A stretch of DNA of 64,000 bases, taken from the NCBI RefSeq assembly GCF_038051985.1, contig NZ_CP150291.1, forward strand, positions 1,054,001-1,118,000, written 5' to 3'. The DNA is from Solibacillus sp. FSL H8-0523. Its GTDB lineage: Bacteria > Bacillota > Bacilli > Bacillales_A > Planococcaceae. This document shows, piece by piece, positions 1 through 64,000 of the stretch. A model generated the notes under the pieces. That model was not told the origin of the DNA. It saw only the letters and a program-made list of their open reading frames with translations, and ran no database searches. The position numbers were made by a program, and so were the translations under genes. The stretch's first letter is position 1. Each line of letters begins with the position of its first letter.

Positions 1-260
1 ATGATGCAGTCTTTATTGCAGACGAAGAAGATGCGAAGTTAGCTGAACGTACAAGCTTTAAGCAAAAATTACAAGCACTTGATTCATCGAAACAATTGAA
101 CATCTTATGCATTTTCGGTCCTGAGGGTGGGATTGCACGTCAAGAATCAGAAGTGATGCTTGCAGCTGGTGCACAGACAATGTCGCTAGGGCCAAGAATT
201 TTACGTGCTGAAACGGCGCCATTCTATGCATTATCAGCCATTTCTTATGAATTTGAATAA
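1..260 (+). CDS. rsmE: 16S rRNA m3U1498 methyltransferase RsmE, C-terminal part (cut by window edge)
   Basis: The frame is open from base 3 to the TAA at 258-260, about 85 codons. It encodes the end of an RsmE/YqeU SPOUT methyltransferase, which methylates N3 of U1498 in 16S rRNA. The SAM-binding knot is visible: GPEGG, then LGPRILRAETA near the C-terminus, the family's most conserved motif. In B. subtilis rsmE is followed directly by mtaB; here about 14 kb (crt gene and Pel locus) separates them. The start lies outside the window. A strong hairpin terminator follows immediately. Confidence 0.93.
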   Translation, partial: DAVFIADEEDAKLAERTSFKQKLQALDSSKQLNILCIFGPEGGIARQESEVMLAAGAQTMSLGPRILRAETAPFYALSAISYEFE

Positions 261-268
261 TTTACTTT

Positions 269-302
269 AGAACAAACCAAAAAAAGGTTTGTTCTTTTTT
301 TA
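269..302 (+). terminator. Rho-independent terminator after rsmE
   Basis: AGAACAAACC (269-278) pairs perfectly with GGTTTGTTCT (286-295) around an A-rich loop and is followed by a run of T. It separates rsmE from the crt gene. Confidence 0.85.
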
Positions 303-309
303 TTTATAG

Positions 310-348
310 TTGTACAAATTTAAAATTAATTTGTATAATGTTTGTACA
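310..348 (+). promoter_or_regulatory. Candidate SigA promoter with TGTACA boxes, upstream of the carotenoid desaturase
   Basis: TTGTAC (310-315) and a consensus TATAAT (334-339) are 18 bp apart. TGTACA occurs at 311-316 (on the -35) and 343-348 (just past the -10), and a TGTATA variant lies at 332-337, 11 bp before the second box. Operator boxes covering a promoter suggest repression. Eleven-bp direct repeats of this type recall B12-dependent CarH/LitR light-regulator sites, but that link is inference; no such regulator gene is in the window. Confidence 0.5.
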
Positions 349-449
349 TAGTTTTTTGCATTTATCTTTGAATGACTAGGAAAAAGAGGGTAATAGGCGG
401 TAGAAACAATTATTACGGTAACATTTTAACTATTGTAGATAACTATGAT

Positions 450-484
450 TGTACAAAAAGCTGAATTACTTGTTGTTTTGTACA
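450..484 (+). promoter_or_regulatory. Second pair of TGTACA boxes in the crt leader
   Basis: TTGTACAA (449-456) and TTGTACAT (478-485) repeat the box pair at 311/343 with similar spacing (29 versus 32 bp), just upstream of the ribosome binding site. Four such boxes within 175 bp look like operators of one regulator; the regulator is unknown. Confidence 0.35.
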
Positions 485-511
485 TTCTTTTGAAAGGAAG
501 AGGATGAGTAA

Positions 512-2086
512 ATGAAAAAAATCGCAGTAATTGGAGCGGGTCCTGGTGGGTTAGCGGTAGCGATGCTTTTAGCGCACAAAGGATATGATGTATCAGTTTA
601 TGAAAAACAAGCATATGTAGGTGGACGTACAAGTGAAATTCGATTAGGTGACTATAAATTTGATATGGGCCCAACATTTTTGAATATGTTATACATTGCG
701 GAGGAAATCTTTGAGTTAACGGGACGAAATATCCGTGATTATATAGAATTAATTGATTTGAATCCGATGTATCAGCTCATTTTCCATGATAAGAAAATGA
801 ACATGACGCGAGATGCCGATGAAATGATTCGCCAAATTAATGAGCTTTATCCGGGCAACGAAGGCAGCTACGAGCGTTATATGGAGCAGACGAATAAAAA
901 GCTAGAAATTTTAGCGCCTGTATTACAAGCGCCAATGAATCGCATGACGGATTTATTGAACCCAAAAGTGATCAAGGCTCTAGGGGAGCTTGAAATCGGT
1001 AATTCACTTGTTGATACATTAGCGAAATTTTATAAAGATGAAGATTTGCAATTATCGTTTACGTTCCAAGCAAAATACTTAGGTATGTCACCATGGGAAA
1101 GTCCGGGTGCGTTTTCGATTTTATCGTATATTGAGCATGCTTATGGCGTGTACCACATTAAGGGTGGAATCAATAAGTTAACACAAGCGATGGCCAAAGT
1201 TTTTGAGGAAATGGGCGGGAAAATCTATTTAAATAATGGCGTGAAAAAGCTAACGCTACAAGATAAAAAAGTGACCGGCTTTACGTTAGAGGACGGTCAA
1301 AAGGTGGAAGCGGATGAAGTGGTGATTAACGGGGACTTTGGGCATATTATGACAACCGTTGTGCAACCAGGGGTATTAAAAAAATACTCTCCGAAAAAAT
1401 TAGATGAAAAGCATTATTCGTGCTCCACTTTTATGTTGTACTTAGGTGTCAATAAGCGCTTTGATTTACCACATCATACGATTTGGTTTGCGAAAGATTA
1501 TCGTAAAAATGTAGAGGAAGTGACAAAAACTAAACTCTTATCGGAGGACCCATCGATTTATATTCAAAATGCAATTGCGACAGATGAAACCGTCGCACCA
1601 GATGGGAAATCGACATTATATATCCTTGTGCCAGTGCCAAACAATTCGAGCGGCATCAATTGGGATAAGGTAGCAGCTCCTTTCCGTGAAATGGTGCTTG
1701 ATATGGTATCTGAAAAGTTAGGTGTGGCAGATATTCGAGATTATATCGAGGAAGAGCGTATGATGACCCCTGATAATTGGGCGAACGATATCGGAGTATA
1801 TAAAGGCGCAACATTCAATTTAGGTCACCAATTATCACAAATGCTGGTATTTAGACCGCGTAATAAGTTTGAAGAGCTAGATCAGTGCTGGCTTGTTGGA
1901 GGGGGGACCCATCCTGGTAGTGGGTTGCCGATTATTTTAGAATCGGCCCGTATTACGGCGAATGGTATTTTAAAGCAAGATCACTTGCCGCTGCTTCCAG
2001 TAAAACCTTTACCGAAAATCGAGCATTATCGACTTTCTACACAGTTGTATAAGCATCAGCCTGCAGCGATAAAAATGAATACTTAA
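512..2086 (+). CDS. Phytoene/diapophytoene desaturase-family FAD oxidoreductase (CrtN/CrtI type)
   Basis: A 524-residue protein with an N-terminal Rossmann FAD site (IGAGPGGLAVAMLLA, residues 7-21), the EKQAYVGGRT segment after the second strand, and a C-terminal VGGGTHPGSGLPIILESARI motif diagnostic of CrtI/CrtN desaturases. These enzymes desaturate, isomerise or further oxidise C30/C40 carotenes at the membrane. The specific member (CrtN, CrtNb/CrtP, CrtI) cannot be settled from sequence. SD GGAAGAGG (496-503) supports ATG 512; a three-codon ORF (ATGAGTAAATGA, 504-515) overlaps the start. It is monocistronic, between two terminators, with no other crt gene nearby. Confidence 0.85.
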   Translation: MKKIAVIGAGPGGLAVAMLLAHKGYDVSVYEKQAYVGGRTSEIRLGDYKFDMGPTFLNMLYIAEEIFELTGRNIRDYIELIDLNPMYQLIFHDKKMNMTRDADEMIRQINELYPGNEGSYERYMEQTNKKLEILAPVLQAPMNRMTDLLNPKVIKALGELEIGNSLVDTLAKFYKDEDLQLSFTFQAKYLGMSPWESPGAFSILSYIEHAYGVYHIKGGINKLTQAMAKVFEEMGGKIYLNNGVKKLTLQDKKVTGFTLEDGQKVEADEVVINGDFGHIMTTVVQPGVLKKYSPKKLDEKHYSCSTFMLYLGVNKRFDLPHHTIWFAKDYRKNVEEVTKTKLLSEDPSIYIQNAIATDETVAPDGKSTLYILVPVPNNSSGINWDKVAAPFREMVLDMVSEKLGVADIRDYIEEERMMTPDNWANDIGVYKGATFNLGHQLSQMLVFRPRNKFEELDQCWLVGGGTHPGSGLPIILESARITANGILKQDHLPLLPVKPLPKIEHYRLSTQLYKHQPAAIKMNT

Positions 2087-2091
2087 AAGGA

Positions 2092-2123
2092 AAAGGCATC
2101 GCATGTCGTTATGCGATGCCTTT
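2092..2123. terminator. Bidirectional terminator between crt gene and Pel operon
   Basis: AAAGGCATCGCAT (2092-2104) and ATGCGATGCCTTT (2111-2123) form a perfect 13-bp stem with a 6-nt loop. T-rich tracts follow on both strands, so it can end both the + strand crt transcript and the convergent minus-strand Pel operon. Confidence 0.8.
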
Positions 2124-2130
2124 ATCTTAT

Positions 2131-2811
2131 TTACTGTGCATAATCGCCCGTGTAGTTTACAAGTGAGCAAGAGTGAACCCCATTGATTTCGTCGATGAGT
2201 GAAACAAAATACGTATTATCATCGACTAAACGCACTTCGACCGTCATTTCAATCATGCCATTTCGAACGGTTTTAGATTTTAATTTTGTATTTAATTTTG
2301 CTAATATTTTGCGCACATCTTCATGGGCTTCCTGTGAATAATTAGTGACTAATAAATACGTTTCGCCGCGAATCTTTTTCTTTGATAGCCAAGCGAGTAC
2401 TGCTCCAAATGCAAGTGAGCCAATGAGTGCAATTGGATACATTCCCGCACCAATCGCAATGCCTCCTGCAATGGCCCAAAACATATAAACGATATCTAAC
2501 GGGTCTTTAACAGCGGTACGGAAGCGCACAATACTTAATGCCCCAACCATCCCGAGCGACAGCACTATGTTTGTACTAATTGTCATAATAATGACGGAGG
2601 TAATCATCGTCATTAATACAAACGATACATTGTAATTGTAGCTATAAACAACGCCGCGGAAGCATGTTTTATAAATAAAATAAATAAACATCCCAACGGC
2701 AAATGAGCAAATTAAGCCTAAAATAATTTCAATATATGAAACATTCTTAAATGAATCGAATGATAAAACACTTTTTTTAATAATGTCCTGAAATGATAAT
2801 GCGTCATTCAT
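2131..2811 (-). CDS. DUF4956 membrane protein, last gene of the Pel/CotH operon
   Basis: A 226-residue protein with about four membrane helices in its N-terminal two thirds (around residues 25-50, 60-80, 85-100 and 110-140), the family signature SLGMVGALSIVRFRTAVKDP and a soluble alpha/beta tail. DUF4956 proteins commonly travel with CotH-kinase and VTC-domain genes, exactly the arrangement here; their molecular role is unknown. The ATG at 2811 is preferred over 2817 because AAGGGG is about 8 nt upstream rather than 2. The gap to the VTC gene is 12 nt, so translation is probably coupled. Confidence 0.85.
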   Translation of the reverse strand: MNDALSFQDIIKKSVLSFDSFKNVSYIEIILGLICSFAVGMFIYFIYKTCFRGVVYSYNYNVSFVLMTMITSVIIMTISTNIVLSLGMVGALSIVRFRTAVKDPLDIVYMFWAIAGGIAIGAGMYPIALIGSLAFGAVLAWLSKKKIRGETYLLVTNYSQEAHEDVRKILAKLNTKLKSKTVRNGMIEMTVEVRLVDDNTYFVSLIDEINGVHSCSLVNYTGDYAQ

Positions 2812-2823
2812 CAACATGTCCCC

Positions 2824-3531
2824 TTACTTAAAATATTGAATTGTACGTTCTCGACAAAGTACATATTTTGAAATTGACGAGCGTACAAGACGTTCTGGTT
2901 GAACGAGCTTACGAATGACATCCGGTAAAAACTGATCGAATTTCACTTCAAGTACTAGCTGTTCGGGGTATAGAATATTTTCGTAAATAATCCGGTCATC
3001 AAATAAATCGATTCCGTTGACGCCGGCTTTTAACTCCTTATCAAACGTGACCCTTACATTGCCTGGTCCATACGTATAGGCGGCGCGAATATAATCAACA
3101 ATGACGCGCGGCGTAAATAACCGGTATCGCAAGGCTTGGTAAAAGTCCTTTATTAAAGGTTCATTACGTTGTGCAAGCAGGTCATAGTGTCCAGCTAAAA
3201 TGGCGTCGTATTCTGCACGTGAAAGCCTGGCCGATTCCTTTGCGATAAAGTCACCATATTTACTTTTGCGTTCTAAATTGATGACGTCGTCAGAGCCGTT
3301 GTAAATGCGAATTCGGTATTTTTCACGTCCGAAAATACCTTCATTTTTGTCATAAATGGCATGATCATGTACACCGTCAAAGTAGAGGCTTCGAATATTG
3401 TAGCCCTCTGTTGTTAGTGCGTGTTTGTCCATGGGCATTACTTGCGAAATACGTGAAACAAGCGGGGCCATTTCGAAATAATTGATATAGTATTTCATTT
3501 CATGTCTAAATTTTTTGTTAAACATATTCAT
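2824..3531 (-). CDS. VTC-domain protein (polyphosphate polymerase-like triphosphate tunnel enzyme)
   Basis: A 235-residue protein matching the catalytic VTC domain: FRHEMKYYI at the N-terminus, RSLYFD, the basic strand KYRIRIYN, LERKSK, RVIVDYIR and VLEVKFDQFLP, i.e. the alternating Arg/Lys/Glu residues lining the tunnel of this fold. In yeast Vtc4 the domain makes polyphosphate from ATP; in bacteria it sits beside CotH and DUF4956 genes with unproven substrate. Its ATG overlaps the upstream stop by one base (TAATG). Its place in a Pel operon suggests phosphate or polyphosphate modification at the cell surface, which is inference. Confidence 0.87.
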   Translation of the reverse strand: MNMFNKKFRHEMKYYINYFEMAPLVSRISQVMPMDKHALTTEGYNIRSLYFDGVHDHAIYDKNEGIFGREKYRIRIYNGSDDVINLERKSKYGDFIAKESARLSRAEYDAILAGHYDLLAQRNEPLIKDFYQALRYRLFTPRVIVDYIRAAYTYGPGNVRVTFDKELKAGVNGIDLFDDRIIYENILYPEQLVLEVKFDQFLPDVIRKLVQPERLVRSSISKYVLCRERTIQYFK

Positions 3532-6500
3532 TAGGGTACCTCCACTTGAATTGTTTGGAAATGGTTGACACCGTCATCATCTAAATACAAATCAAAGGCT
3601 GCATTCGTATGACCTTGTTCGTCTTTTACAGTGACCGATAAATAATACGTACCTGGTTGTAATTCAGGTACTTTCATTTCGGTTTCACGTAAATCGTGCG
3701 CATCGGCGACAATATCCGTAAGTGCTGGATCTCTCGCGACGACAGCAGAATAGTAAACGATATCTCCTTGTAAATTGAACGATGGTTGCCAAGAGAAAAT
3801 ATGGTGGTTATTTTCAAGTAGTACTTCAGCGTGCATATAAAATGGTTTTGGTTTATCTAGATCTTCATAGTAACGTAAAAGTGCTAGTTTTGGTGTAGCG
3901 ATGATTTCGTCCAATTCTTGTTGTAAGTTTTCGACTTTTCCACTTAGAAATTGGACATCTGGCATTTTTTCAATATAGCGATAGCTTTCTTCGTATTTGG
4001 CTAACTGATTTTCAACAATCTCCTCGTTAATATAATCAGCGTAAACTTCTTCAAGCTTTGCAGTAAATTTGTCGACATTCACTTGGTCCCGGAAATAACG
4101 GTTGAGTAAAATATTTCCCCAGTAGTTACTAATACCAGCTTGATACGGGCGAATGTTCTCGGTTTTGCGTCCGAGGTTCCAGCCATCATCATAATCCCAA
4201 GGGAGAATGAGCCATTTATGAATATTAAGAGGCGAATAGATATAAAAGTTATTCGCATCTGTATCCATATTGTCCATTAAAATATTGACCGCAAGCCAAG
4301 TTAAAAGATTTTCCTCATCGAAATGATGTGCGATAACATCGTTTATTGGAATTTCATAGTTGTTCACATCATTTAGCATTTGAATGAGCTTGTCATGTTC
4401 TTCACGACCTTTAATTTCGAGTATCGATTCAAATTCATTTTTGTCATACAACGGATCGGTTTCGGACTTAATTTGTTCAGGATAACGACCAAATTCGAAA
4501 AACGTTACTTTATATAAATAGCCGTTTGGATCAAATAGGTGGTTACGTAAAAACTTTTTGTTTGGCTGTTCGACATGTGTATACAAACCGTAATCTTCAT
4601 AGACAGTAGAACCAACAGTCGTATCTTTTACATATAAATGAATGAATTGGGTGCGCAAGCTAGAGACGTTCGGAATCGATTCCATTAAGTCGAAGCTTAA
4701 TTTGTTGCGTACTTTTGTCATGTCTTTAAAATGCTTGTTTAAGTTAATTGTTGTTTGGTCATTCCACGTGCCCGCGCTATCAAGTAAGTTAATTTTGTAC
4801 GATTTTTGTGGCTGATTACGCGCGGTATTACCTCGTAAACTGATTTTGGCATTCGCTTCGGTTGTGTCAAAGCCAAACATGCCACTTTGAATACCACCGC
4901 CATTTGGCAATCCTTCTTGTAAGATGATTTTTAAATTGTCTTCACTAAAACGTTCAATAATTCGATTCAAGCCGTACCAATCTAAAGTGGGTTGTTTGCT
5001 ATCAGGTAATACCGTCATATAAAGGGTTTTTATTGTTGCATCATGATCACGCTCGTAAATGCGCTTATCGTCAATTGTGATGAAGTTATTTACGATTTGG
5101 TTTTCTGATATCGGCGGCGTGTTCAAGTTTGCATTAGCCAGTTCGTCACTTTTGGCATCACTACAGCCGACAATAAAAATCAATGCAATTAACGAGAAAA
5201 AGCGTAAACTTTTTGGTGATAATGCTTTGAACTTTTTCGGTGGGCTAAGCGTTTGAACAGGTTGTGGGCAATAGGTGAAATAATCAATATTTTTTGTAAT
5301 GTAAGATAAGCGTAATAGTACGGCACATAAACTAATAAATGCTGCGATAAATAATCCCATCCCGTGAAGTGCTAATTGCATCGAAAAATACGTACAAGTG
5401 GCACAGAGTAGTACGAATACACCAGATAAAATAAGAATTCCTTTACGATCATCGAAGTACATTAATAGATGAAATGCCACGAACATTAAAATAAAGAAAA
5501 AATAAGCTAAACAAAGGGTAATAAAGACGTCGAGTTGCTCCATAGTGAACCCGATTTTTGATAAATATAAAATACCTACCGCGATGGCAAGTGCTGTAAA
5601 GAGTAATTGAACTTCTGCTAAAAAGCCCATGCGTTTTATTAAGACTCTTTGCATTTTTTTCTTCGCCGTTTGCACACTTTCGTAAGTGCCACCTTCCGTA
5701 ATGTTTTTGTAGTAGCTTAAAAAGCGTTCATAAAAATCAGTTTCAATAATGACAACAAAAAAGATTAATGATGGTAAAACCGATAAATAGGCATAAAAGA
5801 CGGGCACATCATAAAAGGGCATTAAATAATACTGTCCGGCTACAATAGTTGGTGAATCCGATAAAAACCAATAGACTAAATTGTGTATATAGACGCCTGA
5901 ATAAAGTAAAACACCACTTATGAAAATCGATGGATAGCGCTTTGCGATTGAAAAGTAGGCAAAGTAGCGATTATTTTGACTGCTCGGAAATACGTGTTCA
6001 AAATGAAAGGCTGAAAAAATAATAATGCTTGCAAAACCTACATCCATTCCAAGTAAAGCGATAATCACAGGTGATAGCGTAGTCAGTTTAAATAATAAAA
6101 AGCTGACAATAATGGAGAGTAAAACGGCAAAGGCAAAGCTTCTGAAAATCCGTTTATAATCTTTTAAGGCAGACATAAAAACATTTTGCGTCCAAATGAC
6201 GACTAGTTCGACAAAGAACAAATACGCCACCGCTTTATAGAAGAAACTTTCATCAAGAGAAAATAAAAAAATCCCCGCAATAATGGCCGCAACGGGTAAG
6301 ACGAAAAATAAGCTTCCGTAATAAGCATTTAAAATGTAGGTATAATTTTTTTCGTAAATACAATCCGCAATATAGCGCGTTATAAGCAATGTAATACCAG
6401 ACGTTAGAATAATTGAAAACACAAAGCAATAAGCAAGTGTTGCAATGAATAACTCGTTTTCTAAAAATGTTACGCCATGTTGTTTCATTAAAATTTGCTG

Positions 6501-6632
6501 TACAAAAACGAGAATTAAACATAAAATCATCGGTCCAATTGTCGTCATTGTTGAATAGGCGTAGGCTTGTAAGCTGTTAACTAAGCCTTGTTTTCGGTAA
6601 AGCTTTCGTAATTCGAAGCCGATTCCTGCCAT
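3531..6632 (-). CDS. pelG: PelG-CotH fusion: Pel polysaccharide flippase-like membrane protein joined to a CotH kinase-like domain
   Basis: A 1033-residue fusion. Residues 1 to about 445 are a PelG protein (MAGIGFELRKLYRK start, about 12 membrane helices), the inner-membrane component expected to move Pel polymer. After a short linker comes a hydrophobic helix ending in IVGC (Cys490), which looks like the lipoprotein signal of a formerly separate protein. Residues about 520-930 are a CotH atypical kinase domain with SLRGNTARNQPQKSYKI (nucleotide-binding Lys region), MDTDANNFY and LPWDYDDGW (metal-binding Asp cluster). The tail looks like an Fn3-type beta-sandwich. ATG 6632 is chosen over 6650 because GGAGGG is correctly spaced; it overlaps pelF by 52 nt. 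B. subtilis CotH phosphorylates spore-coat proteins; the target here is unknown. Confidence 0.88.
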   Translation of the reverse strand: MAGIGFELRKLYRKQGLVNSLQAYAYSTMTTIGPMILCLILVFVQQILMKQHGVTFLENELFIATLAYCFVFSIILTSGITLLITRYIADCIYEKNYTYILNAYYGSLFFVLPVAAIIAGIFLFSLDESFFYKAVAYLFFVELVVIWTQNVFMSALKDYKRIFRSFAFAVLLSIIVSFLLFKLTTLSPVIIALLGMDVGFASIIIFSAFHFEHVFPSSQNNRYFAYFSIAKRYPSIFISGVLLYSGVYIHNLVYWFLSDSPTIVAGQYYLMPFYDVPVFYAYLSVLPSLIFFVVIIETDFYERFLSYYKNITEGGTYESVQTAKKKMQRVLIKRMGFLAEVQLLFTALAIAVGILYLSKIGFTMEQLDVFITLCLAYFFFILMFVAFHLLMYFDDRKGILILSGVFVLLCATCTYFSMQLALHGMGLFIAAFISLCAVLLRLSYITKNIDYFTYCPQPVQTLSPPKKFKALSPKSLRFFSLIALIFIVGCSDAKSDELANANLNTPPISENQIVNNFITIDDKRIYERDHDATIKTLYMTVLPDSKQPTLDWYGLNRIIERFSEDNLKIILQEGLPNGGGIQSGMFGFDTTEANAKISLRGNTARNQPQKSYKINLLDSAGTWNDQTTINLNKHFKDMTKVRNKLSFDLMESIPNVSSLRTQFIHLYVKDTTVGSTVYEDYGLYTHVEQPNKKFLRNHLFDPNGYLYKVTFFEFGRYPEQIKSETDPLYDKNEFESILEIKGREEHDKLIQMLNDVNNYEIPINDVIAHHFDEENLLTWLAVNILMDNMDTDANNFYIYSPLNIHKWLILPWDYDDGWNLGRKTENIRPYQAGISNYWGNILLNRYFRDQVNVDKFTAKLEEVYADYINEEIVENQLAKYEESYRYIEKMPDVQFLSGKVENLQQELDEIIATPKLALLRYYEDLDKPKPFYMHAEVLLENNHHIFSWQPSFNLQGDIVYYSAVVARDPALTDIVADAHDLRETEMKVPELQPGTYYLSVTVKDEQGHTNAAFDLYLDDDGVNHFQTIQVEVP

Positions 6633-8047
6633 GCTGTGTTCCCTCCACACTGTGCATAAATTGCTTTATAGCTATTAATAAAGCTTGAACGTGTATATAA
6701 ATGAGCTACTCGCTCATAGCCGTTTTGACCATATGTTTTTCGTAAGTTTCCATCCTCGCATAATTTGATAACCTGCCCAGCCATTTCTTCATAATGCATA
6801 ACGGGAACAATTGCGCCAGCAGGTCCAAATACATCGTTCGTGCCTTCGATTAATTCACGGCACCCCCCAACATTTGTACAAACAAATGGAATGGCACATG
6901 CAAAGCCTTCTAAAATCGCAAGTGGCTGCCCCTCACTAATACTTGTTAAAACGAGTAAATCTAAATTACCTAAATAGTCTTTAATTTGAACCATACCAGT
7001 AAAGTAGGCATTTTTAATATGGAGTGTTTCCGCAAGCTGCAAGCATTCCTCGTAATATTCGAGATCCTCTTCAAATGGTCCCATTATATGAAGTTCGACG
7101 TTTGGCAATTTACGCTCAACTAGTGCAAACATTTGAAGCATCATTTTTATATCTTTAATTGGCACCACGCGCACAATAGCCCCGATACGTATTTTGTCTT
7201 CAGGTAAAGTCCGTGAAATCGATGCAAAATCTGCCACATCGACGCCGTTTGGAATGACGCGTATTTTTTGCGGGTCACAGCCTAGCTCGATTTGGATTTG
7301 CATATTGCGGTCAAATAAGGTAATGACTTCATCTGCTAAGCTATAAATTGCGCTAGATAATGTGTAAAAATAATTAATCCATAAATCTTTAAAATAGCCG
7401 TGTACCCAGTTGGCTTTAATGATTTCCTCCTCGCGTTCACGTGAATAAATGCCATGCTCGGTTAGGAGGAGAGGTTTTTGATGGATTACTTTTGCAAGTG
7501 CGCCAATAACCCCGGCATAACCAGTTGATACGGCATGATAAAGGTCAGCTTTTGGTACATCGCCGCGAATAATTAAAAATAGTGGCAATATCATGGAGCT
7601 CACCGTCCAAAAAAGCTCGGTATACGGTACTTGCGAATAATTCGTTTTTGCTAAATGCTCAATCATATCGTAATAATCTTTACTTGATAAAAACTCTCCG
7701 ACATTTTGAATAGGGAGGTTACGAATGTCTTCAAAGAGCCTCTCCCAATTCACTTGCTGGTCACCACTAACGAGCGCAAATAGATTTTGTTTTTGAGCAT
7801 CACTAAGGTTAAATCGCTTGCCCCATTTTGAATGCTCCTCTAAATGCGCATCTAAAAAAATTTCGTGCACCTGTATTAAGTTTTCAGGCAAGGTGTATTT
7901 GAATTGACCTTGCTGTTTTCTTTCAGCTGCAATGGCAATAATAATGAACTCGGTAGTTGGCATAGCAGTCATTAAGGAATGAATCCAGCTGGAAACCCCG
8001 CCCGTTACGTAAGGGTAAGAGCCTTCTGCGATTAAACAAATTTTCAT
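6581..8047 (-). CDS. pelF: PelF, GT4-family glycosyltransferase of Pel polysaccharide synthesis
   Basis: A 488-residue cytoplasmic glycosyltransferase. The N-terminus (MKICLIAEGSYPYVTGGVSS) is the PelF/DUF3492 signature with the donor-side glycine turn; the C-terminal GT4 half has VRVVPIKDI, the LLVLTSISEGQPLAILE segment with its EX7E catalytic pair, and CTNVGGCRELIEG. PelF polymerises the GalNAc/GlcNAc-type chain from UDP sugars. ATG 8047 follows GAGGGA and lies 10 nt after pelA; an upstream in-frame ATG at 8077 would overlap pelA and lacks a good SD. The next gene, pelG, starts inside its 3' end. Confidence 0.92.
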   Translation of the reverse strand: MKICLIAEGSYPYVTGGVSSWIHSLMTAMPTTEFIIIAIAAERKQQGQFKYTLPENLIQVHEIFLDAHLEEHSKWGKRFNLSDAQKQNLFALVSGDQQVNWERLFEDIRNLPIQNVGEFLSSKDYYDMIEHLAKTNYSQVPYTELFWTVSSMILPLFLIIRGDVPKADLYHAVSTGYAGVIGALAKVIHQKPLLLTEHGIYSREREEEIIKANWVHGYFKDLWINYFYTLSSAIYSLADEVITLFDRNMQIQIELGCDPQKIRVIPNGVDVADFASISRTLPEDKIRIGAIVRVVPIKDIKMMLQMFALVERKLPNVELHIMGPFEEDLEYYEECLQLAETLHIKNAYFTGMVQIKDYLGNLDLLVLTSISEGQPLAILEGFACAIPFVCTNVGGCRELIEGTNDVFGPAGAIVPVMHYEEMAGQVIKLCEDGNLRKTYGQNGYERVAHLYTRSSFINSYKAIYAQCGGNTAWQESASNYESFTENKA

Positions 8048-8057
8048 CGGTCGTCCC

Positions 8058-9869
8058 TCATTTAAAAGTAATTTCAAACGTAGTGTTTGTTGCTTTTACT
8101 AAATACGTATTATCATCAATTTTTTCATACGTACAATGTGTCGCTTTTTTGATTGCTTTTTCGGTACGTAAGATGAAGTCATGCTGCTCATAAAAAGGCT
8201 CGATACTTCCTTTAATTGTGGATGAGTTCTCATGAAAGCGAACGGTTGAATTAATCATACTTGCCGTTTTTAATGCACCATTTGTCGCTGTTGTTGCGTC
8301 AATCCATGGGTAGCGTTTATGAATGTCACCGAAAAACTGTTCGAACTCTTCAAACATACTTGTCCAACCACCTTTACTACGGTCTTCACTAATAACATCA
8401 TCTGGGTGAATAAAATGCGAGATGAAACCTAATGAGGTAATCGCATTAACAATTTCCCATTCATTGATGGAAGTAGGGAAGTAACCTGAAGAAACGCGCG
8501 GCATTTCGACAACCTTATCTTCACTCACTTCAAATTCCTGCACATAGGCTCGTTTGGAAATATCCTCTGAATACAGAGAGGATATGACCAGTAAATTAGG
8601 TAGCGCTTTTTTCAAAATGCCTCTTGCTTCTATCGACAAAACATTCGAAGGAGGAATGTAAGATGACACATCGTAAGAAGGGAAGGCTTTGTTGGTATAG
8701 GACTCTAATTCGCGCAGGGAGTTTTCCATATCCTCAAGCGAGTGCCAATGATTATAGCCGAATGTTTTTGAAATTGCGGCATCCATCGTGAGCGATTGGT
8801 GATTGTATCCGTGATAACCGATTTCACCATCACTATTAATGAGCTCACGACCAAAGCCAACTAAATACGTTAGCTCAATGTCTTGAGAATTATCGTAAGG
8901 TGGTGTGACGTTATCTTCGTAGGATTCAATTAAGGCACCTGTGTACACTAAATTGAATTTCTTTGCGGCTTCTAACATATCGGGCCACCAAATATTGCGA
9001 TAAAAGTCTGCTAAATCTAACTTGAATTCTTTGTAAATAATGTCGTTACGTCCTTTAGCAATAGGAGCAGGGAAGTCGTCAATGAAAAAGGTTTTGGCAT
9101 TAATAACAGGGTAAATAAACGTTTCTTTCGGTAAACTGAGCATTCCTGCAATGATCCCACGTGAATATTTTTCTGCTGCGATATTGACGTTAAGTACAAC
9201 AAAATGTCCTTTACCATAAGGTTTAGCCCACAGTAGTGGGATGCCTTTTAAATTTTTCATGGCCGGTGAAATGTTACTTTCAATGGCAATGTTTAAACTA
9301 CTATCTTCTAAGTCTTCGTTGAAAAAAAATTGACCTTTTGCTCCAATTAGGAAGTTGGATGTTACTTCGATTCCAGTTGTTGTCGTAAAATCCGAGTAAC
9401 TGATAATCCCTAAGTGTGGACTGACTGTAATAAACAAACTAGTTGGTTCGAGTGTTGTCATCGCAAAAATCGTACCACCGTTTTTAACATATCCCTCGAT
9501 TTGTTCGACTGTTCCAATATCATCTAAATAGGCGGTAGCTAGTAAAACATTGGGACAACGTGATAATTCGATTTTGCCTAATGCAGCATCATAGGATTTA
9601 TATGATTTTTGCATGTAGTGCAACGTTTGCTCGATATTGTTTTTTAATTTTTCGTGCTCTGCATTATATAAAATGCAGTACGCCGCATCTGAAACCGATT
9701 GGGAGCGGCTTGTGCTCTTGTGTAAGAGATGAGCGTTAACGGTTAAATCGAGTTCATTTTCTACAGATTTCAAGACAAAAGACGAACGTGAAAGCTGTAG
9801 CGCAATACCGCTTATTAAAATTAAGGCAAGGATGAAAATAATTTTTTTAGTTTTCAATAGTTCTTTCAT
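8058..9869 (-). CDS. pelA: PelA-type polysaccharide deacetylase (DUF2194 family), membrane-anchored
   Basis: A 603-residue protein with one N-terminal membrane segment (about residues 8-26) and an extracellular region. The N-terminal half resembles a glutamine-amidotransferase-like fold. The C-terminal half is a CE4-like deacetylase: FFIDDFPAP (Asp264/Asp265), GYHGYNHQ (His353 and His357, metal ligands) and HFIHPDD (His488). It lacks the glycoside hydrolase domain of Pseudomonas PelA, as in Gram-positive pel operons, where only the deacetylase part is kept. Partial de-N-acetylation makes Pel cationic. It overlaps pelE by 23 nt. Confidence 0.85.
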   Translation of the reverse strand: MKELLKTKKIIFILALILISGIALQLSRSSFVLKSVENELDLTVNAHLLHKSTSRSQSVSDAAYCILYNAEHEKLKNNIEQTLHYMQKSYKSYDAALGKIELSRCPNVLLATAYLDDIGTVEQIEGYVKNGGTIFAMTTLEPTSLFITVSPHLGIISYSDFTTTTGIEVTSNFLIGAKGQFFFNEDLEDSSLNIAIESNISPAMKNLKGIPLLWAKPYGKGHFVVLNVNIAAEKYSRGIIAGMLSLPKETFIYPVINAKTFFIDDFPAPIAKGRNDIIYKEFKLDLADFYRNIWWPDMLEAAKKFNLVYTGALIESYEDNVTPPYDNSQDIELTYLVGFGRELINSDGEIGYHGYNHQSLTMDAAISKTFGYNHWHSLEDMENSLRELESYTNKAFPSYDVSSYIPPSNVLSIEARGILKKALPNLLVISSLYSEDISKRAYVQEFEVSEDKVVEMPRVSSGYFPTSINEWEIVNAITSLGFISHFIHPDDVISEDRSKGGWTSMFEEFEQFFGDIHKRYPWIDATTATNGALKTASMINSTVRFHENSSTIKGSIEPFYEQHDFILRTEKAIKKATHCTYEKIDDNTYLVKATNTTFEITFK

Positions 9870-10761
9870 AGCGTTCCAACACCTCAGACCAGTATCTTAC
9901 ATAATTCATTGTTTCGTTTGAAAAGGTAATGGGGGCAGCCTTAAGCGCCTGTAATTCCATAAATAGTCGTTCAATTGCATGTGTCTCATAATAGAGCTTC
10001 ATCGCTGAAATATAGGCATGCTCATTTTTGGGATAGCGTTGTTTAAATAATTGCATGGTATCTTCTGCTGCGAGTAGGTCTTGAACCGCAAGCTCCATTT
10101 GAAATTTTTCTTTAAATGTTTCATCGGTTGCATCGCCATTTTTAATGATTTGTGCCATCAGCGCAATGTACTGAACTTGATATTTTTCTTTTGAATGCGT
10201 ATCTAAAAAGCCACTTTGTAAATATTCCTGAATGATATGAGCGTAGGCTTTTACAATTTCAGAGTTCGATTGATTTTGGTGATATTCAACCTCCAGCTTT
10301 TGCATAAGTAACGTTAGCTTACGCTTTACTTCAACTACGGCCGTTACGGCATAATGTGAAGTTTCGGTATCGTCGTTGATGACAGCGATTTTTAGTACGT
10401 CGATATATTGCATGGCATCTTCTTTTAATACATCAATTAATACTTTTCGGCGAACGCTTACATCGTTTACAAGCAATGCTTCTTCAATCGAAATGCTATT
10501 CAATTCATGTTGCTTTTCGATTTTGCTTAAAGCTTGTTGTTTTTTAAATTCAATATCTTCTGTTTGCTGAGCCAAATAGTGTGCGAAATCGTTTTCATCT
10601 TTTTTGAACCATGACTTCGGCCAAACGACAGGTAAACACCAACCGATGATAGGTAGTAATAAAACTATCGTTAGTTTTAAAAACCACGCTTTCAAATTGC
10701 CCCTAGATAAAAGTCCAGTTGCGATAATCGATAAGAGTAGATAGATTCCGATATACTTCAT
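9847..10761 (-). CDS. pelE: PelE-like membrane/TPR scaffold protein
   Basis: A 304-residue protein with two N-terminal membrane helices (about 3-20 and 27-47) and a long helical cytoplasmic part with TPR-like helix pairs from about residue 60 onward. This matches PelE, which joins PelD and PelF at the membrane. Sequence identity to characterised PelE is low by eye, so the call rests on topology and on position between PelD and PelA. It overlaps pelD by four bases (ATGA), indicating coupled translation. Confidence 0.75.
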   Translation of the reverse strand: MKYIGIYLLLSIIATGLLSRGNLKAWFLKLTIVLLLPIIGWCLPVVWPKSWFKKDENDFAHYLAQQTEDIEFKKQQALSKIEKQHELNSISIEEALLVNDVSVRRKVLIDVLKEDAMQYIDVLKIAVINDDTETSHYAVTAVVEVKRKLTLLMQKLEVEYHQNQSNSEIVKAYAHIIQEYLQSGFLDTHSKEKYQVQYIALMAQIIKNGDATDETFKEKFQMELAVQDLLAAEDTMQLFKQRYPKNEHAYISAMKLYYETHAIERLFMELQALKAAPITFSNETMNYVRYWSEVLERYERTIEN

Positions 10762-12938
10762 AAATAAGACACCTGCTGATCCAATGAAAAGTTAAATCCG
10801 GCTTGTTGAAAACGTTGTAAAATTACTGGTAAATCTTGAGTTTGTAAATTTGAAAATAAGATAAAAAGTTGTTGATTGTCATAGCCCAAATAATCGGTTT
10901 CGCGTATGAGGTGCTGTATTTGATAGGCTGTCTGCTGCAAATGATAGGGAGCTACTTGAAGTGTTAATACATGATAGGGCATATGATGAATTGTCTGTGC
11001 TTGCTGTTTTGCCGCTAATACTTCTTTAAAGGCATCTATTTTTAAAACGGCAGTATTTTTTATGAAACGTTGGTCTTCTGATACTTTAATAAATTCGAAT
11101 GCGCGAGCAAGTGAAGACTGAATGAGCTCCTTTAAAACGAGGAATAAATTTTCATGATAGTGTGAAAAATTTTCAAAAGGCATTTTGCCAATAGTGATTA
11201 TCGCTTGTATATTATTGTCATAATAAATCGGTGCAGCCATAAGAGGGGCTTGTGCTACGAGTGTGCGATTAATAAAAGGCTGCTCAGTTGTTAGTAACTG
11301 TTGAACAAAAGGGGACTCGTCAACTTTTAACGAGTTAGTGATTGCTTCGCTTTTGTCTAAATCGGAATGTGCAATTAACCATAAATACGATTGCTCACTA
11401 TTAAAAATATAAATGGCAACATCTTCACAGTGCATGACACTTTCGATCACGTTAACCGCGCTCGTAAATATTTTTTCTGGTTCCAATTGGTCGAGTGTCT
11501 TCATAATGGAATGAATTTTACCGAAGCTATCCTCGTTATTTTTTACACGGTATTGTAGTTCATCTTTTACATCTCGAACTTCAGCGTGTACTTCTTCTAA
11601 AAAATCGTAGCGCATTTGTAGTTCATGGATTTGCTCGTTTTGCTCCGTAATTTTTTCATTTTTACGTTGCACAGAATAGCCGACAACGAGTCCGATAAAT
11701 AAAAATGTAACGATTTGAAACAAAAAAGTTGAATCGTAAAGTAACGAAATCAATTCACGTCCACGAGACAAATAATCGGCAACTAGTAATGAAAATGCTA
11801 GAACCCCACCTGTAAATGCTTGTTTGTTCCCGTAAATGGAACCAATCGTCATAATATAAAACACACCGAAAACGAAAATTGACATTGTCGGTAATCGAAG
11901 CTGCCATAAAAATAGGCTAATCACTAAAAAGATTACGCTATTTTCGAGATAGGGTTTCACGCCTAAAGCCCAGGCCGGTATCTTAGTAGTTTTTGGAGAA
12001 TTCTTTACTTTCAGTGTTCGGTGATTGAACGTTTCAAATCCCCATTCATACGTTTTTATTAAGCTTTCTTCGATGCTGTATTTAGGGACCCAGTCTAATT
12101 CGGTTTTGATTTTTTCGTTGCTAAGTGAGGAGTGCATAATATCTCCTTCTCTTGCTTGCGTATAAGTAGTTTTGAGTGTATAGCCCTGTGCTTGCAAAAC
12201 TTGTACAAGCTGATTGACGCTTGTTTGTATATTCGTCGATAAATTATACGTGCCTGTTATAAAGCTTTGTGTTGCCCTAAAAATAGCATGTGCTACATCT
12301 TTTACATAAATAAAGTCACGTGTTTGTTCACCGTTTCCGTAAATTTCTACTGTTTCGTTTTGTAAGGCTTTTGTGATAAAGGTTGCTACGACACCGCCTT
12401 CACCTTCGCTAGTTTGGCGCGGACCAAAGACATTAGATAAGCGAAAACAAACGGCATCGAGATCATGTTGCGCTGCCCAATTGCTACAATATTGTTCGCC
12501 AACCCATTTACTCACCCCATATGGTGCAATCGGAAGTGGTGTTTCATGCTCGGTTAACGGCAAATTCGTATTATTACCATAGATGGCAGCGGAAGAAGCA
12601 AAAATGAATTTTCTTACGTTAGATTGCTGTGAAAATTGCAACATATTAAGTAAGCCAATAATATTTGCTTCTGCATCGTAAATTGGATTTTGAATGGAAC
12701 GTGCTACACTTATTTGTGCAGCTAAATGAATGACAAAGTCAAAACGATTAGCAGCAAAAATTTCTTTGCATTTAGGATCCGTAATCGAAATAATATGTGC
12801 CTTATGCTTAAATGTAATATTTTCACGATGCCCAGTTGAAAGATTATCAATTATATGGATTTCGTAGCCTTCCTTGTAAAACTGTTCAGCTACATGTGAC
12901 CCAATAAAACCGTAGCCACCTGTTATTAAAACTCTCAT
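10758..12938 (-). CDS. pelD: GalE-type UDP-sugar epimerase fused to PelD c-di-GMP receptor
   Basis: A 726-residue fusion. Residues 1 to about 305 are an extended short-chain dehydrogenase: TGGYGFIG (NAD site), SSAAIYG, and YGVSK at 140-144 (catalytic Tyr/Lys), probably making UDP-GalNAc or a related sugar like PelX. About 330-422 are four membrane helices, then a coiled coil (about 430-475), a GAF domain (about 480-625) and a degenerate GGDEF domain. The GGDEF loop reads DNQQLF, so no cyclase activity is expected, but the upstream inhibitory-site motif RETD (679-682) is intact, as in c-di-GMP-binding PelD. ATG 12938 has a perfect AGGAGG 7 nt upstream and overlaps the beta-helix gene by 53 nt. 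Confidence 0.9.
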   Translation of the reverse strand: MRVLITGGYGFIGSHVAEQFYKEGYEIHIIDNLSTGHRENITFKHKAHIISITDPKCKEIFAANRFDFVIHLAAQISVARSIQNPIYDAEANIIGLLNMLQFSQQSNVRKFIFASSAAIYGNNTNLPLTEHETPLPIAPYGVSKWVGEQYCSNWAAQHDLDAVCFRLSNVFGPRQTSEGEGGVVATFITKALQNETVEIYGNGEQTRDFIYVKDVAHAIFRATQSFITGTYNLSTNIQTSVNQLVQVLQAQGYTLKTTYTQAREGDIMHSSLSNEKIKTELDWVPKYSIEESLIKTYEWGFETFNHRTLKVKNSPKTTKIPAWALGVKPYLENSVIFLVISLFLWQLRLPTMSIFVFGVFYIMTIGSIYGNKQAFTGGVLAFSLLVADYLSRGRELISLLYDSTFLFQIVTFLFIGLVVGYSVQRKNEKITEQNEQIHELQMRYDFLEEVHAEVRDVKDELQYRVKNNEDSFGKIHSIMKTLDQLEPEKIFTSAVNVIESVMHCEDVAIYIFNSEQSYLWLIAHSDLDKSEAITNSLKVDESPFVQQLLTTEQPFINRTLVAQAPLMAAPIYYDNNIQAIITIGKMPFENFSHYHENLFLVLKELIQSSLARAFEFIKVSEDQRFIKNTAVLKIDAFKEVLAAKQQAQTIHHMPYHVLTLQVAPYHLQQTAYQIQHLIRETDYLGYDNQQLFILFSNLQTQDLPVILQRFQQAGFNFSLDQQVSYL

Positions 12939-14244
12939 TGTAATTCCTCCTAAAACGTTTGCATTCATCACAACGACTAAAAGAAAAGAGCAATTTTTCT
13001 TGCGATTGAGTAAATGACAAATTAGATTTACCTCTATTATTTATATACTTATTCATAGCGCATATCTTATATGTGTTTTTCGTGAGTGATAAATGTTGAA
13101 TATTTTGCTGTAGCGTAATTTCGTAATAACCATGCTGCATGGTATCGTTGGCGATAAAGTCATTGTTTTCAATGGAAATATGCGAAGCGCCACCATTTAA
13201 GTCTTGAGTAGAGCCACCAATTACAAGACCAGCTTTATCATTATTTTTTATCGTATTGTTACGAACGGTTATATAAGTGGAGGACTGCTTATAGTTTTCA
13301 CTGCCAATTGAAATGCCGTAATTATTGTTTGCTAGATAGTTATTGATAATTTTAATATGTTTCCCACCGTCTACATATATGCCGGGAGCAGAATCATCGC
13401 CTTCATATGCCGGATTTTCTCTCGAAGAGTGTTCGATCACGATATTGTTTGAAATAATGCCATTTCGCGCATAATCGATACAACCTCTATCTGAGCAAGC
13501 TCCATAAAACCCTGCAACGTCAATTCCGATATTGTTATTTTTGTATAAAGTGTTGCGATCAATAATAAAGTTTGAGACATTCCCGCTTAACGTTAAACTT
13601 TCGCTACTACCAAGTGTTAAGTGATGTAGCCTGTTATTACGAATTAGTAAGTGTTCAATCGGTGTTACGCTATTTCCGTATACTAAAATTCCATGAGCAT
13701 TGCCTTCTTCGTGATTATTCGCAATATGATGGATATGATTATGCAGTAACTGAATAGTTTTACTTTCCCCGAGCACTAAAATTCCTGCAGGATAAAAATC
13801 ATCACTCTCCGTTGAAATATTGCGGATTTCAAACCCGATAATGTTAATATTGGAGCTATTTTCAATTGTAAATGCAGCTCGTTGTGAACTTGTTGAATCA
13901 CGCTTACTGCCATCAATGACGACTTTCTCATTTTTATAAGGACGTATTGTTAAGTGAAGATTGGAATCTGTAGTACGACCTTGAATGGTCATTAGCTCGT
14001 GATATATTCCTTTTCGTACTAAAATTTCATCACCATGACTACTTGTATTAATTGCGTATTGAATCGAACGAAATGGTGCTGTTATAGAACCATCACCGGC
14101 TGTATCATGCCCGTTTGGTGCCACATAGATCGCATGAGCGGCGTGCGAAACAGTTGCACCCCAACTCAAGAAAACTAATAGTAAAATCCAAAAAATTATG
14201 CCTTTGTAAATAAAGACCACCTCATTTTCTAGTAAAGGATTCAA
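12886..14244 (-). CDS. Secreted right-handed parallel beta-helix protein, first gene of the Pel operon
   Basis: A 452-residue protein with an N-terminal hydrophobic signal (about residues 11-33, likely cut near SHAAHA), then IYVAPNGHDTAGDGSITAPF, the usual entry to pectate-lyase-like beta-helices, and repeated N/G/I-rich coils (NNRLHHL, RNTLYKNNNIGIDV, NNYLANNNYGIS, RNNTIKNNDKAGL). Such folds act as polysaccharide lyases, hydrolases or epimerases, so a role in trimming or binding Pel is plausible. No substrate can be read. The start is uncertain: ATG 14244 has no SD, while GAGGTGG lies just inside. The last 18 residues are not beta-helix-like and overlap the epimerase-pelD start. Confidence 0.75.
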   Translation of the reverse strand: MNPLLENEVVFIYKGIIFWILLLVFLSWGATVSHAAHAIYVAPNGHDTAGDGSITAPFRSIQYAINTSSHGDEILVRKGIYHELMTIQGRTTDSNLHLTIRPYKNEKVVIDGSKRDSTSSQRAAFTIENSSNINIIGFEIRNISTESDDFYPAGILVLGESKTIQLLHNHIHHIANNHEEGNAHGILVYGNSVTPIEHLLIRNNRLHHLTLGSSESLTLSGNVSNFIIDRNTLYKNNNIGIDVAGFYGACSDRGCIDYARNGIISNNIVIEHSSRENPAYEGDDSAPGIYVDGGKHIKIINNYLANNNYGISIGSENYKQSSTYITVRNNTIKNNDKAGLVIGGSTQDLNGGASHISIENNDFIANDTMQHGYYEITLQQNIQHLSLTKNTYKICAMNKYINNRGKSNLSFTQSQEKLLFSFSRCDECKRFRRNYNESFNNRWLRFYWVTCS

Positions 14245-14331
14245 ATTTAAGTTGCTTAAAAAATGTCTTAATTCTCGTAGGTTTTTATAGCAAAAGAAAG
14301 TTTAAAAAAAGGGGCTTTAGCGAACGATTTA

Positions 14332-14340
14332 TGCTATGAT
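14332..14340 (+). promoter_or_regulatory. Candidate extended -10 promoter for mtaB
   Basis: TGCTATGAT (14332-14340) is an extended -10 element (TGn plus TATGAT). The -35 region is poor. Transcription would start near 14347, leaving a leader of about 150 nt in which no known riboswitch was recognised. Confidence 0.4.
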
Positions 14341-14498
14341 AAAAAACGTTGATATTTAATCGGGAAGTGCTTCAATACTTAAAGGTATGCGTGATTTTTA
14401 ATAAAGTATATAGAAAACGAAAAGTGATCTAGGGCACCATGACGATGAAATCTATAGTAGATAAAATATAAAAGTGTAACCTTGAAAGGATGATATAA

Positions 14499-15851
14499 AT
14501 GACGAGTTACGAGCCAACGAAAACCGTATCTCTACATACATTAGGGTGTAAAGTAAACCACTATGAAACGGAAGCAATTTGGCAATTGTTCAAAGAGCAG
14601 GGCTACGACCGTGTAGAGTTTGACCACCAAGCAGATGTATATGTAATTAATACATGTACAGTAACGAATACGGGGGATAAAAAATCTCGCCAAGTCATTC
14701 GTCGTGCAATTCGTCAAAATCCAGATGCGGTTATTTGTGTAACAGGTTGTTATGCACAAACGTCACCGGCTGAAATTATGGCAATTCCAGGCGTAGATAT
14801 CGTTGTCGGCACACAAGACCGTGAAAAAATGCTTGGCTATATTGAACAGTACCGTGAAGAGCGTAAGCCAATTAACGCCGTGCGTAACATTATGAAAAAC
14901 CGTGTGTACGAAGAGTTAGACGTACCAGCGTTTACCGACCGTACACGTGCATCACTAAAAATTCAAGAAGGCTGTAATAACTTCTGTACATTCTGTATCA
15001 TCCCTTGGGCGCGCGGTTTAATGCGTTCACGTGATCCAGAAGAGGTCATCCGCCAAGCACAGCAATTAGTGGATGCAGGCTACCTTGAAATCGTGTTAAC
15101 AGGTATTCATACAGGTGGTTACGGTCAAGACTTTAAAGATTATAACTTAGCGCAATTACTACGTGAAATGGAAGCACAAGTAAAAGGCTTAAAACGTTTA
15201 CGTATTTCTTCGATTGAAGCGTCTCAATTAACAGATGAAGTAATTGAGGTATTACAAAATTCAGAAATCGTAGTCAACCACTTACACATTCCGATTCAAT
15301 CAGGTTCGGATACGGTATTAAAGCGTATGCGTCGTAAATATACGATGGAATTTTTCGCAGAGCGTCTTGAGAAATTAAAGATTGCTTTACCAGATTTAGC
15401 GGTTACATCGGATGTAATTGTTGGATTCCCTGGTGAAACAGAAGAAGAATTCTTGGAAACATACAACTTTATCCGTGACCATAAATTCTCTGAGTTACAT
15501 GTCTTCCCTTACTCTCAACGTACAGGTACACCAGCAGCGCGTATGGATGACCAAGTTGATGAAGAAGTGAAGAATGAACGTGTACATCGTTTAATCGCAT
15601 TAAATGACCAATTAGCAAAAGAGTATGCCTCTCGTTTTGAAGGCGAGGTACTGGAAGTGATTCCAGAAGAGCGCTTCAAAGATGGTGAAGGTGAAAACTT
15701 ATACGTAGGTTATACAACGAACTATCTAAAAATCATCTTCGAAGGCACAGAAGATATGATTGGCCAATTAACAAAAGTAAAAATTACAAAAGCAGGTTAC
15801 CCATATAACGAAGGGCAATTTGTTCGCGTATTAGAAGAACAAAATAATTAA
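14499..15851 (+). CDS. mtaB: tRNA t6A37 methylthiotransferase MtaB (radical SAM)
   Basis: A 450-residue protein that converts t6A37 to ms2t6A37 in tRNAs reading ANN codons. The N-terminal UPF0004 domain has three cluster cysteines (TLGCKVN, NTCTVT, TGCYAQ), the radical-SAM core has CNNFCTFC, and a TRAM domain follows from about residue 370 (GEVLEVIPEE). Length matches the family (about 450). SD AAAGGATG precedes ATG 14499. It is followed by a strong terminator. In B. subtilis mtaB (yqeV) directly follows rsmE. Confidence 0.95.
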   Translation: MTSYEPTKTVSLHTLGCKVNHYETEAIWQLFKEQGYDRVEFDHQADVYVINTCTVTNTGDKKSRQVIRRAIRQNPDAVICVTGCYAQTSPAEIMAIPGVDIVVGTQDREKMLGYIEQYREERKPINAVRNIMKNRVYEELDVPAFTDRTRASLKIQEGCNNFCTFCIIPWARGLMRSRDPEEVIRQAQQLVDAGYLEIVLTGIHTGGYGQDFKDYNLAQLLREMEAQVKGLKRLRISSIEASQLTDEVIEVLQNSEIVVNHLHIPIQSGSDTVLKRMRRKYTMEFFAERLEKLKIALPDLAVTSDVIVGFPGETEEEFLETYNFIRDHKFSELHVFPYSQRTGTPAARMDDQVDEEVKNERVHRLIALNDQLAKEYASRFEGEVLEVIPEERFKDGEGENLYVGYTTNYLKIIFEGTEDMIGQLTKVKITKAGYPYNEGQFVRVLEEQNN

Positions 15852-15856
15852 TTTTC

Positions 15857-15896
15857 AAGCAACGTAAAACAGATGACTGTTTTACGTTGCTTTTTG
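15857..15896 (+). terminator. Rho-independent terminator after mtaB
   Basis: AAGCAACGTAAAACAG (15857-15872) pairs perfectly with CTGTTTTACGTTGCTT (15877-15892) around ATGA and runs into T residues. Confidence 0.92.
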
Positions 15897-15953
15897 CATA
15901 TTCTAAATAAAAGAGGGTAATAATCATTAATGGTATGTAGGAGGTGCAAGACA

Positions 15954-16430
15954 GTGAAACATAACCTTTCCGAAGAGCAATTTGCTAGATTAGCTGTTGT
16001 TGAAATTCCAGACGGAGTACTTGGTAATATTCATCAATTTAAAAACTTTGATCCTTCAAGAATCGTTCATTACGAACTAAAAGAAGACAGTTTATTGTTA
16101 TATATGGAAGAAATGAAGCGAGTAGAAGCGGTGCTTGAATTTCGTAGTACCATTGAAGCGTTTCGTTATGAGGTAGAGCGCGGTGTACGTCCTGAAGTGG
16201 AAATATTTTCTTCTTTCGAATATACGGAAGATTTTTCAGTCCTTACGTTTACGGTAGACCGGGCAGAATATGAACAAGACATTACTGCGGAAATGATTGA
16301 GCTTAGTATCACAGAGGATGCGATTAAATATCAGATTTATAGCCGGAAACCGATTGCGGTAGAAGTACGTTACAAAGATTCAACTACAAATCAAATATTT
16401 GAACAGCGGACTTACCCAGAGCCGAGATGA
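15954..16430 (+). CDS. Hypothetical protein
   Basis: A 158-residue soluble, acidic protein of unknown function, with no signal peptide or membrane segment. The fold looks like alternating beta strands (VEVRYKD, FSVLTFTVD, KYQIYSRK). The GTG at 15954 is chosen because AGGAGG (15939-15944) precedes it by 9 nt; the in-frame ATG at 15930 has no SD and lies upstream of that site. It stands alone between the mtaB terminator and the deoC promoter. Confidence 0.65.
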   Translation: MKHNLSEEQFARLAVVEIPDGVLGNIHQFKNFDPSRIVHYELKEDSLLLYMEEMKRVEAVLEFRSTIEAFRYEVERGVRPEVEIFSSFEYTEDFSVLTFTVDRAEYEQDITAEMIELSITEDAIKYQIYSRKPIAVEVRYKDSTTNQIFEQRTYPEPR

Positions 16431-16523
16431 ACAGTTGATTATTGGGGAAGTATCGTATCGAATAAGAGTTATGGCTAGGGAAAATTCGGGCTTGCACAGA
16501 AATAGTTGAAGTTGTCTGATAGT

Positions 16524-16571
16524 TTGACTCGCTGTCATAACATGCTAAACTATAGTTGTACGGACAACTAT
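16524..16571 (+). promoter_or_regulatory. deoC promoter with an operator-like inverted repeat at the start site
   Basis: TTGACT (16524-16529) and TAAACT (16546-16551) are 16 bp apart, the latter extended by TG at 16543-16544. Immediately after it, ATAGTTGT (16552-16559) and ACAACTAT (16564-16571) form a perfect 8-bp inverted repeat around ACGG. The position over the start site suggests a repressor operator, possibly for a deoxynucleoside-responsive regulator; no regulator gene is adjacent. Confidence 0.6.
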
Positions 16572-16596
16572 TTATATGTAAAGGGAGTAATTTAAC

Positions 16597-17265
16597 ATGA
16601 CTCAAAATTATGCAGCAATGATTGACCACACATTATTAAAAGCAGATGCTACACAAGCACAAGTTGAACAAATTTGTGCGGAAGCAAAACAATACGGCTT
16701 TGCTTCAGTATGTGTCAATCCAACATGGGTTAACTACAGCGCGAAAGCATTAGCAGGTACAGATGTTTTAGTATGTACAGTAATTGGCTTCCCTTTAGGT
16801 GCTTCGACTTCAGCTGTAAAAGCATTTGAAACAAAAGACGCAATCGCTAATGGCGCAGGCGAAATTGATATGGTAATTAACATTGGCGCTTTAAAAGACG
16901 GCAACTTTGATTTAGTTCGCGATGACATTAAAGCGGTAGTAGATGCAGCAAACGGTACACTTGTAAAAGTAATTATCGAAGCTTGCTTATTAACAGATGA
17001 AGAAAAAGTAAAAGCTTGTGAATTATCTGTTGAAGCTGGTGCGGATTTTGTGAAAACTTCTACTGGTTTCTCAACTGGTGGGGCAACGGCAGCGGATATC
17101 GCGTTAATGCGTAAAACTGTAGGCCCAGACCTTGGTGTGAAAGCTTCTGGTGGTGTTCGTAGCCTAGAAGATATGCAAACAATGATCGAAAATGGTGCGA
17201 CGCGTATTGGTGCTTCATCAGGCGTTGCCATTATGAATGGATTAAAGTCAGATTCTAACTATTAA
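16597..17265 (+). CDS. deoC: Deoxyribose-phosphate aldolase DeoC
   Basis: A 222-residue class I aldolase that splits 2-deoxyribose-5-phosphate into glyceraldehyde-3-phosphate and acetaldehyde in deoxynucleoside salvage. Schiff-base Lys153 ([14 protein letters not shown]), the supporting Asp91 (EIDMVINIG) and Lys182 (GVKASGGVR) are all present, and the length fits the family. SD AAAGGGAG precedes ATG 16597. It has its own promoter and no partner genes (nupC, pdp) nearby; cdd is about 22 kb downstream. Confidence 0.95.
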
Positions 17266-17280
17266 TTCTAATAGTTTTTG

Positions 17281-17309
17281 TTGACTCTTAACAAACTATA
17301 CGTTATACT
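17281..17309 (+). promoter_or_regulatory. SigA promoter of rpsU
   Basis: TTGACT (17281-17286) and TATACT (17304-17309) are separated by the ideal 17 bp, about 70 nt upstream of rpsU. Confidence 0.8.
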
Positions 17310-17375
17310 ACTTTAGTACACATTAACTAGACGTTAATGTCGTATTGACGTGTGTTCGGAGGGAGGGAAAGAGAG

Positions 17376-17549
17376 ATGTCAAAAACTGTCGTTCGCAAAA
17401 ACGAATCGCTTGAAGATGCTCTTCGTCGCTTCAAACGTACTGTATCAAAATCAGGTACAATTCAAGAAGTTAGAAAGCGCGAGTTCTACGAAAAACCTAG
17501 CGTAAAACGTAAAAAGAAATCAGAAGCTGCACGTAAACGTAAGTGGTAA
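17376..17549 (+). CDS. rpsU: 30S ribosomal protein S21
   Basis: A 57-residue basic protein with the S21 sequence ([20 protein letters not shown], ending in SEAARKRKW). ATG 17376 follows GGAGGGAGG; the longer in-frame reading from 17352 would include the SD. It follows the usual Bacillales order downstream of mtaB, but the expected next gene (yqeY) is absent and a fatty-acid-type operon on the other strand occupies the place. Confidence 0.97.
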
Positions 17550-17614
17550 TTTCCCTATAAAAACCCTACGTTCATAACACGCAATTTTCAGATTCAATTG
17601 AGCATTCAAATGAT

Positions 17615-17655
17615 ATACCCCGCAGTTGCCTCAGAGCAATTGCGGGGTATTTGTG
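17615..17655 (+). terminator. Terminator after rpsU
   Basis: ATACCCCGCAGTTGC (17615-17629) pairs with GCAATTGCGGGGTAT (17636-17650) with one G-T pair and a 6-nt loop, followed by a moderately T-rich tract. Confidence 0.8.
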
Positions 17656-17723
17656 TTTATTAAGAAAATTATAAATTATCGCATTGCGGATAACTTTGCA
17701 TATAGTTCCCTCTACGTCTAGGC

Positions 17724-17746
17724 TTAAAGGGCGCTTTAGCGCTTTT
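17724..17746 (-). terminator. Weak hairpin at the 3' end of the acyl-CoA operon
   Basis: AAAGGGCGCT (17726-17735) and AGCGCTTTT (17738-17746) form a stem with one bulge just past the acyl-CoA dehydrogenase stop. On the minus strand it lacks a clear U-run, so termination there may be inefficient. Confidence 0.35.
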
Positions 17747-17751
17747 GGTCT

Positions 17752-18903
17752 TTATAAACCTAAATTCTTCGCGATGATTTGCTTCATAATTTCGTTTGTT
17801 CCTGCATAAATCGAACCTACTGCCACATCTCGGTAGCGTCTGGCGATTTCGTATTCTTCCATGTAACCAAAGCCGCCATGTAGCTGCATACAATCAATCG
17901 CAACTTGCTGCGCCATATCTGTAATCCACCATTTAGCCATGGATACTTCTGTGACAATGTCTTTGCCACTAATATGGTCTTGGACAAGCTGTTTGACAAA
18001 GGTATCACCGATTTTCACTTGCGTAGCCATTTCAGCGATTTTAAATTGGGTATTTTGGAATTTGCCAATTGGGCGACCAAAGGCAGTACGTTGTTTTACA
18101 TAGTCCAATGTAATGTCGACCATGCGCTGTGCTTCGGCAATTGCGCCAATCGCTAACACTAAGCGCTCCTGTTGTAATTTTTGCATCATATAGTAAAAAC
18201 CAAAGCCCTCATGACCAATTAAGTTTTCTTTCGGAACACGGGCATTTTCAAAAATGAGCTCCGATGTATCATTGGCGTGTTGGCCGATTTTTTTTAGTTT
18301 TTTTCCTTTTGTAAAGCCGGGAGTACCTGCTTCAATTGCAAGTAAACTTACCCCTTTATGAATCGGCTGTGCACTTGGATCGGTAATTAACGCAACGATG
18401 ACTAAATCGGCTGAATAGCCATTTGTAATAAATGTTTTTTCGCCGTTTACAACATAATGATCCCCGTCTAAAATCGCAGTTGTTTTAATGCCTGCTAAAT
18501 CGGAGCCAGCGCCTGGTTCTGTCATCGCAATCGCAGAAATAATTTCACCGTTCACCGCTTTAGGAAGCCAGCGCTGCTTTTGCTCAGGTGTTCCAAATTC
18601 ATCGATATAAGGTATCACGACATCACTGTGCAAGCCAATCCCACCAATGCCAGCCCCAATTAATGATAATTCCTCATTAATGATAACTGAATAATTAAAA
18701 TCTACGCCAGATCCTCCGTATTGCTCATCGGCCCATGGGCATAAAAAGCCTTGTTTCCCCATTTCTAACCAGAAGTCACGCGGAACTTGTTTATCTTCCT
18801 CCCACTGCTCGAAGTAGGGTGCGGCATGTTTCGATAAGAATTGACGTACAGATTTGCGGAAAATATCAAACTCGATCTTTTGTTCAACGTTTGTACTTTG
18901 CAT
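17752..18903 (-). CDS. Acyl-CoA dehydrogenase (long-chain/isovaleryl type)
   Basis: A 383-residue flavoprotein that introduces the trans-2 double bond in acyl-CoA. It shows the FAD/substrate motifs TEPGAGSDLAGIKT and GEKTFITNG and the C-terminal GGFGYMEEYEIARRYRDV. The usual medium-chain catalytic Glu position reads SIYAGTNE (Ala367), while QQERLVLA carries Glu246 where long-chain and isovaleryl-CoA dehydrogenases hold their base, so it is probably active and of that subclass. It is the last gene of the minus-strand operon, 11 nt after the dehydrogenase gene. Confidence 0.88.
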   Translation of the reverse strand: MQSTNVEQKIEFDIFRKSVRQFLSKHAAPYFEQWEEDKQVPRDFWLEMGKQGFLCPWADEQYGGSGVDFNYSVIINEELSLIGAGIGGIGLHSDVVIPYIDEFGTPEQKQRWLPKAVNGEIISAIAMTEPGAGSDLAGIKTTAILDGDHYVVNGEKTFITNGYSADLVIVALITDPSAQPIHKGVSLLAIEAGTPGFTKGKKLKKIGQHANDTSELIFENARVPKENLIGHEGFGFYYMMQKLQQERLVLAIGAIAEAQRMVDITLDYVKQRTAFGRPIGKFQNTQFKIAEMATQVKIGDTFVKQLVQDHISGKDIVTEVSMAKWWITDMAQQVAIDCMQLHGGFGYMEEYEIARRYRDVAVGSIYAGTNEIMKQIIAKNLGL

Positions 18904-18914
18904 GTAAATCCCTC

Positions 18915-19763
18915 CTATTGATAAGTGTAGAAGCCTTGTCCCGTTTTTCGTCCTAGCTGCCCATGAGCGAGCTTCTCTTTCAAAAGAGGGGATGGCTCTT
19001 TCACATCGTTATCTAACTCAAATTGTGTTTTTTGAATGGCATAAGCAGTATCAAGTCCAGTTAAATCCATTAACGCAAATGGTCCAATTGGATGATTTAA
19101 TGCTTTTGTACAAGCGAGATCAATCTCTTCAACCGTTGCAACGCCTTCTTCTAATAAAAACATCGCTTCCTCCATTACCTTTGTTAAAATTCGGTTCGCA
19201 ATAAAACCGGTAATTTCCTTTTGTAAAAGAAGAGGTGTTTTATGAATACGTTTCACAAAGTCGACTGCAGCTTGTGTCGTTTCATTCGATGTATGTGCAC
19301 CTTTTACAACTTCTACAACCGCCATTAAAAATACAGGATTGAAAAAATGAAGGTTACACACTTTATCAGGGCGAGTTGTGCTAGATGCGAGCATCGAGCT
19401 CACAATCATCGAGCTATTCGTTGCTAAAATGGCATGAGGTGGTGCGAATTCATCTAGCTGCTGGAAAAGGTTTCTCTTAAGTGTTAAATCCTCAACAATC
19501 GCTTCAATCACCAAATCGGCTTGTTCTATAGCCTTAGATAGGGATGTTTCTAAAATTAAGTTGTCGTTTGCTTGGTCAAATTGAGTTTTGCTGAACAGTC
19601 CTTTTTTGATATATTTCTCCATTTGTTTGGCTAACTGTTGTTGGCTCGTTTGTAATCGCTGTTCATCCACATCGTATAAATGGACTTTGAAGCCTGCAAA
19701 TGCTGCGCACAATGCGATTTGAGAACCCATTAAGCCAGCGCCAATCACACTAATTTGATTCAT
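18915..19763 (-). CDS. 3-hydroxyacyl-CoA (3-hydroxybutyryl-CoA) dehydrogenase
   Basis: A 282-residue NAD-dependent enzyme of the Hbd/MmgB type. The Rossmann motif is VIGAGLMGSQIA (residues 5-16); catalytic features ATNSSMIVSSM and HFFNPVFLMAVVEVV (catalytic His) and the C-terminal GPFALMDLTGLD domain follow. It oxidises (S)-3-hydroxyacyl-CoA to 3-ketoacyl-CoA. It lies 38 nt downstream of the acyl-CoA ligase. No enoyl-CoA hydratase is present in the operon to supply its substrate. Confidence 0.9.
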   Translation of the reverse strand: MNQISVIGAGLMGSQIALCAAFAGFKVHLYDVDEQRLQTSQQQLAKQMEKYIKKGLFSKTQFDQANDNLILETSLSKAIEQADLVIEAIVEDLTLKRNLFQQLDEFAPPHAILATNSSMIVSSMLASSTTRPDKVCNLHFFNPVFLMAVVEVVKGAHTSNETTQAAVDFVKRIHKTPLLLQKEITGFIANRILTKVMEEAMFLLEEGVATVEEIDLACTKALNHPIGPFALMDLTGLDTAYAIQKTQFELDNDVKEPSPLLKEKLAHGQLGRKTGQGFYTYQ

Positions 19764-19801
19764 AAAGCACCTCCGTGAAATCGTATTTAACGTGTTCTTG
19801 A

Positions 19802-21319
19802 TTAGAGAACTTCTTCACTTTTTTCTTTAAGTTGTTTACGTAAAGGGGTTTTTAAAATTTTCCCTGTCGCATTTTTTGGAAGTGCTTCTAAGAAGTAAAA
19901 AATTTGTGGCACTTTATATTTGGCGATATGTTCCTGGCAGTGGGCTTGTAATTCTTCTACAGTGACGGGTGTTTTTGTGACAACAAATGCGGCCACTTCT
20001 TCACCAAATACTTCATCGGGTTCACCTAAGACCGCACATTCTGCGATTGCAGGATGCGTATACAGTACTTCTTCGATTTCGCGAGGATAAATATTGTTAC
20101 CTCCGCGGATAATGATGTCCTTTATGCGGTCGACGATATATACATTCCCGCGCGCATCTTGATAAGCTAAATCCCCTGAGTGTACCCAGCCATCACGAAT
20201 TGTTTCGGCTGTCGCTTCTGGATTTTTATAATAGCCCATCATTGCACTGCGACCATTAAACACAATTTCACCGATTTCTCCTTGTGGCACATCGCGTCCG
20301 TCTGGTGTCACAATACGGAATCCAATGCCGTCTACAGGCAATCCTACTGAACCGGCAATTCGTTCACCGTTTAAAGGCTGGCACGTAATCATAACGGTTG
20401 CTTCTGTTTGGCCATACGCTTCTGCGACCGGAACACCGATACTATTTTGAATGCGCTCAATGATTTCGACCGGAATACTTGCCCCTCCAGAACCGAATAG
20501 ACGAAGAGATGAATAATCGAATTCTTTTAGACGCGGTGACATCGTAAACATGGTGAACATTGTCGGCACGCCGTAAAATACAGTCGCTTTTACACGTTCA
20601 ATTAATTCTAAAATCGCGTCTGGTATGAAGCGTTCCTCTAAATAAATTGTAGCGCCGTGGACTAAGGCAGCCCAAACTCCCGCCATTTTCGATAACGTAT
20701 GGAAAATCGGGAGCACAACGATAATTCGGTCCTCTTCTAAAATGCCAAGCTCACGAATGAGTAAGGTTGTCATATTTGCTAAATTGTCATCGGATAGCAT
20801 GACGCCTTTTGGATTACCGGTTGTCCCTGATGTATATAAAATTTGAGCAATCCCTTCTTCACCGCGTACATAAGGTACTGTAAGTGGTTCATGCTCCAGT
20901 AATTGATTCCATGTACAATGTGGATTGCTTTCGCTAAAATCAATTAATAAATCGGCTGTTGTTAAGGAAGCTTTTGTTTTATCAATCGTTGGCTGAATAA
21001 GCTCATGGTAAATAACAGCCTTCGTGTCAGCATTATTTAAAATATAGCTCAGCTCACGGTCGGTATATAGCGGGTTTACTGGAACAATTGTAGCGCCTGC
21101 TGCTAACACACCATAATACGAAATAATATATTGAGGGCAGTTTGGCATCAGTAGTGCCACATGTGAATTTGACGTAATACCTGCCTCAATTAGTCCACTT
21201 GCAAACTTCATTACTTGTTCCTTTAATTGACTATACGTAATTTGTTGATTTCGGAATACGATGGCAACTTTGTCTGGTAATCGATCAGCGGTTTCCAAAA
21301 ATAATTCTGCACAATTCAT
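19802..21319 (-). CDS. Long-chain fatty-acid-CoA ligase (AMP-forming)
   Basis: A 505-residue acyl-activating enzyme with the AMP-binding loop ILYTSGTTGNPKGVML, the YGQTE motif (A5), SGDLAYQD (A7), VDRIKDIIIRGGNNIYP (A8) and the catalytic C-terminal Lys in PKNATGKILKTPLR (A10). It makes acyl-CoA from a fatty or related acid with ATP. It is the second ligase of the operon and most resembles LcfB-type enzymes. An upstream gap of about 50 nt precedes it. Confidence 0.9.
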   Translation of the reverse strand: MNCAELFLETADRLPDKVAIVFRNQQITYSQLKEQVMKFASGLIEAGITSNSHVALLMPNCPQYIISYYGVLAAGATIVPVNPLYTDRELSYILNNADTKAVIYHELIQPTIDKTKASLTTADLLIDFSESNPHCTWNQLLEHEPLTVPYVRGEEGIAQILYTSGTTGNPKGVMLSDDNLANMTTLLIRELGILEEDRIIVVLPIFHTLSKMAGVWAALVHGATIYLEERFIPDAILELIERVKATVFYGVPTMFTMFTMSPRLKEFDYSSLRLFGSGGASIPVEIIERIQNSIGVPVAEAYGQTEATVMITCQPLNGERIAGSVGLPVDGIGFRIVTPDGRDVPQGEIGEIVFNGRSAMMGYYKNPEATAETIRDGWVHSGDLAYQDARGNVYIVDRIKDIIIRGGNNIYPREIEEVLYTHPAIAECAVLGEPDEVFGEEVAAFVVTKTPVTVEELQAHCQEHIAKYKVPQIFYFLEALPKNATGKILKTPLRKQLKEKSEEVL

Positions 21320-21370
21320 AAAATTTCCTCCAGTTCAATTTTAATCGTCACAGTCTTTGCCGATGTTCCA

Positions 21371-22567
21371 CTATAATTTTTCAATAATCATGGCCGTACC
21401 AACGCCACCACCACCACTCAATGTAATCAGTCCATATTTCCCGTTGCGGTAAGCCAGTTCATCTAATAGAGAACACATCATCATAGCTCCGGTTGCACCT
21501 AGTGCGTGGCCGGTTGCAATGACGCCGCCATTTGGGTTAAAGGTTTCCTCCGAGACTTGCCAATCTTGCATTGCTTTGACAGCGGTTGCGGCATAGGCTT
21601 CATAAAATTCAATGACATCCATATCCTCAAACGTAAGGTGACAGTTTTTTAATAATTTTTCAGCAGCTACTTGTCCTCCAAGTAAGAGCATTGGGTGTTC
21701 GGCAATCGACAATGTACCGATAATTTTTGCGATTGGTGGCTTGTTTAATTTTTTGGTAGCTGCTTCATTTCCAACGACTACTAATGCGGCACCATCAGCT
21801 AAACTAGGGGAGTTGCCAACATGGTGTACATGCTGGAACTCCGCTAATGTAGGTAATTCAGAAGCAATCATTTCTTTATGTTTTTTTGCAAGAAATGGTC
21901 CAAAACTAGGTTCTAATGCTGCAAGTGTTTCGAGCGAAGTGTTTTCGCGTATGAGCTCGTCATGTGCAAGGATGGTTTCGTCATTTAGAGAAACAGGTAC
22001 TATGGAAGATTGGAAACGATTTTCTTGTTGTGCTTTGTTCGCTAATTGATGGGAACGTACGGCATAGGCATCGAGTTGTGTTCGGTTAATGTTGCCAAGC
22101 TCAGCCATTAAATCTGCAGAAACGCCCATGTGTAAAAATTTTGACTGCTCACTCACATGTGATTGTGAAAACCAGGACCCTTCGTCACTAAACATCGGGA
22201 CACGAGAAACCGACTCAACGCCGCCCGCAACGATAACTTGCTGACTTGCGCTATGGACTTTGCTTGCTGCAATCGAAATGGCATCTAACCCCGAGGTACA
22301 AAATCGATTAATTGTCATACCAGGGACGGAGTAGGGAAGTCCTGCATAGGTAACTGCCGTTTTTGCCACGTTCGCACCTTGCTCTTTAATTTGTGTGACA
22401 CAACCTAAAATGACATCTTCTAAAACGTTTGGAAGCGTGCTATTGCGATTTTGTAAGGCGTTTAAAAGTATTGTGACTAATTCAATTGGTTCAACGTCGT
22501 GTAATGAGCCATTTTTTCGGGTGGATCCTCTCGGTGTTCGAACCGCATCGTAAATATAAGCATCCAT
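21371..22567 (-). CDS. Thiolase-family acetyl-CoA acyltransferase
   Basis: A 398-residue thiolase with nucleophile Cys90 (NRFCTSGLDA) and His354 (GGVIATGHALGATGA). The C-terminal proton-shuttle Cys found in ordinary degradative and biosynthetic thiolases (CxGGG) is replaced: the segment reads LITLSGGGGVG, with Ser384 in that position. The thiolytic step is the expected role in this operon, but reduced or altered activity is possible. It is 2 nt from the upstream AMP-ligase gene. Confidence 0.85.
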   Translation of the reverse strand: MDAYIYDAVRTPRGSTRKNGSLHDVEPIELVTILLNALQNRNSTLPNVLEDVILGCVTQIKEQGANVAKTAVTYAGLPYSVPGMTINRFCTSGLDAISIAASKVHSASQQVIVAGGVESVSRVPMFSDEGSWFSQSHVSEQSKFLHMGVSADLMAELGNINRTQLDAYAVRSHQLANKAQQENRFQSSIVPVSLNDETILAHDELIRENTSLETLAALEPSFGPFLAKKHKEMIASELPTLAEFQHVHHVGNSPSLADGAALVVVGNEAATKKLNKPPIAKIIGTLSIAEHPMLLLGGQVAAEKLLKNCHLTFEDMDVIEFYEAYAATAVKAMQDWQVSEETFNPNGGVIATGHALGATGAMMMCSLLDELAYRNGKYGLITLSGGGGVGTAMIIEKL

Positions 22568-22569
22568 AT

Positions 22570-24264
22570 TTATGCACCAACTTCCTCGTCTGTTAGTTGG
22601 TCGATTAGGGCTGATTTCATCACTTTTCCAACGGCATTACGTGGGAGTGCATTCACAATCATCAATTTCTCAGGGAGCTTAAAGGAAGCGATTTTTTTAT
22701 CGATTAGTAGGGTCTTTACATCTTCTAAAGTAATCATTTGTCCTTCTGCGACGACAATGCAGGCGCAGCTAATTTCGCCGTGTGTTCGATGTGGATGGGG
22801 AATAACCGCTACTTCAACAACACTAGGGTGCTCCTGAATAATTTCTTCAATTTCTAGTGGTGAAATTTTCATTCCAGAACGGACAATAATATCTTTTAAT
22901 CGACCAACAACACGGTAATAACGATCTTCCCCATTTTCATGGATGATTTCGAATAAATCACCGCTACGGAAATATCCCTCTGCATCAAACGCTTTTTCGT
23001 TAATTTCGGGCGCTTGCCAATAACCTGAAAATACACCTGGGCCACGGATAAGTAATTCTCCCGGGTGATTTGGTTCTGTTATTTCTTCCCCACTTTCTAC
23101 ATCGATTAACTTACTTTCCACCATTTTTCCAACACGATTATGCCAAGTTAATTCTTTTGGTCCAAAGCGCGGTAAATAGATGGAACGAAGCTGTGGATCT
23201 GGTACGTCTTCGGCATCACTTAAAAATGTTGCGCCTTCATTTGACCCGAAATAGTTGATTAAATCCACTCCGTGACTGTCCTTCCATGAATGGATGAGCC
23301 AAGGTGTAATTGGAGCAGAACCTGTGCCAATTGCGCGTAATGCAGAAATATCAATATTTGATAGAATCGCTTGGTTTTTAATCATCATCGTTAATAATGA
23401 TGGGGGAACAAGTGTGTACGTAATGCGTTCTGATCCAATTTGAGCTAAAAATGTTGGGAAATCAAACGGGTGATGGAGTACAAGTGTACCGCCAGTGACA
23501 ACCCAAGGAACTAAAACCCCACCAATTCCGGCCATATTTACAAGTGGAAACGTTAATAAAATCCGGTCATCTGCAGAAAGTTTGGCGGCGTCAACACTCG
23601 CATACGCACTAACGAGCCATTCATTATGGCTTCTTGGTACACCTTTAGGTTTTCCTTCTGTACCAGAAGTCCAGCAGATGGTAAAAATATCGTTTGCTGT
23701 AACGTCTACATTCGGCAATTCGTGAATAGGCTGCTGTTCAAAATCGATGAACACACTCACTTCGCTAGCCCCATCAAATGTAAAAATTGTGTTCAAAGAG
23801 GGTACCTGATCTTGCAATTTCGCATACATCTCAGCATACTGCCGGTCATTAATTTGCTGCATGGTTACAACGGCTTTTGCGTTGAGTGCTTGCAGAAGTT
23901 GCAGGCATTCAAATTCTCGATATTGAATTGGAATCGGGCTTGAAATGGCACCAACTTTTAAAATCGCAAAATAGCTAATGACGAGTTCAACAACGTTTGG
24001 TAGTTGAATCGCGACGATATCATCTTTGCCAATACCTTGCTCGTTTAGGGCGCTTGCCACTTGGTCGATTTTTTGTTGCAGCTGTTCGTACGTTAATGAA
24101 AGTAAAGGTGTATTACATAAAGTAGCTTTGTTTAATGGATCGATTACCGCTGTTTTAGTCGGTGAACTTTCAACGAACTGTTGTAAATAATGTTGAACGG
24201 TTTTTGTACCCCACCAGCCTTTTTCTGTGTAATCCTTCATTTTTTCTTCTGTTGTCAGAATCAT
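22570..24264 (-). CDS. AMP-dependent acyl/aryl-CoA synthetase
   Basis: A 564-residue adenylate-forming enzyme. The N-terminus (EEKMKDYTEKGWWGTKT) resembles 2,3-dihydroxybenzoate- and cyclohexanecarboxylate-type ligases more than long-chain ligases. Core motifs are ICWTSGTEGKPKGVPRS (P-loop), NYFGSNEG, RSGDLFEI, VVGRLKDIIVRSGMKISP and the C-terminal PRNAVGKVMK Lys. It likely activates an acid released by the upstream carotenoid oxygenase; this is inference from order. ATG 24264 follows GGAG by 7 nt. A structured 99-bp element separates it from the oxygenase gene. Confidence 0.85.
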   Translation of the reverse strand: MILTTEEKMKDYTEKGWWGTKTVQHYLQQFVESSPTKTAVIDPLNKATLCNTPLLSLTYEQLQQKIDQVASALNEQGIGKDDIVAIQLPNVVELVISYFAILKVGAISSPIPIQYREFECLQLLQALNAKAVVTMQQINDRQYAEMYAKLQDQVPSLNTIFTFDGASEVSVFIDFEQQPIHELPNVDVTANDIFTICWTSGTEGKPKGVPRSHNEWLVSAYASVDAAKLSADDRILLTFPLVNMAGIGGVLVPWVVTGGTLVLHHPFDFPTFLAQIGSERITYTLVPPSLLTMMIKNQAILSNIDISALRAIGTGSAPITPWLIHSWKDSHGVDLINYFGSNEGATFLSDAEDVPDPQLRSIYLPRFGPKELTWHNRVGKMVESKLIDVESGEEITEPNHPGELLIRGPGVFSGYWQAPEINEKAFDAEGYFRSGDLFEIIHENGEDRYYRVVGRLKDIIVRSGMKISPLEIEEIIQEHPSVVEVAVIPHPHRTHGEISCACIVVAEGQMITLEDVKTLLIDKKIASFKLPEKLMIVNALPRNAVGKVMKSALIDQLTDEEVGA

Positions 24265-24295
24265 ACGTATGCTCCTTTATTCATAGTGTCTAGGC

Positions 24296-24394
24296 ATTCG
24301 CGCCAGCTGCCCGAGGCTCACACGATGTGAGTCATGTCGGTCATGCCACACGGATGTGGCGTACTGACCGACGCGCAGCTAAAAGGGCGCGAAT
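24296..24394. repeat. Three-way-junction palindromic element (REP-like) inside the operon
   Basis: Four nested or branched perfect stems are visible. Outer: ATTCGCGCC (24296-24304) with GGCGCGAAT (24386-24394). Next: AGCTGC (24305-24310) with GCAGCT (24375-24380). Branch one: CTCACA/TGTGAG (24317-24322, 24326-24331). Branch two: GTCGGTCA/TGACCGAC (24336-24343, 24365-24372) enclosing GCCACA/TGTGGC (24345-24350, 24355-24360). It is far more GC-rich than its surroundings, lies between two cotranscribed genes, and looks like a dispersed intergenic repeat or RNA-processing element. Only one copy was found here. Confidence 0.7.
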
Positions 24395-24406
24395 ACGCGT
24401 TCCTAA

Positions 24407-25831
24407 TTATTCAGCATATAAGCTTTCACCGTTTACCCAGGTTGCGTGGAAGCCCATTGGTATACGCTGTGGAATTTCAAGTCGTGCAATCGGCCCGAGA
24501 TCAAAGTTTTTTGCGTCTAAAATAATTAATTCGGAACGATTGTGATGTTGATCGAACACGTACGTAATTAAGTAACCATCATCTTCTGATGTTGCATTTG
24601 GACGTGGAGCATAGGCGCCTTCTGTACCGAAACGCCCTGGCCCAAACTCATAGCGTGTAGATTGTCCCGTCCACGTATCATATTTCGCAACCCCATCAAA
24701 TTCGAGTGTGCGCCCATTTGTAATACACACATTATAGGAATAGCGAGATTTTAAACCCGAATAGTCTAAATTGATAACAGGGAATTCTGTATTTGCATCA
24801 CATAGCTCATATTCTTTAACGGCACCGGTTTTTAAATTAAATCGCCAGCAATGCATTTGCGCGTCTAATCGCAAAAATGCGAGCATTCGTTCAAGTGGCC
24901 CGTCTTCTTTTGAATTTGGTGGTTCTGGCTCTTTTACGCGACAGCACACCATGACCACTTCATCGCCTTCTTCCCAGGCATTGACGACGTGGTAAATGTA
25001 GCAGGGAGACGATTCGAACCATTTGATTTCTTCGGCGCTCCCATAGCGAGGAATAATACCAAAACGGCTTGGGAGTTCACGGAAAAATTTTGATTTGTAA
25101 TAGCCGAGCTTTGCTGCTTCAGGATCATTGAACAACGGTAAATCCATTAAAATCGAATAGTTTTTCGTAATAGCCATATCATGTGGTAGTCTTGGACCCG
25201 GTAATTCAATGGGTACACAATGTACGAGTTCACCTGTTGCTGAAGCCACCCCATACATCATGTATGGATACGTATGACCGTAGTCAAAGAATAGAAATTC
25301 ACCTGTTTGTTCATCTACTTTTGAATGGGCAGATACATTGCATTGCAGTTGGCCCCCGAAATCTTCTATGCCGATGGTTTCAAGCGTGCGGGCATCTACT
25401 TTATACGGTTGTCCAGCGCGATACCAAAGGCTTAATAAATTGCCGTTGTGGAATACAACATCAGTATTGGATGTGTTTTTTTCCTTTTCAAAATACGGGT
25501 TATTCTTTTTGTTTTCGAGCAACCCAGTCCAAATGGCGCGTTCTTCAATAGCTTCATGTTGGAACCCTTTTGTTTGAACATAGCGGTTACGATAACTCAC
25601 TTTTCCTTCATTAAAGTAAACACCGTGCAGCATGCCATCTCCGTCAAACCAGTGATAGCGCCCATTCGGTTCATGCTTTGGATTGGGGCCATTGCGAATA
25701 TACGCACCGTAAATATCATTTGGCACCTGTCCCTCGATAACCGTTAATTGCTCAACAAATAACTCATCCTTTGCTGGACCGTATAAGTTTTCCTCGTAAT
25801 AAGGATTATGGAACGACATTTCTCGTACCAT
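24407..25831 (-). CDS. Carotenoid oxygenase family non-haem iron dioxygenase
   Basis: A 474-residue seven-bladed propeller protein of the carotenoid/lignostilbene cleavage family. The four Fe(II)-binding histidines are present: SAHSKVD (169), PHDMAI (217), YHVVNAWEEGD (281) and GFHATWV (462). The early signature GAYIRNGPNPKHEP and HWFDGDGMLHGV are typical. Substrates in the family include carotenoids, apocarotenoids, stilbenes and isoeugenol; which applies cannot be read. ATG 25831 is chosen because GAGGAGG ends 7 nt upstream; the ATG at 25837 is too close. It is the first structural gene of the sigma-54-type operon. Confidence 0.88.
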   Translation of the reverse strand: MVREMSFHNPYYEENLYGPAKDELFVEQLTVIEGQVPNDIYGAYIRNGPNPKHEPNGRYHWFDGDGMLHGVYFNEGKVSYRNRYVQTKGFQHEAIEERAIWTGLLENKKNNPYFEKEKNTSNTDVVFHNGNLLSLWYRAGQPYKVDARTLETIGIEDFGGQLQCNVSAHSKVDEQTGEFLFFDYGHTYPYMMYGVASATGELVHCVPIELPGPRLPHDMAITKNYSILMDLPLFNDPEAAKLGYYKSKFFRELPSRFGIIPRYGSAEEIKWFESSPCYIYHVVNAWEEGDEVVMVCCRVKEPEPPNSKEDGPLERMLAFLRLDAQMHCWRFNLKTGAVKEYELCDANTEFPVINLDYSGLKSRYSYNVCITNGRTLEFDGVAKYDTWTGQSTRYEFGPGRFGTEGAYAPRPNATSEDDGYLITYVFDQHHNRSELIILDAKNFDLGPIARLEIPQRIPMGFHATWVNGESLYAE

Positions 25832-25933
25832 CACCATTCCTCCTCTTAATAAACAATATTATTTAGTAGTGTAATCAATGCATGTTAGATGTTTCTTCGG
25901 TAATTGGTGCTTAGTATCTGTTATTAGCTGACT

Positions 25934-25973
25934 GCCCTCATGACAACTGAAAATTGCTCATTCTCATGAGGGC
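25934..25973 (-). promoter_or_regulatory. Leader hairpin enclosing a nine-codon ORF
   Basis: GCCCTCATGA (25934-25943) and TCATGAGGGC (25964-25973) form a perfect 10-bp inverted repeat with a 20-nt loop in the 5' leader of the minus-strand operon. One arm contains the start codon and the other the stop codon of a short ORF, so folding and translation would exclude each other. No U-run follows, so it is not an ordinary terminator. Confidence 0.55.
25938..25967 (-). CDS. Putative leader peptide (MRMSNFQLS)
   Basis: Nine codons plus TGA, with a full AAAGGAGG (25983-25976) 8 nt before the ATG. With the predicted sigma-54 start near 25993, the SD begins about 10 nt from the mRNA end. An alternative 20-codon ORF starting at ATG 25986 overlaps in another frame but has no SD. 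No run of a regulatory amino acid is present. Could be a real uORF or part of a dispersed repeat. Confidence 0.4.
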   Translation of the reverse strand: MRMSNFQLS

Positions 25974-26004
25974 GTCCTCCTTTCATCGCTTTACTATTAG
26001 TCTC

Positions 26005-26019
26005 GCAAAAACTGTGCCA
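26005..26019 (-). promoter_or_regulatory. Sigma-54 (-24/-12) promoter of the carotenoid oxygenase/acyl-CoA operon
   Basis: On the minus strand the sequence reads TGGCACAGTTTTTGC, matching the TGGCAC-N5-TTGC consensus with exact spacing between the GG and GC elements. The predicted start is near 25993. The divergent neighbour is a sigma-54 activator, and sigma-54 itself is encoded 2.5 kb away. Confidence 0.9.
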
Positions 26020-26133
26020 ATTAAAAAAGATAGATAAAAAAATTTAAAAATAAGGATAATTTCGAGTTAAATAGCGGAATTTTCTGTAAAATGAAACGTA
26101 TATTACTAGTAGTTTGATGAAAAAAGGAATCGG

Positions 26134-26151
26134 TGATGAAAATATTCATCA
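26134..26151. promoter_or_regulatory. Candidate upstream activator site for the sigma-54 activator
   Basis: TGATGAA (26134-26140), AATA, TTCATCA (26145-26151) form a perfect 7-bp dyad centred about 150 bp upstream of the predicted start of the oxygenase operon. A further TGATGAA half-site lies at 26115-26121. The position fits enhancer-binding protein sites and may also allow autoregulation. Confidence 0.5.
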
Positions 26152-26164
26152 AGGGGGGCGTGAT

Positions 26165-27499
26165 ATGATGTTTGATCAATTGGCGGCGCAGTATAGTTAT
26201 GATGGATTATGTGTATTGGATAAGGATGGAACCGGGCTCTATATGAATCCAGCGGCAGCAGCAATTTGTAATTATTCAATTGAGGAGTTTGTCGGTCATA
26301 ATATTAATGAAGCGGTAAAAAAAGGTGAAATTAGTGATTCGGTTACCTCATTAGTCGCTAGAAAACGGCAAGTGATTACGAAAATTATTAATATTCGTGG
26401 TGTAGATGTTCTTATTACAGGAACGCCTCTTTTAAATGAGGATGGCACCGTGTCTAAAGTAATCTTGAATGTTCGTGATATTTATGAGTTAAATAACCTG
26501 AAAATGGACCAATTGCTGTCAATAGCTTTAAAAAATAGACAAGCAGTTGTAGATGAATTTCCGCTAGATCCATTACCTGATTTGGAGCATATTGTGGCGA
26601 AAAGTAAAGCGTTTCGCAATGTGATCAAACTGATTCTTCGTATTACGAAAGTCGATTCCACCGTCTATTTGCGCGGTGAATCGGGAGTTGGCAAGGAAGT
26701 GGTTGTGAATTTATTACATCAGTATAGTGCGCGTGCAAATAAGCCGCTTATTAAAGTAAATTGTTCAGCCATTCCTGCGCCGCTGCTTGAAGCAGAATTA
26801 TTTGGATATGAGAAAGGAGCGTTTACCGGAGCGGATCAACGCGGTAAGCCTGGTCTGTTTGAACAAGCGGATGGAGGTACGATTCTTTTAGATGAAATCG
26901 GGGATATGCCGCTCGATTTACAAGCAAAAATTTTACGTGTGCTTCAAGAGCATGAAGTAATGCGTATTGGTGGTCGTCAAACGATTCCGCTAAACATTCG
27001 CGTTGTGTCAGCGACGAACAAAGATTTACATGAGCTCGTAAAGGAAGGTAAATTCCGTCTTGATTTGTATTATCGCTTAAATATTGTGCCGATTGAAATA
27101 CCCCCACTTCGAGAGCGCAAGGAAGATATCGCACCGCTTGCCTATTATTTTTTACAAAAGAAAAATGCAAAATATCATTTGAATGTGAAATTTGCACCCG
27201 GCACAATTCATTTGTTTTCAGACTATGATTGGCCAGGGAATGTTCGTGAAATGGAAAACATGATCGAGCGATTAGTAGTCATGTCCGAAAATAACGAAAT
27301 TAGTTGGAGTGATTTGCCGTTTATTCATGAACAGCCACATAAGATCTTACAAAAACCATTAAAGGAATTGCTGTTAGAGATTGAACATAAAATTATACTT
27401 GAAAAGATGCAGCAATATAAAACGACTAGAAAAACAGCGGAAGTATTAGGCATTAGTCAATCCGCACTCGTAAAAAAGTTACAGCGCTTCGATCGCTAA
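26165..27499 (+). CDS. Sigma-54-dependent transcriptional activator (PAS-AAA-Fis)
   Basis: A 444-residue enhancer-binding protein. The N-terminal PAS domain (about 1-110; [22 protein letters not shown]) is the likely sensor. The AAA+ domain carries Walker A GESGVGKE (171-178), the sigma-54-contacting GAFTGA loop (218-223), Walker [13 protein letters not shown] and the arginine finger region FRLDLYYRL. The C-terminal Fis-type helix-turn-helix is [23 protein letters not shown] 26165 is chosen behind AAGGGGGG; an in-frame ATG at 26114 would run through the candidate binding dyad. It is divergent from the -24/-12 promoter and first in an operon with the hydrolase and rpoN. Confidence 0.92.
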
Positions 27500-27549
27500 G
27501 TTGTAGTTGGCATCAAACTTGCGTAGTAGTTTGCAAGGAGGGATGTCCT

Positions 27550-28458
27550 GTGAAAAAAGAAGATGTGACATTCAAAAGTGAAGGTAAAAATTGTGCTGCT
27601 CACTTATATATGCCAGAAAATTTATCAAAGGCTGCACCTGCAATTGTGATGGCGCATGGCTTTAGTTTAGTAAAGGAAGTTTTTTTAGAGCGCTATGCAC
27701 AGCTATTTTGTGAAAATGGTTTTATTGTTTTGGTGTTTGATTATCGAAACTTTGGAGAGAGCGAGGGCGATCATCGTCAGCATCTTGAGCCATATGAACA
27801 AATCAAAGATTATCGTAATGCCATTACGTGGGTAAGCACTTTACCTGAGGTGAATGAAGAACAAATCGGCATTTGGGGAACATCCTATAGTGGCGGTCAT
27901 GTCCTGCATATTGCGGCAGTTGATCGCCGCGTGAAGGCGGTTGTAGCCCAGGTTCCAACAATTAATGGACGGAAAGGTGCCGCTCGGAAAATGGGTTATG
28001 ACCAATTAGCATCCTTTGTTGAAAAGCTCGAAAGCGACCGAATTCAGCGCTACTTTACAGAAAAACAGCAGATGCTACCGGTTGTTTCACTACATGAGCC
28101 TTGTGCACAGCCTCACCCAGATGCCTTTGATTGGTTTATGAAGGCGTCGAAAATGGCACCAACCTGGAAAAATGAAATTACCTTACAATCGATGGAACAT
28201 TATTTAGAATATACCCCAGCGAGTTTAATGGAGTTTATTTCACCTACTCCATTATTAATGATTGCAGCTATGGAAGATGGCATTACCCCGCCAGACTTGA
28301 TTATTGAAGCGTATGAAGAGTGGGCAAATGAACCAAAGGAATTATTGCAGCTTCCTGGTGGGCATTTTGATGTTTATGATGGCTTTACGTTTAAGCAAGC
28401 GAGTGAAGGCGCATTAAATTGGTTTTTACAGCATTTAACCGTCACTGCTGTAAGCTAG
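27550..28458 (+). CDS. Alpha/beta hydrolase
   Basis: A 302-residue hydrolase with the oxyanion motif MAHGFSLVKE, the nucleophile elbow GTSYSGGH (Ser in GxSxGG), a C-terminal EDGITPPD Asp region and catalytic His in PGGHFDVYDGF. It resembles DltD-like/dienelactone-type esterases; the substrate is unknown. GTG 27550 follows AAGGAGGG. Lying between the activator and rpoN, it probably acts on the same substrate class as the divergent operon. Confidence 0.82.
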   Translation: MKKEDVTFKSEGKNCAAHLYMPENLSKAAPAIVMAHGFSLVKEVFLERYAQLFCENGFIVLVFDYRNFGESEGDHRQHLEPYEQIKDYRNAITWVSTLPEVNEEQIGIWGTSYSGGHVLHIAAVDRRVKAVVAQVPTINGRKGAARKMGYDQLASFVEKLESDRIQRYFTEKQQMLPVVSLHEPCAQPHPDAFDWFMKASKMAPTWKNEITLQSMEHYLEYTPASLMEFISPTPLLMIAAMEDGITPPDLIIEAYEEWANEPKELLQLPGGHFDVYDGFTFKQASEGALNWFLQHLTVTAVS

Positions 28459-28483
28459 CTAAAATCAGAACAGGAGGATGCTT

Positions 28484-29770
28484 ATGCAAATGGACATCCA
28501 AATTTCAAATGAATTAAAGCAAGTGATGACGATGGGCGCAATTTTTCATTTAGAAATGCTGCAACTAACAAATGAGGAACTAGCCAGCTTGGTTGCAGAG
28601 AAAGCGCTAGAAAATCCACTGTTAGAGGTGAATGCACCTGCCTTTGATTCTACGGATAAGTTACGGCCTCAAATTAGTAATGGTCACAGAGAATTTTTAG
28701 TGCAGCAAGATACAGTAAAAGATTATTTGTGGGAGCTAATTCCGTTAAAAATGGATCTCTCGCAGGAGAAAAAACGCGTACTAAATTTTCTAATCAATCA
28801 TTTAGATGAGCATCTTTTTTTACGAATCGAAGCGCAAGAGGTGTATGCACAATTATCCGTATCAGTAGAGGTAGTAACTGAGTGCATCGAAATTTTGCGA
28901 AGTTTAGAGCCATTTGGGTTAGCGAGTAAAAACAGTCCACACTTTTTAGAGCGTCAAATCCAAGTAGACCAAGAGGCGCCACCATTTGCGCTTGTTTTTA
29001 TTCAACAGGAGCTAAACGCAATTGCCGAGTTGAATATCCCATATTTAATGAAAAAATATCAGCTGTCCAAGCAACATGTGCTAACAACCATTCAATACAT
29101 CAAAAAGCTCCAACCATTTCCGCGTCTCCCAACATTGCAGGAACGCACGGTCTATATTATTCCAGATGTAGAAATAACGAAAATTTACGGCAATTGGCAT
29201 GTACGCTTGGATGCTACATTCATTCCAAAAGTGACGGTAAATGAGGGTTACATCGAGTTATTAAAACAGCAATCGCACTTGCAAGATTATTTACAGCATT
29301 TGATAAAAGAGGCCAAACTGTTAGTGGAGGGAATAGAAGAACGTACAAAAACCATCAATCGAATTATGCATTGGCTCATTGAAAAACAGCATTTGTTTCT
29401 TGAAACTGGGCAAGCAGGGATGATTCCTTTGCGATTAATCGATGCAGCAAATGCGTTAAATTTACATGAGTCTACGATTAGTCGAGCGATTCGAAATAAA
29501 TATGTGAAAACACCTTACGGAATATTCCTGTTTAAGGGGTTTTTCCCAAAAGGGATCAATTATAACGGCCAACCAAATGCAACAAGTGATTGGATTAAAG
29601 ACAGGATTCAGCAACTGATTGCATCAGAAAATTCGGCAAATCCATTATCAGATCAGCAGCTTATGGACTCACTGAGGCAGGAACAAATTCAAATATCTAG
29701 AAGAACCGTTGCGAAATACCGAGAAAGTTTATTGATTCCTAATTCAACTAAACGTGCTTATTCAAAGTAA
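28484..29770 (+). CDS. rpoN: RNA polymerase sigma-54 factor
   Basis: A 428-residue sigma-54 (SigL/RpoN). The N-terminal activator-interaction region (ISNELKQVMTMGAIFHLEMLQLTNEELASLV) is followed by the core-binding region, the -12-binding helix-turn-helix (NLHESTISRAIRNKYVKTP) and the RpoN box near the C-terminus (SRRTVAKYRESLLIP), which contacts the -24 element. Length is within the family range. ATG 28484 is 6 nt from AGGAGG; the ATG at 28478 abuts the SD. It is the last gene of the activator-hydrolase-rpoN operon, an uncommon location for rpoN. Confidence 0.95.
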   Translation: MQMDIQISNELKQVMTMGAIFHLEMLQLTNEELASLVAEKALENPLLEVNAPAFDSTDKLRPQISNGHREFLVQQDTVKDYLWELIPLKMDLSQEKKRVLNFLINHLDEHLFLRIEAQEVYAQLSVSVEVVTECIEILRSLEPFGLASKNSPHFLERQIQVDQEAPPFALVFIQQELNAIAELNIPYLMKKYQLSKQHVLTTIQYIKKLQPFPRLPTLQERTVYIIPDVEITKIYGNWHVRLDATFIPKVTVNEGYIELLKQQSHLQDYLQHLIKEAKLLVEGIEERTKTINRIMHWLIEKQHLFLETGQAGMIPLRLIDAANALNLHESTISRAIRNKYVKTPYGIFLFKGFFPKGINYNGQPNATSDWIKDRIQQLIASENSANPLSDQQLMDSLRQEQIQISRRTVAKYRESLLIPNSTKRAYSK

Positions 29771-29805
29771 AGTGAGACGATGCTGGAACAAAGCAAATCC
29801 AAATG

Positions 29806-29842
29806 CTCCCTCTACAAATCACATACAAGATTTGTAGGGAGA
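29806..29842 (+). other. Hairpin downstream of rpoN
   Basis: CTACAAATC (29812-29820) pairs with GATTTGTAG (29829-29837), with partly complementary flanks. There is no T-run, so it may be a weak terminator or processing structure. The rest of the 290-bp gap holds GTTGAAAA/TTTTCAAC (29951-29969) and the SigW-type promoter. Confidence 0.4.
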
Positions 29843-29993
29843 GTTCAATTAGTAGCATAAGACAAGTATCCTGTATGAAAGGAAGAAAATTCGTGAATTA
29901 TAGAGAATATATACCTAAAATTGCGCAAATAACGTATACTTTAATTAGCGGTTGAAAAAGGTTTTCAACAAATCCAGTTTTTTGTTGCCTTTT

Positions 29994-30019
29994 TGAAACT
30001 TTTTGGTGGCTGACCCGTA
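29994..30019 (+). promoter_or_regulatory. SigW-type promoter of nfeD-floA
   Basis: TGAAAC (29994-29999) and CGTA (30016-30019) are exactly 16 bp apart, the ECF SigW consensus. The orthologous B. subtilis yqeZ-yqfA-yqfB operon is a known SigW target, which supports the call. It implies induction by cell-envelope stress. Confidence 0.85.
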
Positions 30020-30063
30020 TAGATATTGTACATACAAAACAAAGCTAAAGAGAGGTGAACAAA

Positions 30064-31413
30064 TTGAGACGAACGAAAGTGTTTAGTTGGCTCTTTTTAA
30101 TGATGATGTCACTGGTTTTAGTTTTCCCTTCAGTAACAGCCTTCGCAAAAAGCACAGTTTATGAAATTTCCATCCATAATGAAGTTGAAAAAGGGCTACT
30201 TCAACATTTAAAGCGTGGATTTGATGAAGCAAAGCAACAAAATGCTGAAGCAATCATTTTAAATATGCATACACCAGGTGGCTTTGTTAATGCCGCAACA
30301 GATATTGGCAAGCTAATAGATGAAACAGACATACCAGTCATTGCCTTTATCAATTCAAATGCGATTTCAGCAGGCGCGTATATTGCACTGCACGCCGATC
30401 AAATTTATATGACACCAGGCGCTACAATGGGCGCTGCTGCTGTGATTGATGCTTCTGGTAATACGGCAGGGGAAAAAGCAGAAAGTGCATGGCTAGCGCA
30501 GATGACCGCCGCTGCAAAAAATTCTGGGCCTAATCCAGAAGGGCGTAATCCGAAATTTGCACAGTCCATGGTGATTGATACAATTGATTTATCAGAATTC
30601 CGTGCACCAGTAGGAAAACTGTTAACATTAACAGCGGATGACGCACTAAAAGTGGGGTACTCGGAAGGAACAGTTGCTTCAATGAGCGAGCTTTTACAGG
30701 TATTAAAGTTAGAAAATAGCGAAGTAGTATCCGTTGAACAAACATTCTCTGAAAAGCTAGCGCGTTTCATTACCAATCCAATTATCGTGCCAATTTTGCT
30801 ATCGATTGCGAGTATTGGCTTAGTCGTTGAATTATATTCGCCGGGCTTTGGTGTTCCAGGTACAATGGGGTTAGCTTCACTTGGGATGTTCTTTTTTGGA
30901 CATATGGTCGCTGGTTTTGCAGGCTATGAAACATTGATTGTATTTGCAATCGGACTCAGTTTAATCATTGCCGAACTATTTGTTCCGGGTGGGATCATCG
31001 GAATCATTGGTGGTGCACTGATCATCGGGAGTTTACTTTTTGCAGGGGAAAGCTTTGTCCATATGGCATATTCAATATTAATCGCAATGATAATTGCTGG
31101 TTTAGGAATGGTGATACTTATGAAATTCTTCGGAAAAAAACTTCATCTGTTCAATCGTCTCGTATTAAAAGACGCGACAACAACAGAAGAAGGGTACGTA
31201 TCGAATACAAACCGAGTTGAATTAATCGGCAAGCAAGGTACATCGATTACACCTTTACGTCCATCAGGTACGATTTTTATTACGAATGAGCGTCTTGATG
31301 TTGTGACGGAAGGTAGCTATGTCGATGCGAGTAAAACAGTAGAAGTGGTAAAAGTAGAAGGCTCGCGCATTGTTGTGCGAGAAATTAAAGAAAAAGGTGG
31401 AGAAGCACTATGA
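30064..31413 (+). CDS. nfeD: NfeD-family membrane serine protease (YqeZ)
   Basis: A 449-residue membrane protein. A signal peptide (residues 7-28) precedes a ClpP-like domain with [12 protein letters not shown] and the nucleophile region [12 protein letters not shown] (Ser, with Lys later in this class). Four to five membrane helices follow (about 240-370), then a C-terminal OB-fold NfeD domain ([20 protein letters not shown]). NfeD proteins pair with flotillin-like partners, here floA, which overlaps by four bases. TTG 30064 is chosen because AGAGAGG ends 8 nt before; the GTG at 30055 lies within that SD. Confidence 0.92.
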
Positions 31414-32411
31414 TGTTTGATGCAGCAGCAATTTCCCTAATTATTGGGATTGTAATCGTCTTTCTTATTTTAGCTGTATTCTTTACATTTGTTCCAGTTG
31501 CACTATGGATTAGCGCACTGGCAGCAGGTGTAAAAGTAAGTATTTTCACATTAATCGGGATGCGCTTACGTCGCGTAATTCCTTCACGTATCGTGAATCC
31601 GTTAATTAAAGCACATAAAGCGGGCATTGACGTAACAATTAACCAATTAGAGTCACATTACTTAGCAGGTGGTAATGTTGACCGCGTAGTAAACGCATTA
31701 ATCGCAGCGCACCGTGCCAATATTGAGTTAACATTTGAACGTGCAGCAGCAATCGACTTAGCTGGACGTGACGTATTAGAAGCGGTACAAATGTCGGTAA
31801 ACCCTAAAGTAATCGAAACGCCATTTATTGCCGGTGTTGCGATGAACGGGATTGAAGTAAAAGCAAAAGCACGTATTACGGTTCGTGCCAACTTAGACCG
31901 CTTAGTCGGTGGTGCGGGTGAAGAAACAATTGTAGCCCGTGTTGGTGAAGGGATTGTCTCAACACTCGGTTCATCTGAATCGCATTCAAAAGTGTTAGAA
32001 AACCCAGACTTAATTTCTCAAACGGTCCTTTCAAAAGGCTTAGATTCTGGTACGGCTTTTGAAATCTTATCGATCGATATCGCAGACGTTGATATCGGTA
32101 AAAACATCGGTGCCGAGCTTCAAATTGAGCAAGCACAAGCGGATAAAAACATCGCGCAGGCAAAAGCTGAAGAACGTCGTGCGATGGCCGTTGCAACTGA
32201 GCAGGAAATGGTCGCACGCGTACAAGAAATGAAAGCAAAAGTAGTAGAAGCAGAGGCGGAAGTTCCAATGGCTCTTGCAGAAGCTTTACGCTCAGGCAAT
32301 TTCGGGATTATGGATTATATGAACTACAAAAATATTCAAGCAGATACATCGATGCGTGATTCGATTTCAAAGGCATCAAATCTTGATAAGCCTGAACAAG
32401 GCAACAAATAA
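31410..32411 (+). CDS. floA: Flotillin-like protein FloA
   Basis: A 333-residue protein with an N-terminal membrane hairpin (about 5-50), the SPFH/PHB domain with [31 protein letters not shown], and the long C-terminal coiled coil rich in EA repeats ([18 protein letters not shown]). FloA organises membrane microdomains and membrane fluidity in Bacillales. ATG 31410 overlaps the nfeD stop, indicating translational coupling under the SigW-type promoter. Confidence 0.96.
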
Positions 32412-32434
32412 TCGAGGAAGGGAGTGAGCACTAA

Positions 32435-32902
32435 ATGGAAGGTCTTATTATTATGCTGGTAATGATTGCGATTAGTTCGTTGTTTAACAAAGCTAAAAAC
32501 AAAGAGCAGCCAAACAAGCAGCAACCGAAACAAATGCCACCATTTAGCAGTCAACCTGCTCCTCGAACACAACAAACACGTCCAAATACGCGTACGCAAA
32601 ACCGACCTAAAACGTTGGAGGATTTTGCAAGTGAAGTATTTGGACAGCTAAATGAAAAAGCGAAGCCGCTTGTGCAAAAGGTAGAAGAGCCAATTGAACT
32701 TGAGCTACCACAAGAAGTACCTGTACAAGTAAAAGAACGTCAGACAATGGCACAGTCAACGCGAAAACTGACAGATCGCCCGCTTGTTGAAAAACTAAAG
32801 CAGCAATCGGAAGGTTTACAAGTTGTTCCACAAAACAATAAAGAGCTGATGCAAGCGATTGTAATGGCAGAAATATTGGGTCCGCCAAAATCTCGTCGTT
32901 AA
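32435..32902 (+). CDS. Small membrane-anchored hypothetical protein, third gene of the nfeD-floA operon
   Basis: A 155-residue protein with one short N-terminal membrane segment (GLIIMLVMIAISSLF), then a Gln/Pro/Arg-rich disordered stretch (residues 20-60) and a charged C-terminal part. It occupies the place of B. subtilis yqfB but similarity is not evident by eye. The SD GAAGGGAG lies about 10 nt before ATG 32435. A terminator follows, so it closes the operon. Function unknown; a helper of the FloA/NfeD microdomain is a guess from position. Confidence 0.75.
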   Translation: MEGLIIMLVMIAISSLFNKAKNKEQPNKQQPKQMPPFSSQPAPRTQQTRPNTRTQNRPKTLEDFASEVFGQLNEKAKPLVQKVEEPIELELPQEVPVQVKERQTMAQSTRKLTDRPLVEKLKQQSEGLQVVPQNNKELMQAIVMAEILGPPKSRR

Positions 32903-32908
32903 TCTTGG

Positions 32909-32946
32909 AAGAGTATGTTGAATGTATGTTCAGCATGCTCTTTTTC
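32909..32946 (+). terminator. Terminator of the nfeD-floA operon
   Basis: AAGAGTATGTTGAA (32909-32922) pairs with TTCAGCATGCTCTT (32929-32942) with two G-T pairs, followed by T residues. Confidence 0.88.
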
Positions 32947-32998
32947 TTAGATTGGTGAATTCCAAAAAATAATACGTTCATGCCTCTTTTATTCAACG

Positions 32999-33006
32999 CA
33001 TATAGT
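32999..33006 (+). promoter_or_regulatory. Possible SigE -10 element upstream of yqfC
   Basis: CATATAGT matches the SigE -10 consensus (CATACANT) at most positions and lies about 20 nt before the yqfC start. No convincing -35 element was found. The B. subtilis yqfCD operon is SigE-controlled. Confidence 0.3.
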
Positions 33007-33027
33007 GAATAAAGGGGGCTTTTTGTT

Positions 33028-33261
33028 GTGAAAAAATTATTTGAAACGCAAAATCAGCTGACAATAAAGCAATTTCAGCAGTTACTATTTGATGGCGCTT
33101 ATACAATTGAACAAATCGCCGATCAACGTTATGCATGTCACAACGAGCAATTTCGCATACTAATTGAAGCAAAGAAAATTGATGTCCAGTATTTATACGA
33201 TTCCGGGTTTTTAGTGGATTGTCACACACTACAAAAACTTGTGATTGAACGGATTACGTGA
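33028..33261 (+). CDS. yqfC: Sporulation protein YqfC
   Basis: A 77-residue protein that matches YqfC in length and in its place before yqfD and phoH. The likely fold is a YabP/YqfC-type beta-rich domain. It is expected to act in the mother cell during sporulation. GTG 33028 follows AAAGGGGG by 9 nt. Overlap of the stop with the yqfD start (GTGATGA) shows translational coupling. Sequence similarity to characterised YqfC is modest, so the call leans on context. Confidence 0.78.
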   Translation: MKKLFETQNQLTIKQFQQLLFDGAYTIEQIADQRYACHNEQFRILIEAKKIDVQYLYDSGFLVDCHTLQKLVIERIT

Positions 33262-34361
33262 TGAATCGTAATGTCATTATTATTTCGACAAAACATAATG
33301 CTGCCACATCGCAACTGTTACAACAGCTAAAAGCACAACGAATCCCTATTCGAAAATTGACTTTTCAAAAAGAGCAATTAACGTTTGAAATGGATTATCA
33401 CCATTTACGGGCTTTACGTAGAATTCGTAAACGCTATCAACTGAAGCTGAAAATTCGCTACAAGGCACCTCATAAAATTCTTCAACGAAATGGCGTCACC
33501 CTTGTTGGGGTACTACTGTTAGTTATTATTCCGTTTGTCTTAGCACAATTTATTTGGCAAGTACAAACAGAGGCAGAGACCATTGAGCTAGAGGACACAA
33601 TGGACAACTACTTGAAAAATGAAATGGAGTTAGAGCTACCCGTTTATAAGGGGAAATTTTATTCGGATAATGAATTGCGCCAGCAGTTAATGGAACAGTT
33701 TCGGCAATTTTCTTGGGTACATATTATGAAGCAGGGGGGGAAGGTGACCATTTCGCCACAATTAGCACCGAAAGAAACGCCAAAAATGGACCAAATTTTA
33801 AATCAACATTTAATTGCTTCAAATAGTGGGGTCATTACCCATTTTGACATTGAGCGTGGTATAAGGAAAGTCGTACCGAATATGACAGTATATAAGGGAG
33901 ATACGCTTGTATCAGGCGTACTAATGCGCGATGATGAAGTATTTGTTGTAGGGGCGCAGGGTGAAGTGTTTGCCGATTACTGGCTTGAAACCACTTTTTC
34001 CATTCCAAAAACGATTCACATGCAGGTGTTAGATGAGGTTGGCTGGCATGTGCAGGTGAATTGGAAGCAACTAGGTAAAAGCGTCGAGCAACTGTCGATT
34101 CAACCGTTAAAGGAGCTCATTACACGCGAGCCTTACCGCGTATTTCATGAACAAACGGAAACAATCAGTGAACAGGATATTGAAAAAGTAATTTTGCCAT
34201 TATTACATGAAAAAATGATTCGTTCATTGCCACTGAAATCGACTATTAAATCGGAAAAACTTTTGCACGTCTACGCCGATGATGATACAGTAAAGGGGAA
34301 AGTCCTATATTTGGTAAATGAAAACATTGCAACACCACATCCAATTCATCAAGGAGAATGA
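33261..34361 (+). CDS. yqfD: Sporulation protein YqfD
   Basis: A 366-residue protein with a cytoplasmic N-terminal domain, one membrane helix near residues 81-99 (GVTLVGVLLLVIIPFVLAQF) and a large extracytoplasmic part containing PNMTVYKGDTLVSGVL and FADYWLETTFSIP, typical of YqfD. It is made in the mother cell and needed for efficient sporulation in B. subtilis. ATG 33261 is preferred; GTG 33258 is an in-frame alternative. It overlaps yqfC and abuts phoH. Confidence 0.92.
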   Translation: MNRNVIIISTKHNAATSQLLQQLKAQRIPIRKLTFQKEQLTFEMDYHHLRALRRIRKRYQLKLKIRYKAPHKILQRNGVTLVGVLLLVIIPFVLAQFIWQVQTEAETIELEDTMDNYLKNEMELELPVYKGKFYSDNELRQQLMEQFRQFSWVHIMKQGGKVTISPQLAPKETPKMDQILNQHLIASNSGVITHFDIERGIRKVVPNMTVYKGDTLVSGVLMRDDEVFVVGAQGEVFADYWLETTFSIPKTIHMQVLDEVGWHVQVNWKQLGKSVEQLSIQPLKELITREPYRVFHEQTETISEQDIEKVILPLLHEKMIRSLPLKSTIKSEKLLHVYADDDTVKGKVLYLVNENIATPHPIHQGE

Positions 34362-34363
34362 TT

Positions 34364-35323
34364 ATGTCACAAAACTATATCGAGCTTCAAATCGACAATC
34401 CCAATGAAGCGGTCATGCTGTTAGGAATGTCAGATGCAAATATAACATTAATCGAAGAAACGTATGGGATTCAAATTATCACGCGTGGTGAAGTCATTCA
34501 AATCGCGGGTGGACAGGTAGAAAACAAAAAGCATGCCTATGACGTATTAGCAGCGCTGTTAAAGGTCATTCGTAAAAACATTAATATTGATCAACGAGAT
34601 GTCGCAACAGCAATTGAAATGGCCAATAAAGGCACAATTGAGTATTATGCAGAACTGTATGATGAAGAGATTGCACGTAATACGAAAGGCAAGCCAATTC
34701 GAGCGAAAACAATCGGACAACGTGAGTATATCCGAGCGATTCGTCACAAGGATTTAATTTTTGGTATTGGTCCAGCGGGTACGGGGAAAACGTATTTAGC
34801 GGTTGTGATGGCAACGCAAGCCTTAAAAAATGGTCATGTGAAGCGTATTATTTTAACGCGTCCTGCAGTTGAAGCAGGGGAGTCTCTAGGATTTTTACCA
34901 GGGGATTTAAAGGAAAAGGTCGATCCGTATTTACGCCCGTTATACGACGCCCTGCACGATATTTACGGGCAGGAGCAAACACAGCGTCTTATTGAACGTG
35001 GCACGATTGAAATTGCACCACTTGCCTACATGCGCGGCCGTACATTAGACGATGCATTCGTTATTTTAGATGAAGCACAAAACACAACACATCAGCAAAT
35101 GAAGATGTTTTTAACGCGCTTAGGCTTTGGCTCAAAAATGGTCATTACAGGGGATAAAACGCAAATTGACTTACCGAAAAACAGGGAGTCAGGTCTGATT
35201 ATCGCAGAACGCACGTTAAAATATGTGAAGGATATCCACTTCCAAATTTTAGAACAAGGCGATGTAGTGAGACACCCATTAGTAGCCAGAGTTATTCAAG
35301 CTTATACAGAACAAGAATTATAA
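34364..35323 (+). CDS. phoH: PhoH-family ATPase
   Basis: A 319-residue cytoplasmic P-loop ATPase with Walker A GPAGTGKTYLAV, LTRPAVEAGESLGFLPGD and Walker B FVILDEAQNTT, plus the RLGFGSKMVITGD motif. PhoH is often linked to RNA metabolism with its neighbour YbeY. ATG 34364 is 7 nt from AAGGAG; the ATG at 34358 is too close. A terminator follows, so pgpH starts a new transcription unit. Confidence 0.95.
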   Translation: MSQNYIELQIDNPNEAVMLLGMSDANITLIEETYGIQIITRGEVIQIAGGQVENKKHAYDVLAALLKVIRKNINIDQRDVATAIEMANKGTIEYYAELYDEEIARNTKGKPIRAKTIGQREYIRAIRHKDLIFGIGPAGTGKTYLAVVMATQALKNGHVKRIILTRPAVEAGESLGFLPGDLKEKVDPYLRPLYDALHDIYGQEQTQRLIERGTIEIAPLAYMRGRTLDDAFVILDEAQNTTHQQMKMFLTRLGFGSKMVITGDKTQIDLPKNRESGLIIAERTLKYVKDIHFQILEQGDVVRHPLVARVIQAYTEQEL

Positions 35324-35326
35324 GCA

Positions 35327-35364
35327 CCACCATCCAATTCTAATGCGAGTTGGGTGGTTTTTTG
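35327..35364 (+). terminator. Terminator after phoH
   Basis: CCATCCAATTC (35330-35340) pairs with GAGTTGGGTGG (35347-35357) with two G-T pairs and is followed by a run of six T. Confidence 0.82.
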
Positions 35365-35404
35365 TGCATAAAGTCAATTATTTGAAAAACATACAACCTT
35401 TTCG

Positions 35405-35433
35405 TCAACACAGCCAAATAAATTTGTTAGAAT
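35405..35433 (+). promoter_or_regulatory. Promoter of the pgpH-ybeY-dgkA-cdd-era operon
   Basis: TCAACA (35405-35410), a 17-bp spacer and TAGAAT (35428-35433) with an extended TGT just before it. The element lies about 30 nt upstream of pgpH. Confidence 0.55.
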
Positions 35434-35466
35434 AATACCTATAGAGAAAAAAAGTGGAGGTGCATG

Positions 35467-37572
35467 ATGAAAGAAAAAGTAAACAAGCTCATCCAATTAA
35501 TTAGCTTTCGAACATTGTTAATTGTTGTACTGGCGATTGCAGGCATTTTGCAATTTTCGTTGATGGTTGATAATGTCCGTGGTGTTACATATGATATTCA
35601 GCTTACTGAATTATCACCAGAAACGATTCGCTCTGCGAAGACAATTGAGGATACGGCAAAAACTGAAATTGATAAGGAACATGCGGTAGAGATTATTGAG
35701 CCGGTTTATGTTTTTAAAGAGGATATTCCTAGTCATCGTGCCACATTTGTGACGACGATTTTTGATATTGCATTAGAAGTAAAAAAAGATGTAAATGAAG
35801 ATGGCGAGAATTCGTTAGCGAAGCAAACGGATCGATTACGTGAGGATTTAAAAACCATTGTAGAAAATCAGCAATCACTAACGATCTCAGATGCGCAACT
35901 TCATAATTTATTAGCCGCATCGAAAGAGCAATTAGAACAGGCACGTGATGCACTGGCTACTTTAGTCGAAGTGAATTTAAACCGCCCGTTACGTAAAGAG
36001 AATTTAGTGACAAATCGTAACGAATTAGAAATGAAAATTCGTCAGCAACCGGCTATCTCAGAAAATCTGATGAGTGTGGCGGTAAGTATTGGACGCGCGG
36101 CGGTAGTTGAAACAGAAATATTAGATGAGGAAAAAACCGCTGTTGCCAAGCAGCAGGCTCGAGATGCGGTAGAACCGACGCGTATTTTACAAGGGCAAAT
36201 CATCGTGCAAGAAGGTGAAGTCATTACACGCGAAATTTATCGTCAGTTAGAGCTTTTAGCGATGCTTGACAATAAAGTATCGATTAAGCCGATTATTGGT
36301 TTAGTGTTTTTAATTTTATTGCAGATGGCCTTTTTATTCGTGTTATTTGATCGTTCGAAAAAGGACCTATCAAAAAAACGGAAAGATTTATTTGTAACAC
36401 TTATTGTCTATACGATCGCACTTGTAACGATGAAACTCATTGGGTTAATCGCAGCAAACTTTGATGTGATGCTGGCATTTGTCTATCCAACAGCGATGGC
36501 GACGATGCTTGTGCGTATTTTAGCAAGCGAAAAAGCAGCGAGTATTGTGACGGTATTAACCGCAGCATCAGCAGGAATTATTTTCCACGAGGGCTATGCA
36601 GCTGTACTACAAATGGATGCAGCGCTTTATATTTTATTTGGTGGCTTTGCGGCTTTAATCTTTATGCGTAGCTTTGAAAAGCGTTCAGATATTTTACATG
36701 CAGTTTGGATAGTTACATTAGTCAATGTGGTGTTCATTGCATTTTATTTACTGATGTCGCAATCTGGCTTTGGCTTTAAAGAAATCTCATTTTATCTTGC
36801 AGCCGCTGTGATTTCTGGGTTATTATCAGGAGCACTGACGATGGGGCTATTGCCATACTTTGAATCGGCCTTTGGTTTACTGTCGACGATGCGTTTAATC
36901 GAATTGTCGAACCCGAACCATCCGCTATTCAAAAAAATTCTAACGGAAACACCAGGCACCTACCATCATAGTATTATGGTGGCGAATTTAGCGGAGGCCG
37001 CATGTGAGGCAATTGGTGCGGATGGCTTGCTTGCGCGCGTAGGTTGCTATTATCATGATGTAGGGAAAACGCGTAGACCGCTATTTTTCATCGAGAACCA
37101 AATGGGCACCAACCCACATGATTCCTTGCCGGCTGAAAGTAGCGCGGAAATTATTATTGCGCATACAACAGACGGTGCAGAATTACTTCGTAAGCACAAA
37201 ATGCCGCAAGAAATTATCGATATTTGCTTGCAACATCACGGGACAAGCTTATTGAAGTACTTCCTGTTTAAAGCAAAAGAAGAAGGGAAACAATTGGATG
37301 AGGTCGTTTTCCGTTACCCTGGTCCGAAGCCGCAAACAAAGGAAGCGGCCATAATTAGTGTCGCAGATAGTGTGGAAGCAGCCGTGCGCTCGATGAAGGA
37401 GCCAAACGCTGAAAAAATTCAAAAGCTTGTGCAGTCAATTATTCAAGATCGTGTACAAGATGATCAGTTTGATGAATGTGATATTTCGTTAAAAGAGTTA
37501 AAAACGATTGAAGATGTATTATGTGAAACTTTGAATGGGACGTTCCACTCGCGTATTGAATATCCAAAGTAG
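35467..37572 (+). CDS. pgpH: 7TM-HD c-di-AMP phosphodiesterase PgpH
   Basis: A 701-residue membrane enzyme (YqfF) that hydrolyses the essential second messenger c-di-AMP. A membrane helix near residues 17-35 is followed by an extracellular 7TMR-HDED domain (about 40-270), seven membrane helices (about 280-470) and a cytoplasmic HD domain with PGTYHHSIMVANLAEAA and YYHDVGKTRRP (metal-binding His-Asp). ATG 35467 gives a 6-nt SD spacing to GGAGG; the ATG at 35464 is 3 nt away. It is first in an operon with ybeY, dgkA, cdd and era. Confidence 0.95.
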   Translation: MKEKVNKLIQLISFRTLLIVVLAIAGILQFSLMVDNVRGVTYDIQLTELSPETIRSAKTIEDTAKTEIDKEHAVEIIEPVYVFKEDIPSHRATFVTTIFDIALEVKKDVNEDGENSLAKQTDRLREDLKTIVENQQSLTISDAQLHNLLAASKEQLEQARDALATLVEVNLNRPLRKENLVTNRNELEMKIRQQPAISENLMSVAVSIGRAAVVETEILDEEKTAVAKQQARDAVEPTRILQGQIIVQEGEVITREIYRQLELLAMLDNKVSIKPIIGLVFLILLQMAFLFVLFDRSKKDLSKKRKDLFVTLIVYTIALVTMKLIGLIAANFDVMLAFVYPTAMATMLVRILASEKAASIVTVLTAASAGIIFHEGYAAVLQMDAALYILFGGFAALIFMRSFEKRSDILHAVWIVTLVNVVFIAFYLLMSQSGFGFKEISFYLAAAVISGLLSGALTMGLLPYFESAFGLLSTMRLIELSNPNHPLFKKILTETPGTYHHSIMVANLAEAACEAIGADGLLARVGCYYHDVGKTRRPLFFIENQMGTNPHDSLPAESSAEIIIAHTTDGAELLRKHKMPQEIIDICLQHHGTSLLKYFLFKAKEEGKQLDEVVFRYPGPKPQTKEAAIISVADSVEAAVRSMKEPNAEKIQKLVQSIIQDRVQDDQFDECDISLKELKTIEDVLCETLNGTFHSRIEYPK

Positions 37573-37590
37573 TTGTAGGAGGGAACAAAA

Positions 37591-38076
37591 ATGTTATTAA
37601 TTGATTTTTTAGATGAAACAAATGAAGTACAAGATGCCCATCTTGAATTAGTAGAAAAATTATTACAGCATGCGGCACAGGTTGAAGGAATCGAGGATGG
37701 TTCTGAAGTGTCAATTACCTTTGTGACAAACGAGGCGATTCACGAAATTAACCGTGAATACCGCGACAAAGACCAACCAACAGATGTCATTTCGTTTGCG
37801 TTAGAGGAAATGGGCGAAGGTGAAGTACAAATTATCGGCGAAGGCATTCCACGTATTTTAGGCGATATTATTATTTCAACAGACCGTACTCGTGAACAAG
37901 CCGAAGAGTTTGGCCATACGTTTGAGCGTGAATTAGGCTTTTTAGCCGTACATGGCTTCCTACACTTATTAGGTTATGATCATATGGTATCTGAAGATGA
38001 AAAAGTGATGTTTGGAAAACAAGATGAAATTCTATTATCTTACGGCTTAGGTCGTGACACAAATGAACGCGCGTAA
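37591..38076 (+). CDS. ybeY: Endoribonuclease YbeY
   Basis: A 161-residue metalloprotein with the zinc site [11 protein letters not shown] and the upstream [10 protein letters not shown] motif, both family-defining. YbeY acts in rRNA maturation and ribosome quality control. It sits 18 nt after pgpH behind GGAGG, and dgkA begins within its 3' end. Confidence 0.96.
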
Positions 38077-38413
38077 ATTTTTAAAATCGTTTCGCTATGC
38101 CGTTGAAGGGATTTTAACGGCAACAATGGAACAAAATTTACGCTTTCATATACTGAGTGCGGTTATCGTTGTGCTAGCGGGTTTATTGACGGGGTTAAGC
38201 ACAACGGAGTGGTTTATGATAACAATCGTGATCGCGCTTGTGATAGGCGCGGAGCTTTTTAATAGTGCGATTGAGCGGGTAGTAGACCTGGCTTCACCTG
38301 AAATTCATCCACTTGCAAAGCAGGCAAAAGACATCGCAGCCGGAGCTGTACTTGTTTTTGCTGTGGCAAGTGTTATAATCGGACTACTCATATTTTTACC
38401 GAAATGGTTTTAA
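38063..38413 (+). CDS. dgkA: Undecaprenol/diacylglycerol kinase DgkA
   Basis: A 116-residue integral membrane kinase with three membrane helices and the catalytic signature [13 protein letters not shown] plus [16 protein letters not shown]. In Gram-positives it phosphorylates undecaprenol to recycle the lipid carrier of wall synthesis. ATG 38063 is preferred; an in-frame GTG at 38054 has poor SD spacing. It overlaps ybeY by 14 nt. Confidence 0.93.
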
Positions 38414-39758
<1,345 letters not shown>

Positions 39759-39766
39759 TAAGAGAG

Positions 39767-39802
39767 ACAGATGTGACGTTTTATCGTCGCATCTGTTTTT
39801 AT
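39767..39802 (+). terminator. Terminator after era
   Basis: ACAGATGTGACG (39767-39778) pairs with CGTCGCATCTGT (39785-39796) with one G-T pair, followed by T residues. Confidence 0.88.
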
Positions 39803-39841
39803 TTATTGGAAAGGAAATGCGCGAAATGCATTTTTCTAAAC

Positions 39842-39869
39842 TTGCATAAATGTTAGCATTTGATACTAT
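39842..39869 (+). promoter_or_regulatory. Candidate promoter of the CapA-like gene
   Basis: TTGCAT (39842-39847) and TACTAT (39864-39869), 16 bp apart, with an extended TGA before the -10. Confidence 0.5.
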
Positions 39870-39907
39870 TGAATAGGGAATAATTTACAAGAATAAGAGG
39901 TGGAAAG

Positions 39908-41098
39908 TTGAGTAAGTTGAATCAAACTTTATTAGGAATGTGGATTATTTCACTTGCTGTTTTAGTATTTGTTGTCATGAATTTAGATAATGAGTCAGAA
40001 ATACATGTAGTAGAAGGGCAAATGAATCATACAGTTGAGAACGCAACTAACAATACATCAAAAGCTCCTACTCAAGTTGCGGAACCAGAAATAGTTATTG
40101 AACCGGAGCCAGAACCGGAGCCAGAACCAGAACCAGTGAACAAAAAAGAAACGGTACGTCTTGCGATGATTGGTGATGTCCTACTGCATTATCGATTGGC
40201 ACAGTATAAGGATTTTACTTCGTCATTTGCATCGGTAGCACCGCTTATGCAAAGCTATGATTATTTAATTGCCAACCAAGAATCGCCACCTGTAGGCAAT
40301 AAATATGCGCTAAGTGGTTATCCACAATTTTCGAGTCCACCGCATATTTTACGCGATATTCAACAGGCTGGAGTCGACCTAGTAACGATTGCGAATAATC
40401 ATACGGTCGATAAAGGAGAGGGTGGTATCCGGACATTTTTTGAGAATCTAGATGCGCAAAATATGCCTTATGTTGGCGCGTATAAAAATCAAGAGGACAA
40501 AAATGTTCATCGCATCATTGAACTGGGCTCTATCAAGATTGGTATGCTAGCGTATACATATGGAACAAATGGTTTGTATTTACCGAAAGGCTCACCGTTT
40601 ATCATAAATTATATTGATGAATCGAGAATAAAAGCGGATGTTGAGGCTATTCGTAATGAGGTCGATGTACTCGCTGTGTCAATGCACTGGGGGTCAGAAT
40701 ATGTGTATGGAGAAAATGACTACCAGCGTCATTATGCAAAAGTATTAAATGATGCTGGTGCGGATATAGTGTTTGGTACACATCCGCATGTGTTGCAGCC
40801 GTATAAAAAATGGGTAAGCGAGGCGCAGCATGAAACGCATGTCTTTTATTCGTTAGGTAATTTTTTCTCAACGATTTTAACGGTACCCAACTCAATGATT
40901 GGCGGTATCGCGAGTATGGAGATCACAAAAGAGGGTGACAATGTGACAATTGGTAGCCCGAGATTAGATGCAACGTCTGTTTTAAAGGATGCGGATGGTA
41001 TATACCGGGTGTATCCACTAAAGGATGTAGAGGCGCGTTCTGTGAAAAATTTAGAATGGGTGAAGAAGGTTGTTGGCTCTGAAGTAAGTGTTTATTAA
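39908..41098 (+). CDS. CapA-family metallophosphoesterase-like surface protein
   Basis: A 396-residue protein with an N-terminal membrane anchor (residues about 8-26), a Thr/Asn-rich spacer, an (EP) repeat near residues 60-75 and a PgsA/CapA domain: MIGDVLLHYRL, ANQESPP, VTIANNHTVDKGEGG, SMHWGSEY, GTHPHVLQPYKK and FYSLGNFF. CapA proteins are linked to poly-gamma-glutamate export or attachment, but single copies without capB/C, as here, have unproven roles. TTG 39908 follows GAGGTGG. It lies between era and recO, normally adjacent genes. Confidence 0.88.
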   Translation: MSKLNQTLLGMWIISLAVLVFVVMNLDNESEIHVVEGQMNHTVENATNNTSKAPTQVAEPEIVIEPEPEPEPEPEPVNKKETVRLAMIGDVLLHYRLAQYKDFTSSFASVAPLMQSYDYLIANQESPPVGNKYALSGYPQFSSPPHILRDIQQAGVDLVTIANNHTVDKGEGGIRTFFENLDAQNMPYVGAYKNQEDKNVHRIIELGSIKIGMLAYTYGTNGLYLPKGSPFIINYIDESRIKADVEAIRNEVDVLAVSMHWGSEYVYGENDYQRHYAKVLNDAGADIVFGTHPHVLQPYKKWVSEAQHETHVFYSLGNFFSTILTVPNSMIGGIASMEITKEGDNVTIGSPRLDATSVLKDADGIYRVYPLKDVEARSVKNLEWVKKVVGSEVSVY

Positions 41099-41177
41099 TA
41101 CGTCAATGATTCATTAAATCGCTCATACACCGCGTTTCATAAAACTGTGAAAGCAAGCTTTTAACGTCCGAATGCAT

Positions 41178-41183
41178 TATAAT
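41178..41183 (+). promoter_or_regulatory. Possible -10 element of recO
   Basis: A consensus TATAAT lies about 36 nt upstream of recO; no good -35 was found. Confidence 0.35.
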
Positions 41184-41218
41184 AAGTAGTATGAAAGAAA
41201 GAAAAGGATGTGCAACCG

Positions 41219-41992
41219 ATGCTACATAAATGGGAAGGCATCATTTTAAAAGCGCGTGCTTACGGTGAATCAAATAAAATTGTAACGTTAATGACGAGAG
41301 AAGCGGGGAAAGTCGCATGTATGGCGCGTGGGGCGAAAAAGCCAACGAGCCGTTTAGCGGGTGTCACGCAGCCATTTGTGCACGGCTCGTTTTTAGTACA
41401 GCGAACAACAGGTATGGGGACGCTTCAGCAAGGCGAGCATTTCAATACGATGCGTCATATTCAAACGGATATTATGGCGACCGCTTATGCGAGCTATGTT
41501 GTCGAACTTGTTGACCGTTTGACGGAAGAAAGTGGTCCGGAACCGCATGCGTTTGAGGTGTTATTGCAGGGGTTAAATGCCATTGAAGAAGGGCATGACC
41601 CCGAGGCAATTGCGCTGTTTGTTGATTGGAAAATGCTCCCGTATGCAGGGGTGCAGCCAATTTTACATGCGTGCGCGGGCTGTGGTGCAGTCGACGGGGA
41701 ATTTGCATTTTCTTTTCCGCAAGGTGGTTTTTTATGTCATCGCTGCTTCGGCTTAGATCCATACATTATCCGTTTATCGCCTACACAATTAAAGCTCATT
41801 CGTATGTTTTATACCGTACCGATTGAACAGGTCGGTAAAATGGAATTAAAGCCTCAAACGAAGCAATTTATAAAAAAAATTGTCACGACGATTTATGAGG
41901 AACAAACGGGAATCCGTTTAAAATCGCGGAACTTTATTGAGCAATTAGAACGTACACCGCTCATGCAACGAGCACCGAAAAAAGAAGAATAA
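41219..41992 (+). CDS. recO: DNA repair protein RecO
   Basis: A 257-residue protein with an N-terminal OB fold (LHKWEGIILKARAYGESNKIVTLMTRE) and a C-terminal zinc-binding segment (CAGCGAVDGEF...FLCHRC). RecO loads RecA with RecR in recombination repair. ATG 41219 follows AAAAGGA; an in-frame GTG at 41210 is less likely. It is followed by a strong terminator. Confidence 0.96.
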   Translation: MLHKWEGIILKARAYGESNKIVTLMTREAGKVACMARGAKKPTSRLAGVTQPFVHGSFLVQRTTGMGTLQQGEHFNTMRHIQTDIMATAYASYVVELVDRLTEESGPEPHAFEVLLQGLNAIEEGHDPEAIALFVDWKMLPYAGVQPILHACAGCGAVDGEFAFSFPQGGFLCHRCFGLDPYIIRLSPTQLKLIRMFYTVPIEQVGKMELKPQTKQFIKKIVTTIYEEQTGIRLKSRNFIEQLERTPLMQRAPKKEE

Positions 41993-41994
41993 TC

Positions 41995-42026
41995 AAAAGC
42001 CAGCCCGTTAGTGTGGCTGGCTTTTT
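41995..42026 (+). terminator. Terminator after recO
   Basis: AAAGCCAGCC (41996-42005) pairs perfectly with GGCTGGCTTT (42015-42024), followed by T residues. Confidence 0.9.
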
Positions 42027-42042
42027 GAATGGAGAGAGTACT

Positions 42043-42822
42043 ATGATTCAGTTTCAAAATGAGCACATGAAGGTGTTTCAAAGTGTGCTATATCAAACAA
42101 CGTCAGTAGTCATTCAGACGCAAAAAGCAATTATTGTGACGGATCCCAATTGGCTACCGTCAGAAGTAGAAACGATTAAAGCCTATATTGAAAAGAACCT
42201 TGGCACAAGACAGCTCTATATCATTTATACGCATAGTGATTTTGATCATATAATTGCCGCTGGAGCATTTCCATATGCGCTTACCATTGCAAGTGAGGCG
42301 TTTGTGAATCGCGCAGATCAGGAAACGGTGCTCGAGGAAATTCGTAACTTTGATGCACAGTATTATGTGACAAGAGATTACCCGGTACATTATCCCGAGA
42401 TTGATATTGTTATTTGTGAAGATGGGCAGCAGGTAATGCTAGGAGATACGCTTTGCCGTTTTTATTTCGCGCCGGGACATACTGATGATGGGGTTTTTAC
42501 GATTGTTGAGCCACTTGGAATTTTCCTTGCGGGTGATTATTTATCAGATGTGGAATTTCCGTTTATAAGTGATTACAAGGCTTATGTAGCAACACTAGAA
42601 AAGGCACAGCAGCTAGTCGAGCGCTTTGACGTACGCGTGTTAGTACCAGGACATGGGCAAACGACAACACAACGTCATGAGCTGGAAACGCGCATAGCCG
42701 AATCGCAGCGCTATTTGCTTGATTTAAAGCAAGGGATTGATCAAGAGCAAATGTTAACAAAACGTTATCCATATTATCGCTCGTTAAAAGACATGCATGA
42801 GGCCAATAAAAAAGCGCTGTAA
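42043..42822 (+). CDS. MBL-fold metallo-hydrolase
   Basis: A 259-residue metallo-beta-lactamase-fold protein with THSDFDH (HxxxDH zinc site, with Ser in place of the first-motif second His), PGHTDDG, AGDYLSD and VPGHGQTT. It is probably a hydrolase of unknown substrate; the HxSxDHD-like motif is a variant of HxHxDH seen in some MBL subgroups. ATG 42043 is placed behind GGAGAG; an earlier in-frame start would overlap the recO terminator. Monocistronic. Confidence 0.85.
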   Translation: MIQFQNEHMKVFQSVLYQTTSVVIQTQKAIIVTDPNWLPSEVETIKAYIEKNLGTRQLYIIYTHSDFDHIIAAGAFPYALTIASEAFVNRADQETVLEEIRNFDAQYYVTRDYPVHYPEIDIVICEDGQQVMLGDTLCRFYFAPGHTDDGVFTIVEPLGIFLAGDYLSDVEFPFISDYKAYVATLEKAQQLVERFDVRVLVPGHGQTTTQRHELETRIAESQRYLLDLKQGIDQEQMLTKRYPYYRSLKDMHEANKKAL

Positions 42823-42845
42823 GAGGTTCTTACGGCGCTTTTCTA
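42808..42845. terminator. Bidirectional terminator between MBL-fold gene and EcsC gene
   Basis: AGCGCTGTAAGA and TCTTACGGCGCT form a 12-bp stem with one G-T pair, overlapping the last codons of the MBL gene. A run of A before it gives a U-run on the minus strand and T residues follow on the plus strand. Confidence 0.85.
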
Positions 42846-42851
42846 TATGTT

Positions 42852-43655
42852 TTATAGGGATTTTTCTTGAAGTCGTTCTAGCACACGTCGCTTACGATAT
42901 AGCATCATACCTGCTTCTGCGATATCTTCAATCATGGATTTGTTAATGATTGCGCCGAAAATCATGCCAGCAATCGGAATCATTTGGAACAGCTTTTTCA
43001 TGCCGAAATTGTCCCGGTATGTGTAAAATACCTCCTGCCAACCTTTTAGCTGTGACATCATATTTTCACTTGCTGTTGGATTTTCAAAGCTTTTTGTCAG
43101 CTCGTTTAAAATTTGCTCTTTGCCGACAATATCCGAGGAGGCAAATTGAATGCATTTGACGATAAAAATCCGTTCTTGTTTTTCATTTGGATCGTAGCCG
43201 TGAATGAGCGCGATTTCTTGTAACGTTTTCAATGCTATGCCTAATATTACGGGAATATCGATTGCCAGTGTGAAAATGCCACCAAACCCTGTAGATGCCC
43301 CTTGTACGGTTGCCAGATTCGCGCGGCTTTTTTGCAGTTTTTCACTAAGCTCGACCATATCCCGAAGCGGCATTTGCTGAATGTCTTCAAGTGACGCTAC
43401 ATTATGTAACGTCTGTTTTTGGATATGACGTAGCATGGACTCTTGGCTTACTAAATACTTGCCGCCGGTTTGAATATAACTCACCAGTTCATCGATGAAT
43501 AAGGCAATTTTTTCTTGTACAAATTTAGGTGTTAATTTATCGAGTATTTTAAATGGAATGCGACCAAGCTTTTCCCAAAACCACAGGCCCTTTTGATCTT
43601 TTTCCCATTTTTGAATGTCTGCTAAATAATGCTGTAGCTCTTGTGTTGTTTCCAT
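42852..43655 (-). CDS. EcsC family protein
   Basis: A 267-residue EcsC-domain protein (WEKDQKGLWFWEKLGRIPFKILDKLTP; GASTGFGGIFTLAIDIPVILGIALKTLQEIA). It has one or two hydrophobic segments around 125-150 and near the C-terminus. EcsC is the third, poorly understood, part of the B. subtilis ecs locus; stand-alone paralogues like this one have no assigned role. SD AGGAGGAG lies just upstream of ATG 43655. The hypothetical gene upstream on the same strand may be cotranscribed. Confidence 0.85.
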   Translation of the reverse strand: METTQELQHYLADIQKWEKDQKGLWFWEKLGRIPFKILDKLTPKFVQEKIALFIDELVSYIQTGGKYLVSQESMLRHIQKQTLHNVASLEDIQQMPLRDMVELSEKLQKSRANLATVQGASTGFGGIFTLAIDIPVILGIALKTLQEIALIHGYDPNEKQERIFIVKCIQFASSDIVGKEQILNELTKSFENPTASENMMSQLKGWQEVFYTYRDNFGMKKLFQMIPIAGMIFGAIINKSMIEDIAEAGMMLYRKRRVLERLQEKSL

Positions 43656-43718
43656 ACTTCTCCTCCTAATGGGTACGCTCTTACATATACGTATCCTTGT
43701 AGAAAAAGTTTCAAATGG

Positions 43719-44183
43719 CTATTCGAATTGTGTGAGTAAGAGGGTGATATCATTTTTTAAGTGCTCGTAAAAAATGGTCTCTAAACCGAGCTGTTTGTGT
43801 TGCTCTTTTTTTGAAAATAACGCATGCATGGCATCGATTTTTTCCTTGGAGAAGCGGAAATGATGGTTGAAATGCGCACGCCGCGAATCGTCGCTTAAAT
43901 GCATATAGCCGCGAATAATTGTGTACAGCTGATTGTATTTTTGGTTGGCGAGTTGATAGGCTTCACGGCTAAAGAGGCCAAGTGAAGTACTTGGTTCCTC
44001 TAATGGGCGATAAAAGTCACGTGCTTCTCGGTAGCTTTCAAGTTGTGTATTTGCTGTATATAAAATATGGTGGTTGGCGCGGTGTTCAGGGCATTCAACA
44101 TAGAGTAGCCCGCGAACAAGCTCTGAAATTTTGTCGAACGTATCAATCGTTTGTAGCGGTGTTTCCTTTACTTGAAAAAACAT
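43719..44183 (-). CDS. Hypothetical protein
   Basis: A 154-residue, mostly helical, soluble protein with many His and charged residues (HFNHHFRFSKEKIDAMHALFSKKEQHKQ). No family recognised. ATG 44183 is chosen because GGAGG is 7 nt upstream; the ATG at 44189 is immediately next to it. It lies 63 nt upstream of the EcsC gene on the same strand. Confidence 0.7.
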   Translation of the reverse strand: MFFQVKETPLQTIDTFDKISELVRGLLYVECPEHRANHHILYTANTQLESYREARDFYRPLEEPSTSLGLFSREAYQLANQKYNQLYTIIRGYMHLSDDSRRAHFNHHFRFSKEKIDAMHALFSKKEQHKQLGLETIFYEHLKNDITLLLTQFE

Positions 44184-44308
44184 GAACATCCCTCCAGAAA
44201 GTAAGTTATCTGAAAATTATAACTTATTTTTACTTAAATTAACGTAAAAAATAGTGAAAAAGTTTAGTAACATAGAGAGTGAACAAATTTTGCAAGGATG
44301 GTGGCAAC

Positions 44309-44959
44309 ATGAATTACGAAGTTGTGTTATTTGATTTAGACGGAACGTTGATTGATCCGAAAGAAGGGATCACGAAAAGTGTGCAATATGCATTAGGTAA
44401 AATGAATGTGGAAGTAGCAAGCTGTGACGAGCTAGAAAGCTTTATCGGGCCACCGCTGCAGTTGTCATTTATGGAGCAATATGGGTTTAGTGAACAACAG
44501 GCAAATGAGGCAATTAACTTTTACCGTGAGCGCTATAAGCCAACAGGGATTTATGAGAACACGGTATATGAAGGCGTCGTAGAGTTACTAGCAGAACTAA
44601 AGGCAGCAGGATGTAAGCTAGCAATCGCGACATCGAAGCCTGGTGTGTTCGCGCAAAATATTGCGGAGCACTATGATTTCGCTCAGTATTTTGACGCGAT
44701 TGTCGGTTCGGAATTAGACGGCACGCGCACATTAAAAGCAGAAGTGATTGAAGAGGCGCTTCGTCAATTAGGCAATCCTTCAGTTGAAAAGTGCATCATG
44801 ATAGGTGATCGTAAATATGACATCATCGGTGCGCAGGTAAACCATATGGCAAGTGTTGGTGTTGAGTATGGCTACGGATCAGTAGAAGAATTACATAGTG
44901 CTAACGCGACATTTGTTGTAGGTACTGTTACGCAATTACGTGATGTGTTGGTGAAATAG
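44309..44959 (+). CDS. HAD-family hydrolase (phosphoglycolate phosphatase-like)
   Basis: A 216-residue HAD subfamily IA phosphatase: motif I FDLDGTLID (nucleophile Asp), motif II ATSKPG, motif III Lys region TLKAEV, motif IV MIGDRKYDIIGA. Substrate not determinable; homologues hydrolyse phosphoglycolate, 5'-nucleotides or pyrophosphate. ATG 44309 follows AAGGATGG. Single-gene unit before the catabolic island. Confidence 0.88.
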   Translation: MNYEVVLFDLDGTLIDPKEGITKSVQYALGKMNVEVASCDELESFIGPPLQLSFMEQYGFSEQQANEAINFYRERYKPTGIYENTVYEGVVELLAELKAAGCKLAIATSKPGVFAQNIAEHYDFAQYFDAIVGSELDGTRTLKAEVIEEALRQLGNPSVEKCIMIGDRKYDIIGAQVNHMASVGVEYGYGSVEELHSANATFVVGTVTQLRDVLVK

Positions 44960-44967
44960 AAATAAAA

Positions 44968-45004
44968 AAGAAGCTGTTCTCCATATCCGGGGAACAGCTT
45001 CTTG
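44968..45004. terminator. Terminator shared by HAD gene and aconitase-type operon
   Basis: AAGAAGCTGTTCTCC (44968-44982) pairs with GGGGAACAGCTTCTT (44989-45003), 15 bp with one G-T. The A-run before it gives a strong U-run on the minus strand, so it mainly ends the LeuCD-like operon. Confidence 0.88.
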
Positions 45005-45063
45005 TGCATTCATTAAATTTGGTTAGTTCATTTAATTACTTGAAAAACGATTTTGTATGATTT

Positions 45064-45552
45064 TTACAAATGATAGTTATTATGTTTGGCTAAATAAGGT
45101 ACTAAGCCATCTTCATTTAAAATATCCACCATTACTTGTGGCATTTTAGTGCCTATATATGTTTCACCATTTACTGTAATTGTTCCATTAATTAAATCTG
45201 CTTCTACGATGTCATTAGGAGCAATCGTAAAATCTTTTACTTCTATGATTGGTAAACCGATATTAATAGCATTTCTAAAGAAAATACGAGCAAAAGATTG
45301 AGCGACAATTAGGGAAACACCTGCAGTTTTCAGTGCAAGTGGTGCTTGTTCACGTGAGGATCCACATCCAAAGTTTGTGCCAGCTACGACGATATCACCT
45401 TGTTGGACATTTTTACTGAAATCCGGGTCTAAATCTTCCATAACGTGGTCAGCAAGTGATTGTAAATCTAATGTTTTAGTATATTTACCTGGAATGATAC
45501 GATCTGTATCGATATTATCTCCATAAACATGCGCTCTTCCTACAATTTTCAT
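45064..45552 (-). CDS. Aconitase-type dehydratase small subunit (LeuD/DmdB-like)
   Basis: A 162-residue swivel domain: DNIDTDRIIPGKY, GDIVVAGTNFGCGSSREQAP and AQSFARIFFRNAINIGLPI. The short length matches archaeal-type isopropylmalate isomerase, homoaconitase and dimethylmalate dehydratase small subunits rather than bacterial LeuD (about 200). With its partner it should hydrate or dehydrate a malate-like acid. It lies 2 nt after the large-subunit gene. Because no leu genes are near and catabolic genes follow, a role in the island's pathway is more likely than leucine synthesis. Confidence 0.85.
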   Translation of the reverse strand: MKIVGRAHVYGDNIDTDRIIPGKYTKTLDLQSLADHVMEDLDPDFSKNVQQGDIVVAGTNFGCGSSREQAPLALKTAGVSLIVAQSFARIFFRNAINIGLPIIEVKDFTIAPNDIVEADLINGTITVNGETYIGTKMPQVMVDILNEDGLVPYLAKHNNYHL

Positions 45553-45554
45553 CG

Positions 45555-46796
45555 TTATATACCTCCGTAATATTGTTGAGGATTACTTATTTTCCCATTG
45601 AGTGCAGCTGCGGCAACAAATGCTGGAGAGCCAAGATAAATATTTGAATTACGATTCCCCATACGTCCTTGGAAATTACGGTTTGTTGATGAAGCGGTCA
45701 CCTCATTGTTACCTGGAACACCGAGGTGAGTACCAACACACGGTCCGCATCCTGCAGGTAAAAATGTACCACCGGCCTCGGTTAATGTTTGTACTGTACC
45801 ATCGGCAAGCGCATTTAAAAACACCTCTCTAGATGCTGGTGCAATTAATAAACGGACATTCGGGTGAACTTTTTTCCCCTTTAAAATGTGTGCTGCTTCA
45901 TGTAGGTCTTCTAAACGCCCATTTGTACAACTTCCGATAAACGCTTGATGCACAATAATCTCTTCCACATCATGTATAGAACGTACATTATCAGGTGAAT
46001 GTGGTACCGCAATTTGCGGTGTGATTTTTGTTGCATCAATTTGAATTACTTCCTTATATACCGCATCTTTGTCAGGTAAAATATGTTCGAATTCCTGCTC
46101 CAGTTGTAAACCGGTAGTATGTAAAATACCAGCCTTTGCGCCCATTTCAATTGACATGCTTGCAATTGTCATTCGACCATCTAAGGATAAATTTTCGATT
46201 GTCGTCCCTTTGTATTCAATTGCATCATAAGTAGCCCCCTGAATACCTATTTGGCCCACCACATATAAAACGATGTCTTTTGCAGATACGCCAGGTTGTA
46301 ATGCCCCATCAATGTTAATTAGGATTGTTTCTGGTACTTTAATCCATGTTTTCCCTGTTAACATAGCCCCGGCTAGGTCAGTAGAACCTACACCAGTTGA
46401 AAATGCTCCTATTGCGCCATATAAACAAGTATGTGAATCCGCACCTAAGATTAATTGTCCTGGATTGGCATGCTTATTTTCAATCATTAATTGATGACAA
46501 ATGCCATCTCCAACGTCATAAAGCTTTATTTTCTGCATAGTAGCAAATTCCCTCATCATGTCATGTAATGAAGCAATTCGCTGATTTGGAGCAGGTGAAG
46601 CATGATCAATGACAAGCGCCATTTTTGTAGAATCCCAAATGGCTTTACCACCCATTTTCTCAAACGCCTGAATTGCTAATGGCGCGGTTGTGTCAGATGC
46701 CATGACAAAATCAACATCAACGACCGTTAAATCATTTGCGAAAGTTGTTTTCCCAGCATGGTTCGAAACGATTTTTTCAATGATTGTTTGTCCCAA
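45555..46796 (-). CDS. Aconitase-type dehydratase large subunit (LeuC/DmdA-like)
   Basis: A 413-residue Fe-S hydro-lyase subunit with GADSHTCLYGAIG, the cluster cysteines in GSCTNGRLEDL and AGCGPCVGTH, and SSTNRNFQGRMGN. Its length fits the archaeal-type/DmdA group (about 420), not bacterial LeuC (about 470). Likely substrates are cis-type alkylmaleates (citraconate, dimethylmaleate) or their malate hydrates. It is divergent from the MmgE/PrpD gene, with a repeated operator-like motif in the shared region. Confidence 0.86.
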   Translation of the reverse strand: MGQTIIEKIVSNHAGKTTFANDLTVVDVDFVMASDTTAPLAIQAFEKMGGKAIWDSTKMALVIDHASPAPNQRIASLHDMMREFATMQKIKLYDVGDGICHQLMIENKHANPGQLILGADSHTCLYGAIGAFSTGVGSTDLAGAMLTGKTWIKVPETILINIDGALQPGVSAKDIVLYVVGQIGIQGATYDAIEYKGTTIENLSLDGRMTIASMSIEMGAKAGILHTTGLQLEQEFEHILPDKDAVYKEVIQIDATKITPQIAVPHSPDNVRSIHDVEEIIVHQAFIGSCTNGRLEDLHEAAHILKGKKVHPNVRLLIAPASREVFLNALADGTVQTLTEAGGTFLPAGCGPCVGTHLGVPGNNEVTASSTNRNFQGRMGNRNSNIYLGSPAFVAAAALNGKISNPQQYYGGI

Positions 46797-46812
46797 AGTT
46801 TTACCCCCTATC

Positions 46813-46832
46813 CCACAATACGAAACGTGTTG
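46813..46832. promoter_or_regulatory. Candidate operator copy 1 (CCACAATACGAAACG, dyad)
   Basis: CAATACG-AAA-CGTGTTG (46816-46832) is a dyad with one mismatch per 7-bp arm. The 15-bp segment at 46813-46827 recurs with one difference at 47016-47030, so both divergent transcripts carry a copy near their start codons. The IclR regulator of the island is the natural candidate protein. Confidence 0.5.
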
Positions 46833-46855
46833 CGGAAATGAATTTTATACTTTGA

Positions 46856-46884
46856 ATTTAATACCCTAGTAATAGATATGTCAA
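46856..46884 (-). promoter_or_regulatory. Promoter of the aconitase-type operon
   Basis: On the minus strand a perfect TTGACA (46884-46879) is followed after 17 bp by TTAAAT (46861-46856). The predicted start near 46849 leaves a leader of about 53 nt that contains the candidate operator. Confidence 0.6.
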
Positions 46885-47015
46885 ATATTTTCTATTAATG
46901 CATTATAAATGCTGTTTAGAATCATTTTTTAAAAGTTTTCGGAAAATTTATTTTTTTGTTGTGTTTTTTTGAAGAAGGAATTATTGTAATTGTAAGGCAG
47001 TATTTTAGAAACAAA

Positions 47016-47030
47016 CCACGATACGAAACG
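47016..47030. promoter_or_regulatory. Candidate operator copy 2 (CCACGATACGAAACG)
   Basis: Matches copy 1 at 14 of 15 positions in the same orientation, directly before the SD of the MmgE/PrpD gene. The second dyad arm is not conserved here. No further copy was found within the island. Confidence 0.45.
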
Positions 47031-47041
47031 GAGGTGTTATT

Positions 47042-48247
47042 TTGCAACAAATTATTCGATATATTCAAAAATTTGAAATTTCTAATATGCCAGATGAAAT
47101 GTTGAAGCGAGCTAAGTACATCTTGCTTGATTCAATTGGAGGAATGTTCTCCCCAAACAAATCGGATAATTATTCAACTACATTCTGGAGTGGTGTTCGA
47201 TTAGTAGAATGTGAAAAGGATGAGGGGAATGCCTTTGCTAAAGGGCATCCAGCCTGTCATTTTCTACCATCACTGTTGCAGATAGCTAAAAATGAAGATA
47301 AAACATATGACGAAGTACTAGAAGCGTTTGTAGTAGGTTACGAAGTAGGTGCAAGATTTGGAGAAATCATTACACTTAAACCCTTGATTCATCCTCATGG
47401 TAATTGGGGTATCATAGGCGGGGCTGCAGCGTTAGCAAAATTAAAAAACTGGAATTCTGAACAAACGAAACAAGCTATTCTAATTAGCGCGCAGCTAAGT
47501 TATCCTACTCTCTGGAAGTCTGTATTAGAAGGACATGAAGTTCGAAATCTGATTATAGGTTATAACAATATGAATTTGTTGCTTTTGCCAGAAATTATAG
47601 ATGCTGGCTATTCAGCATCAGAAGAAACATTGACAATCATATTCAATGATATTTTAGGAACCCAACTGGATATAGATAATTGGAATATTGATTCTACGAC
47701 ATCCTATTTTTCTCATGCCTATTTTAAATTTTATGATAGTTGTAGATTTTGCCATGGCCCGATTGATGCAATTAAAAAAGTACTTTTAAAAGTAAATCCG
47801 GCTTCGAAGGATGAAATTGTATCTATTACGATTGAGACATACGAAAGCGCAGCAAGGCTAAATGATAAACAACCACGCAATGCATTTGCAGGGAAATTCT
47901 CGATCCCTTATTCAATGGCAAAAGAAATTTGTGTTTACTTTAATGAGCCTTACGATGAAAAAAACGTCTATGAAATAGCCGAAAAAATTGAGGTAATTTC
48001 ATCTGAGGAACTCAATAAATTATTACCAGCAATCAGAGCGACAAAATGCTCTGTTAAGTTTAGAAATCAAGAAGTTGTAGTGGAAATACAAGGAGCTTTA
48101 GGCGAAGAAAACCTAGAACAATTACAGACATTAATTGAAGATAAGTTTATAAATCAATTAAGTACATATTTTGATGAAACAACAATTAAGCGATGGATTG
48201 ACCAGATCATTGTTCAACATGTATTACCATATGAGGAGCTTATTTAG
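47042..48247 (+). CDS. MmgE/PrpD family protein (first copy)
   Basis: A 401-residue protein with KGHPACHFLPS, IHPHGNWGIIGGAAALA and HAYFKFYDSCRFCHGPIDA, motifs of the MmgE/PrpD family (2-methylcitrate dehydratase, cis-aconitate decarboxylase, iminodisuccinate epimerase). The reaction is not predictable from the family; dehydration or epimerisation of a branched dicarboxylic acid fits the context. TTG 47042 follows GGAGGTG. It is somewhat shorter than typical PrpD (about 450-480). It starts the + strand operon, 10 nt before the FAD gene. Confidence 0.85.
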   Translation: MQQIIRYIQKFEISNMPDEMLKRAKYILLDSIGGMFSPNKSDNYSTTFWSGVRLVECEKDEGNAFAKGHPACHFLPSLLQIAKNEDKTYDEVLEAFVVGYEVGARFGEIITLKPLIHPHGNWGIIGGAAALAKLKNWNSEQTKQAILISAQLSYPTLWKSVLEGHEVRNLIIGYNNMNLLLLPEIIDAGYSASEETLTIIFNDILGTQLDIDNWNIDSTTSYFSHAYFKFYDSCRFCHGPIDAIKKVLLKVNPASKDEIVSITIETYESAARLNDKQPRNAFAGKFSIPYSMAKEICVYFNEPYDEKNVYEIAEKIEVISSEELNKLLPAIRATKCSVKFRNQEVVVEIQGALGEENLEQLQTLIEDKFINQLSTYFDETTIKRWIDQIIVQHVLPYEELI

Positions 48248-48257
48248 GAGGGGTTAC

Positions 48258-49640
48258 ATGAATTGGGATGCTGAAGTAGATGTAGTTGTTGTTGGTGGTG
48301 GCGGTGGCGGGCTAGTAGCTGCATTAACTGCTGCAGAAGCCGGATTAGAAGTGGCACTATTTGAAAAAACGGAATTTTTATTAGGGAACACTGCAGCAAG
48401 TGCTGGGATGATTCCAGCATGTAATACACGCTTTCAAAAATCACTAGAGATTGACGACTCGATTGAAACTATGACGCAAGATATTCTGAAAAAGAATCAT
48501 TTTGAAAGTGACCCAAAACAAGTGAGTGCATTAGCGAATGTATCTGGGCCACTTGTAGAGTGGTTAAATGATTCGTTGAAAATTGAAATGTCAGTGGTGA
48601 CTGAATTTAAGTATCCAGGGCATTCAAATTTTCGAATGCATGCACCTCCTTCACGCTCTGGATTAGAGCTGATGAGACTATTAAAACGAAATGCTCTTAA
48701 CCATGAAAATTTATATATTTTATACCAATCTGATTTAGAAGAAATTTTACTAGATGAGGCTGGTGAAGTGTTAGGGATTTCGATTAATACTCCAGATGGA
48801 CTACAGCTTATTCGTGGTAGAAAAGTGATATTAGCAACGAATGGATTTGGTGGAAATACCAAAATGGTACAAGAATATATTCCGGAAATTGCGGCTGCAT
48901 TGTATTTTGGTTATGAAGCCAATACAGGAAAAGGTATTGAAGCTGGTAAAAATATCGGTGCTGCAACTACTCATTTAACTGCATATCAAGGACATGCAGC
49001 TGTTAATGAAAATACCGGATTACTTGTTACCTGGGGCACAATTATGATGGGTGGCTTTTACATTAATATCGAGGGCAATCGATTTGGCAATGAAGCACAT
49101 GGTTATTCAGAGTTTGCAAAAGAAGTCTTAAAACAACCTGAACAGTATGGGTATATCATATATGACGAAGAGATTCATAATCAGTTACTGACGATTGAAG
49201 ACTATAAACAATTAACGGAAATGGAAGCCTTTAAAAAGGCTGATTCCATTGAAACATTAGCTGAACTTATTGAAGTAGATGTAAAAAATTTAGCTAATAA
49301 TTTCGGAAAATTCAGTAATCAGATAGATGGTACTGCGGATGAATTTGATCGAACATCGTTTGCGAAAAAATTAACCGATCCGTTATATGCGATTAAAGTT
49401 TGTCCAGCTTTATTCCATACACAAGGTGGCTTACAAATAAATGAACAAGCACAAGTACTAACAGCTGAAGGAACACCATTCCAACATTTATATGCAGTAG
49501 GTGGTTGTGCCACTGGTGTTTCTGGTAAACAAGCATATGGTTATATGTCCGGTAATGGTTTGTTGGCAGCAATGGGCTTTGGGAGAATTGCAGGTTTACA
49601 CGCTGTTAATCAATTAGAACAAATTAAGAGGGGGATATAA
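48258..49640 (+). CDS. FAD-dependent dehydrogenase/reductase (fumarate reductase-like)
   Basis: A 460-residue flavoprotein: VVVVGGGGGGLVAALTAAEAG (FAD site, residues 9-29), NTAASAGMIPA, ILATNGFGGN and the C-terminal YAVGGCATGVSGKQAYGYMSGNGL. This is the FAD_binding_2 class of fumarate reductase, urocanate reductase and ketosteroid dehydrogenase. It has no haem motif or signal peptide, so it is cytoplasmic. An alpha,beta-dehydrogenation or reduction of a dicarboxylate or cyclic imide is plausible. ATG 48258 follows AGGAGGGG. Confidence 0.86.
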   Translation: MNWDAEVDVVVVGGGGGGLVAALTAAEAGLEVALFEKTEFLLGNTAASAGMIPACNTRFQKSLEIDDSIETMTQDILKKNHFESDPKQVSALANVSGPLVEWLNDSLKIEMSVVTEFKYPGHSNFRMHAPPSRSGLELMRLLKRNALNHENLYILYQSDLEEILLDEAGEVLGISINTPDGLQLIRGRKVILATNGFGGNTKMVQEYIPEIAAALYFGYEANTGKGIEAGKNIGAATTHLTAYQGHAAVNENTGLLVTWGTIMMGGFYINIEGNRFGNEAHGYSEFAKEVLKQPEQYGYIIYDEEIHNQLLTIEDYKQLTEMEAFKKADSIETLAELIEVDVKNLANNFGKFSNQIDGTADEFDRTSFAKKLTDPLYAIKVCPALFHTQGGLQINEQAQVLTAEGTPFQHLYAVGGCATGVSGKQAYGYMSGNGLLAAMGFGRIAGLHAVNQLEQIKRGI

Positions 49641-49641
49641 T

Positions 49642-50355
49642 ATGCCAACTACACGTCCGTGGGAAGAATTATTAACAGAAACAGATCGAATTGTTATTCA
49701 AAAAGGGGGATATGGTCAAAGTCGCGGTTTAGGAAAGCGTCCACTATTAGTCATTATTGACGCACAACCAAACTATATCGGTGCTGATAAACCGATAGCC
49801 GAACAATTAGAAGAGTGGCCAAGTGGTGGTGGCGATGTAGCATGGAATGGGATTCGAAAAATTGTTGAATTAAAGGAACTGGCTGAACGTTATAATATCC
49901 CGGTGTTATATACACGTAATGTTCAAAAGAAAACAATCCAGTTTGATTCGTTTTCTACGAAAGCAAAGCGTGATAATACAAAATATATAGACGGAAATCC
50001 CGCAGCAGACATTTTAGAATGCTTGGCACCAAAAGCAACAGACATTGTCGTAGATAAAAGTTATGCAAGCGCATTTTTTGGCACACCGCTGATTAGTTAT
50101 TTAGTGAAAATGCAAGTAGATTCATTAATTATTGTTGGTGGTTCTACGAGTGGCTGTGTTCGAGCAACTGCAGTAGATGCTGTAACTCATAACTATAATG
50201 TTGCAATTATTGAGGATGCTGTATTTGACCGTATTGATTTATCACATAAAGCAGCATTACTAGATTTATGGATGAAATATTGCGATGTACTACCATCAGA
50301 TGACATTATTGAGTATTTTTCTAGCTTGAATCATGCACATGAAGAGGTGAAATAA
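49642..50355 (+). CDS. Isochorismatase-fold amidohydrolase (N-carbamoylsarcosine amidase/maleamate amidase-like)
   Basis: A 237-residue cysteine hydrolase with the triad Asp40 (VIIDAQPNY), Lys139 (VVDKSYAS) and Cys172 (GSTSGCVRA). Its N-terminal extension (RPWEELLTETDRIV) matches the N-carbamoylsarcosine and maleamate amidohydrolase subgroup rather than nicotinamidase. It should release ammonia (or carbamate) from a linear half-amide or N-carbamoyl acid. It is 1 nt after the FAD gene and 1 nt before the cyclic amidohydrolase, which would make its substrate. Confidence 0.88.
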   Translation: MPTTRPWEELLTETDRIVIQKGGYGQSRGLGKRPLLVIIDAQPNYIGADKPIAEQLEEWPSGGGDVAWNGIRKIVELKELAERYNIPVLYTRNVQKKTIQFDSFSTKAKRDNTKYIDGNPAADILECLAPKATDIVVDKSYASAFFGTPLISYLVKMQVDSLIIVGGSTSGCVRATAVDAVTHNYNVAIIEDAVFDRIDLSHKAALLDLWMKYCDVLPSDDIIEYFSSLNHAHEEVK

Positions 50356-50356
50356 T

Positions 50357-51736
50357 ATGTTGGATTTGTTTATTAAAAATGGAGAGGTTGTTTTTCCTCG
50401 TGTAGGTGTTCAAAAAGTAAATATTGGTGTGAAAGATGGTAAAATCGTTGGCATTTATAACAAAGAGCAACAACTAGATGCAGATCGTACTATTGATGCG
50501 CACGGATTGCATGTTCTTCCAGGTGTCATTGATCCACATCAACATTTAGGGATTTATAATTCGATGGAAGATGACTTTGCAGATACAAAACAGCATGCGT
50601 TTAGTGGAATAACAACAGTCATTAACTTCGATCGTCAACCTGTTAGTTATTTAGAGTGGTTCCCAGAGGTAAAAGAACGTGTAAGTAAACATGCATATAT
50701 CGATTACACGTATAGCTTAGGCATTATGAAAGAAGAACATTTAGATCAATTAGATGAGCTCGTTAAACGTGAAGGTATTACTTCATTTAAGTTTTTTAGA
50801 AATTATGAGCGTCAACTAAACGATAAATTTAAAATTACGGATGGAATCGATTTATCTGCTTATGATATTGGACGAATTTTCGACCGCTTTAATGAGATTT
50901 CACCTAAGTTAATGCTGGCTGTTCATTGTGAGAATATGGATATTAACCGAAACGTGACAAAAGAGTTGATTGAAGCTGGAGAAGATGAAGGCTTATCAAC
51001 TTGGTCAAAAACGAGCCCGGGATATGCGGAAGCGGAGTCACTATTAAGCACCCTTTATATGAATAGAGTTCATAACGGAAATGTCTATATTGTTCATTTA
51101 ACATCAAAAGAAAGTGTTGAGGTCTTAGAAAAAAGTGCTTGGTTAACAGAAGGTAATGTTAAGGTTGAAACTTGTCCACATTACTTAGTGTTACATGATG
51201 AACATGAAGTAGGTATCAAGGCAAAAGTTGGTCCTCCAATTCATAAAATTGAAGACGGAGAAGCTCTTTGGGAAGGGATAAGAAAAGGCTTAATTAATGC
51301 AATTGGTACAGACCATGTTCCAAGTGACTTGAATAAAAAATTAAATGGGACTGGCAATACATGGGACACATTATTTGGATTCCCAGGAGCAGGTGGTTTA
51401 TTGCCCCTTATGTTAACAGAGGGCTATAAAAAACGTGATATTCCGCTTGAACGAATTACAGATATTATGTCATTGTCTATTGCAGAATCTTATAATTTAC
51501 CTTCTAAAGGTCGTATAGAAATTGGGGCAGATGCAGATTTTGCCATCGTAGACTTACAATCTAGTAAATTACTTAAGGCTTCAGAGTTATCGAAGACATC
51601 GGATTATTCTCTATACGAAAACAACGATTTATATGGGTGGCCAGTTTACACAATTAATCGAGGGGATGTGATTGTCGAAAAGGGTGAAATTACTGGAGAA
51701 AACGGTCGCGGTCAATTTATTTTTAGAACAATTTAA
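50357..51736 (+). CDS. Hydantoinase/dihydropyrimidinase-type cyclic amidohydrolase
   Basis: A 459-residue TIM-barrel metal enzyme with all binuclear-site ligands: His61 and His63 (GVIDPHQH), Lys145 for carbamylation (TSFKFFRNY), His190 (AVHCEN), His247 (IVHLTS) and Asp319 (GTDHVPSD). It opens cyclic amides such as hydantoins, dihydropyrimidines, allantoin or imides. The pairing with a carbamoyl/half-amidase implies ring opening followed by amide hydrolysis. SD GAAGAGGTG precedes ATG 50357. Confidence 0.9.
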   Translation: MLDLFIKNGEVVFPRVGVQKVNIGVKDGKIVGIYNKEQQLDADRTIDAHGLHVLPGVIDPHQHLGIYNSMEDDFADTKQHAFSGITTVINFDRQPVSYLEWFPEVKERVSKHAYIDYTYSLGIMKEEHLDQLDELVKREGITSFKFFRNYERQLNDKFKITDGIDLSAYDIGRIFDRFNEISPKLMLAVHCENMDINRNVTKELIEAGEDEGLSTWSKTSPGYAEAESLLSTLYMNRVHNGNVYIVHLTSKESVEVLEKSAWLTEGNVKVETCPHYLVLHDEHEVGIKAKVGPPIHKIEDGEALWEGIRKGLINAIGTDHVPSDLNKKLNGTGNTWDTLFGFPGAGGLLPLMLTEGYKKRDIPLERITDIMSLSIAESYNLPSKGRIEIGADADFAIVDLQSSKLLKASELSKTSDYSLYENNDLYGWPVYTINRGDVIVEKGEITGENGRGQFIFRTI

Positions 51737-51759
51737 TCAAAATAAAGGGGGATAAACAA

Positions 51760-53001
51760 ATGAAAAAATGGAGTTTAATGTTTTTGTTGTTTGTACTGAC
51801 AGCGCTACTTGTTGCTTGTGGAGGAGAAGAATCGTCAAGTGGTTCGGGAGTGGAAGGCGATTCAGGTTCAACTTCAGCAGATGTTATTAAAATCGGTTCG
51901 TTACACCCATTGAGTGGTGGTCTTGCATTAGAAGGGCAAGAAATGAGAGATGCTGTAAAATTAGCCGTCGAACAACGAAATGCAGATGGTGGTATTAAAT
52001 CACTTGGCGGTGCAAAAGTTGAACTAATCGAAACAGACCATGAAGGTTCACCAGAAAAAGGGGTTTCTGAAGTTCAAAAGCTTGATCGTGAGGGTGCATT
52101 AGGCGTAATTGGTGCATATTCTTCGGGTGTTGCATTACCAGCAACGCAAGAAGCTGAGCGTGCAAAATTACCATTTGTAATTGATATTGGTTCTGCGAAT
52201 GATATTACTGAACGTGGATTTAAATACACATTCCGTTTACAACCTGCTGCAACTACATTCTCTAAAGACTTCTTAGAAATCTTAGAGGAATTAAATGCAA
52301 ATGCTAGTGAAAAATTAACAAAAGTTATGTTAGTACACGAAGATAGCGTTTTTGGTACAAGTATTGCAGAAGCGATTAAATCATTATCAAAAGAGCATGG
52401 AATTGAAGTTGTTGGTGTGTTACCACATGCAGCATCAGCAGCAGATTTATCAACGACAATCAATAAAATTTCTTCTGCAAAGCCAGATATCGTTGTAGCA
52501 ACAACTTATTTACGTGATGGTGTAATGCTAGTTGAAGGTATTGAGAACTCAAATTTCACACCAAAAGCAATTATTGGTGTAGCAAATGGTGCATTTAGTA
52601 ACGCATCATTTTTAACAGACTACCAAAAAATCAATCAAAACATTATGGATGTTAACTACACAATTAACCAAAAAAGTGAGTTAGCAAAAGAAGTTTCAGA
52701 AGCATATAAAGAAAAATTCGGACGTGAAATTGGTCCAAATGGTGCGTATTCATACATGGCAACAGTCGTTTTACTTGATGCTATTGAACGTGCAGGGACG
52801 ACAGATCGCACAAAAATTGAAGAAGAGTTACGTAAAACAAAATTAGAAGAGCATATTTTAGCAGCAGGTGTCATCGAATTTGATGAAAAGGGTCAAAACA
52901 TCAATGCTCGTGCGGTATTAAATCAAATTAGAGATGGCGAATCATTTATCGTAGGTCCTGAAGAATATAAGATTGAAGAGCCAGTTTATCCACGTAACTA
53001 A
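51760..53001 (+). CDS. ABC transporter substrate-binding lipoprotein (Liv/amide type)
   Basis: A 413-residue periplasmic-binding-type protein with lipoprotein signal (LLVACGG, Cys20), a Ser/Gly linker, then the Leu/Ile/Val-binding fold (KIGSLHPLSGGLALEGQEMRDA, GVIGAYSSGVALPATQEAE, NGAYSYMATVVLLDAI). It captures the substrate of the island for LivHMGF. It is followed by an intergenic hairpin that probably stabilises its mRNA. Confidence 0.92.
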   Translation: MKKWSLMFLLFVLTALLVACGGEESSSGSGVEGDSGSTSADVIKIGSLHPLSGGLALEGQEMRDAVKLAVEQRNADGGIKSLGGAKVELIETDHEGSPEKGVSEVQKLDREGALGVIGAYSSGVALPATQEAERAKLPFVIDIGSANDITERGFKYTFRLQPAATTFSKDFLEILEELNANASEKLTKVMLVHEDSVFGTSIAEAIKSLSKEHGIEVVGVLPHAASAADLSTTINKISSAKPDIVVATTYLRDGVMLVEGIENSNFTPKAIIGVANGAFSNASFLTDYQKINQNIMDVNYTINQKSELAKEVSEAYKEKFGREIGPNGAYSYMATVVLLDAIERAGTTDRTKIEEELRKTKLEEHILAAGVIEFDEKGQNINARAVLNQIRDGESFIVGPEEYKIEEPVYPRN

Positions 53002-53059
53002 ACTAAGAAAAAACATAGGGATGAGATGATCCTTTTGTTCTCTTATGTAATTACTCAAG

Positions 53060-53101
53060 AAATATTATCGACAAGGCTAAAAAACTTTGTCGATAATATT
53101 T
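53060..53101 (+). other. Intercistronic hairpin between binding-protein and permease genes
   Basis: AAATATTATCGACAA (53060-53074) pairs perfectly over 15 bp with TTGTCGATAATATTT (53087-53101). No T-run follows, so partial termination or 3' protection of the binding-protein mRNA is expected rather than full termination. Confidence 0.7.
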
Positions 53102-53184
53102 AGCATAAAAAATGGAGTGTTAAATTTTAAAATTCATTTAGTTAAGTTGAATGATATTCACATAACTAGATTGGGGGGGTATTT

Positions 53185-54057
53185 ATGACAGCTGAGTTAT
53201 TTTTCCAGTCTTTAATAGATGGAATTTTAATGGGTGGAATTTATGGTTTAGTAGCGATTGGGTTAACATTAATATTCGGGGTTATGAAAATTATTAACTT
53301 TGCTCAAGGTGCATTATTAATGCTAGGTATGTATGTTTCATATTGGTGTTTTGCACTATTTGGGATAAGTCCATACATATCATTGCCATTGAGTGCTGTA
53401 ATTTTATTCTTTATCGGTATGCTTATACAGCGCGGCGTACTTCAACGTATGTCAGGTGCGCCAGATCACAACCAATTACTGGTGACGCTAGGGATTACGT
53501 TATTTATTGAAAACTTAGCATTAGTAGTATTTAAACCTGATTTTCGTAGTATTAATTTAGAAGGAATTCCAAATACAATTTCAATTTTAAATTTAAACAT
53601 TCATACTACAAAATTAATTGCTTTCGTATTTACAATTGTATTAGCAATTGCACTATTTTATTTTTTAAAGAAAACGTATATAGGAAAAGCGATTCGTGCA
53701 ACGTCAATCAATTCCGGAGGAGCTGCACTTGTAGGTGTCAACATTAAGAAAATTAACTATATCGCATTTGGTATTGGTGCTGCATTAGCTGGTATTGCTG
53801 GTGCGTTAATTTCACCATTTTTCTATACGTCACCTACAGTAGGGTCAAGTTTTATCTTAACGGCTTTTGTTGTCGTTGTTTTAGGTGGTTTAGGAAACTT
53901 TTTAGGAGCTTTAGTTGGCGGGGTATTAATTGGTGTAACTGAATCTTTGGGTGGCGCTATTTTACCTGGTAGCCTAAAAGAACTTGTACCTTATGTTATT
54001 TTCATTCTTGTTTTAATGTTAAAACCAAATGGGCTGTTTGGAGGTAAGGTGCGATGA
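53185..54057 (+). CDS. livH: Branched-chain amino-acid-type ABC permease LivH
   Basis: A 290-residue permease with about eight membrane helices and the LivH segment GLVAIGLTLIFGVMKIINFAQGALLMLGMY. It pairs with LivM, overlapping it by 4 nt. SD GGGGGGG lies close to ATG 53185. Substrate is set by the binding protein and is probably the island's cyclic amide or a derived acid. Confidence 0.92.
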   Translation: MTAELFFQSLIDGILMGGIYGLVAIGLTLIFGVMKIINFAQGALLMLGMYVSYWCFALFGISPYISLPLSAVILFFIGMLIQRGVLQRMSGAPDHNQLLVTLGITLFIENLALVVFKPDFRSINLEGIPNTISILNLNIHTTKLIAFVFTIVLAIALFYFLKKTYIGKAIRATSINSGGAALVGVNIKKINYIAFGIGAALAGIAGALISPFFYTSPTVGSSFILTAFVVVVLGGLGNFLGALVGGVLIGVTESLGGAILPGSLKELVPYVIFILVLMLKPNGLFGGKVR

Positions 54058-55031
54058 AATTAAACAAATCACTGCTCTTTTATGGAATAGGTTTACTAAT
54101 TTTATTTATTTTCCCCCTCTTTACAGAGAGTCAATATTACTTGCATATTGGAATTTTAATTTTATATAGCGCACTTGTTTCGCAAGCATGGAATATTTTA
54201 AGTGGCTACGCGGGGCAGTTCTCGTTTGGACATGCAATGTTCTTTGGTACAGGTGCTTATATTTCATCTATATTTTTTATGAAGTATAATCTTACACCTT
54301 GGTTAGGAATGTTTGCTGGAGCTCTAGTGGCAATCGTCATTGCTTTATTTATTGGGTTTTTATCATTCCGTTATAAACTACGCGGTGCTTACTTTAGTTT
54401 AGGGACGCTGGCTTTTGCTGAAATTTTACGTATCGTTGTACAAAACTCTAGCTACTTTAATAAAACATTAGGTGTCAATTTACCAATTGGTGATAATCCG
54501 CTCATGTTTCAATTTGCTTCACGTACATCATATTACTACGTCATCTTAATTATGTTAGTAATTGTGACACTTATTACACTATGGATCAGTCGTTCACGTC
54601 TTGGCTTTAGTTTAATAGCAATTCGTGAAAATGAAGACGCAGCGCAATCTTTAGGAGTCAATACGTTCAGAGCTAAAATGACAGCAATAGCGATTAGTGG
54701 TGGGTTAACAGCTATTGGCGGTGCATTTTATGCGCAGTATATCCTATATATCGCACCACCGACAACATTTGGGAATGATGTCTCAGTATCTATTATTTTA
54801 CCTGCGATTTTAGGTGGTATGGGTACAATCCTAGGACCAATCATTGGGGCATTAATCATTATTCCATTAGGCGAAATTACAGCTCACTTCTTTGGAGGGT
54901 TTGCCGGTGTTCACTTAATGGTATATGGACTAATTTTAGTTTTAGTAATTTTATTCTTACCTGAAGGAATCGTTGGATGGGTACAAGAAAAATTACGTTT
55001 ACGTAAAATGAAAAAGGAGGGGGAAAGTTAA
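54054..55031 (+). CDS. livM: Branched-chain amino-acid-type ABC permease LivM
   Basis: A 325-residue permease with 8-10 helices and the motif AWNILSGYAGQFSFGHAMFFGTGAY typical of LivM, plus IRENEDAAQSLGVNTFRAKM (the cytoplasmic coupling loop). Start overlaps livH; the stop overlaps the livG start (TAATG). Confidence 0.92.
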   Translation: MKLNKSLLFYGIGLLILFIFPLFTESQYYLHIGILILYSALVSQAWNILSGYAGQFSFGHAMFFGTGAYISSIFFMKYNLTPWLGMFAGALVAIVIALFIGFLSFRYKLRGAYFSLGTLAFAEILRIVVQNSSYFNKTLGVNLPIGDNPLMFQFASRTSYYYVILIMLVIVTLITLWISRSRLGFSLIAIRENEDAAQSLGVNTFRAKMTAIAISGGLTAIGGAFYAQYILYIAPPTTFGNDVSVSIILPAILGGMGTILGPIIGALIIIPLGEITAHFFGGFAGVHLMVYGLILVLVILFLPEGIVGWVQEKLRLRKMKKEGES

Positions 55032-55759
55032 TGGCTATACTTACATTAGAAAATGTCACTAAACGATTCTCTGGTCTTGTCGCCGTAAACAATGTTTCAT
55101 TAGAATTAAATGAGGGTGAGATATTAGGAATGATTGGCCCAAATGGTGCTGGGAAAACAACGTTATTCCACTCGATTTGTGGTTATCATGTACCTACGGA
55201 AGGTCGCATTTTACTAAATGGAAAAGAGATTCAAGGACTAAAGCCTGAAAAAATTTGTGTGCAAGGTATTTCACGTACATTCCAAATTGTTCAACCGTTC
55301 GGTAATTTAACATTGCTTGAAAATGTTATGGTTGGTGCGTTTAATCAAGTAAGTAAATACGACCAAGCAGAAAAAATTGCAGCAGAGCAATTAGCTTATC
55401 TAGGTATGGATCATAAAATGCATGATCGCATGAAAGATTTAACATTCGCTGAACAAAAAAAGGTTGAGGTAGCACGTGCGTTAGCAACAAATCCTAAAAT
55501 TCTATTTTTAGATGAAGTAATGTCTGGATTAAATCCAACAGAGGTTAATGATTTCATTTCACTTATTAAAGATATTCGAGATAAAGGGATTACTATTTTC
55601 TTCATTGAACATTTAATGTCTGCTGTTATGCAATTATCTGATCGTGTTGTCGTGATGCACCTAGGTGAAAAAATTGCAGAGGGACCACCAGAAGTTGTTA
55701 CAAAGAACCCATTAGTTGTGGAAGCTTACTTAGGAGGAGAGGTGTCAGAGCATGCTTAG
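55031..55759 (+). CDS. livG: ABC transporter ATPase LivG
   Basis: A 242-residue ATPase with Walker A GPNGAGKTT, LTFAEQKKVEVARAL as the signature region (LSxGQ replaced by LTFAEQ, common in LivG), Walker B KILFLDEVMSGL (Glu following Asp) and the H-loop IEHLMSAVM. SD AAGGAGGGGG precedes the start. It overlaps livF by 8 nt. Confidence 0.92.
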   Translation: MAILTLENVTKRFSGLVAVNNVSLELNEGEILGMIGPNGAGKTTLFHSICGYHVPTEGRILLNGKEIQGLKPEKICVQGISRTFQIVQPFGNLTLLENVMVGAFNQVSKYDQAEKIAAEQLAYLGMDHKMHDRMKDLTFAEQKKVEVARALATNPKILFLDEVMSGLNPTEVNDFISLIKDIRDKGITIFFIEHLMSAVMQLSDRVVVMHLGEKIAEGPPEVVTKNPLVVEAYLGGEVSEHA

Positions 55760-56462
55760 AGTTGAAAATCTGTCTGCAGGGTATGGAAATCTTCAAATTT
55801 TACGAGATTTAAGTTTTCACGTGAATCAAGGAGAAGTTGTAAGTATTCTAGGAACAAATGGTGCAGGGAAAACGACGACATTGCGTGCCATTTCAGGTTT
55901 AATTCCTGTTACAAACGGAGGCATTTATTTTAATGACGTACTCTTAAATAAGAAATCAACGGAATTCATTGTTCAGTCCGGTCTTATTCAAGTACCTGAG
56001 GATCGTAAACTCTTTTCGGATATGACTGTACGTGAAAATTTAGAGATGGGTGCATATACAAAATCGACTCGTGCAAACTTCAAAAAAAATCTAGATTATT
56101 GCTATGAGCTGTTTCCAATATTAAAGGAACGAGAAACACAAATTTCTGGCACTATGAGTGGTGGTCAACAACAAATGTTAGCGATTGGCCGTGCGTTAAT
56201 GGCTGAACCAAAATTATTGATTTTGGATGAACCATCTATCGGGTTATCTCCACTCCTAACGAAGCAAGTTTTCGATATTATTTCAGAAATAAAGAAAAAT
56301 GGCGTAACAATTTTACTAGTAGAACAAAATGTTAATCAAGCGCTTCAAGTAGCAGATAGAGGTTACGTAATTGAAAATGGTGAGATTGCAATAGAAGGTC
56401 TAGCGGATGAATTATTAAATGATGATAATCTAAAAGCTGCATACTTAGGAATTTCTACGTAA
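55752..56462 (+). CDS. livF: ABC transporter ATPase LivF
   Basis: A 236-residue ATPase with Walker A GTNGAGKTT, signature MSGGQQQMLAIGRALM, Walker B LLILDEPSIGLSP and H-loop VEQNVNQAL. It completes the Liv-type importer with the four preceding genes. The IclR regulator gene follows after 30 nt. Confidence 0.93.
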   Translation: MLRVENLSAGYGNLQILRDLSFHVNQGEVVSILGTNGAGKTTTLRAISGLIPVTNGGIYFNDVLLNKKSTEFIVQSGLIQVPEDRKLFSDMTVRENLEMGAYTKSTRANFKKNLDYCYELFPILKERETQISGTMSGGQQQMLAIGRALMAEPKLLILDEPSIGLSPLLTKQVFDIISEIKKNGVTILLVEQNVNQALQVADRGYVIENGEIAIEGLADELLNDDNLKAAYLGIST

Positions 56463-56492
56463 AATAGTGTGTGAATTGAAGGGAAGGATTAA

Positions 56493-57230
56493 ATGATTAA
56501 ATCAATTGAGAAAGTTACAATGATCTTAAATCTATTTTCAATTGATAGGCCAAAATTATTGATTAAAGAAATTCAAGAAGAACTCAATATGCCTAAAAGT
56601 ACAGTATTTCGAATACTTGATACGTTAGAACAAACTAACTATATTCAACGGAACGAAGCAACCCATGAGTATTCATTAGGTTATCAAGTATTTCGATTAG
56701 GCAGTATTTATCAAACCAATTTAGATTACCGTAGAATTGCGTTACCGCATATGCAGGCACTAATGGATGAAACCAAGGAAACGGTGGAACTAAATATTAT
56801 TGATGGCATCAACCGAGTTTGTATTGAAAAAATTGATTCCCCTCTTGATGTTCGAAATTTTGTCCGAGTAGGTGAACGTAAACCTGCATATTTAGGGGCA
56901 GCTGGAAAAGTCATGTTGGCATTTTTACCTGAAAATGAATTAGCTGAGATTTTAGAAGAAGTATCGGCTCTCAATGTTATTAACGTGGAAGAGTTGTTAA
57001 AAGAACTAAAAGAAATTCAACAAACTGGTTATGCAATCACACACGGTGAGCGTATTTTAGGAACGTATTCAATTTCTGCCCCTATTTTAGGGATAAATGG
57101 ACAATTAGTTGCAGGCATTAATTTAGCTGGTCCGATTCAGCGATTAACAGAAGAACGTACAGCATTATTAAAAGCAAGATGTATACAAACTGCTGAAAAA
57201 ATTTCACGATATATGGGGTATTCGCAATAA
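56493..57230 (+). CDS. IclR-family transcriptional regulator
   Basis: A 245-residue regulator with an N-terminal winged helix (EIQEELNMPKSTVFRILDTLEQTNYI) and a C-terminal effector domain (GKVMLAFLP, GYAITHGERILGTYSISAPI). IclR proteins usually control catabolic operons and bind the pathway substrate. Its likely targets are the two divergent promoters at 46.8-47.0 kb, where a near-identical motif occurs twice. It lies in the middle of the operon it probably controls. Confidence 0.9.
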   Translation: MIKSIEKVTMILNLFSIDRPKLLIKEIQEELNMPKSTVFRILDTLEQTNYIQRNEATHEYSLGYQVFRLGSIYQTNLDYRRIALPHMQALMDETKETVELNIIDGINRVCIEKIDSPLDVRNFVRVGERKPAYLGAAGKVMLAFLPENELAEILEEVSALNVINVEELLKELKEIQQTGYAITHGERILGTYSISAPILGINGQLVAGINLAGPIQRLTEERTALLKARCIQTAEKISRYMGYSQ

Positions 57231-57260
57231 TTTCTGAAGTTTATAGTTAGGGGGATAAGT

Positions 57261-58601
57261 ATGCGTAGCATCGCAGATCAAATAGTAAATGCTCCGATAA
57301 GCTATGAGGCACAAACCGTTGAAATGGTGAAAATGACATTGCTAGATACAGTAAGTGCAATTATTTTAGGAATGCACGAGCCTGAAGTGAAAGTTTTAAA
57401 AAAGGAAATCCAACGATGGGATAGTGGAAACTATTCCGTAATTGGGGTTGAAGAAAAGTTCTCATTGACAGATGCAGCGTTTGTTATGGGAACAGCTTCT
57501 GTAGCTGTTGAATTAGACGAGGGAAATCAATGGAGTAAAGGACATCCATCAGTCCACATTTTACCGATTTTTATCATACATGCTATGTCGGAAAAAACGT
57601 ATAATGGGAAACAATTTATTGTTGATTTTATTAATAGTTATGAAGCGTGTACTTACTTTGGGAAAATTACTACTTTAAAAAGTGATTTGCATGCACATGG
57701 AACCTGGGGTGTACTTGGTTCAGCCGCTGCCCTTGGAATTATTCATAAAGCAAGCAATGAAAAGATGGAACGGTTATTAAATTTAGCCGCTACTTTTGCA
57801 ACACCCACACAATGGTCAGCCGCACTTGAAGGCGCACAAATTCGCAATGTGTATATCGCAGAAAGTATCGTAGGTGGTCTACGTGCTTGGCAATTAGTAA
57901 ACGCATCATTCAAGGCGCCACAAGGAAATGCTGAACGTATATATGGCGGTATATTAGGCGAGAAGTTTGATTTGCAAATTCCGTTCCGTGAAAATCTACC
58001 AGCTATTGAAAATAGTTATTTTAAGTTTCATGCATTTTGTCGCTATGTGCACGTTCCTTTGGAGATATTTGAATTGATTGTCGTGGAAAAACAAATAGAT
58101 ATTGCTTGTATTGCGTCTGTAACGGTTAAAACTTATGCGAGAGCTGCTACATTGCAATGTAAAAATCCGGAAAATTCACTATCTTCTAAATTCAGCATTC
58201 CGTTTGCGTTAGCTGCTTGGGCATATACAGGAAGAACAGATCATGGAATATTTATGGAAAAACTGTATGAATTGGCTCAAATTAAACAATTGGCTGAACG
58301 GATTACAGTTATTCATGATTCTACTTTTGATGAAAATTACCCACATGTTATGCCAGCAGAAGTTGAAATTACTTTAACTACAGGTGAGGTGTTTACACAT
58401 CGTCAAGATTATGCGCTTGGTGGTCCTAATGAAAAAACCGATTATAATGCCTTAGCAAATAAATTTAAAATGAATACGAATCGAATTATTACAGAAAAAG
58501 CCCAAGATGAACTCATCCATTTTATTAATACTCTTGAAGAGCAAACAAGTATGAATCAAATTGTTGAAATCGTAAATAGTGGGTTAAAGGGGGATATCTA
58601 G
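57261..58601 (+). CDS. MmgE/PrpD family protein (second copy)
   Basis: A 446-residue protein with KGHPSVHILPI, DLHAHGTWGVLGSAAALG and NSYFKFHAFCRYVHVPLE, the same three motifs as the first copy in the island but clearly diverged and longer. Two members in one operon suggest two different steps (for example dehydration and epimerisation) or a hetero-oligomer. ATG 57261 follows AGGGGG; the CoA-transferase gene begins 1 nt after its stop. Confidence 0.86.
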   Translation: MRSIADQIVNAPISYEAQTVEMVKMTLLDTVSAIILGMHEPEVKVLKKEIQRWDSGNYSVIGVEEKFSLTDAAFVMGTASVAVELDEGNQWSKGHPSVHILPIFIIHAMSEKTYNGKQFIVDFINSYEACTYFGKITTLKSDLHAHGTWGVLGSAAALGIIHKASNEKMERLLNLAATFATPTQWSAALEGAQIRNVYIAESIVGGLRAWQLVNASFKAPQGNAERIYGGILGEKFDLQIPFRENLPAIENSYFKFHAFCRYVHVPLEIFELIVVEKQIDIACIASVTVKTYARAATLQCKNPENSLSSKFSIPFALAAWAYTGRTDHGIFMEKLYELAQIKQLAERITVIHDSTFDENYPHVMPAEVEITLTTGEVFTHRQDYALGGPNEKTDYNALANKFKMNTNRIITEKAQDELIHFINTLEEQTSMNQIVEIVNSGLKGDI

Positions 58602-58602
58602 T

Positions 58603-59799
58603 ATGAATTTTGGCCCGTTAACAGGTGTTCGAATTTTAGATTTATCGACAATGATTGCCGCACCATTTGGCGCAACATTACTAGGAGATTTTGGTGCCGA
58701 CGTTATTAAAATCGAAATGCCCGATCGTGGAGATTCATTACGAAGTATGGGACCATTCAAAGAGTCTGAGCCGTTAAGATGGCCAGCGTTAGCTCGAAAT
58801 AAGAAATCTTTAACATTAGATTTACATACGGAGGAAGGGCAATCTATTTTAAAAAAACTGGTTGCGCAATCAGATGTTGTGATTGAAAACTTCCGTCCAG
58901 GCACTTTAGAAAAATGGGGGATTGGTTATGACGTTCTAAAAGAAGCCAATCCAGAAATTATACTAATGCGTGTAAGTGGATATGGCCAAACAGGTCCATA
59001 TGCAGAAAAAGCTGGTTTTGGTACACCTGCAACAGCTTTTAGTGGATTTACATATTTGCATGGCTATACAGATCGTCCGCCAATTAGCCCCTCATTCTCT
59101 TTAGTGGATTACATTACGGGTATTTACGTAGCCTTTGGTGTTGTCTCTGCTCTTTACTACCGCGACGCTAAAGATGGAAATGGCCAAATGATTGATATTG
59201 GATTATATGAATCTGTATTTCGCATGATGGAGTTTTTAGTGGCTGATTTTGACCAGAATGGTATTGTAAAGGAGCGTTCACCAGGTTTATCCGGTCATTC
59301 AAGTCCCGCAGGTACTTTCCAAACAAAAGATGGTCATTGGATTGTTCTTGTAACTAGTTCTGATCGTACATTTGAACGCTTAGCTGTAGCAATGAATCGT
59401 CAAGACATGCTAGAGGATGAAAAGTTTTATACAAACAAAGTGCGTTTAGAAAACTTTGATTTAACGAATGGTATTGTTTCTGACTTTGTTAAAACATTGA
59501 ATCGAGAGGAATTACAAAGTCTATTAGATGAACACGGTGTTCCAATTAGTCCAATTAATAGCATTGAGGATATTTTTGAAAATCCACAATTTAAGAGTAG
59601 AGAAAATATTGTCGAAATTGATCATCCACGTTTAGGCTCAATTAAAATGCCAGGAATCGTTCCTAAGTTTTCTGAAACACCGGGAGCAATTCGAAATGTT
59701 GGTCCGGATTTAAGTGAACATACAGATCAAATTTTAAAAGATTTAATCGGCTTATCGGAAAGTGAAATTGTCGAACTTAAAAATAAAAAAATTGTATAG
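58603..59799 (+). CDS. Class III (CaiB/BaiF) CoA-transferase
   Basis: A 398-residue CoA-transferase with catalytic Asp169 (FSLVDYITG), the N-terminal VRILDLSTMIAAPFGATLLGDFGADVIKIE signature cut here into its known parts (LDLS, GDFGADVIKIE), RNKKSLTLDL and ENFRPGTLEKWG. It transfers CoA between carboxylic acids without ATP. Directly upstream of an HMG-CoA-lyase-type gene, it probably activates a hydroxylated branched dicarboxylate, perhaps from succinyl-CoA or acetyl-CoA. Confidence 0.9.
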   Translation: MNFGPLTGVRILDLSTMIAAPFGATLLGDFGADVIKIEMPDRGDSLRSMGPFKESEPLRWPALARNKKSLTLDLHTEEGQSILKKLVAQSDVVIENFRPGTLEKWGIGYDVLKEANPEIILMRVSGYGQTGPYAEKAGFGTPATAFSGFTYLHGYTDRPPISPSFSLVDYITGIYVAFGVVSALYYRDAKDGNGQMIDIGLYESVFRMMEFLVADFDQNGIVKERSPGLSGHSSPAGTFQTKDGHWIVLVTSSDRTFERLAVAMNRQDMLEDEKFYTNKVRLENFDLTNGIVSDFVKTLNREELQSLLDEHGVPISPINSIEDIFENPQFKSRENIVEIDHPRLGSIKMPGIVPKFSETPGAIRNVGPDLSEHTDQILKDLIGLSESEIVELKNKKIV

Positions 59800-59811
59800 G
59801 GGGTATTGTGA

Positions 59812-60750
59812 ATGTTTGAAAAAGTGAATATTGCTGAAGTAAGTTCTCGTGATGGCTTTCAAATTATTAAACAGGATATCCCAACAGAGAAAAAAATAAG
59901 CTATTTAAATCAATTAGTCGATTGTGGCTTTGCTCAAATTGAGGTGAGTTCATTTGTACATCCAGCTGCAGTCCCTCAGTTAAAAGATGCCCAGGAAGTG
60001 TTTCGTGAAATTAAACGACAAAACGATGTTGTGTATCGCGCTTTAATTCCTAATTTACGCGGATTAGATCGTGCCATTGATGTTGGTGTTGATAAAGTGA
60101 AATTAATGTTATCTGCAACAGATGCTCATAGTTTACACAATGCCAATGCTACGACCTTTGACGCCATGCGTGAATTTCCAACAATCTATGAAAAAGCATC
60201 TGAAACTCATATTAAAGTAGGGGGTTCTATCGCAGTTGCATTTGGTTGTGCTTATGAAGGTAAGGTTCCGATTGAACGACATTTAAAAATTTGTGAGGAA
60301 TACGATAGTATTGGCATTCATGATATTTCATTAGCTGATACAACGGGGATGGGCAATCCATACTTAATAAAGGAAGTAATCACGGCATTAAAAGAAGCTT
60401 ACCCACATTTTAATTTTTCACTGCATCTGCACAATACGCGCGGAATGGCATTTGCGAATGCAGTCGCTGGTTATGAGGTAGGTATTCGAGATTTCGATAG
60501 TTCTATTGGTGGTATTGGTGGTTGCCCTTATTTACCATTAGCTGCGGGCAATATCTCTACTGAAGATATTGTACACGGTTTTGAAGAGATGGGTATACCA
60601 ACTGGTGTTCAATTAGATAAAGTCATACAAATTGCTCGTCAAAATCAATTAGATTATCCTAGCTATGTAAATAGTTTTGTAATGAAAGCTGGAACAAATA
60701 AAGATTTATCTATTGCTCCAGGCAAGCAAGTAAAAAAAGGCAATGCCTGA
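59812..60750 (+). CDS. Hydroxymethylglutaryl-CoA-lyase-type aldolase/lyase
   Basis: A 312-residue TIM-barrel lyase with SSRDGFQ (Arg/Asp of the active site), HLHNTRG (metal-binding HxH plus Asn) and GGIGGCPYLPLA, the loop holding the catalytic Cys. These residues define HMG-CoA lyases. In this island, without leucine-degradation genes, a related retro-Claisen cleavage is likely, such as citramalyl-CoA or dimethylmalyl-CoA to pyruvate plus acetyl- or propionyl-CoA. Last gene of the operon. Confidence 0.88.
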   Translation: MFEKVNIAEVSSRDGFQIIKQDIPTEKKISYLNQLVDCGFAQIEVSSFVHPAAVPQLKDAQEVFREIKRQNDVVYRALIPNLRGLDRAIDVGVDKVKLMLSATDAHSLHNANATTFDAMREFPTIYEKASETHIKVGGSIAVAFGCAYEGKVPIERHLKICEEYDSIGIHDISLADTTGMGNPYLIKEVITALKEAYPHFNFSLHLHNTRGMAFANAVAGYEVGIRDFDSSIGGIGGCPYLPLAAGNISTEDIVHGFEEMGIPTGVQLDKVIQIARQNQLDYPSYVNSFVMKAGTNKDLSIAPGKQVKKGNA

Positions 60751-60808
60751 GTAAACTGAAGATCCTAAAGAATGGTTTACGTATTTTAGACGTGCATATC
60801 AAATAATT

Positions 60809-60860
60809 ATTAGGTCGCTTACTCCTAAATTAAAGGGGAGCTAAGTAGCCTAATTTTTTT
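60809..60860 (+). terminator. Terminator of the catabolic + strand operon
   Basis: ATTAGG (60809-60814) pairs with CCTAAT (60849-60854); the inner segments GCTTACTCC and GGGGAGCTAAG pair imperfectly. Six T follow. Confidence 0.7.
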
Positions 60861-60916
60861 GTATCCGTTTTTCATTATAAGCTTTGCTTCCGTATTCATG
60901 TCACTTGTTATAAAGT

Positions 60917-60960
60917 TATAAAAAACACCTCTGTTAATGTTAATCATTAACAGGGGTGTT
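60917..60960 (-). terminator. Terminator of glyS (minus strand)
   Basis: AACACCTCTGTTAATG (60924-60939) and CATTAACAGGGGTGTT (60945-60960) form a 16-bp stem with one G-T. The A-run at 60920-60925 gives a U-run on the minus strand. Confidence 0.88.
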
Positions 60961-60979
60961 AGTATGTTACTTTATGAAA

Positions 60980-62368
60980 TTAGAATTGTAAGAGAGATTC
61001 GATATAAGCTTTTACATCAGCAATCGGCATACGTGTTTGTTCCATAGAATCACGGTGACGTACTGTAACTTGGCCGTCTTCTTTTGAATCGAAGTCGTAC
61101 GTGATACAGAATGGTGTACCAATTTCGTCTTGACGACGGTAGCGTTTACCAATTGATTGAGACTCATCAAAGTCAACTGGGAAAGCTTTACGTAAGTCAG
61201 CCCATACTTCGCCTGCTTCGTCTGATAATTTTTTCGATAATGGTAATACAGCTGCTTTAAATGGTGCTAAAGCTGGGTGGAAGCGTAAAACGGTACGCTT
61301 GTCATCGCCTTCTAAAGCTTCTTCATCATAAGCGTCGCATAAGAATGCTAATGTTACACGGTCAGCACCTAAAGATGGCTCGATGCAGTATGGTACATAA
61401 CGTTCGTTTGTTAATGGATCAATGTAAGTGAAATCTTCACCTGAGTGTTCCATATGTTGTTTTAAGTCGAAGTCTGTACGGTCAGCGATACCCCATAATT
61501 CGCCCCAACCGAATGGGAAGCGGAATTCGATATCAGAAGTTGCGTTTGAGTAGTGAGATAACTCATCTTCCTCATGGTCACGCATACGCATAGATTCTTC
61601 GTTCATGCCTAAGTTTAATAACCAATTTTTACAGAAGTTTTTCCAGTATTCATGCCACTCTAAGTCTTCACCTGGTTTACAGAAGAATTCTAATTCCATT
61701 TGTTCGAATTCACGTGTACGGAATGTGAAGTTACCTGGCGTGATTTCGTTACGGAATGATTTACCCACTTGTGCAATACCAAATGGTGTACGTTTACGCA
61801 TTGAGCGTTGTACGTTTTTGAAGTTAACGAAAATCCCTTGTGCTGTTTCAGGGCGTAAGAAGATTTCGTTTGTTGAAGATTCTGTTACACCTTGGAACGT
61901 TTTAAACATTAAGTTGAATTGACGGATGTCTGTAAAATCAATTTTACCGCAATCTGGACAAGCTACTGTTAACTCTTCCATTTTTGCTTTCATTTGGTCG
62001 AATGTCATACCGTCAACGATGATTTCTTCACCTGTTTTAGCAAGGTTCGCATCCTCGATTAATTTGTCCGCACGGTGACGCGCCTTACATGCTTTACAGT
62101 CGATCATTGGGTCGTTGAAGTTCCCAACGTGACCAGATGCAACCCAAGCTTTTGGGTTCATTAAAATTGCAGCGTCTAATCCTACATTATGTTCAGATTC
62201 CTGAACGAATTTTTGCCACCAAGCTTTTTTAACGTTGTTTTTTAATTCCACACCTAGAGGACCGTAATCCCAAGTGTTTGCTAAACCGCCGTAAATTTCA
62301 GAACCCGGGAATACAAAGCCACGGTGTTTTGCTAATGCTACGATAGTTTCCATTGATTTTTGTGTCAT
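60980..62368 (-). CDS. glyS: Glycyl-tRNA synthetase, single-chain dimeric type
   Basis: A 462-residue class II synthetase of the alpha2 type: [25 protein letters not shown], the [14 protein letters not shown] motif 2 region, [23 protein letters not shown] and [14 protein letters not shown] (motif 3), then the anticodon-binding domain. A CxxC...CPDC zinc insertion is present. B. subtilis instead has the two-subunit GlyQ/GlyS enzyme at this chromosomal position. SD AGGAGG precedes ATG 62368. It is preceded by a T-box leader. Confidence 0.95.
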
Positions 62369-62437
62369 GAAAAATTCCTCCTATTTGAATCAGTTATGTC
62401 TTGGCCTACTTGTAAAGCAGGCCAAATCAAGATAAAA

Positions 62438-62479
62438 AGCACCCGTCCCCGGGCAAGTTTATGCCCGGGGACGAGTGCT
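62438..62479 (-). terminator. T-box-controlled terminator
   Basis: AGCACCCGTCCCCGGGCA and TGCCCGGGGACGAGTGCT form an 18-bp stem with one G-T pair, followed on the minus strand by U residues. It competes with the antiterminator that includes TGGAACC. Confidence 0.9.
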
Positions 62480-62661
62480 GAATAAACAATACCCGCGGTT
62501 CCACCCCGCTTGTTTTTATGTAAAATAAAAACCTCTTTTAAAAAATAAGCTCAGGGGTGCCGTTTCACAATTCTAGTCGTAGGCTTACACTATCCCTACT
62601 CGCTTGTAGTCGAATTGATACTTATTAATCCCGTCATTGCTTGCATATACAGTTAAATGTC

Positions 62662-62676
62662 CGAACAACTTGTTCG
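62662..62676. promoter_or_regulatory. Perfect 15-bp palindrome at the start of the glyS leader
   Basis: CGAACAACTTGTTCG, 7-bp arms around one base, lies about 3-17 nt after the predicted glyS start. It may be an operator or a 5' hairpin. No matching regulator is evident. Confidence 0.35.
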
Positions 62677-62685
62677 TTCGCTCAT

Positions 62686-62714
62686 ATTGTAGCAAAAGAT
62701 TCTTTTCTTCGCAA
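62686..62714 (-). promoter_or_regulatory. SigA promoter of glyS
   Basis: On the minus strand TTGCGA (62714-62709), 17 bp, then TACAAT (62691-62686) with an extended TGC. The predicted start near 62679 fits the beginning of the T-box leader. Confidence 0.7.
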
Positions 62715-62737
62715 TAAAGAAGAATATAGTATATAAT
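62708..62737 (+). promoter_or_regulatory. Candidate promoter of ccpN, overlapping the glyS -35
   Basis: TTCGCA (62708-62713) and a consensus TATAAT (62732-62737), 18 bp apart. Its -35 shares bases with the -35 of the divergent glyS promoter, so the two could not be occupied at once. Confidence 0.4.
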
Positions 62738-62772
62738 AATTCAGGAATAAGTATAACATTTTTTTGAAGCGG

Positions 62773-63411
62773 GTGAGTCTAATAGAACTCAATAAACGTC
62801 AAGATGCGATCTTGCAAATTGTAAAAGAAAACGGCCCTATTACGGGCGAGCATATTGCCGAGCGCCTTGGATTAACGCGCGCTACATTACGACCAGACTT
62901 AGCGATTTTAACAATGGCAGGCTTTTTAGATGCGCGACCACGTGTCGGCTATTTTTATGCCGGAAAAAAAGCTTCGGTCGTATTAACAGAGGCTATGCTG
63001 AACTTAAAAGTAAAAGATTTCCGATCATCACCAGTCGTCGTGCCCGATCACATGACGGTTTACGATGCGATTATTTATATGTTTTCAGAGGATGTCGGAA
63101 CATTATTTGTTATTGACCGCGATGAAATCCTGCAGGGTGTTTTATCACGTAAGGACTTATTGCGCTCAAGCATTGGTTCACAAGAGCTGAATAAACTTCC
63201 TGTGCATATGATTATGACGCGTATGCCAAACATTGCTTATTGTACAAGCTCAGAATCATTAGTCGAGGCAGCGAAAAAGTTGATTGATCGTGAAATTGAT
63301 TCCATGCCGGTTGTAGAAGAGACAGAGCAAGGGATTAAAGTCGTAGGGCGTTTAACGAAAACGAATATTACACGTGCGTTCATTTCGTTAGCTGAGACGC
63401 ACGATTTATAG
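62773..63411 (+). CDS. ccpN: CcpN-family repressor (HTH plus two CBS domains)
   Basis: A 212-residue protein of the CcpN/YqzB type: N-terminal winged helix (RQDAILQIVKENGPITGEHIAERL, broken here into its helices) and two CBS domains (VYDAIIYMFSEDVGTLFVIDRDEI; DREIDSMPVVEE). B. subtilis CcpN represses gapB and pckA on glycolytic carbon sources. GTG 62773 is chosen because the resulting start MSLIELNKRQ lines up with the known CcpN start; an in-frame TTG at 62764 is possible. It is followed by ppsR after 7 nt, as in B. subtilis. Confidence 0.92.
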   Translation: MSLIELNKRQDAILQIVKENGPITGEHIAERLGLTRATLRPDLAILTMAGFLDARPRVGYFYAGKKASVVLTEAMLNLKVKDFRSSPVVVPDHMTVYDAIIYMFSEDVGTLFVIDRDEILQGVLSRKDLLRSSIGSQELNKLPVHMIMTRMPNIAYCTSSESLVEAAKKLIDREIDSMPVVEETEQGIKVVGRLTKTNITRAFISLAETHDL

Positions 63412-63418
63412 GTGAACG

Positions 63419-64000
63419 ATGAAAAAAATAACGATTTTTGTTGTTTCTGATTCTGTTGGTGAAACAGGTGAAGCGGCAGTAAAGGCTGCAGTCAGTCAAT
63501 TTCGACCGGATTTTGATGGCGTAAGAATTCGCAAGTTTCCTCACATTAATAAACGCGAGCTTCTCGAAAAGATTGTTCATATCGCGGTATTAAATGAGGC
63601 GACAATCATCTTTACATTGGTTGCAGTAGAAATGCGCCAAGCTATGCAAGAACTCGCAATGCAAAATCAAATTCCAGCGATTGATTTACTCGGTTCCATG
63701 ATTGATTTAATCGGGCAGACGACAGGTGAAAAACCGTTACAAAAACCAGGACTTGTACATAAGCTTGACGATGATTACTTTAAAAAAATCGAAGCGATTG
63801 AATTTGCTGTCAAGTACGATGATGGCCAAGATCCACGCGGGATTTTGTTAGCGGATATTGTATTAGTCGGGGTTTCGCGTACTTCGAAAACACCGCTCTC
63901 GCAATATTTAGCACATAAAAGCTATAAGGTAGCGAATGTACCGCTTGTACCTGAAGTGACGGCACCGTCAGAGCTGTGGGAAATTGATCCGAAAAAATGC
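63419..64000 (+). CDS. ppsR: Pyruvate, phosphate dikinase/phosphoenolpyruvate synthase regulatory protein PpsR (cut by window edge)
   Basis: An open frame of 194 codons from ATG 63419 to the window end encodes a DUF299 bifunctional kinase/phosphorylase (YqfL). Visible motifs are the N-terminal IFVVSDSVGETGEAAVKA, LLGSMIDLIGQTTGEKP and the P-loop GVSRTSKTPLS. Homologues reversibly phosphorylate PPDK or PEP synthase with ADP; the B. subtilis protein is also linked to CcpN function. SD AGGTGAA lies just upstream. The C-terminal part is outside the window. Confidence 0.93.
   Translation, partial: MKKITIFVVSDSVGETGEAAVKAAVSQFRPDFDGVRIRKFPHINKRELLEKIVHIAVLNEATIIFTLVAVEMRQAMQELAMQNQIPAIDLLGSMIDLIGQTTGEKPLQKPGLVHKLDDDYFKKIEAIEFAVKYDDGQDPRGILLADIVLVGVSRTSKTPLSQYLAHKSYKVANVPLVPEVTAPSELWEIDPKKC

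Follow-up and report, generated by a model that had tools for sequence, protein, structure and literature searches.

Gene content and operon structure

The window, which is the whole stretch of 64,000 nucleotides that was analysed, contains a block of eight consecutive ORFs on the minus strand, coding in gene order for a beta-helix protein, PelD, PelE, PelADA, PelF, a PelG-CotH fusion protein, a VTC-type protein and a DUF4956 protein. The genes, the domains of the fusion protein and the flanking features are as follows.

14499-15851, MtaB-like gene, divergent from the operon
12886-14244, minus strand, secreted right-handed beta-helix protein (DUF1565/pectate-lyase-like; Beta_helix PF13229, 7e-13)
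10758-12938, minus strand, pelD (SDR/epimerase domain, TM helices, GAF domain, degenerate GGDEF domain)
9847-10761, minus strand, pelE
8058-9869, minus strand, pelADA, membrane-anchored Pel deacetylase (DUF2194 PF09960, 7e-140; one N-terminal TM helix)
6581-8077, minus strand, pelF glycosyltransferase (NF038011 PelF, 385 bits with a cut-off of 100, 6e-115)
3531-6632, minus strand, pelG-cotH fusion, one ORF of 1033 amino acids from the ATG
5271-6632, minus strand, PelG exporter domain (PF16933, 5e-117)
5163-5240, minus strand, internal lipoprotein-type signal, lipobox I-V-G-C (Cys496 codon at 5163-5165)
3900-4844, minus strand, CotH kinase-like domain (PF08757, 1e-59; NMD and PWDYD motifs kept)
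3624-3839, minus strand, weak fibronectin type III domain, C-terminal to CotH (PF00041, E 0.0034, below the cut-off)
2824-3531, minus strand, VTC-type polyphosphate polymerase lacking SPX and TM domains (PF09359, 1e-35)
2131-2817, minus strand, DUF4956 membrane protein, TM part and C-terminal ACT/MgtC-like domain (PF16316, 1e-11)
2092-2123, unstranded, bidirectional terminator-like hairpin of 14 bp, between the DUF4956 gene and the convergent crtI-family gene
512-2086, phytoene-desaturase-family (crtI-family) gene, convergent with the operon

The domain assignments are from Pfam and NCBIfam and are above the curated cut-offs for all but PelE and the fn3-like tail. PelE, a protein with two N-terminal hydrophobic segments, has no Pfam match and is named from its position and its conservation at this position in related pel loci. 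The pelD, pelE, pelADA, pelF and pelG genes are all present, contiguous and co-directional, as in the Gram-positive pelDEADAFG arrangement, and the CotH, VTC and DUF4956 genes are contiguous with pelG. This agrees with an earlier note on this DNA, which had described a Gram-positive pel set joined to a CotH/VTC/DUF4956 trio. The spacings between the eight genes, in gene order, are -86, -4, -23, -20, -70, -1 and +6 nt, where the overlap of pelF with the fusion gene is -70 nt for the longest ORF (3531-6650) and -52 nt from the ATG start; together with the terminator-like hairpin that follows the DUF4956 gene, this spacing bears out the suggestion of one tight operon. The nine proteins that were scanned (512-14244) include neither a DUF4832 hydrolase nor a DGC/PDE protein as the product of a fourth accessory gene, and Rfam gives zero matches within the first 20 kb of the window.

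The pelD ORF extends to a GTG at 12971, and the true start is probably the alternative ATG at 12938, which is preceded by GGAGG. At this end (12886-12971) the beta-helix gene extends beyond the end of its S. palustris homologue, and some 50 nt of it cover the ribosome-binding site and start codon region of pelD; the stop codon usual for this gene has possibly been lost.

A survey of gene neighbourhoods, as had been proposed, finds the same block of pel genes and trio at all 22 PelG loci of the Planococcaceae (201 genomes, being 200 sampled genomes and the window's own). In most of the loci with the fusion the block begins with a beta-helix homologue ahead of pelD; in others this gene is missing. 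The recurrence of the block and of the fusion across many genomes rules out chance or artefact as their source.

The N-terminal part of PelD matches the Epimerase domain (4e-63), and the best structural match of this SDR domain is the UDP-glucose 4-epimerase 4zrm. The GGxGFIG and YxxxK motifs are kept in the SDR domains of the trio loci that were read, save for L178 and the truncated L184. The GAF_3 match is weak, and the c-di-GMP site motif is present as RETD; this RxxD motif is found in nearly all PelDs read from trio loci, L066 being an exception. The host genome encodes 19 GGDEF proteins. An intact SDR domain has been reported for Brevibacillus only (Whitfield 2020, PMC7112168), with alterations of the cofactor and YxxxK motifs reported from streptococci, clostridia and actinobacteria, whereas in the window an intact SDR domain coexists with the CotH/VTC/DUF4956 trio.

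The PelG-CotH fusion and its internal lipobox

The single ORF confirms that the CotH part belongs to PelG, with PelG at residues 7-460 and CotH at residues 603-917 of one chain. Such fused ORFs, of which 25 distinct ones were collected, occur in at least three families of Bacilli: they account for 17 of the 22 PelG ORFs in Planococcaceae (1030-1075 amino acids), and additional copies are found in Paenibacillus and in another family of Bacilli. Across 398 genomes sampled from the whole phylum, the window's own PelG is the only fused one. The host is a Solibacillus-like bacterium of the Planococcaceae, and the closest named relative over the fusion is S. palustris, being 78% identical. The 24 fused sequences in a 50-row PelG tree form one clade (support 100/99), from which it follows that the fusion arose once, and it has been retained while PelG diverged to 44% identity within the fused set. 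Sequencing error as the cause of the fusion is ruled out by its recurrence in many genomes. An internal start codon with a Shine-Dalgarno-like site before CotH is absent from all 24 of 24 fused ORFs, which rules out that CotH is translated on its own; it is produced within the fusion.

The unfused PelGs end shortly after the TFC motif. Between the end of PelG (NIDYxTFCxQP) and CotH, all 25 fused proteins have a run of basic residues, then a hydrophobic segment and then a lipobox whose last residue is a cysteine; these three elements also make up a lipoprotein signal. This signal, which the earlier note does not mention, is situated about 490 residues into the chain, behind PelG, rather than at an N-terminus; to our knowledge, the known Lgt/LspA substrates have an N-terminal signal. 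Cys496 is invariant in the alignment of the 25 fused proteins and is the only invariant column of the 57-column linker (residues 465-521), the mean identity of which is 43%. The residue at -1 is Gly, Ala or Ser in 25/25, and the residue at -3 is Leu in 22/25. LspA is encoded in the host genome. Of the unfused pel CotHs, about half have an ordinary lipoprotein signal at the N-terminus, and plain TM anchors are seen on those of L060, L071, L072, L075, L081 and L189.

These sequence features suggest lipidation of the chain and, probably, a cut by LspA that would yield PelG and a lipoprotein CotH at the site of polymer exit. It is also possible, with a lower probability, that the segment functions only as a 13th TM helix, which tethers an uncut CotH at the mouth of PelG, the cysteine being lipidated without cleavage or being a relic. 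The continuous ORF without an internal start site would be compatible with such a tether, as would the plain TM anchors of several unfused pel CotHs, and with a single origin of the fusion the signal could simply have been inherited. A relic cysteine, however, is unlikely to be the sole invariant position of a linker with a mean identity of 43%, with Gly, Ala or Ser at -1 throughout. If lipidation and cleavage do occur, then a lipoprotein signal can be used inside a chain, after a transporter of 12 helices, which would widen the range of sites for lipoprotein processing.

The simplest history, as judged from the sequences, would be that pelG became fused by read-through to a cotH of the lipoprotein type, the signal being kept under selection. 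In two genomes a free second CotH, with a lipoprotein signal at its start, adjoins the fusion and nests with the fused CotHs; these tandem copies (L074:3478-5190 and L078:14173-15861) are apparently derived from the fused CotH. The AlphaFold models of the fusion (mean pLDDT 54) and of DUF4956 are poor because of the few alignment rows, and that of the fusion is too poor to bear on topology.

CotH and the VTC-DUF4956 pair inside and outside pel loci

The VTC protein matches the profile of VTC4 (3g3q, E 1e-10), aligned over the N-terminal two thirds. The residues R69, K71, R73, R75, E87, K89, K98, R149, R160, E195, K197, S221 and K222, which correspond to the tunnel residues of yeast VTC4, are invariant in 12 VTCs. 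A search with the VTC protein against viral contigs gives no matches. In DUF4956 there are about five hydrophobic segments, and the protein matches the MgtC family PRK09977 weakly; the low-confidence AlphaFold model gives a weak hint that its C-terminal domain resembles MgtC/ACT domains. A sequence search of the PDB gives no match tying DUF4956 to a polyphosphate channel.

In the 201 Planococcaceae genomes all 104 VTC genes are followed by a DUF4956 gene, and one DUF4956 gene occurs without VTC. By the adjacency counts, which were computed from hand-transcribed genome survey tables, 22 of these VTC genes belong to pel loci and 38 to CotH trios that lack PelG, and the other 44 form VTC-DUF4956 pairs. 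The previous statement that the trio usually stands on its own thus holds, since 38 of the 60 CotH-VTC-DUF4956 trios in Planococcaceae have no PelG nearby. In L175 and L191, which are pel loci with an SDR-type PelD, VTC and CotH are not beside PelG, and these appear to be losses of the trio.

The N-termini that were read divide the CotHs into two classes. The VTC-linked CotHs have a hydrophobic N-terminal segment or are fused, and the spore-type CotHs (355-379 amino acids) have neither a hydrophobic N-terminus nor an adjoining VTC gene in 18 of 18 cases; the membrane-targeted form accompanies the VTC-DUF4956 pair, and the cytosolic spore-type form does not. One VTC-linked CotH, that of L187, lacks the hydrophobic N-terminus, probably due to an over-extended ORF start. 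Other odd cases are a membrane-targeted CotH without VTC (L170), a broken copy (L171) and a decaying locus (L185). The gene associations fit a module that would supply phosphate to CotH outside the membrane, and a CotH that is extracytoplasmic and fed by polyphosphate is plausible from these sequence data. The pairing of VTC and DUF4956 with a membrane-targeted CotH offers a handle on the purpose of bacterial VTC proteins and on the phosphate source of an extracytoplasmic kinase.

An OmpR-type response regulator and a histidine kinase are beside the pair in 16 of the 19 non-pel loci that were read, and the VTC-DUF4956(-CotH) loci adjoining such two-component systems (L083-L099) appear to be regulated surface modules in their own right. 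Some of the non-pel loci have a PrsA-like foldase, and some of the pairs without CotH (L098-L101) have a neighbour from a cluster that includes the carbohydrate-binding protein Cthe_2159. The CotHs associated with two-component systems (L083-L096) have PWDYN in place of the PWDYD of the pel and spore CotHs, possibly reflecting a different chemistry. In the pel locus of Marinisporobacter, a second CotH, with two LysM domains, is encoded behind DUF4956 (L060:13636-15798).

The residues D796 and D819 of CotH, presumably the metal/catalytic aspartates, align with those of the spore coat kinase structure 5jd9 and are invariant in 25/25 fused proteins, as is the PWDYD motif. It has to be considered that CotH could be a binding or scaffold protein and not an enzyme, given the fn3-like C-terminus of the CotH part, the relative that carries LysM domains and the replacement of PWDYD by PWDYN near two-component systems, but the invariance of the aligned aspartates and of PWDYD in the pel-type proteins makes this improbable.

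Proposed mode of action and relation to known systems

In the mechanism that we propose, PelD, gated by c-di-GMP and having a built-in UDP-sugar epimerase, would activate PelF; the polymer, which in a Gram-positive pelDEADAFG system would be rich in GalNAc, would leave through PelG and be deacetylated by PelADA. The CotH domain would be outside, directly at the exit of PelG, because it is a C-terminal extension of PelG behind the 13th hydrophobic segment. As this segment has the features of a lipoprotein signal peptide, Lgt and LspA most likely lipidate the chain and cut it at C496, so that PelG and a lipid-anchored CotH would arise at a constant 1:1 ratio. CotH could then act on the polymer as it emerges, or on a partner protein, for example PelADA, by modifying it or by regulating it through phosphorylation; we infer that CotH stands at the site where PelADA is also modelled, the B. 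cereus PelADA having been modelled as binding PelG through its TM helix (PMC13254593). VTC and DUF4956 would be one polyphosphate-synthesising membrane unit that serves CotH, possibly passing polyphosphate outwards as a phosphate source where ATP is scarce. Since the catalytic residues of both VTC and CotH are kept, a phosphate modification of the polymer or of a protein at its exit is possible. We hold the whole of this reading (a Pel operon, a lipidated and cut PelG-CotH chain, CotH acting at the exit and VTC-DUF4956 serving CotH) with a confidence slightly short of even. The more specific form, in which exporter and lipoprotein are one polyprotein processed by Lgt/LspA at the internal lipobox and VTC-DUF4956 exports polyphosphate as the phosphate donor of CotH, is proposed more tentatively.

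The combination of genes had been thought to be undescribed, which is not the case, because it is already covered by two studies. In streptococci and clostridia, cotH, a polyphosphate polymerase gene and the genes of DUF4956 and DUF4832 proteins are contiguous with pelDEADAFG, a comparable gene set occurs in bifidobacteria, and a regulation based on phosphorylation has been proposed (Whitfield 2020, PMC7112168). In S. intermedius, where the accessory genes are SIR_1591-1594, single-gene deletions have been made: deletion of CotH results in less Pel and deletion of the DUF4956-type gene in more Pel, both deletions reduce aggregation, and for the VTC deletion no significant change of Pel or aggregation is reported (PMC12345266, 2025). 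The latter study states that the synteny of the trio is not found beyond Pel loci, but in Planococcaceae it is frequent there, by the counts given above. In the literature search, which covered the accessible text outside supplementary figures and subscription papers, neither a PelG-CotH fusion nor an internal lipobox is mentioned, and these two features, the lipobox being conserved, are new with respect to that literature, as are the pairing of every Planococcaceae VTC gene with DUF4956, the coupling of this pair with a membrane-targeted CotH and the trios outside pel.

The S. intermedius data also bear on the role of CotH. The opposite effects of the CotH and DUF4956-type deletions, and the VTC deletion without a significant effect, speak for an alternative in which CotH regulates the Pel machinery as a protein kinase, as proposed in Whitfield 2020, and VTC/DUF4956 shares the operon but serves phosphate homeostasis instead of feeding CotH. 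The MgtC/ACT-like C-terminal domain of DUF4956 and the 44 of 104 pairs that have no CotH are in line with such a homeostasis unit. The targeting pattern, however, places CotH on the outer side of the membrane, separated from cytosolic ATP and from PelD and PelF. We regard this alternative as less probable than our own reading. For our own proposal, the VTC deletion without a reported phenotype is the strongest evidence against a supply of polyphosphate by VTC-DUF4956, and it argues against a requirement for polyphosphate in S. intermedius.

When compared with the published loci of Whitfield 2020 and S. intermedius, the locus of the window shares the five pel genes and their order, the accessory trio directly downstream and an SDR domain on PelD. 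It differs in the fusion of PelG and CotH into a single ORF that contains a lipobox, in the RxxD motif kept by PelD, in the lack of a DUF4832 hydrolase gene in the operon and in the beta-helix gene upstream. With the pelDEADAFG locus of Bacillus cereus ATCC 10987 it shares the core genes and their order, the GAF domain and RxxD motif of PelD and the TM-anchored PelADA, but the B. cereus locus, as published, is without CotH/VTC/DUF4956 genes and without an SDR domain on PelD, and unlike the window it is flanked by PelAH and galE. In the yeast VTC complex (catalytic VTC4 and the membrane part VTC1), the tunnel residues are of the same type and an obligate membrane partner is likewise found beside the enzyme; the putative bacterial polymerase unit has no SPX domain, and its DUF4956 resembles MgtC/ACT proteins and not VTC1. 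The spore coat kinase CotH (PDB entry 5jd9) has the same CotH domain with aligned NxD and PWDYD motifs. Whereas spore-type CotHs are encoded alone and lack a hydrophobic N-terminus, the CotH of the window is membrane-targeted, has an fn3-like C-terminus, is linked to VTC-DUF4956 and is fused to an exporter.
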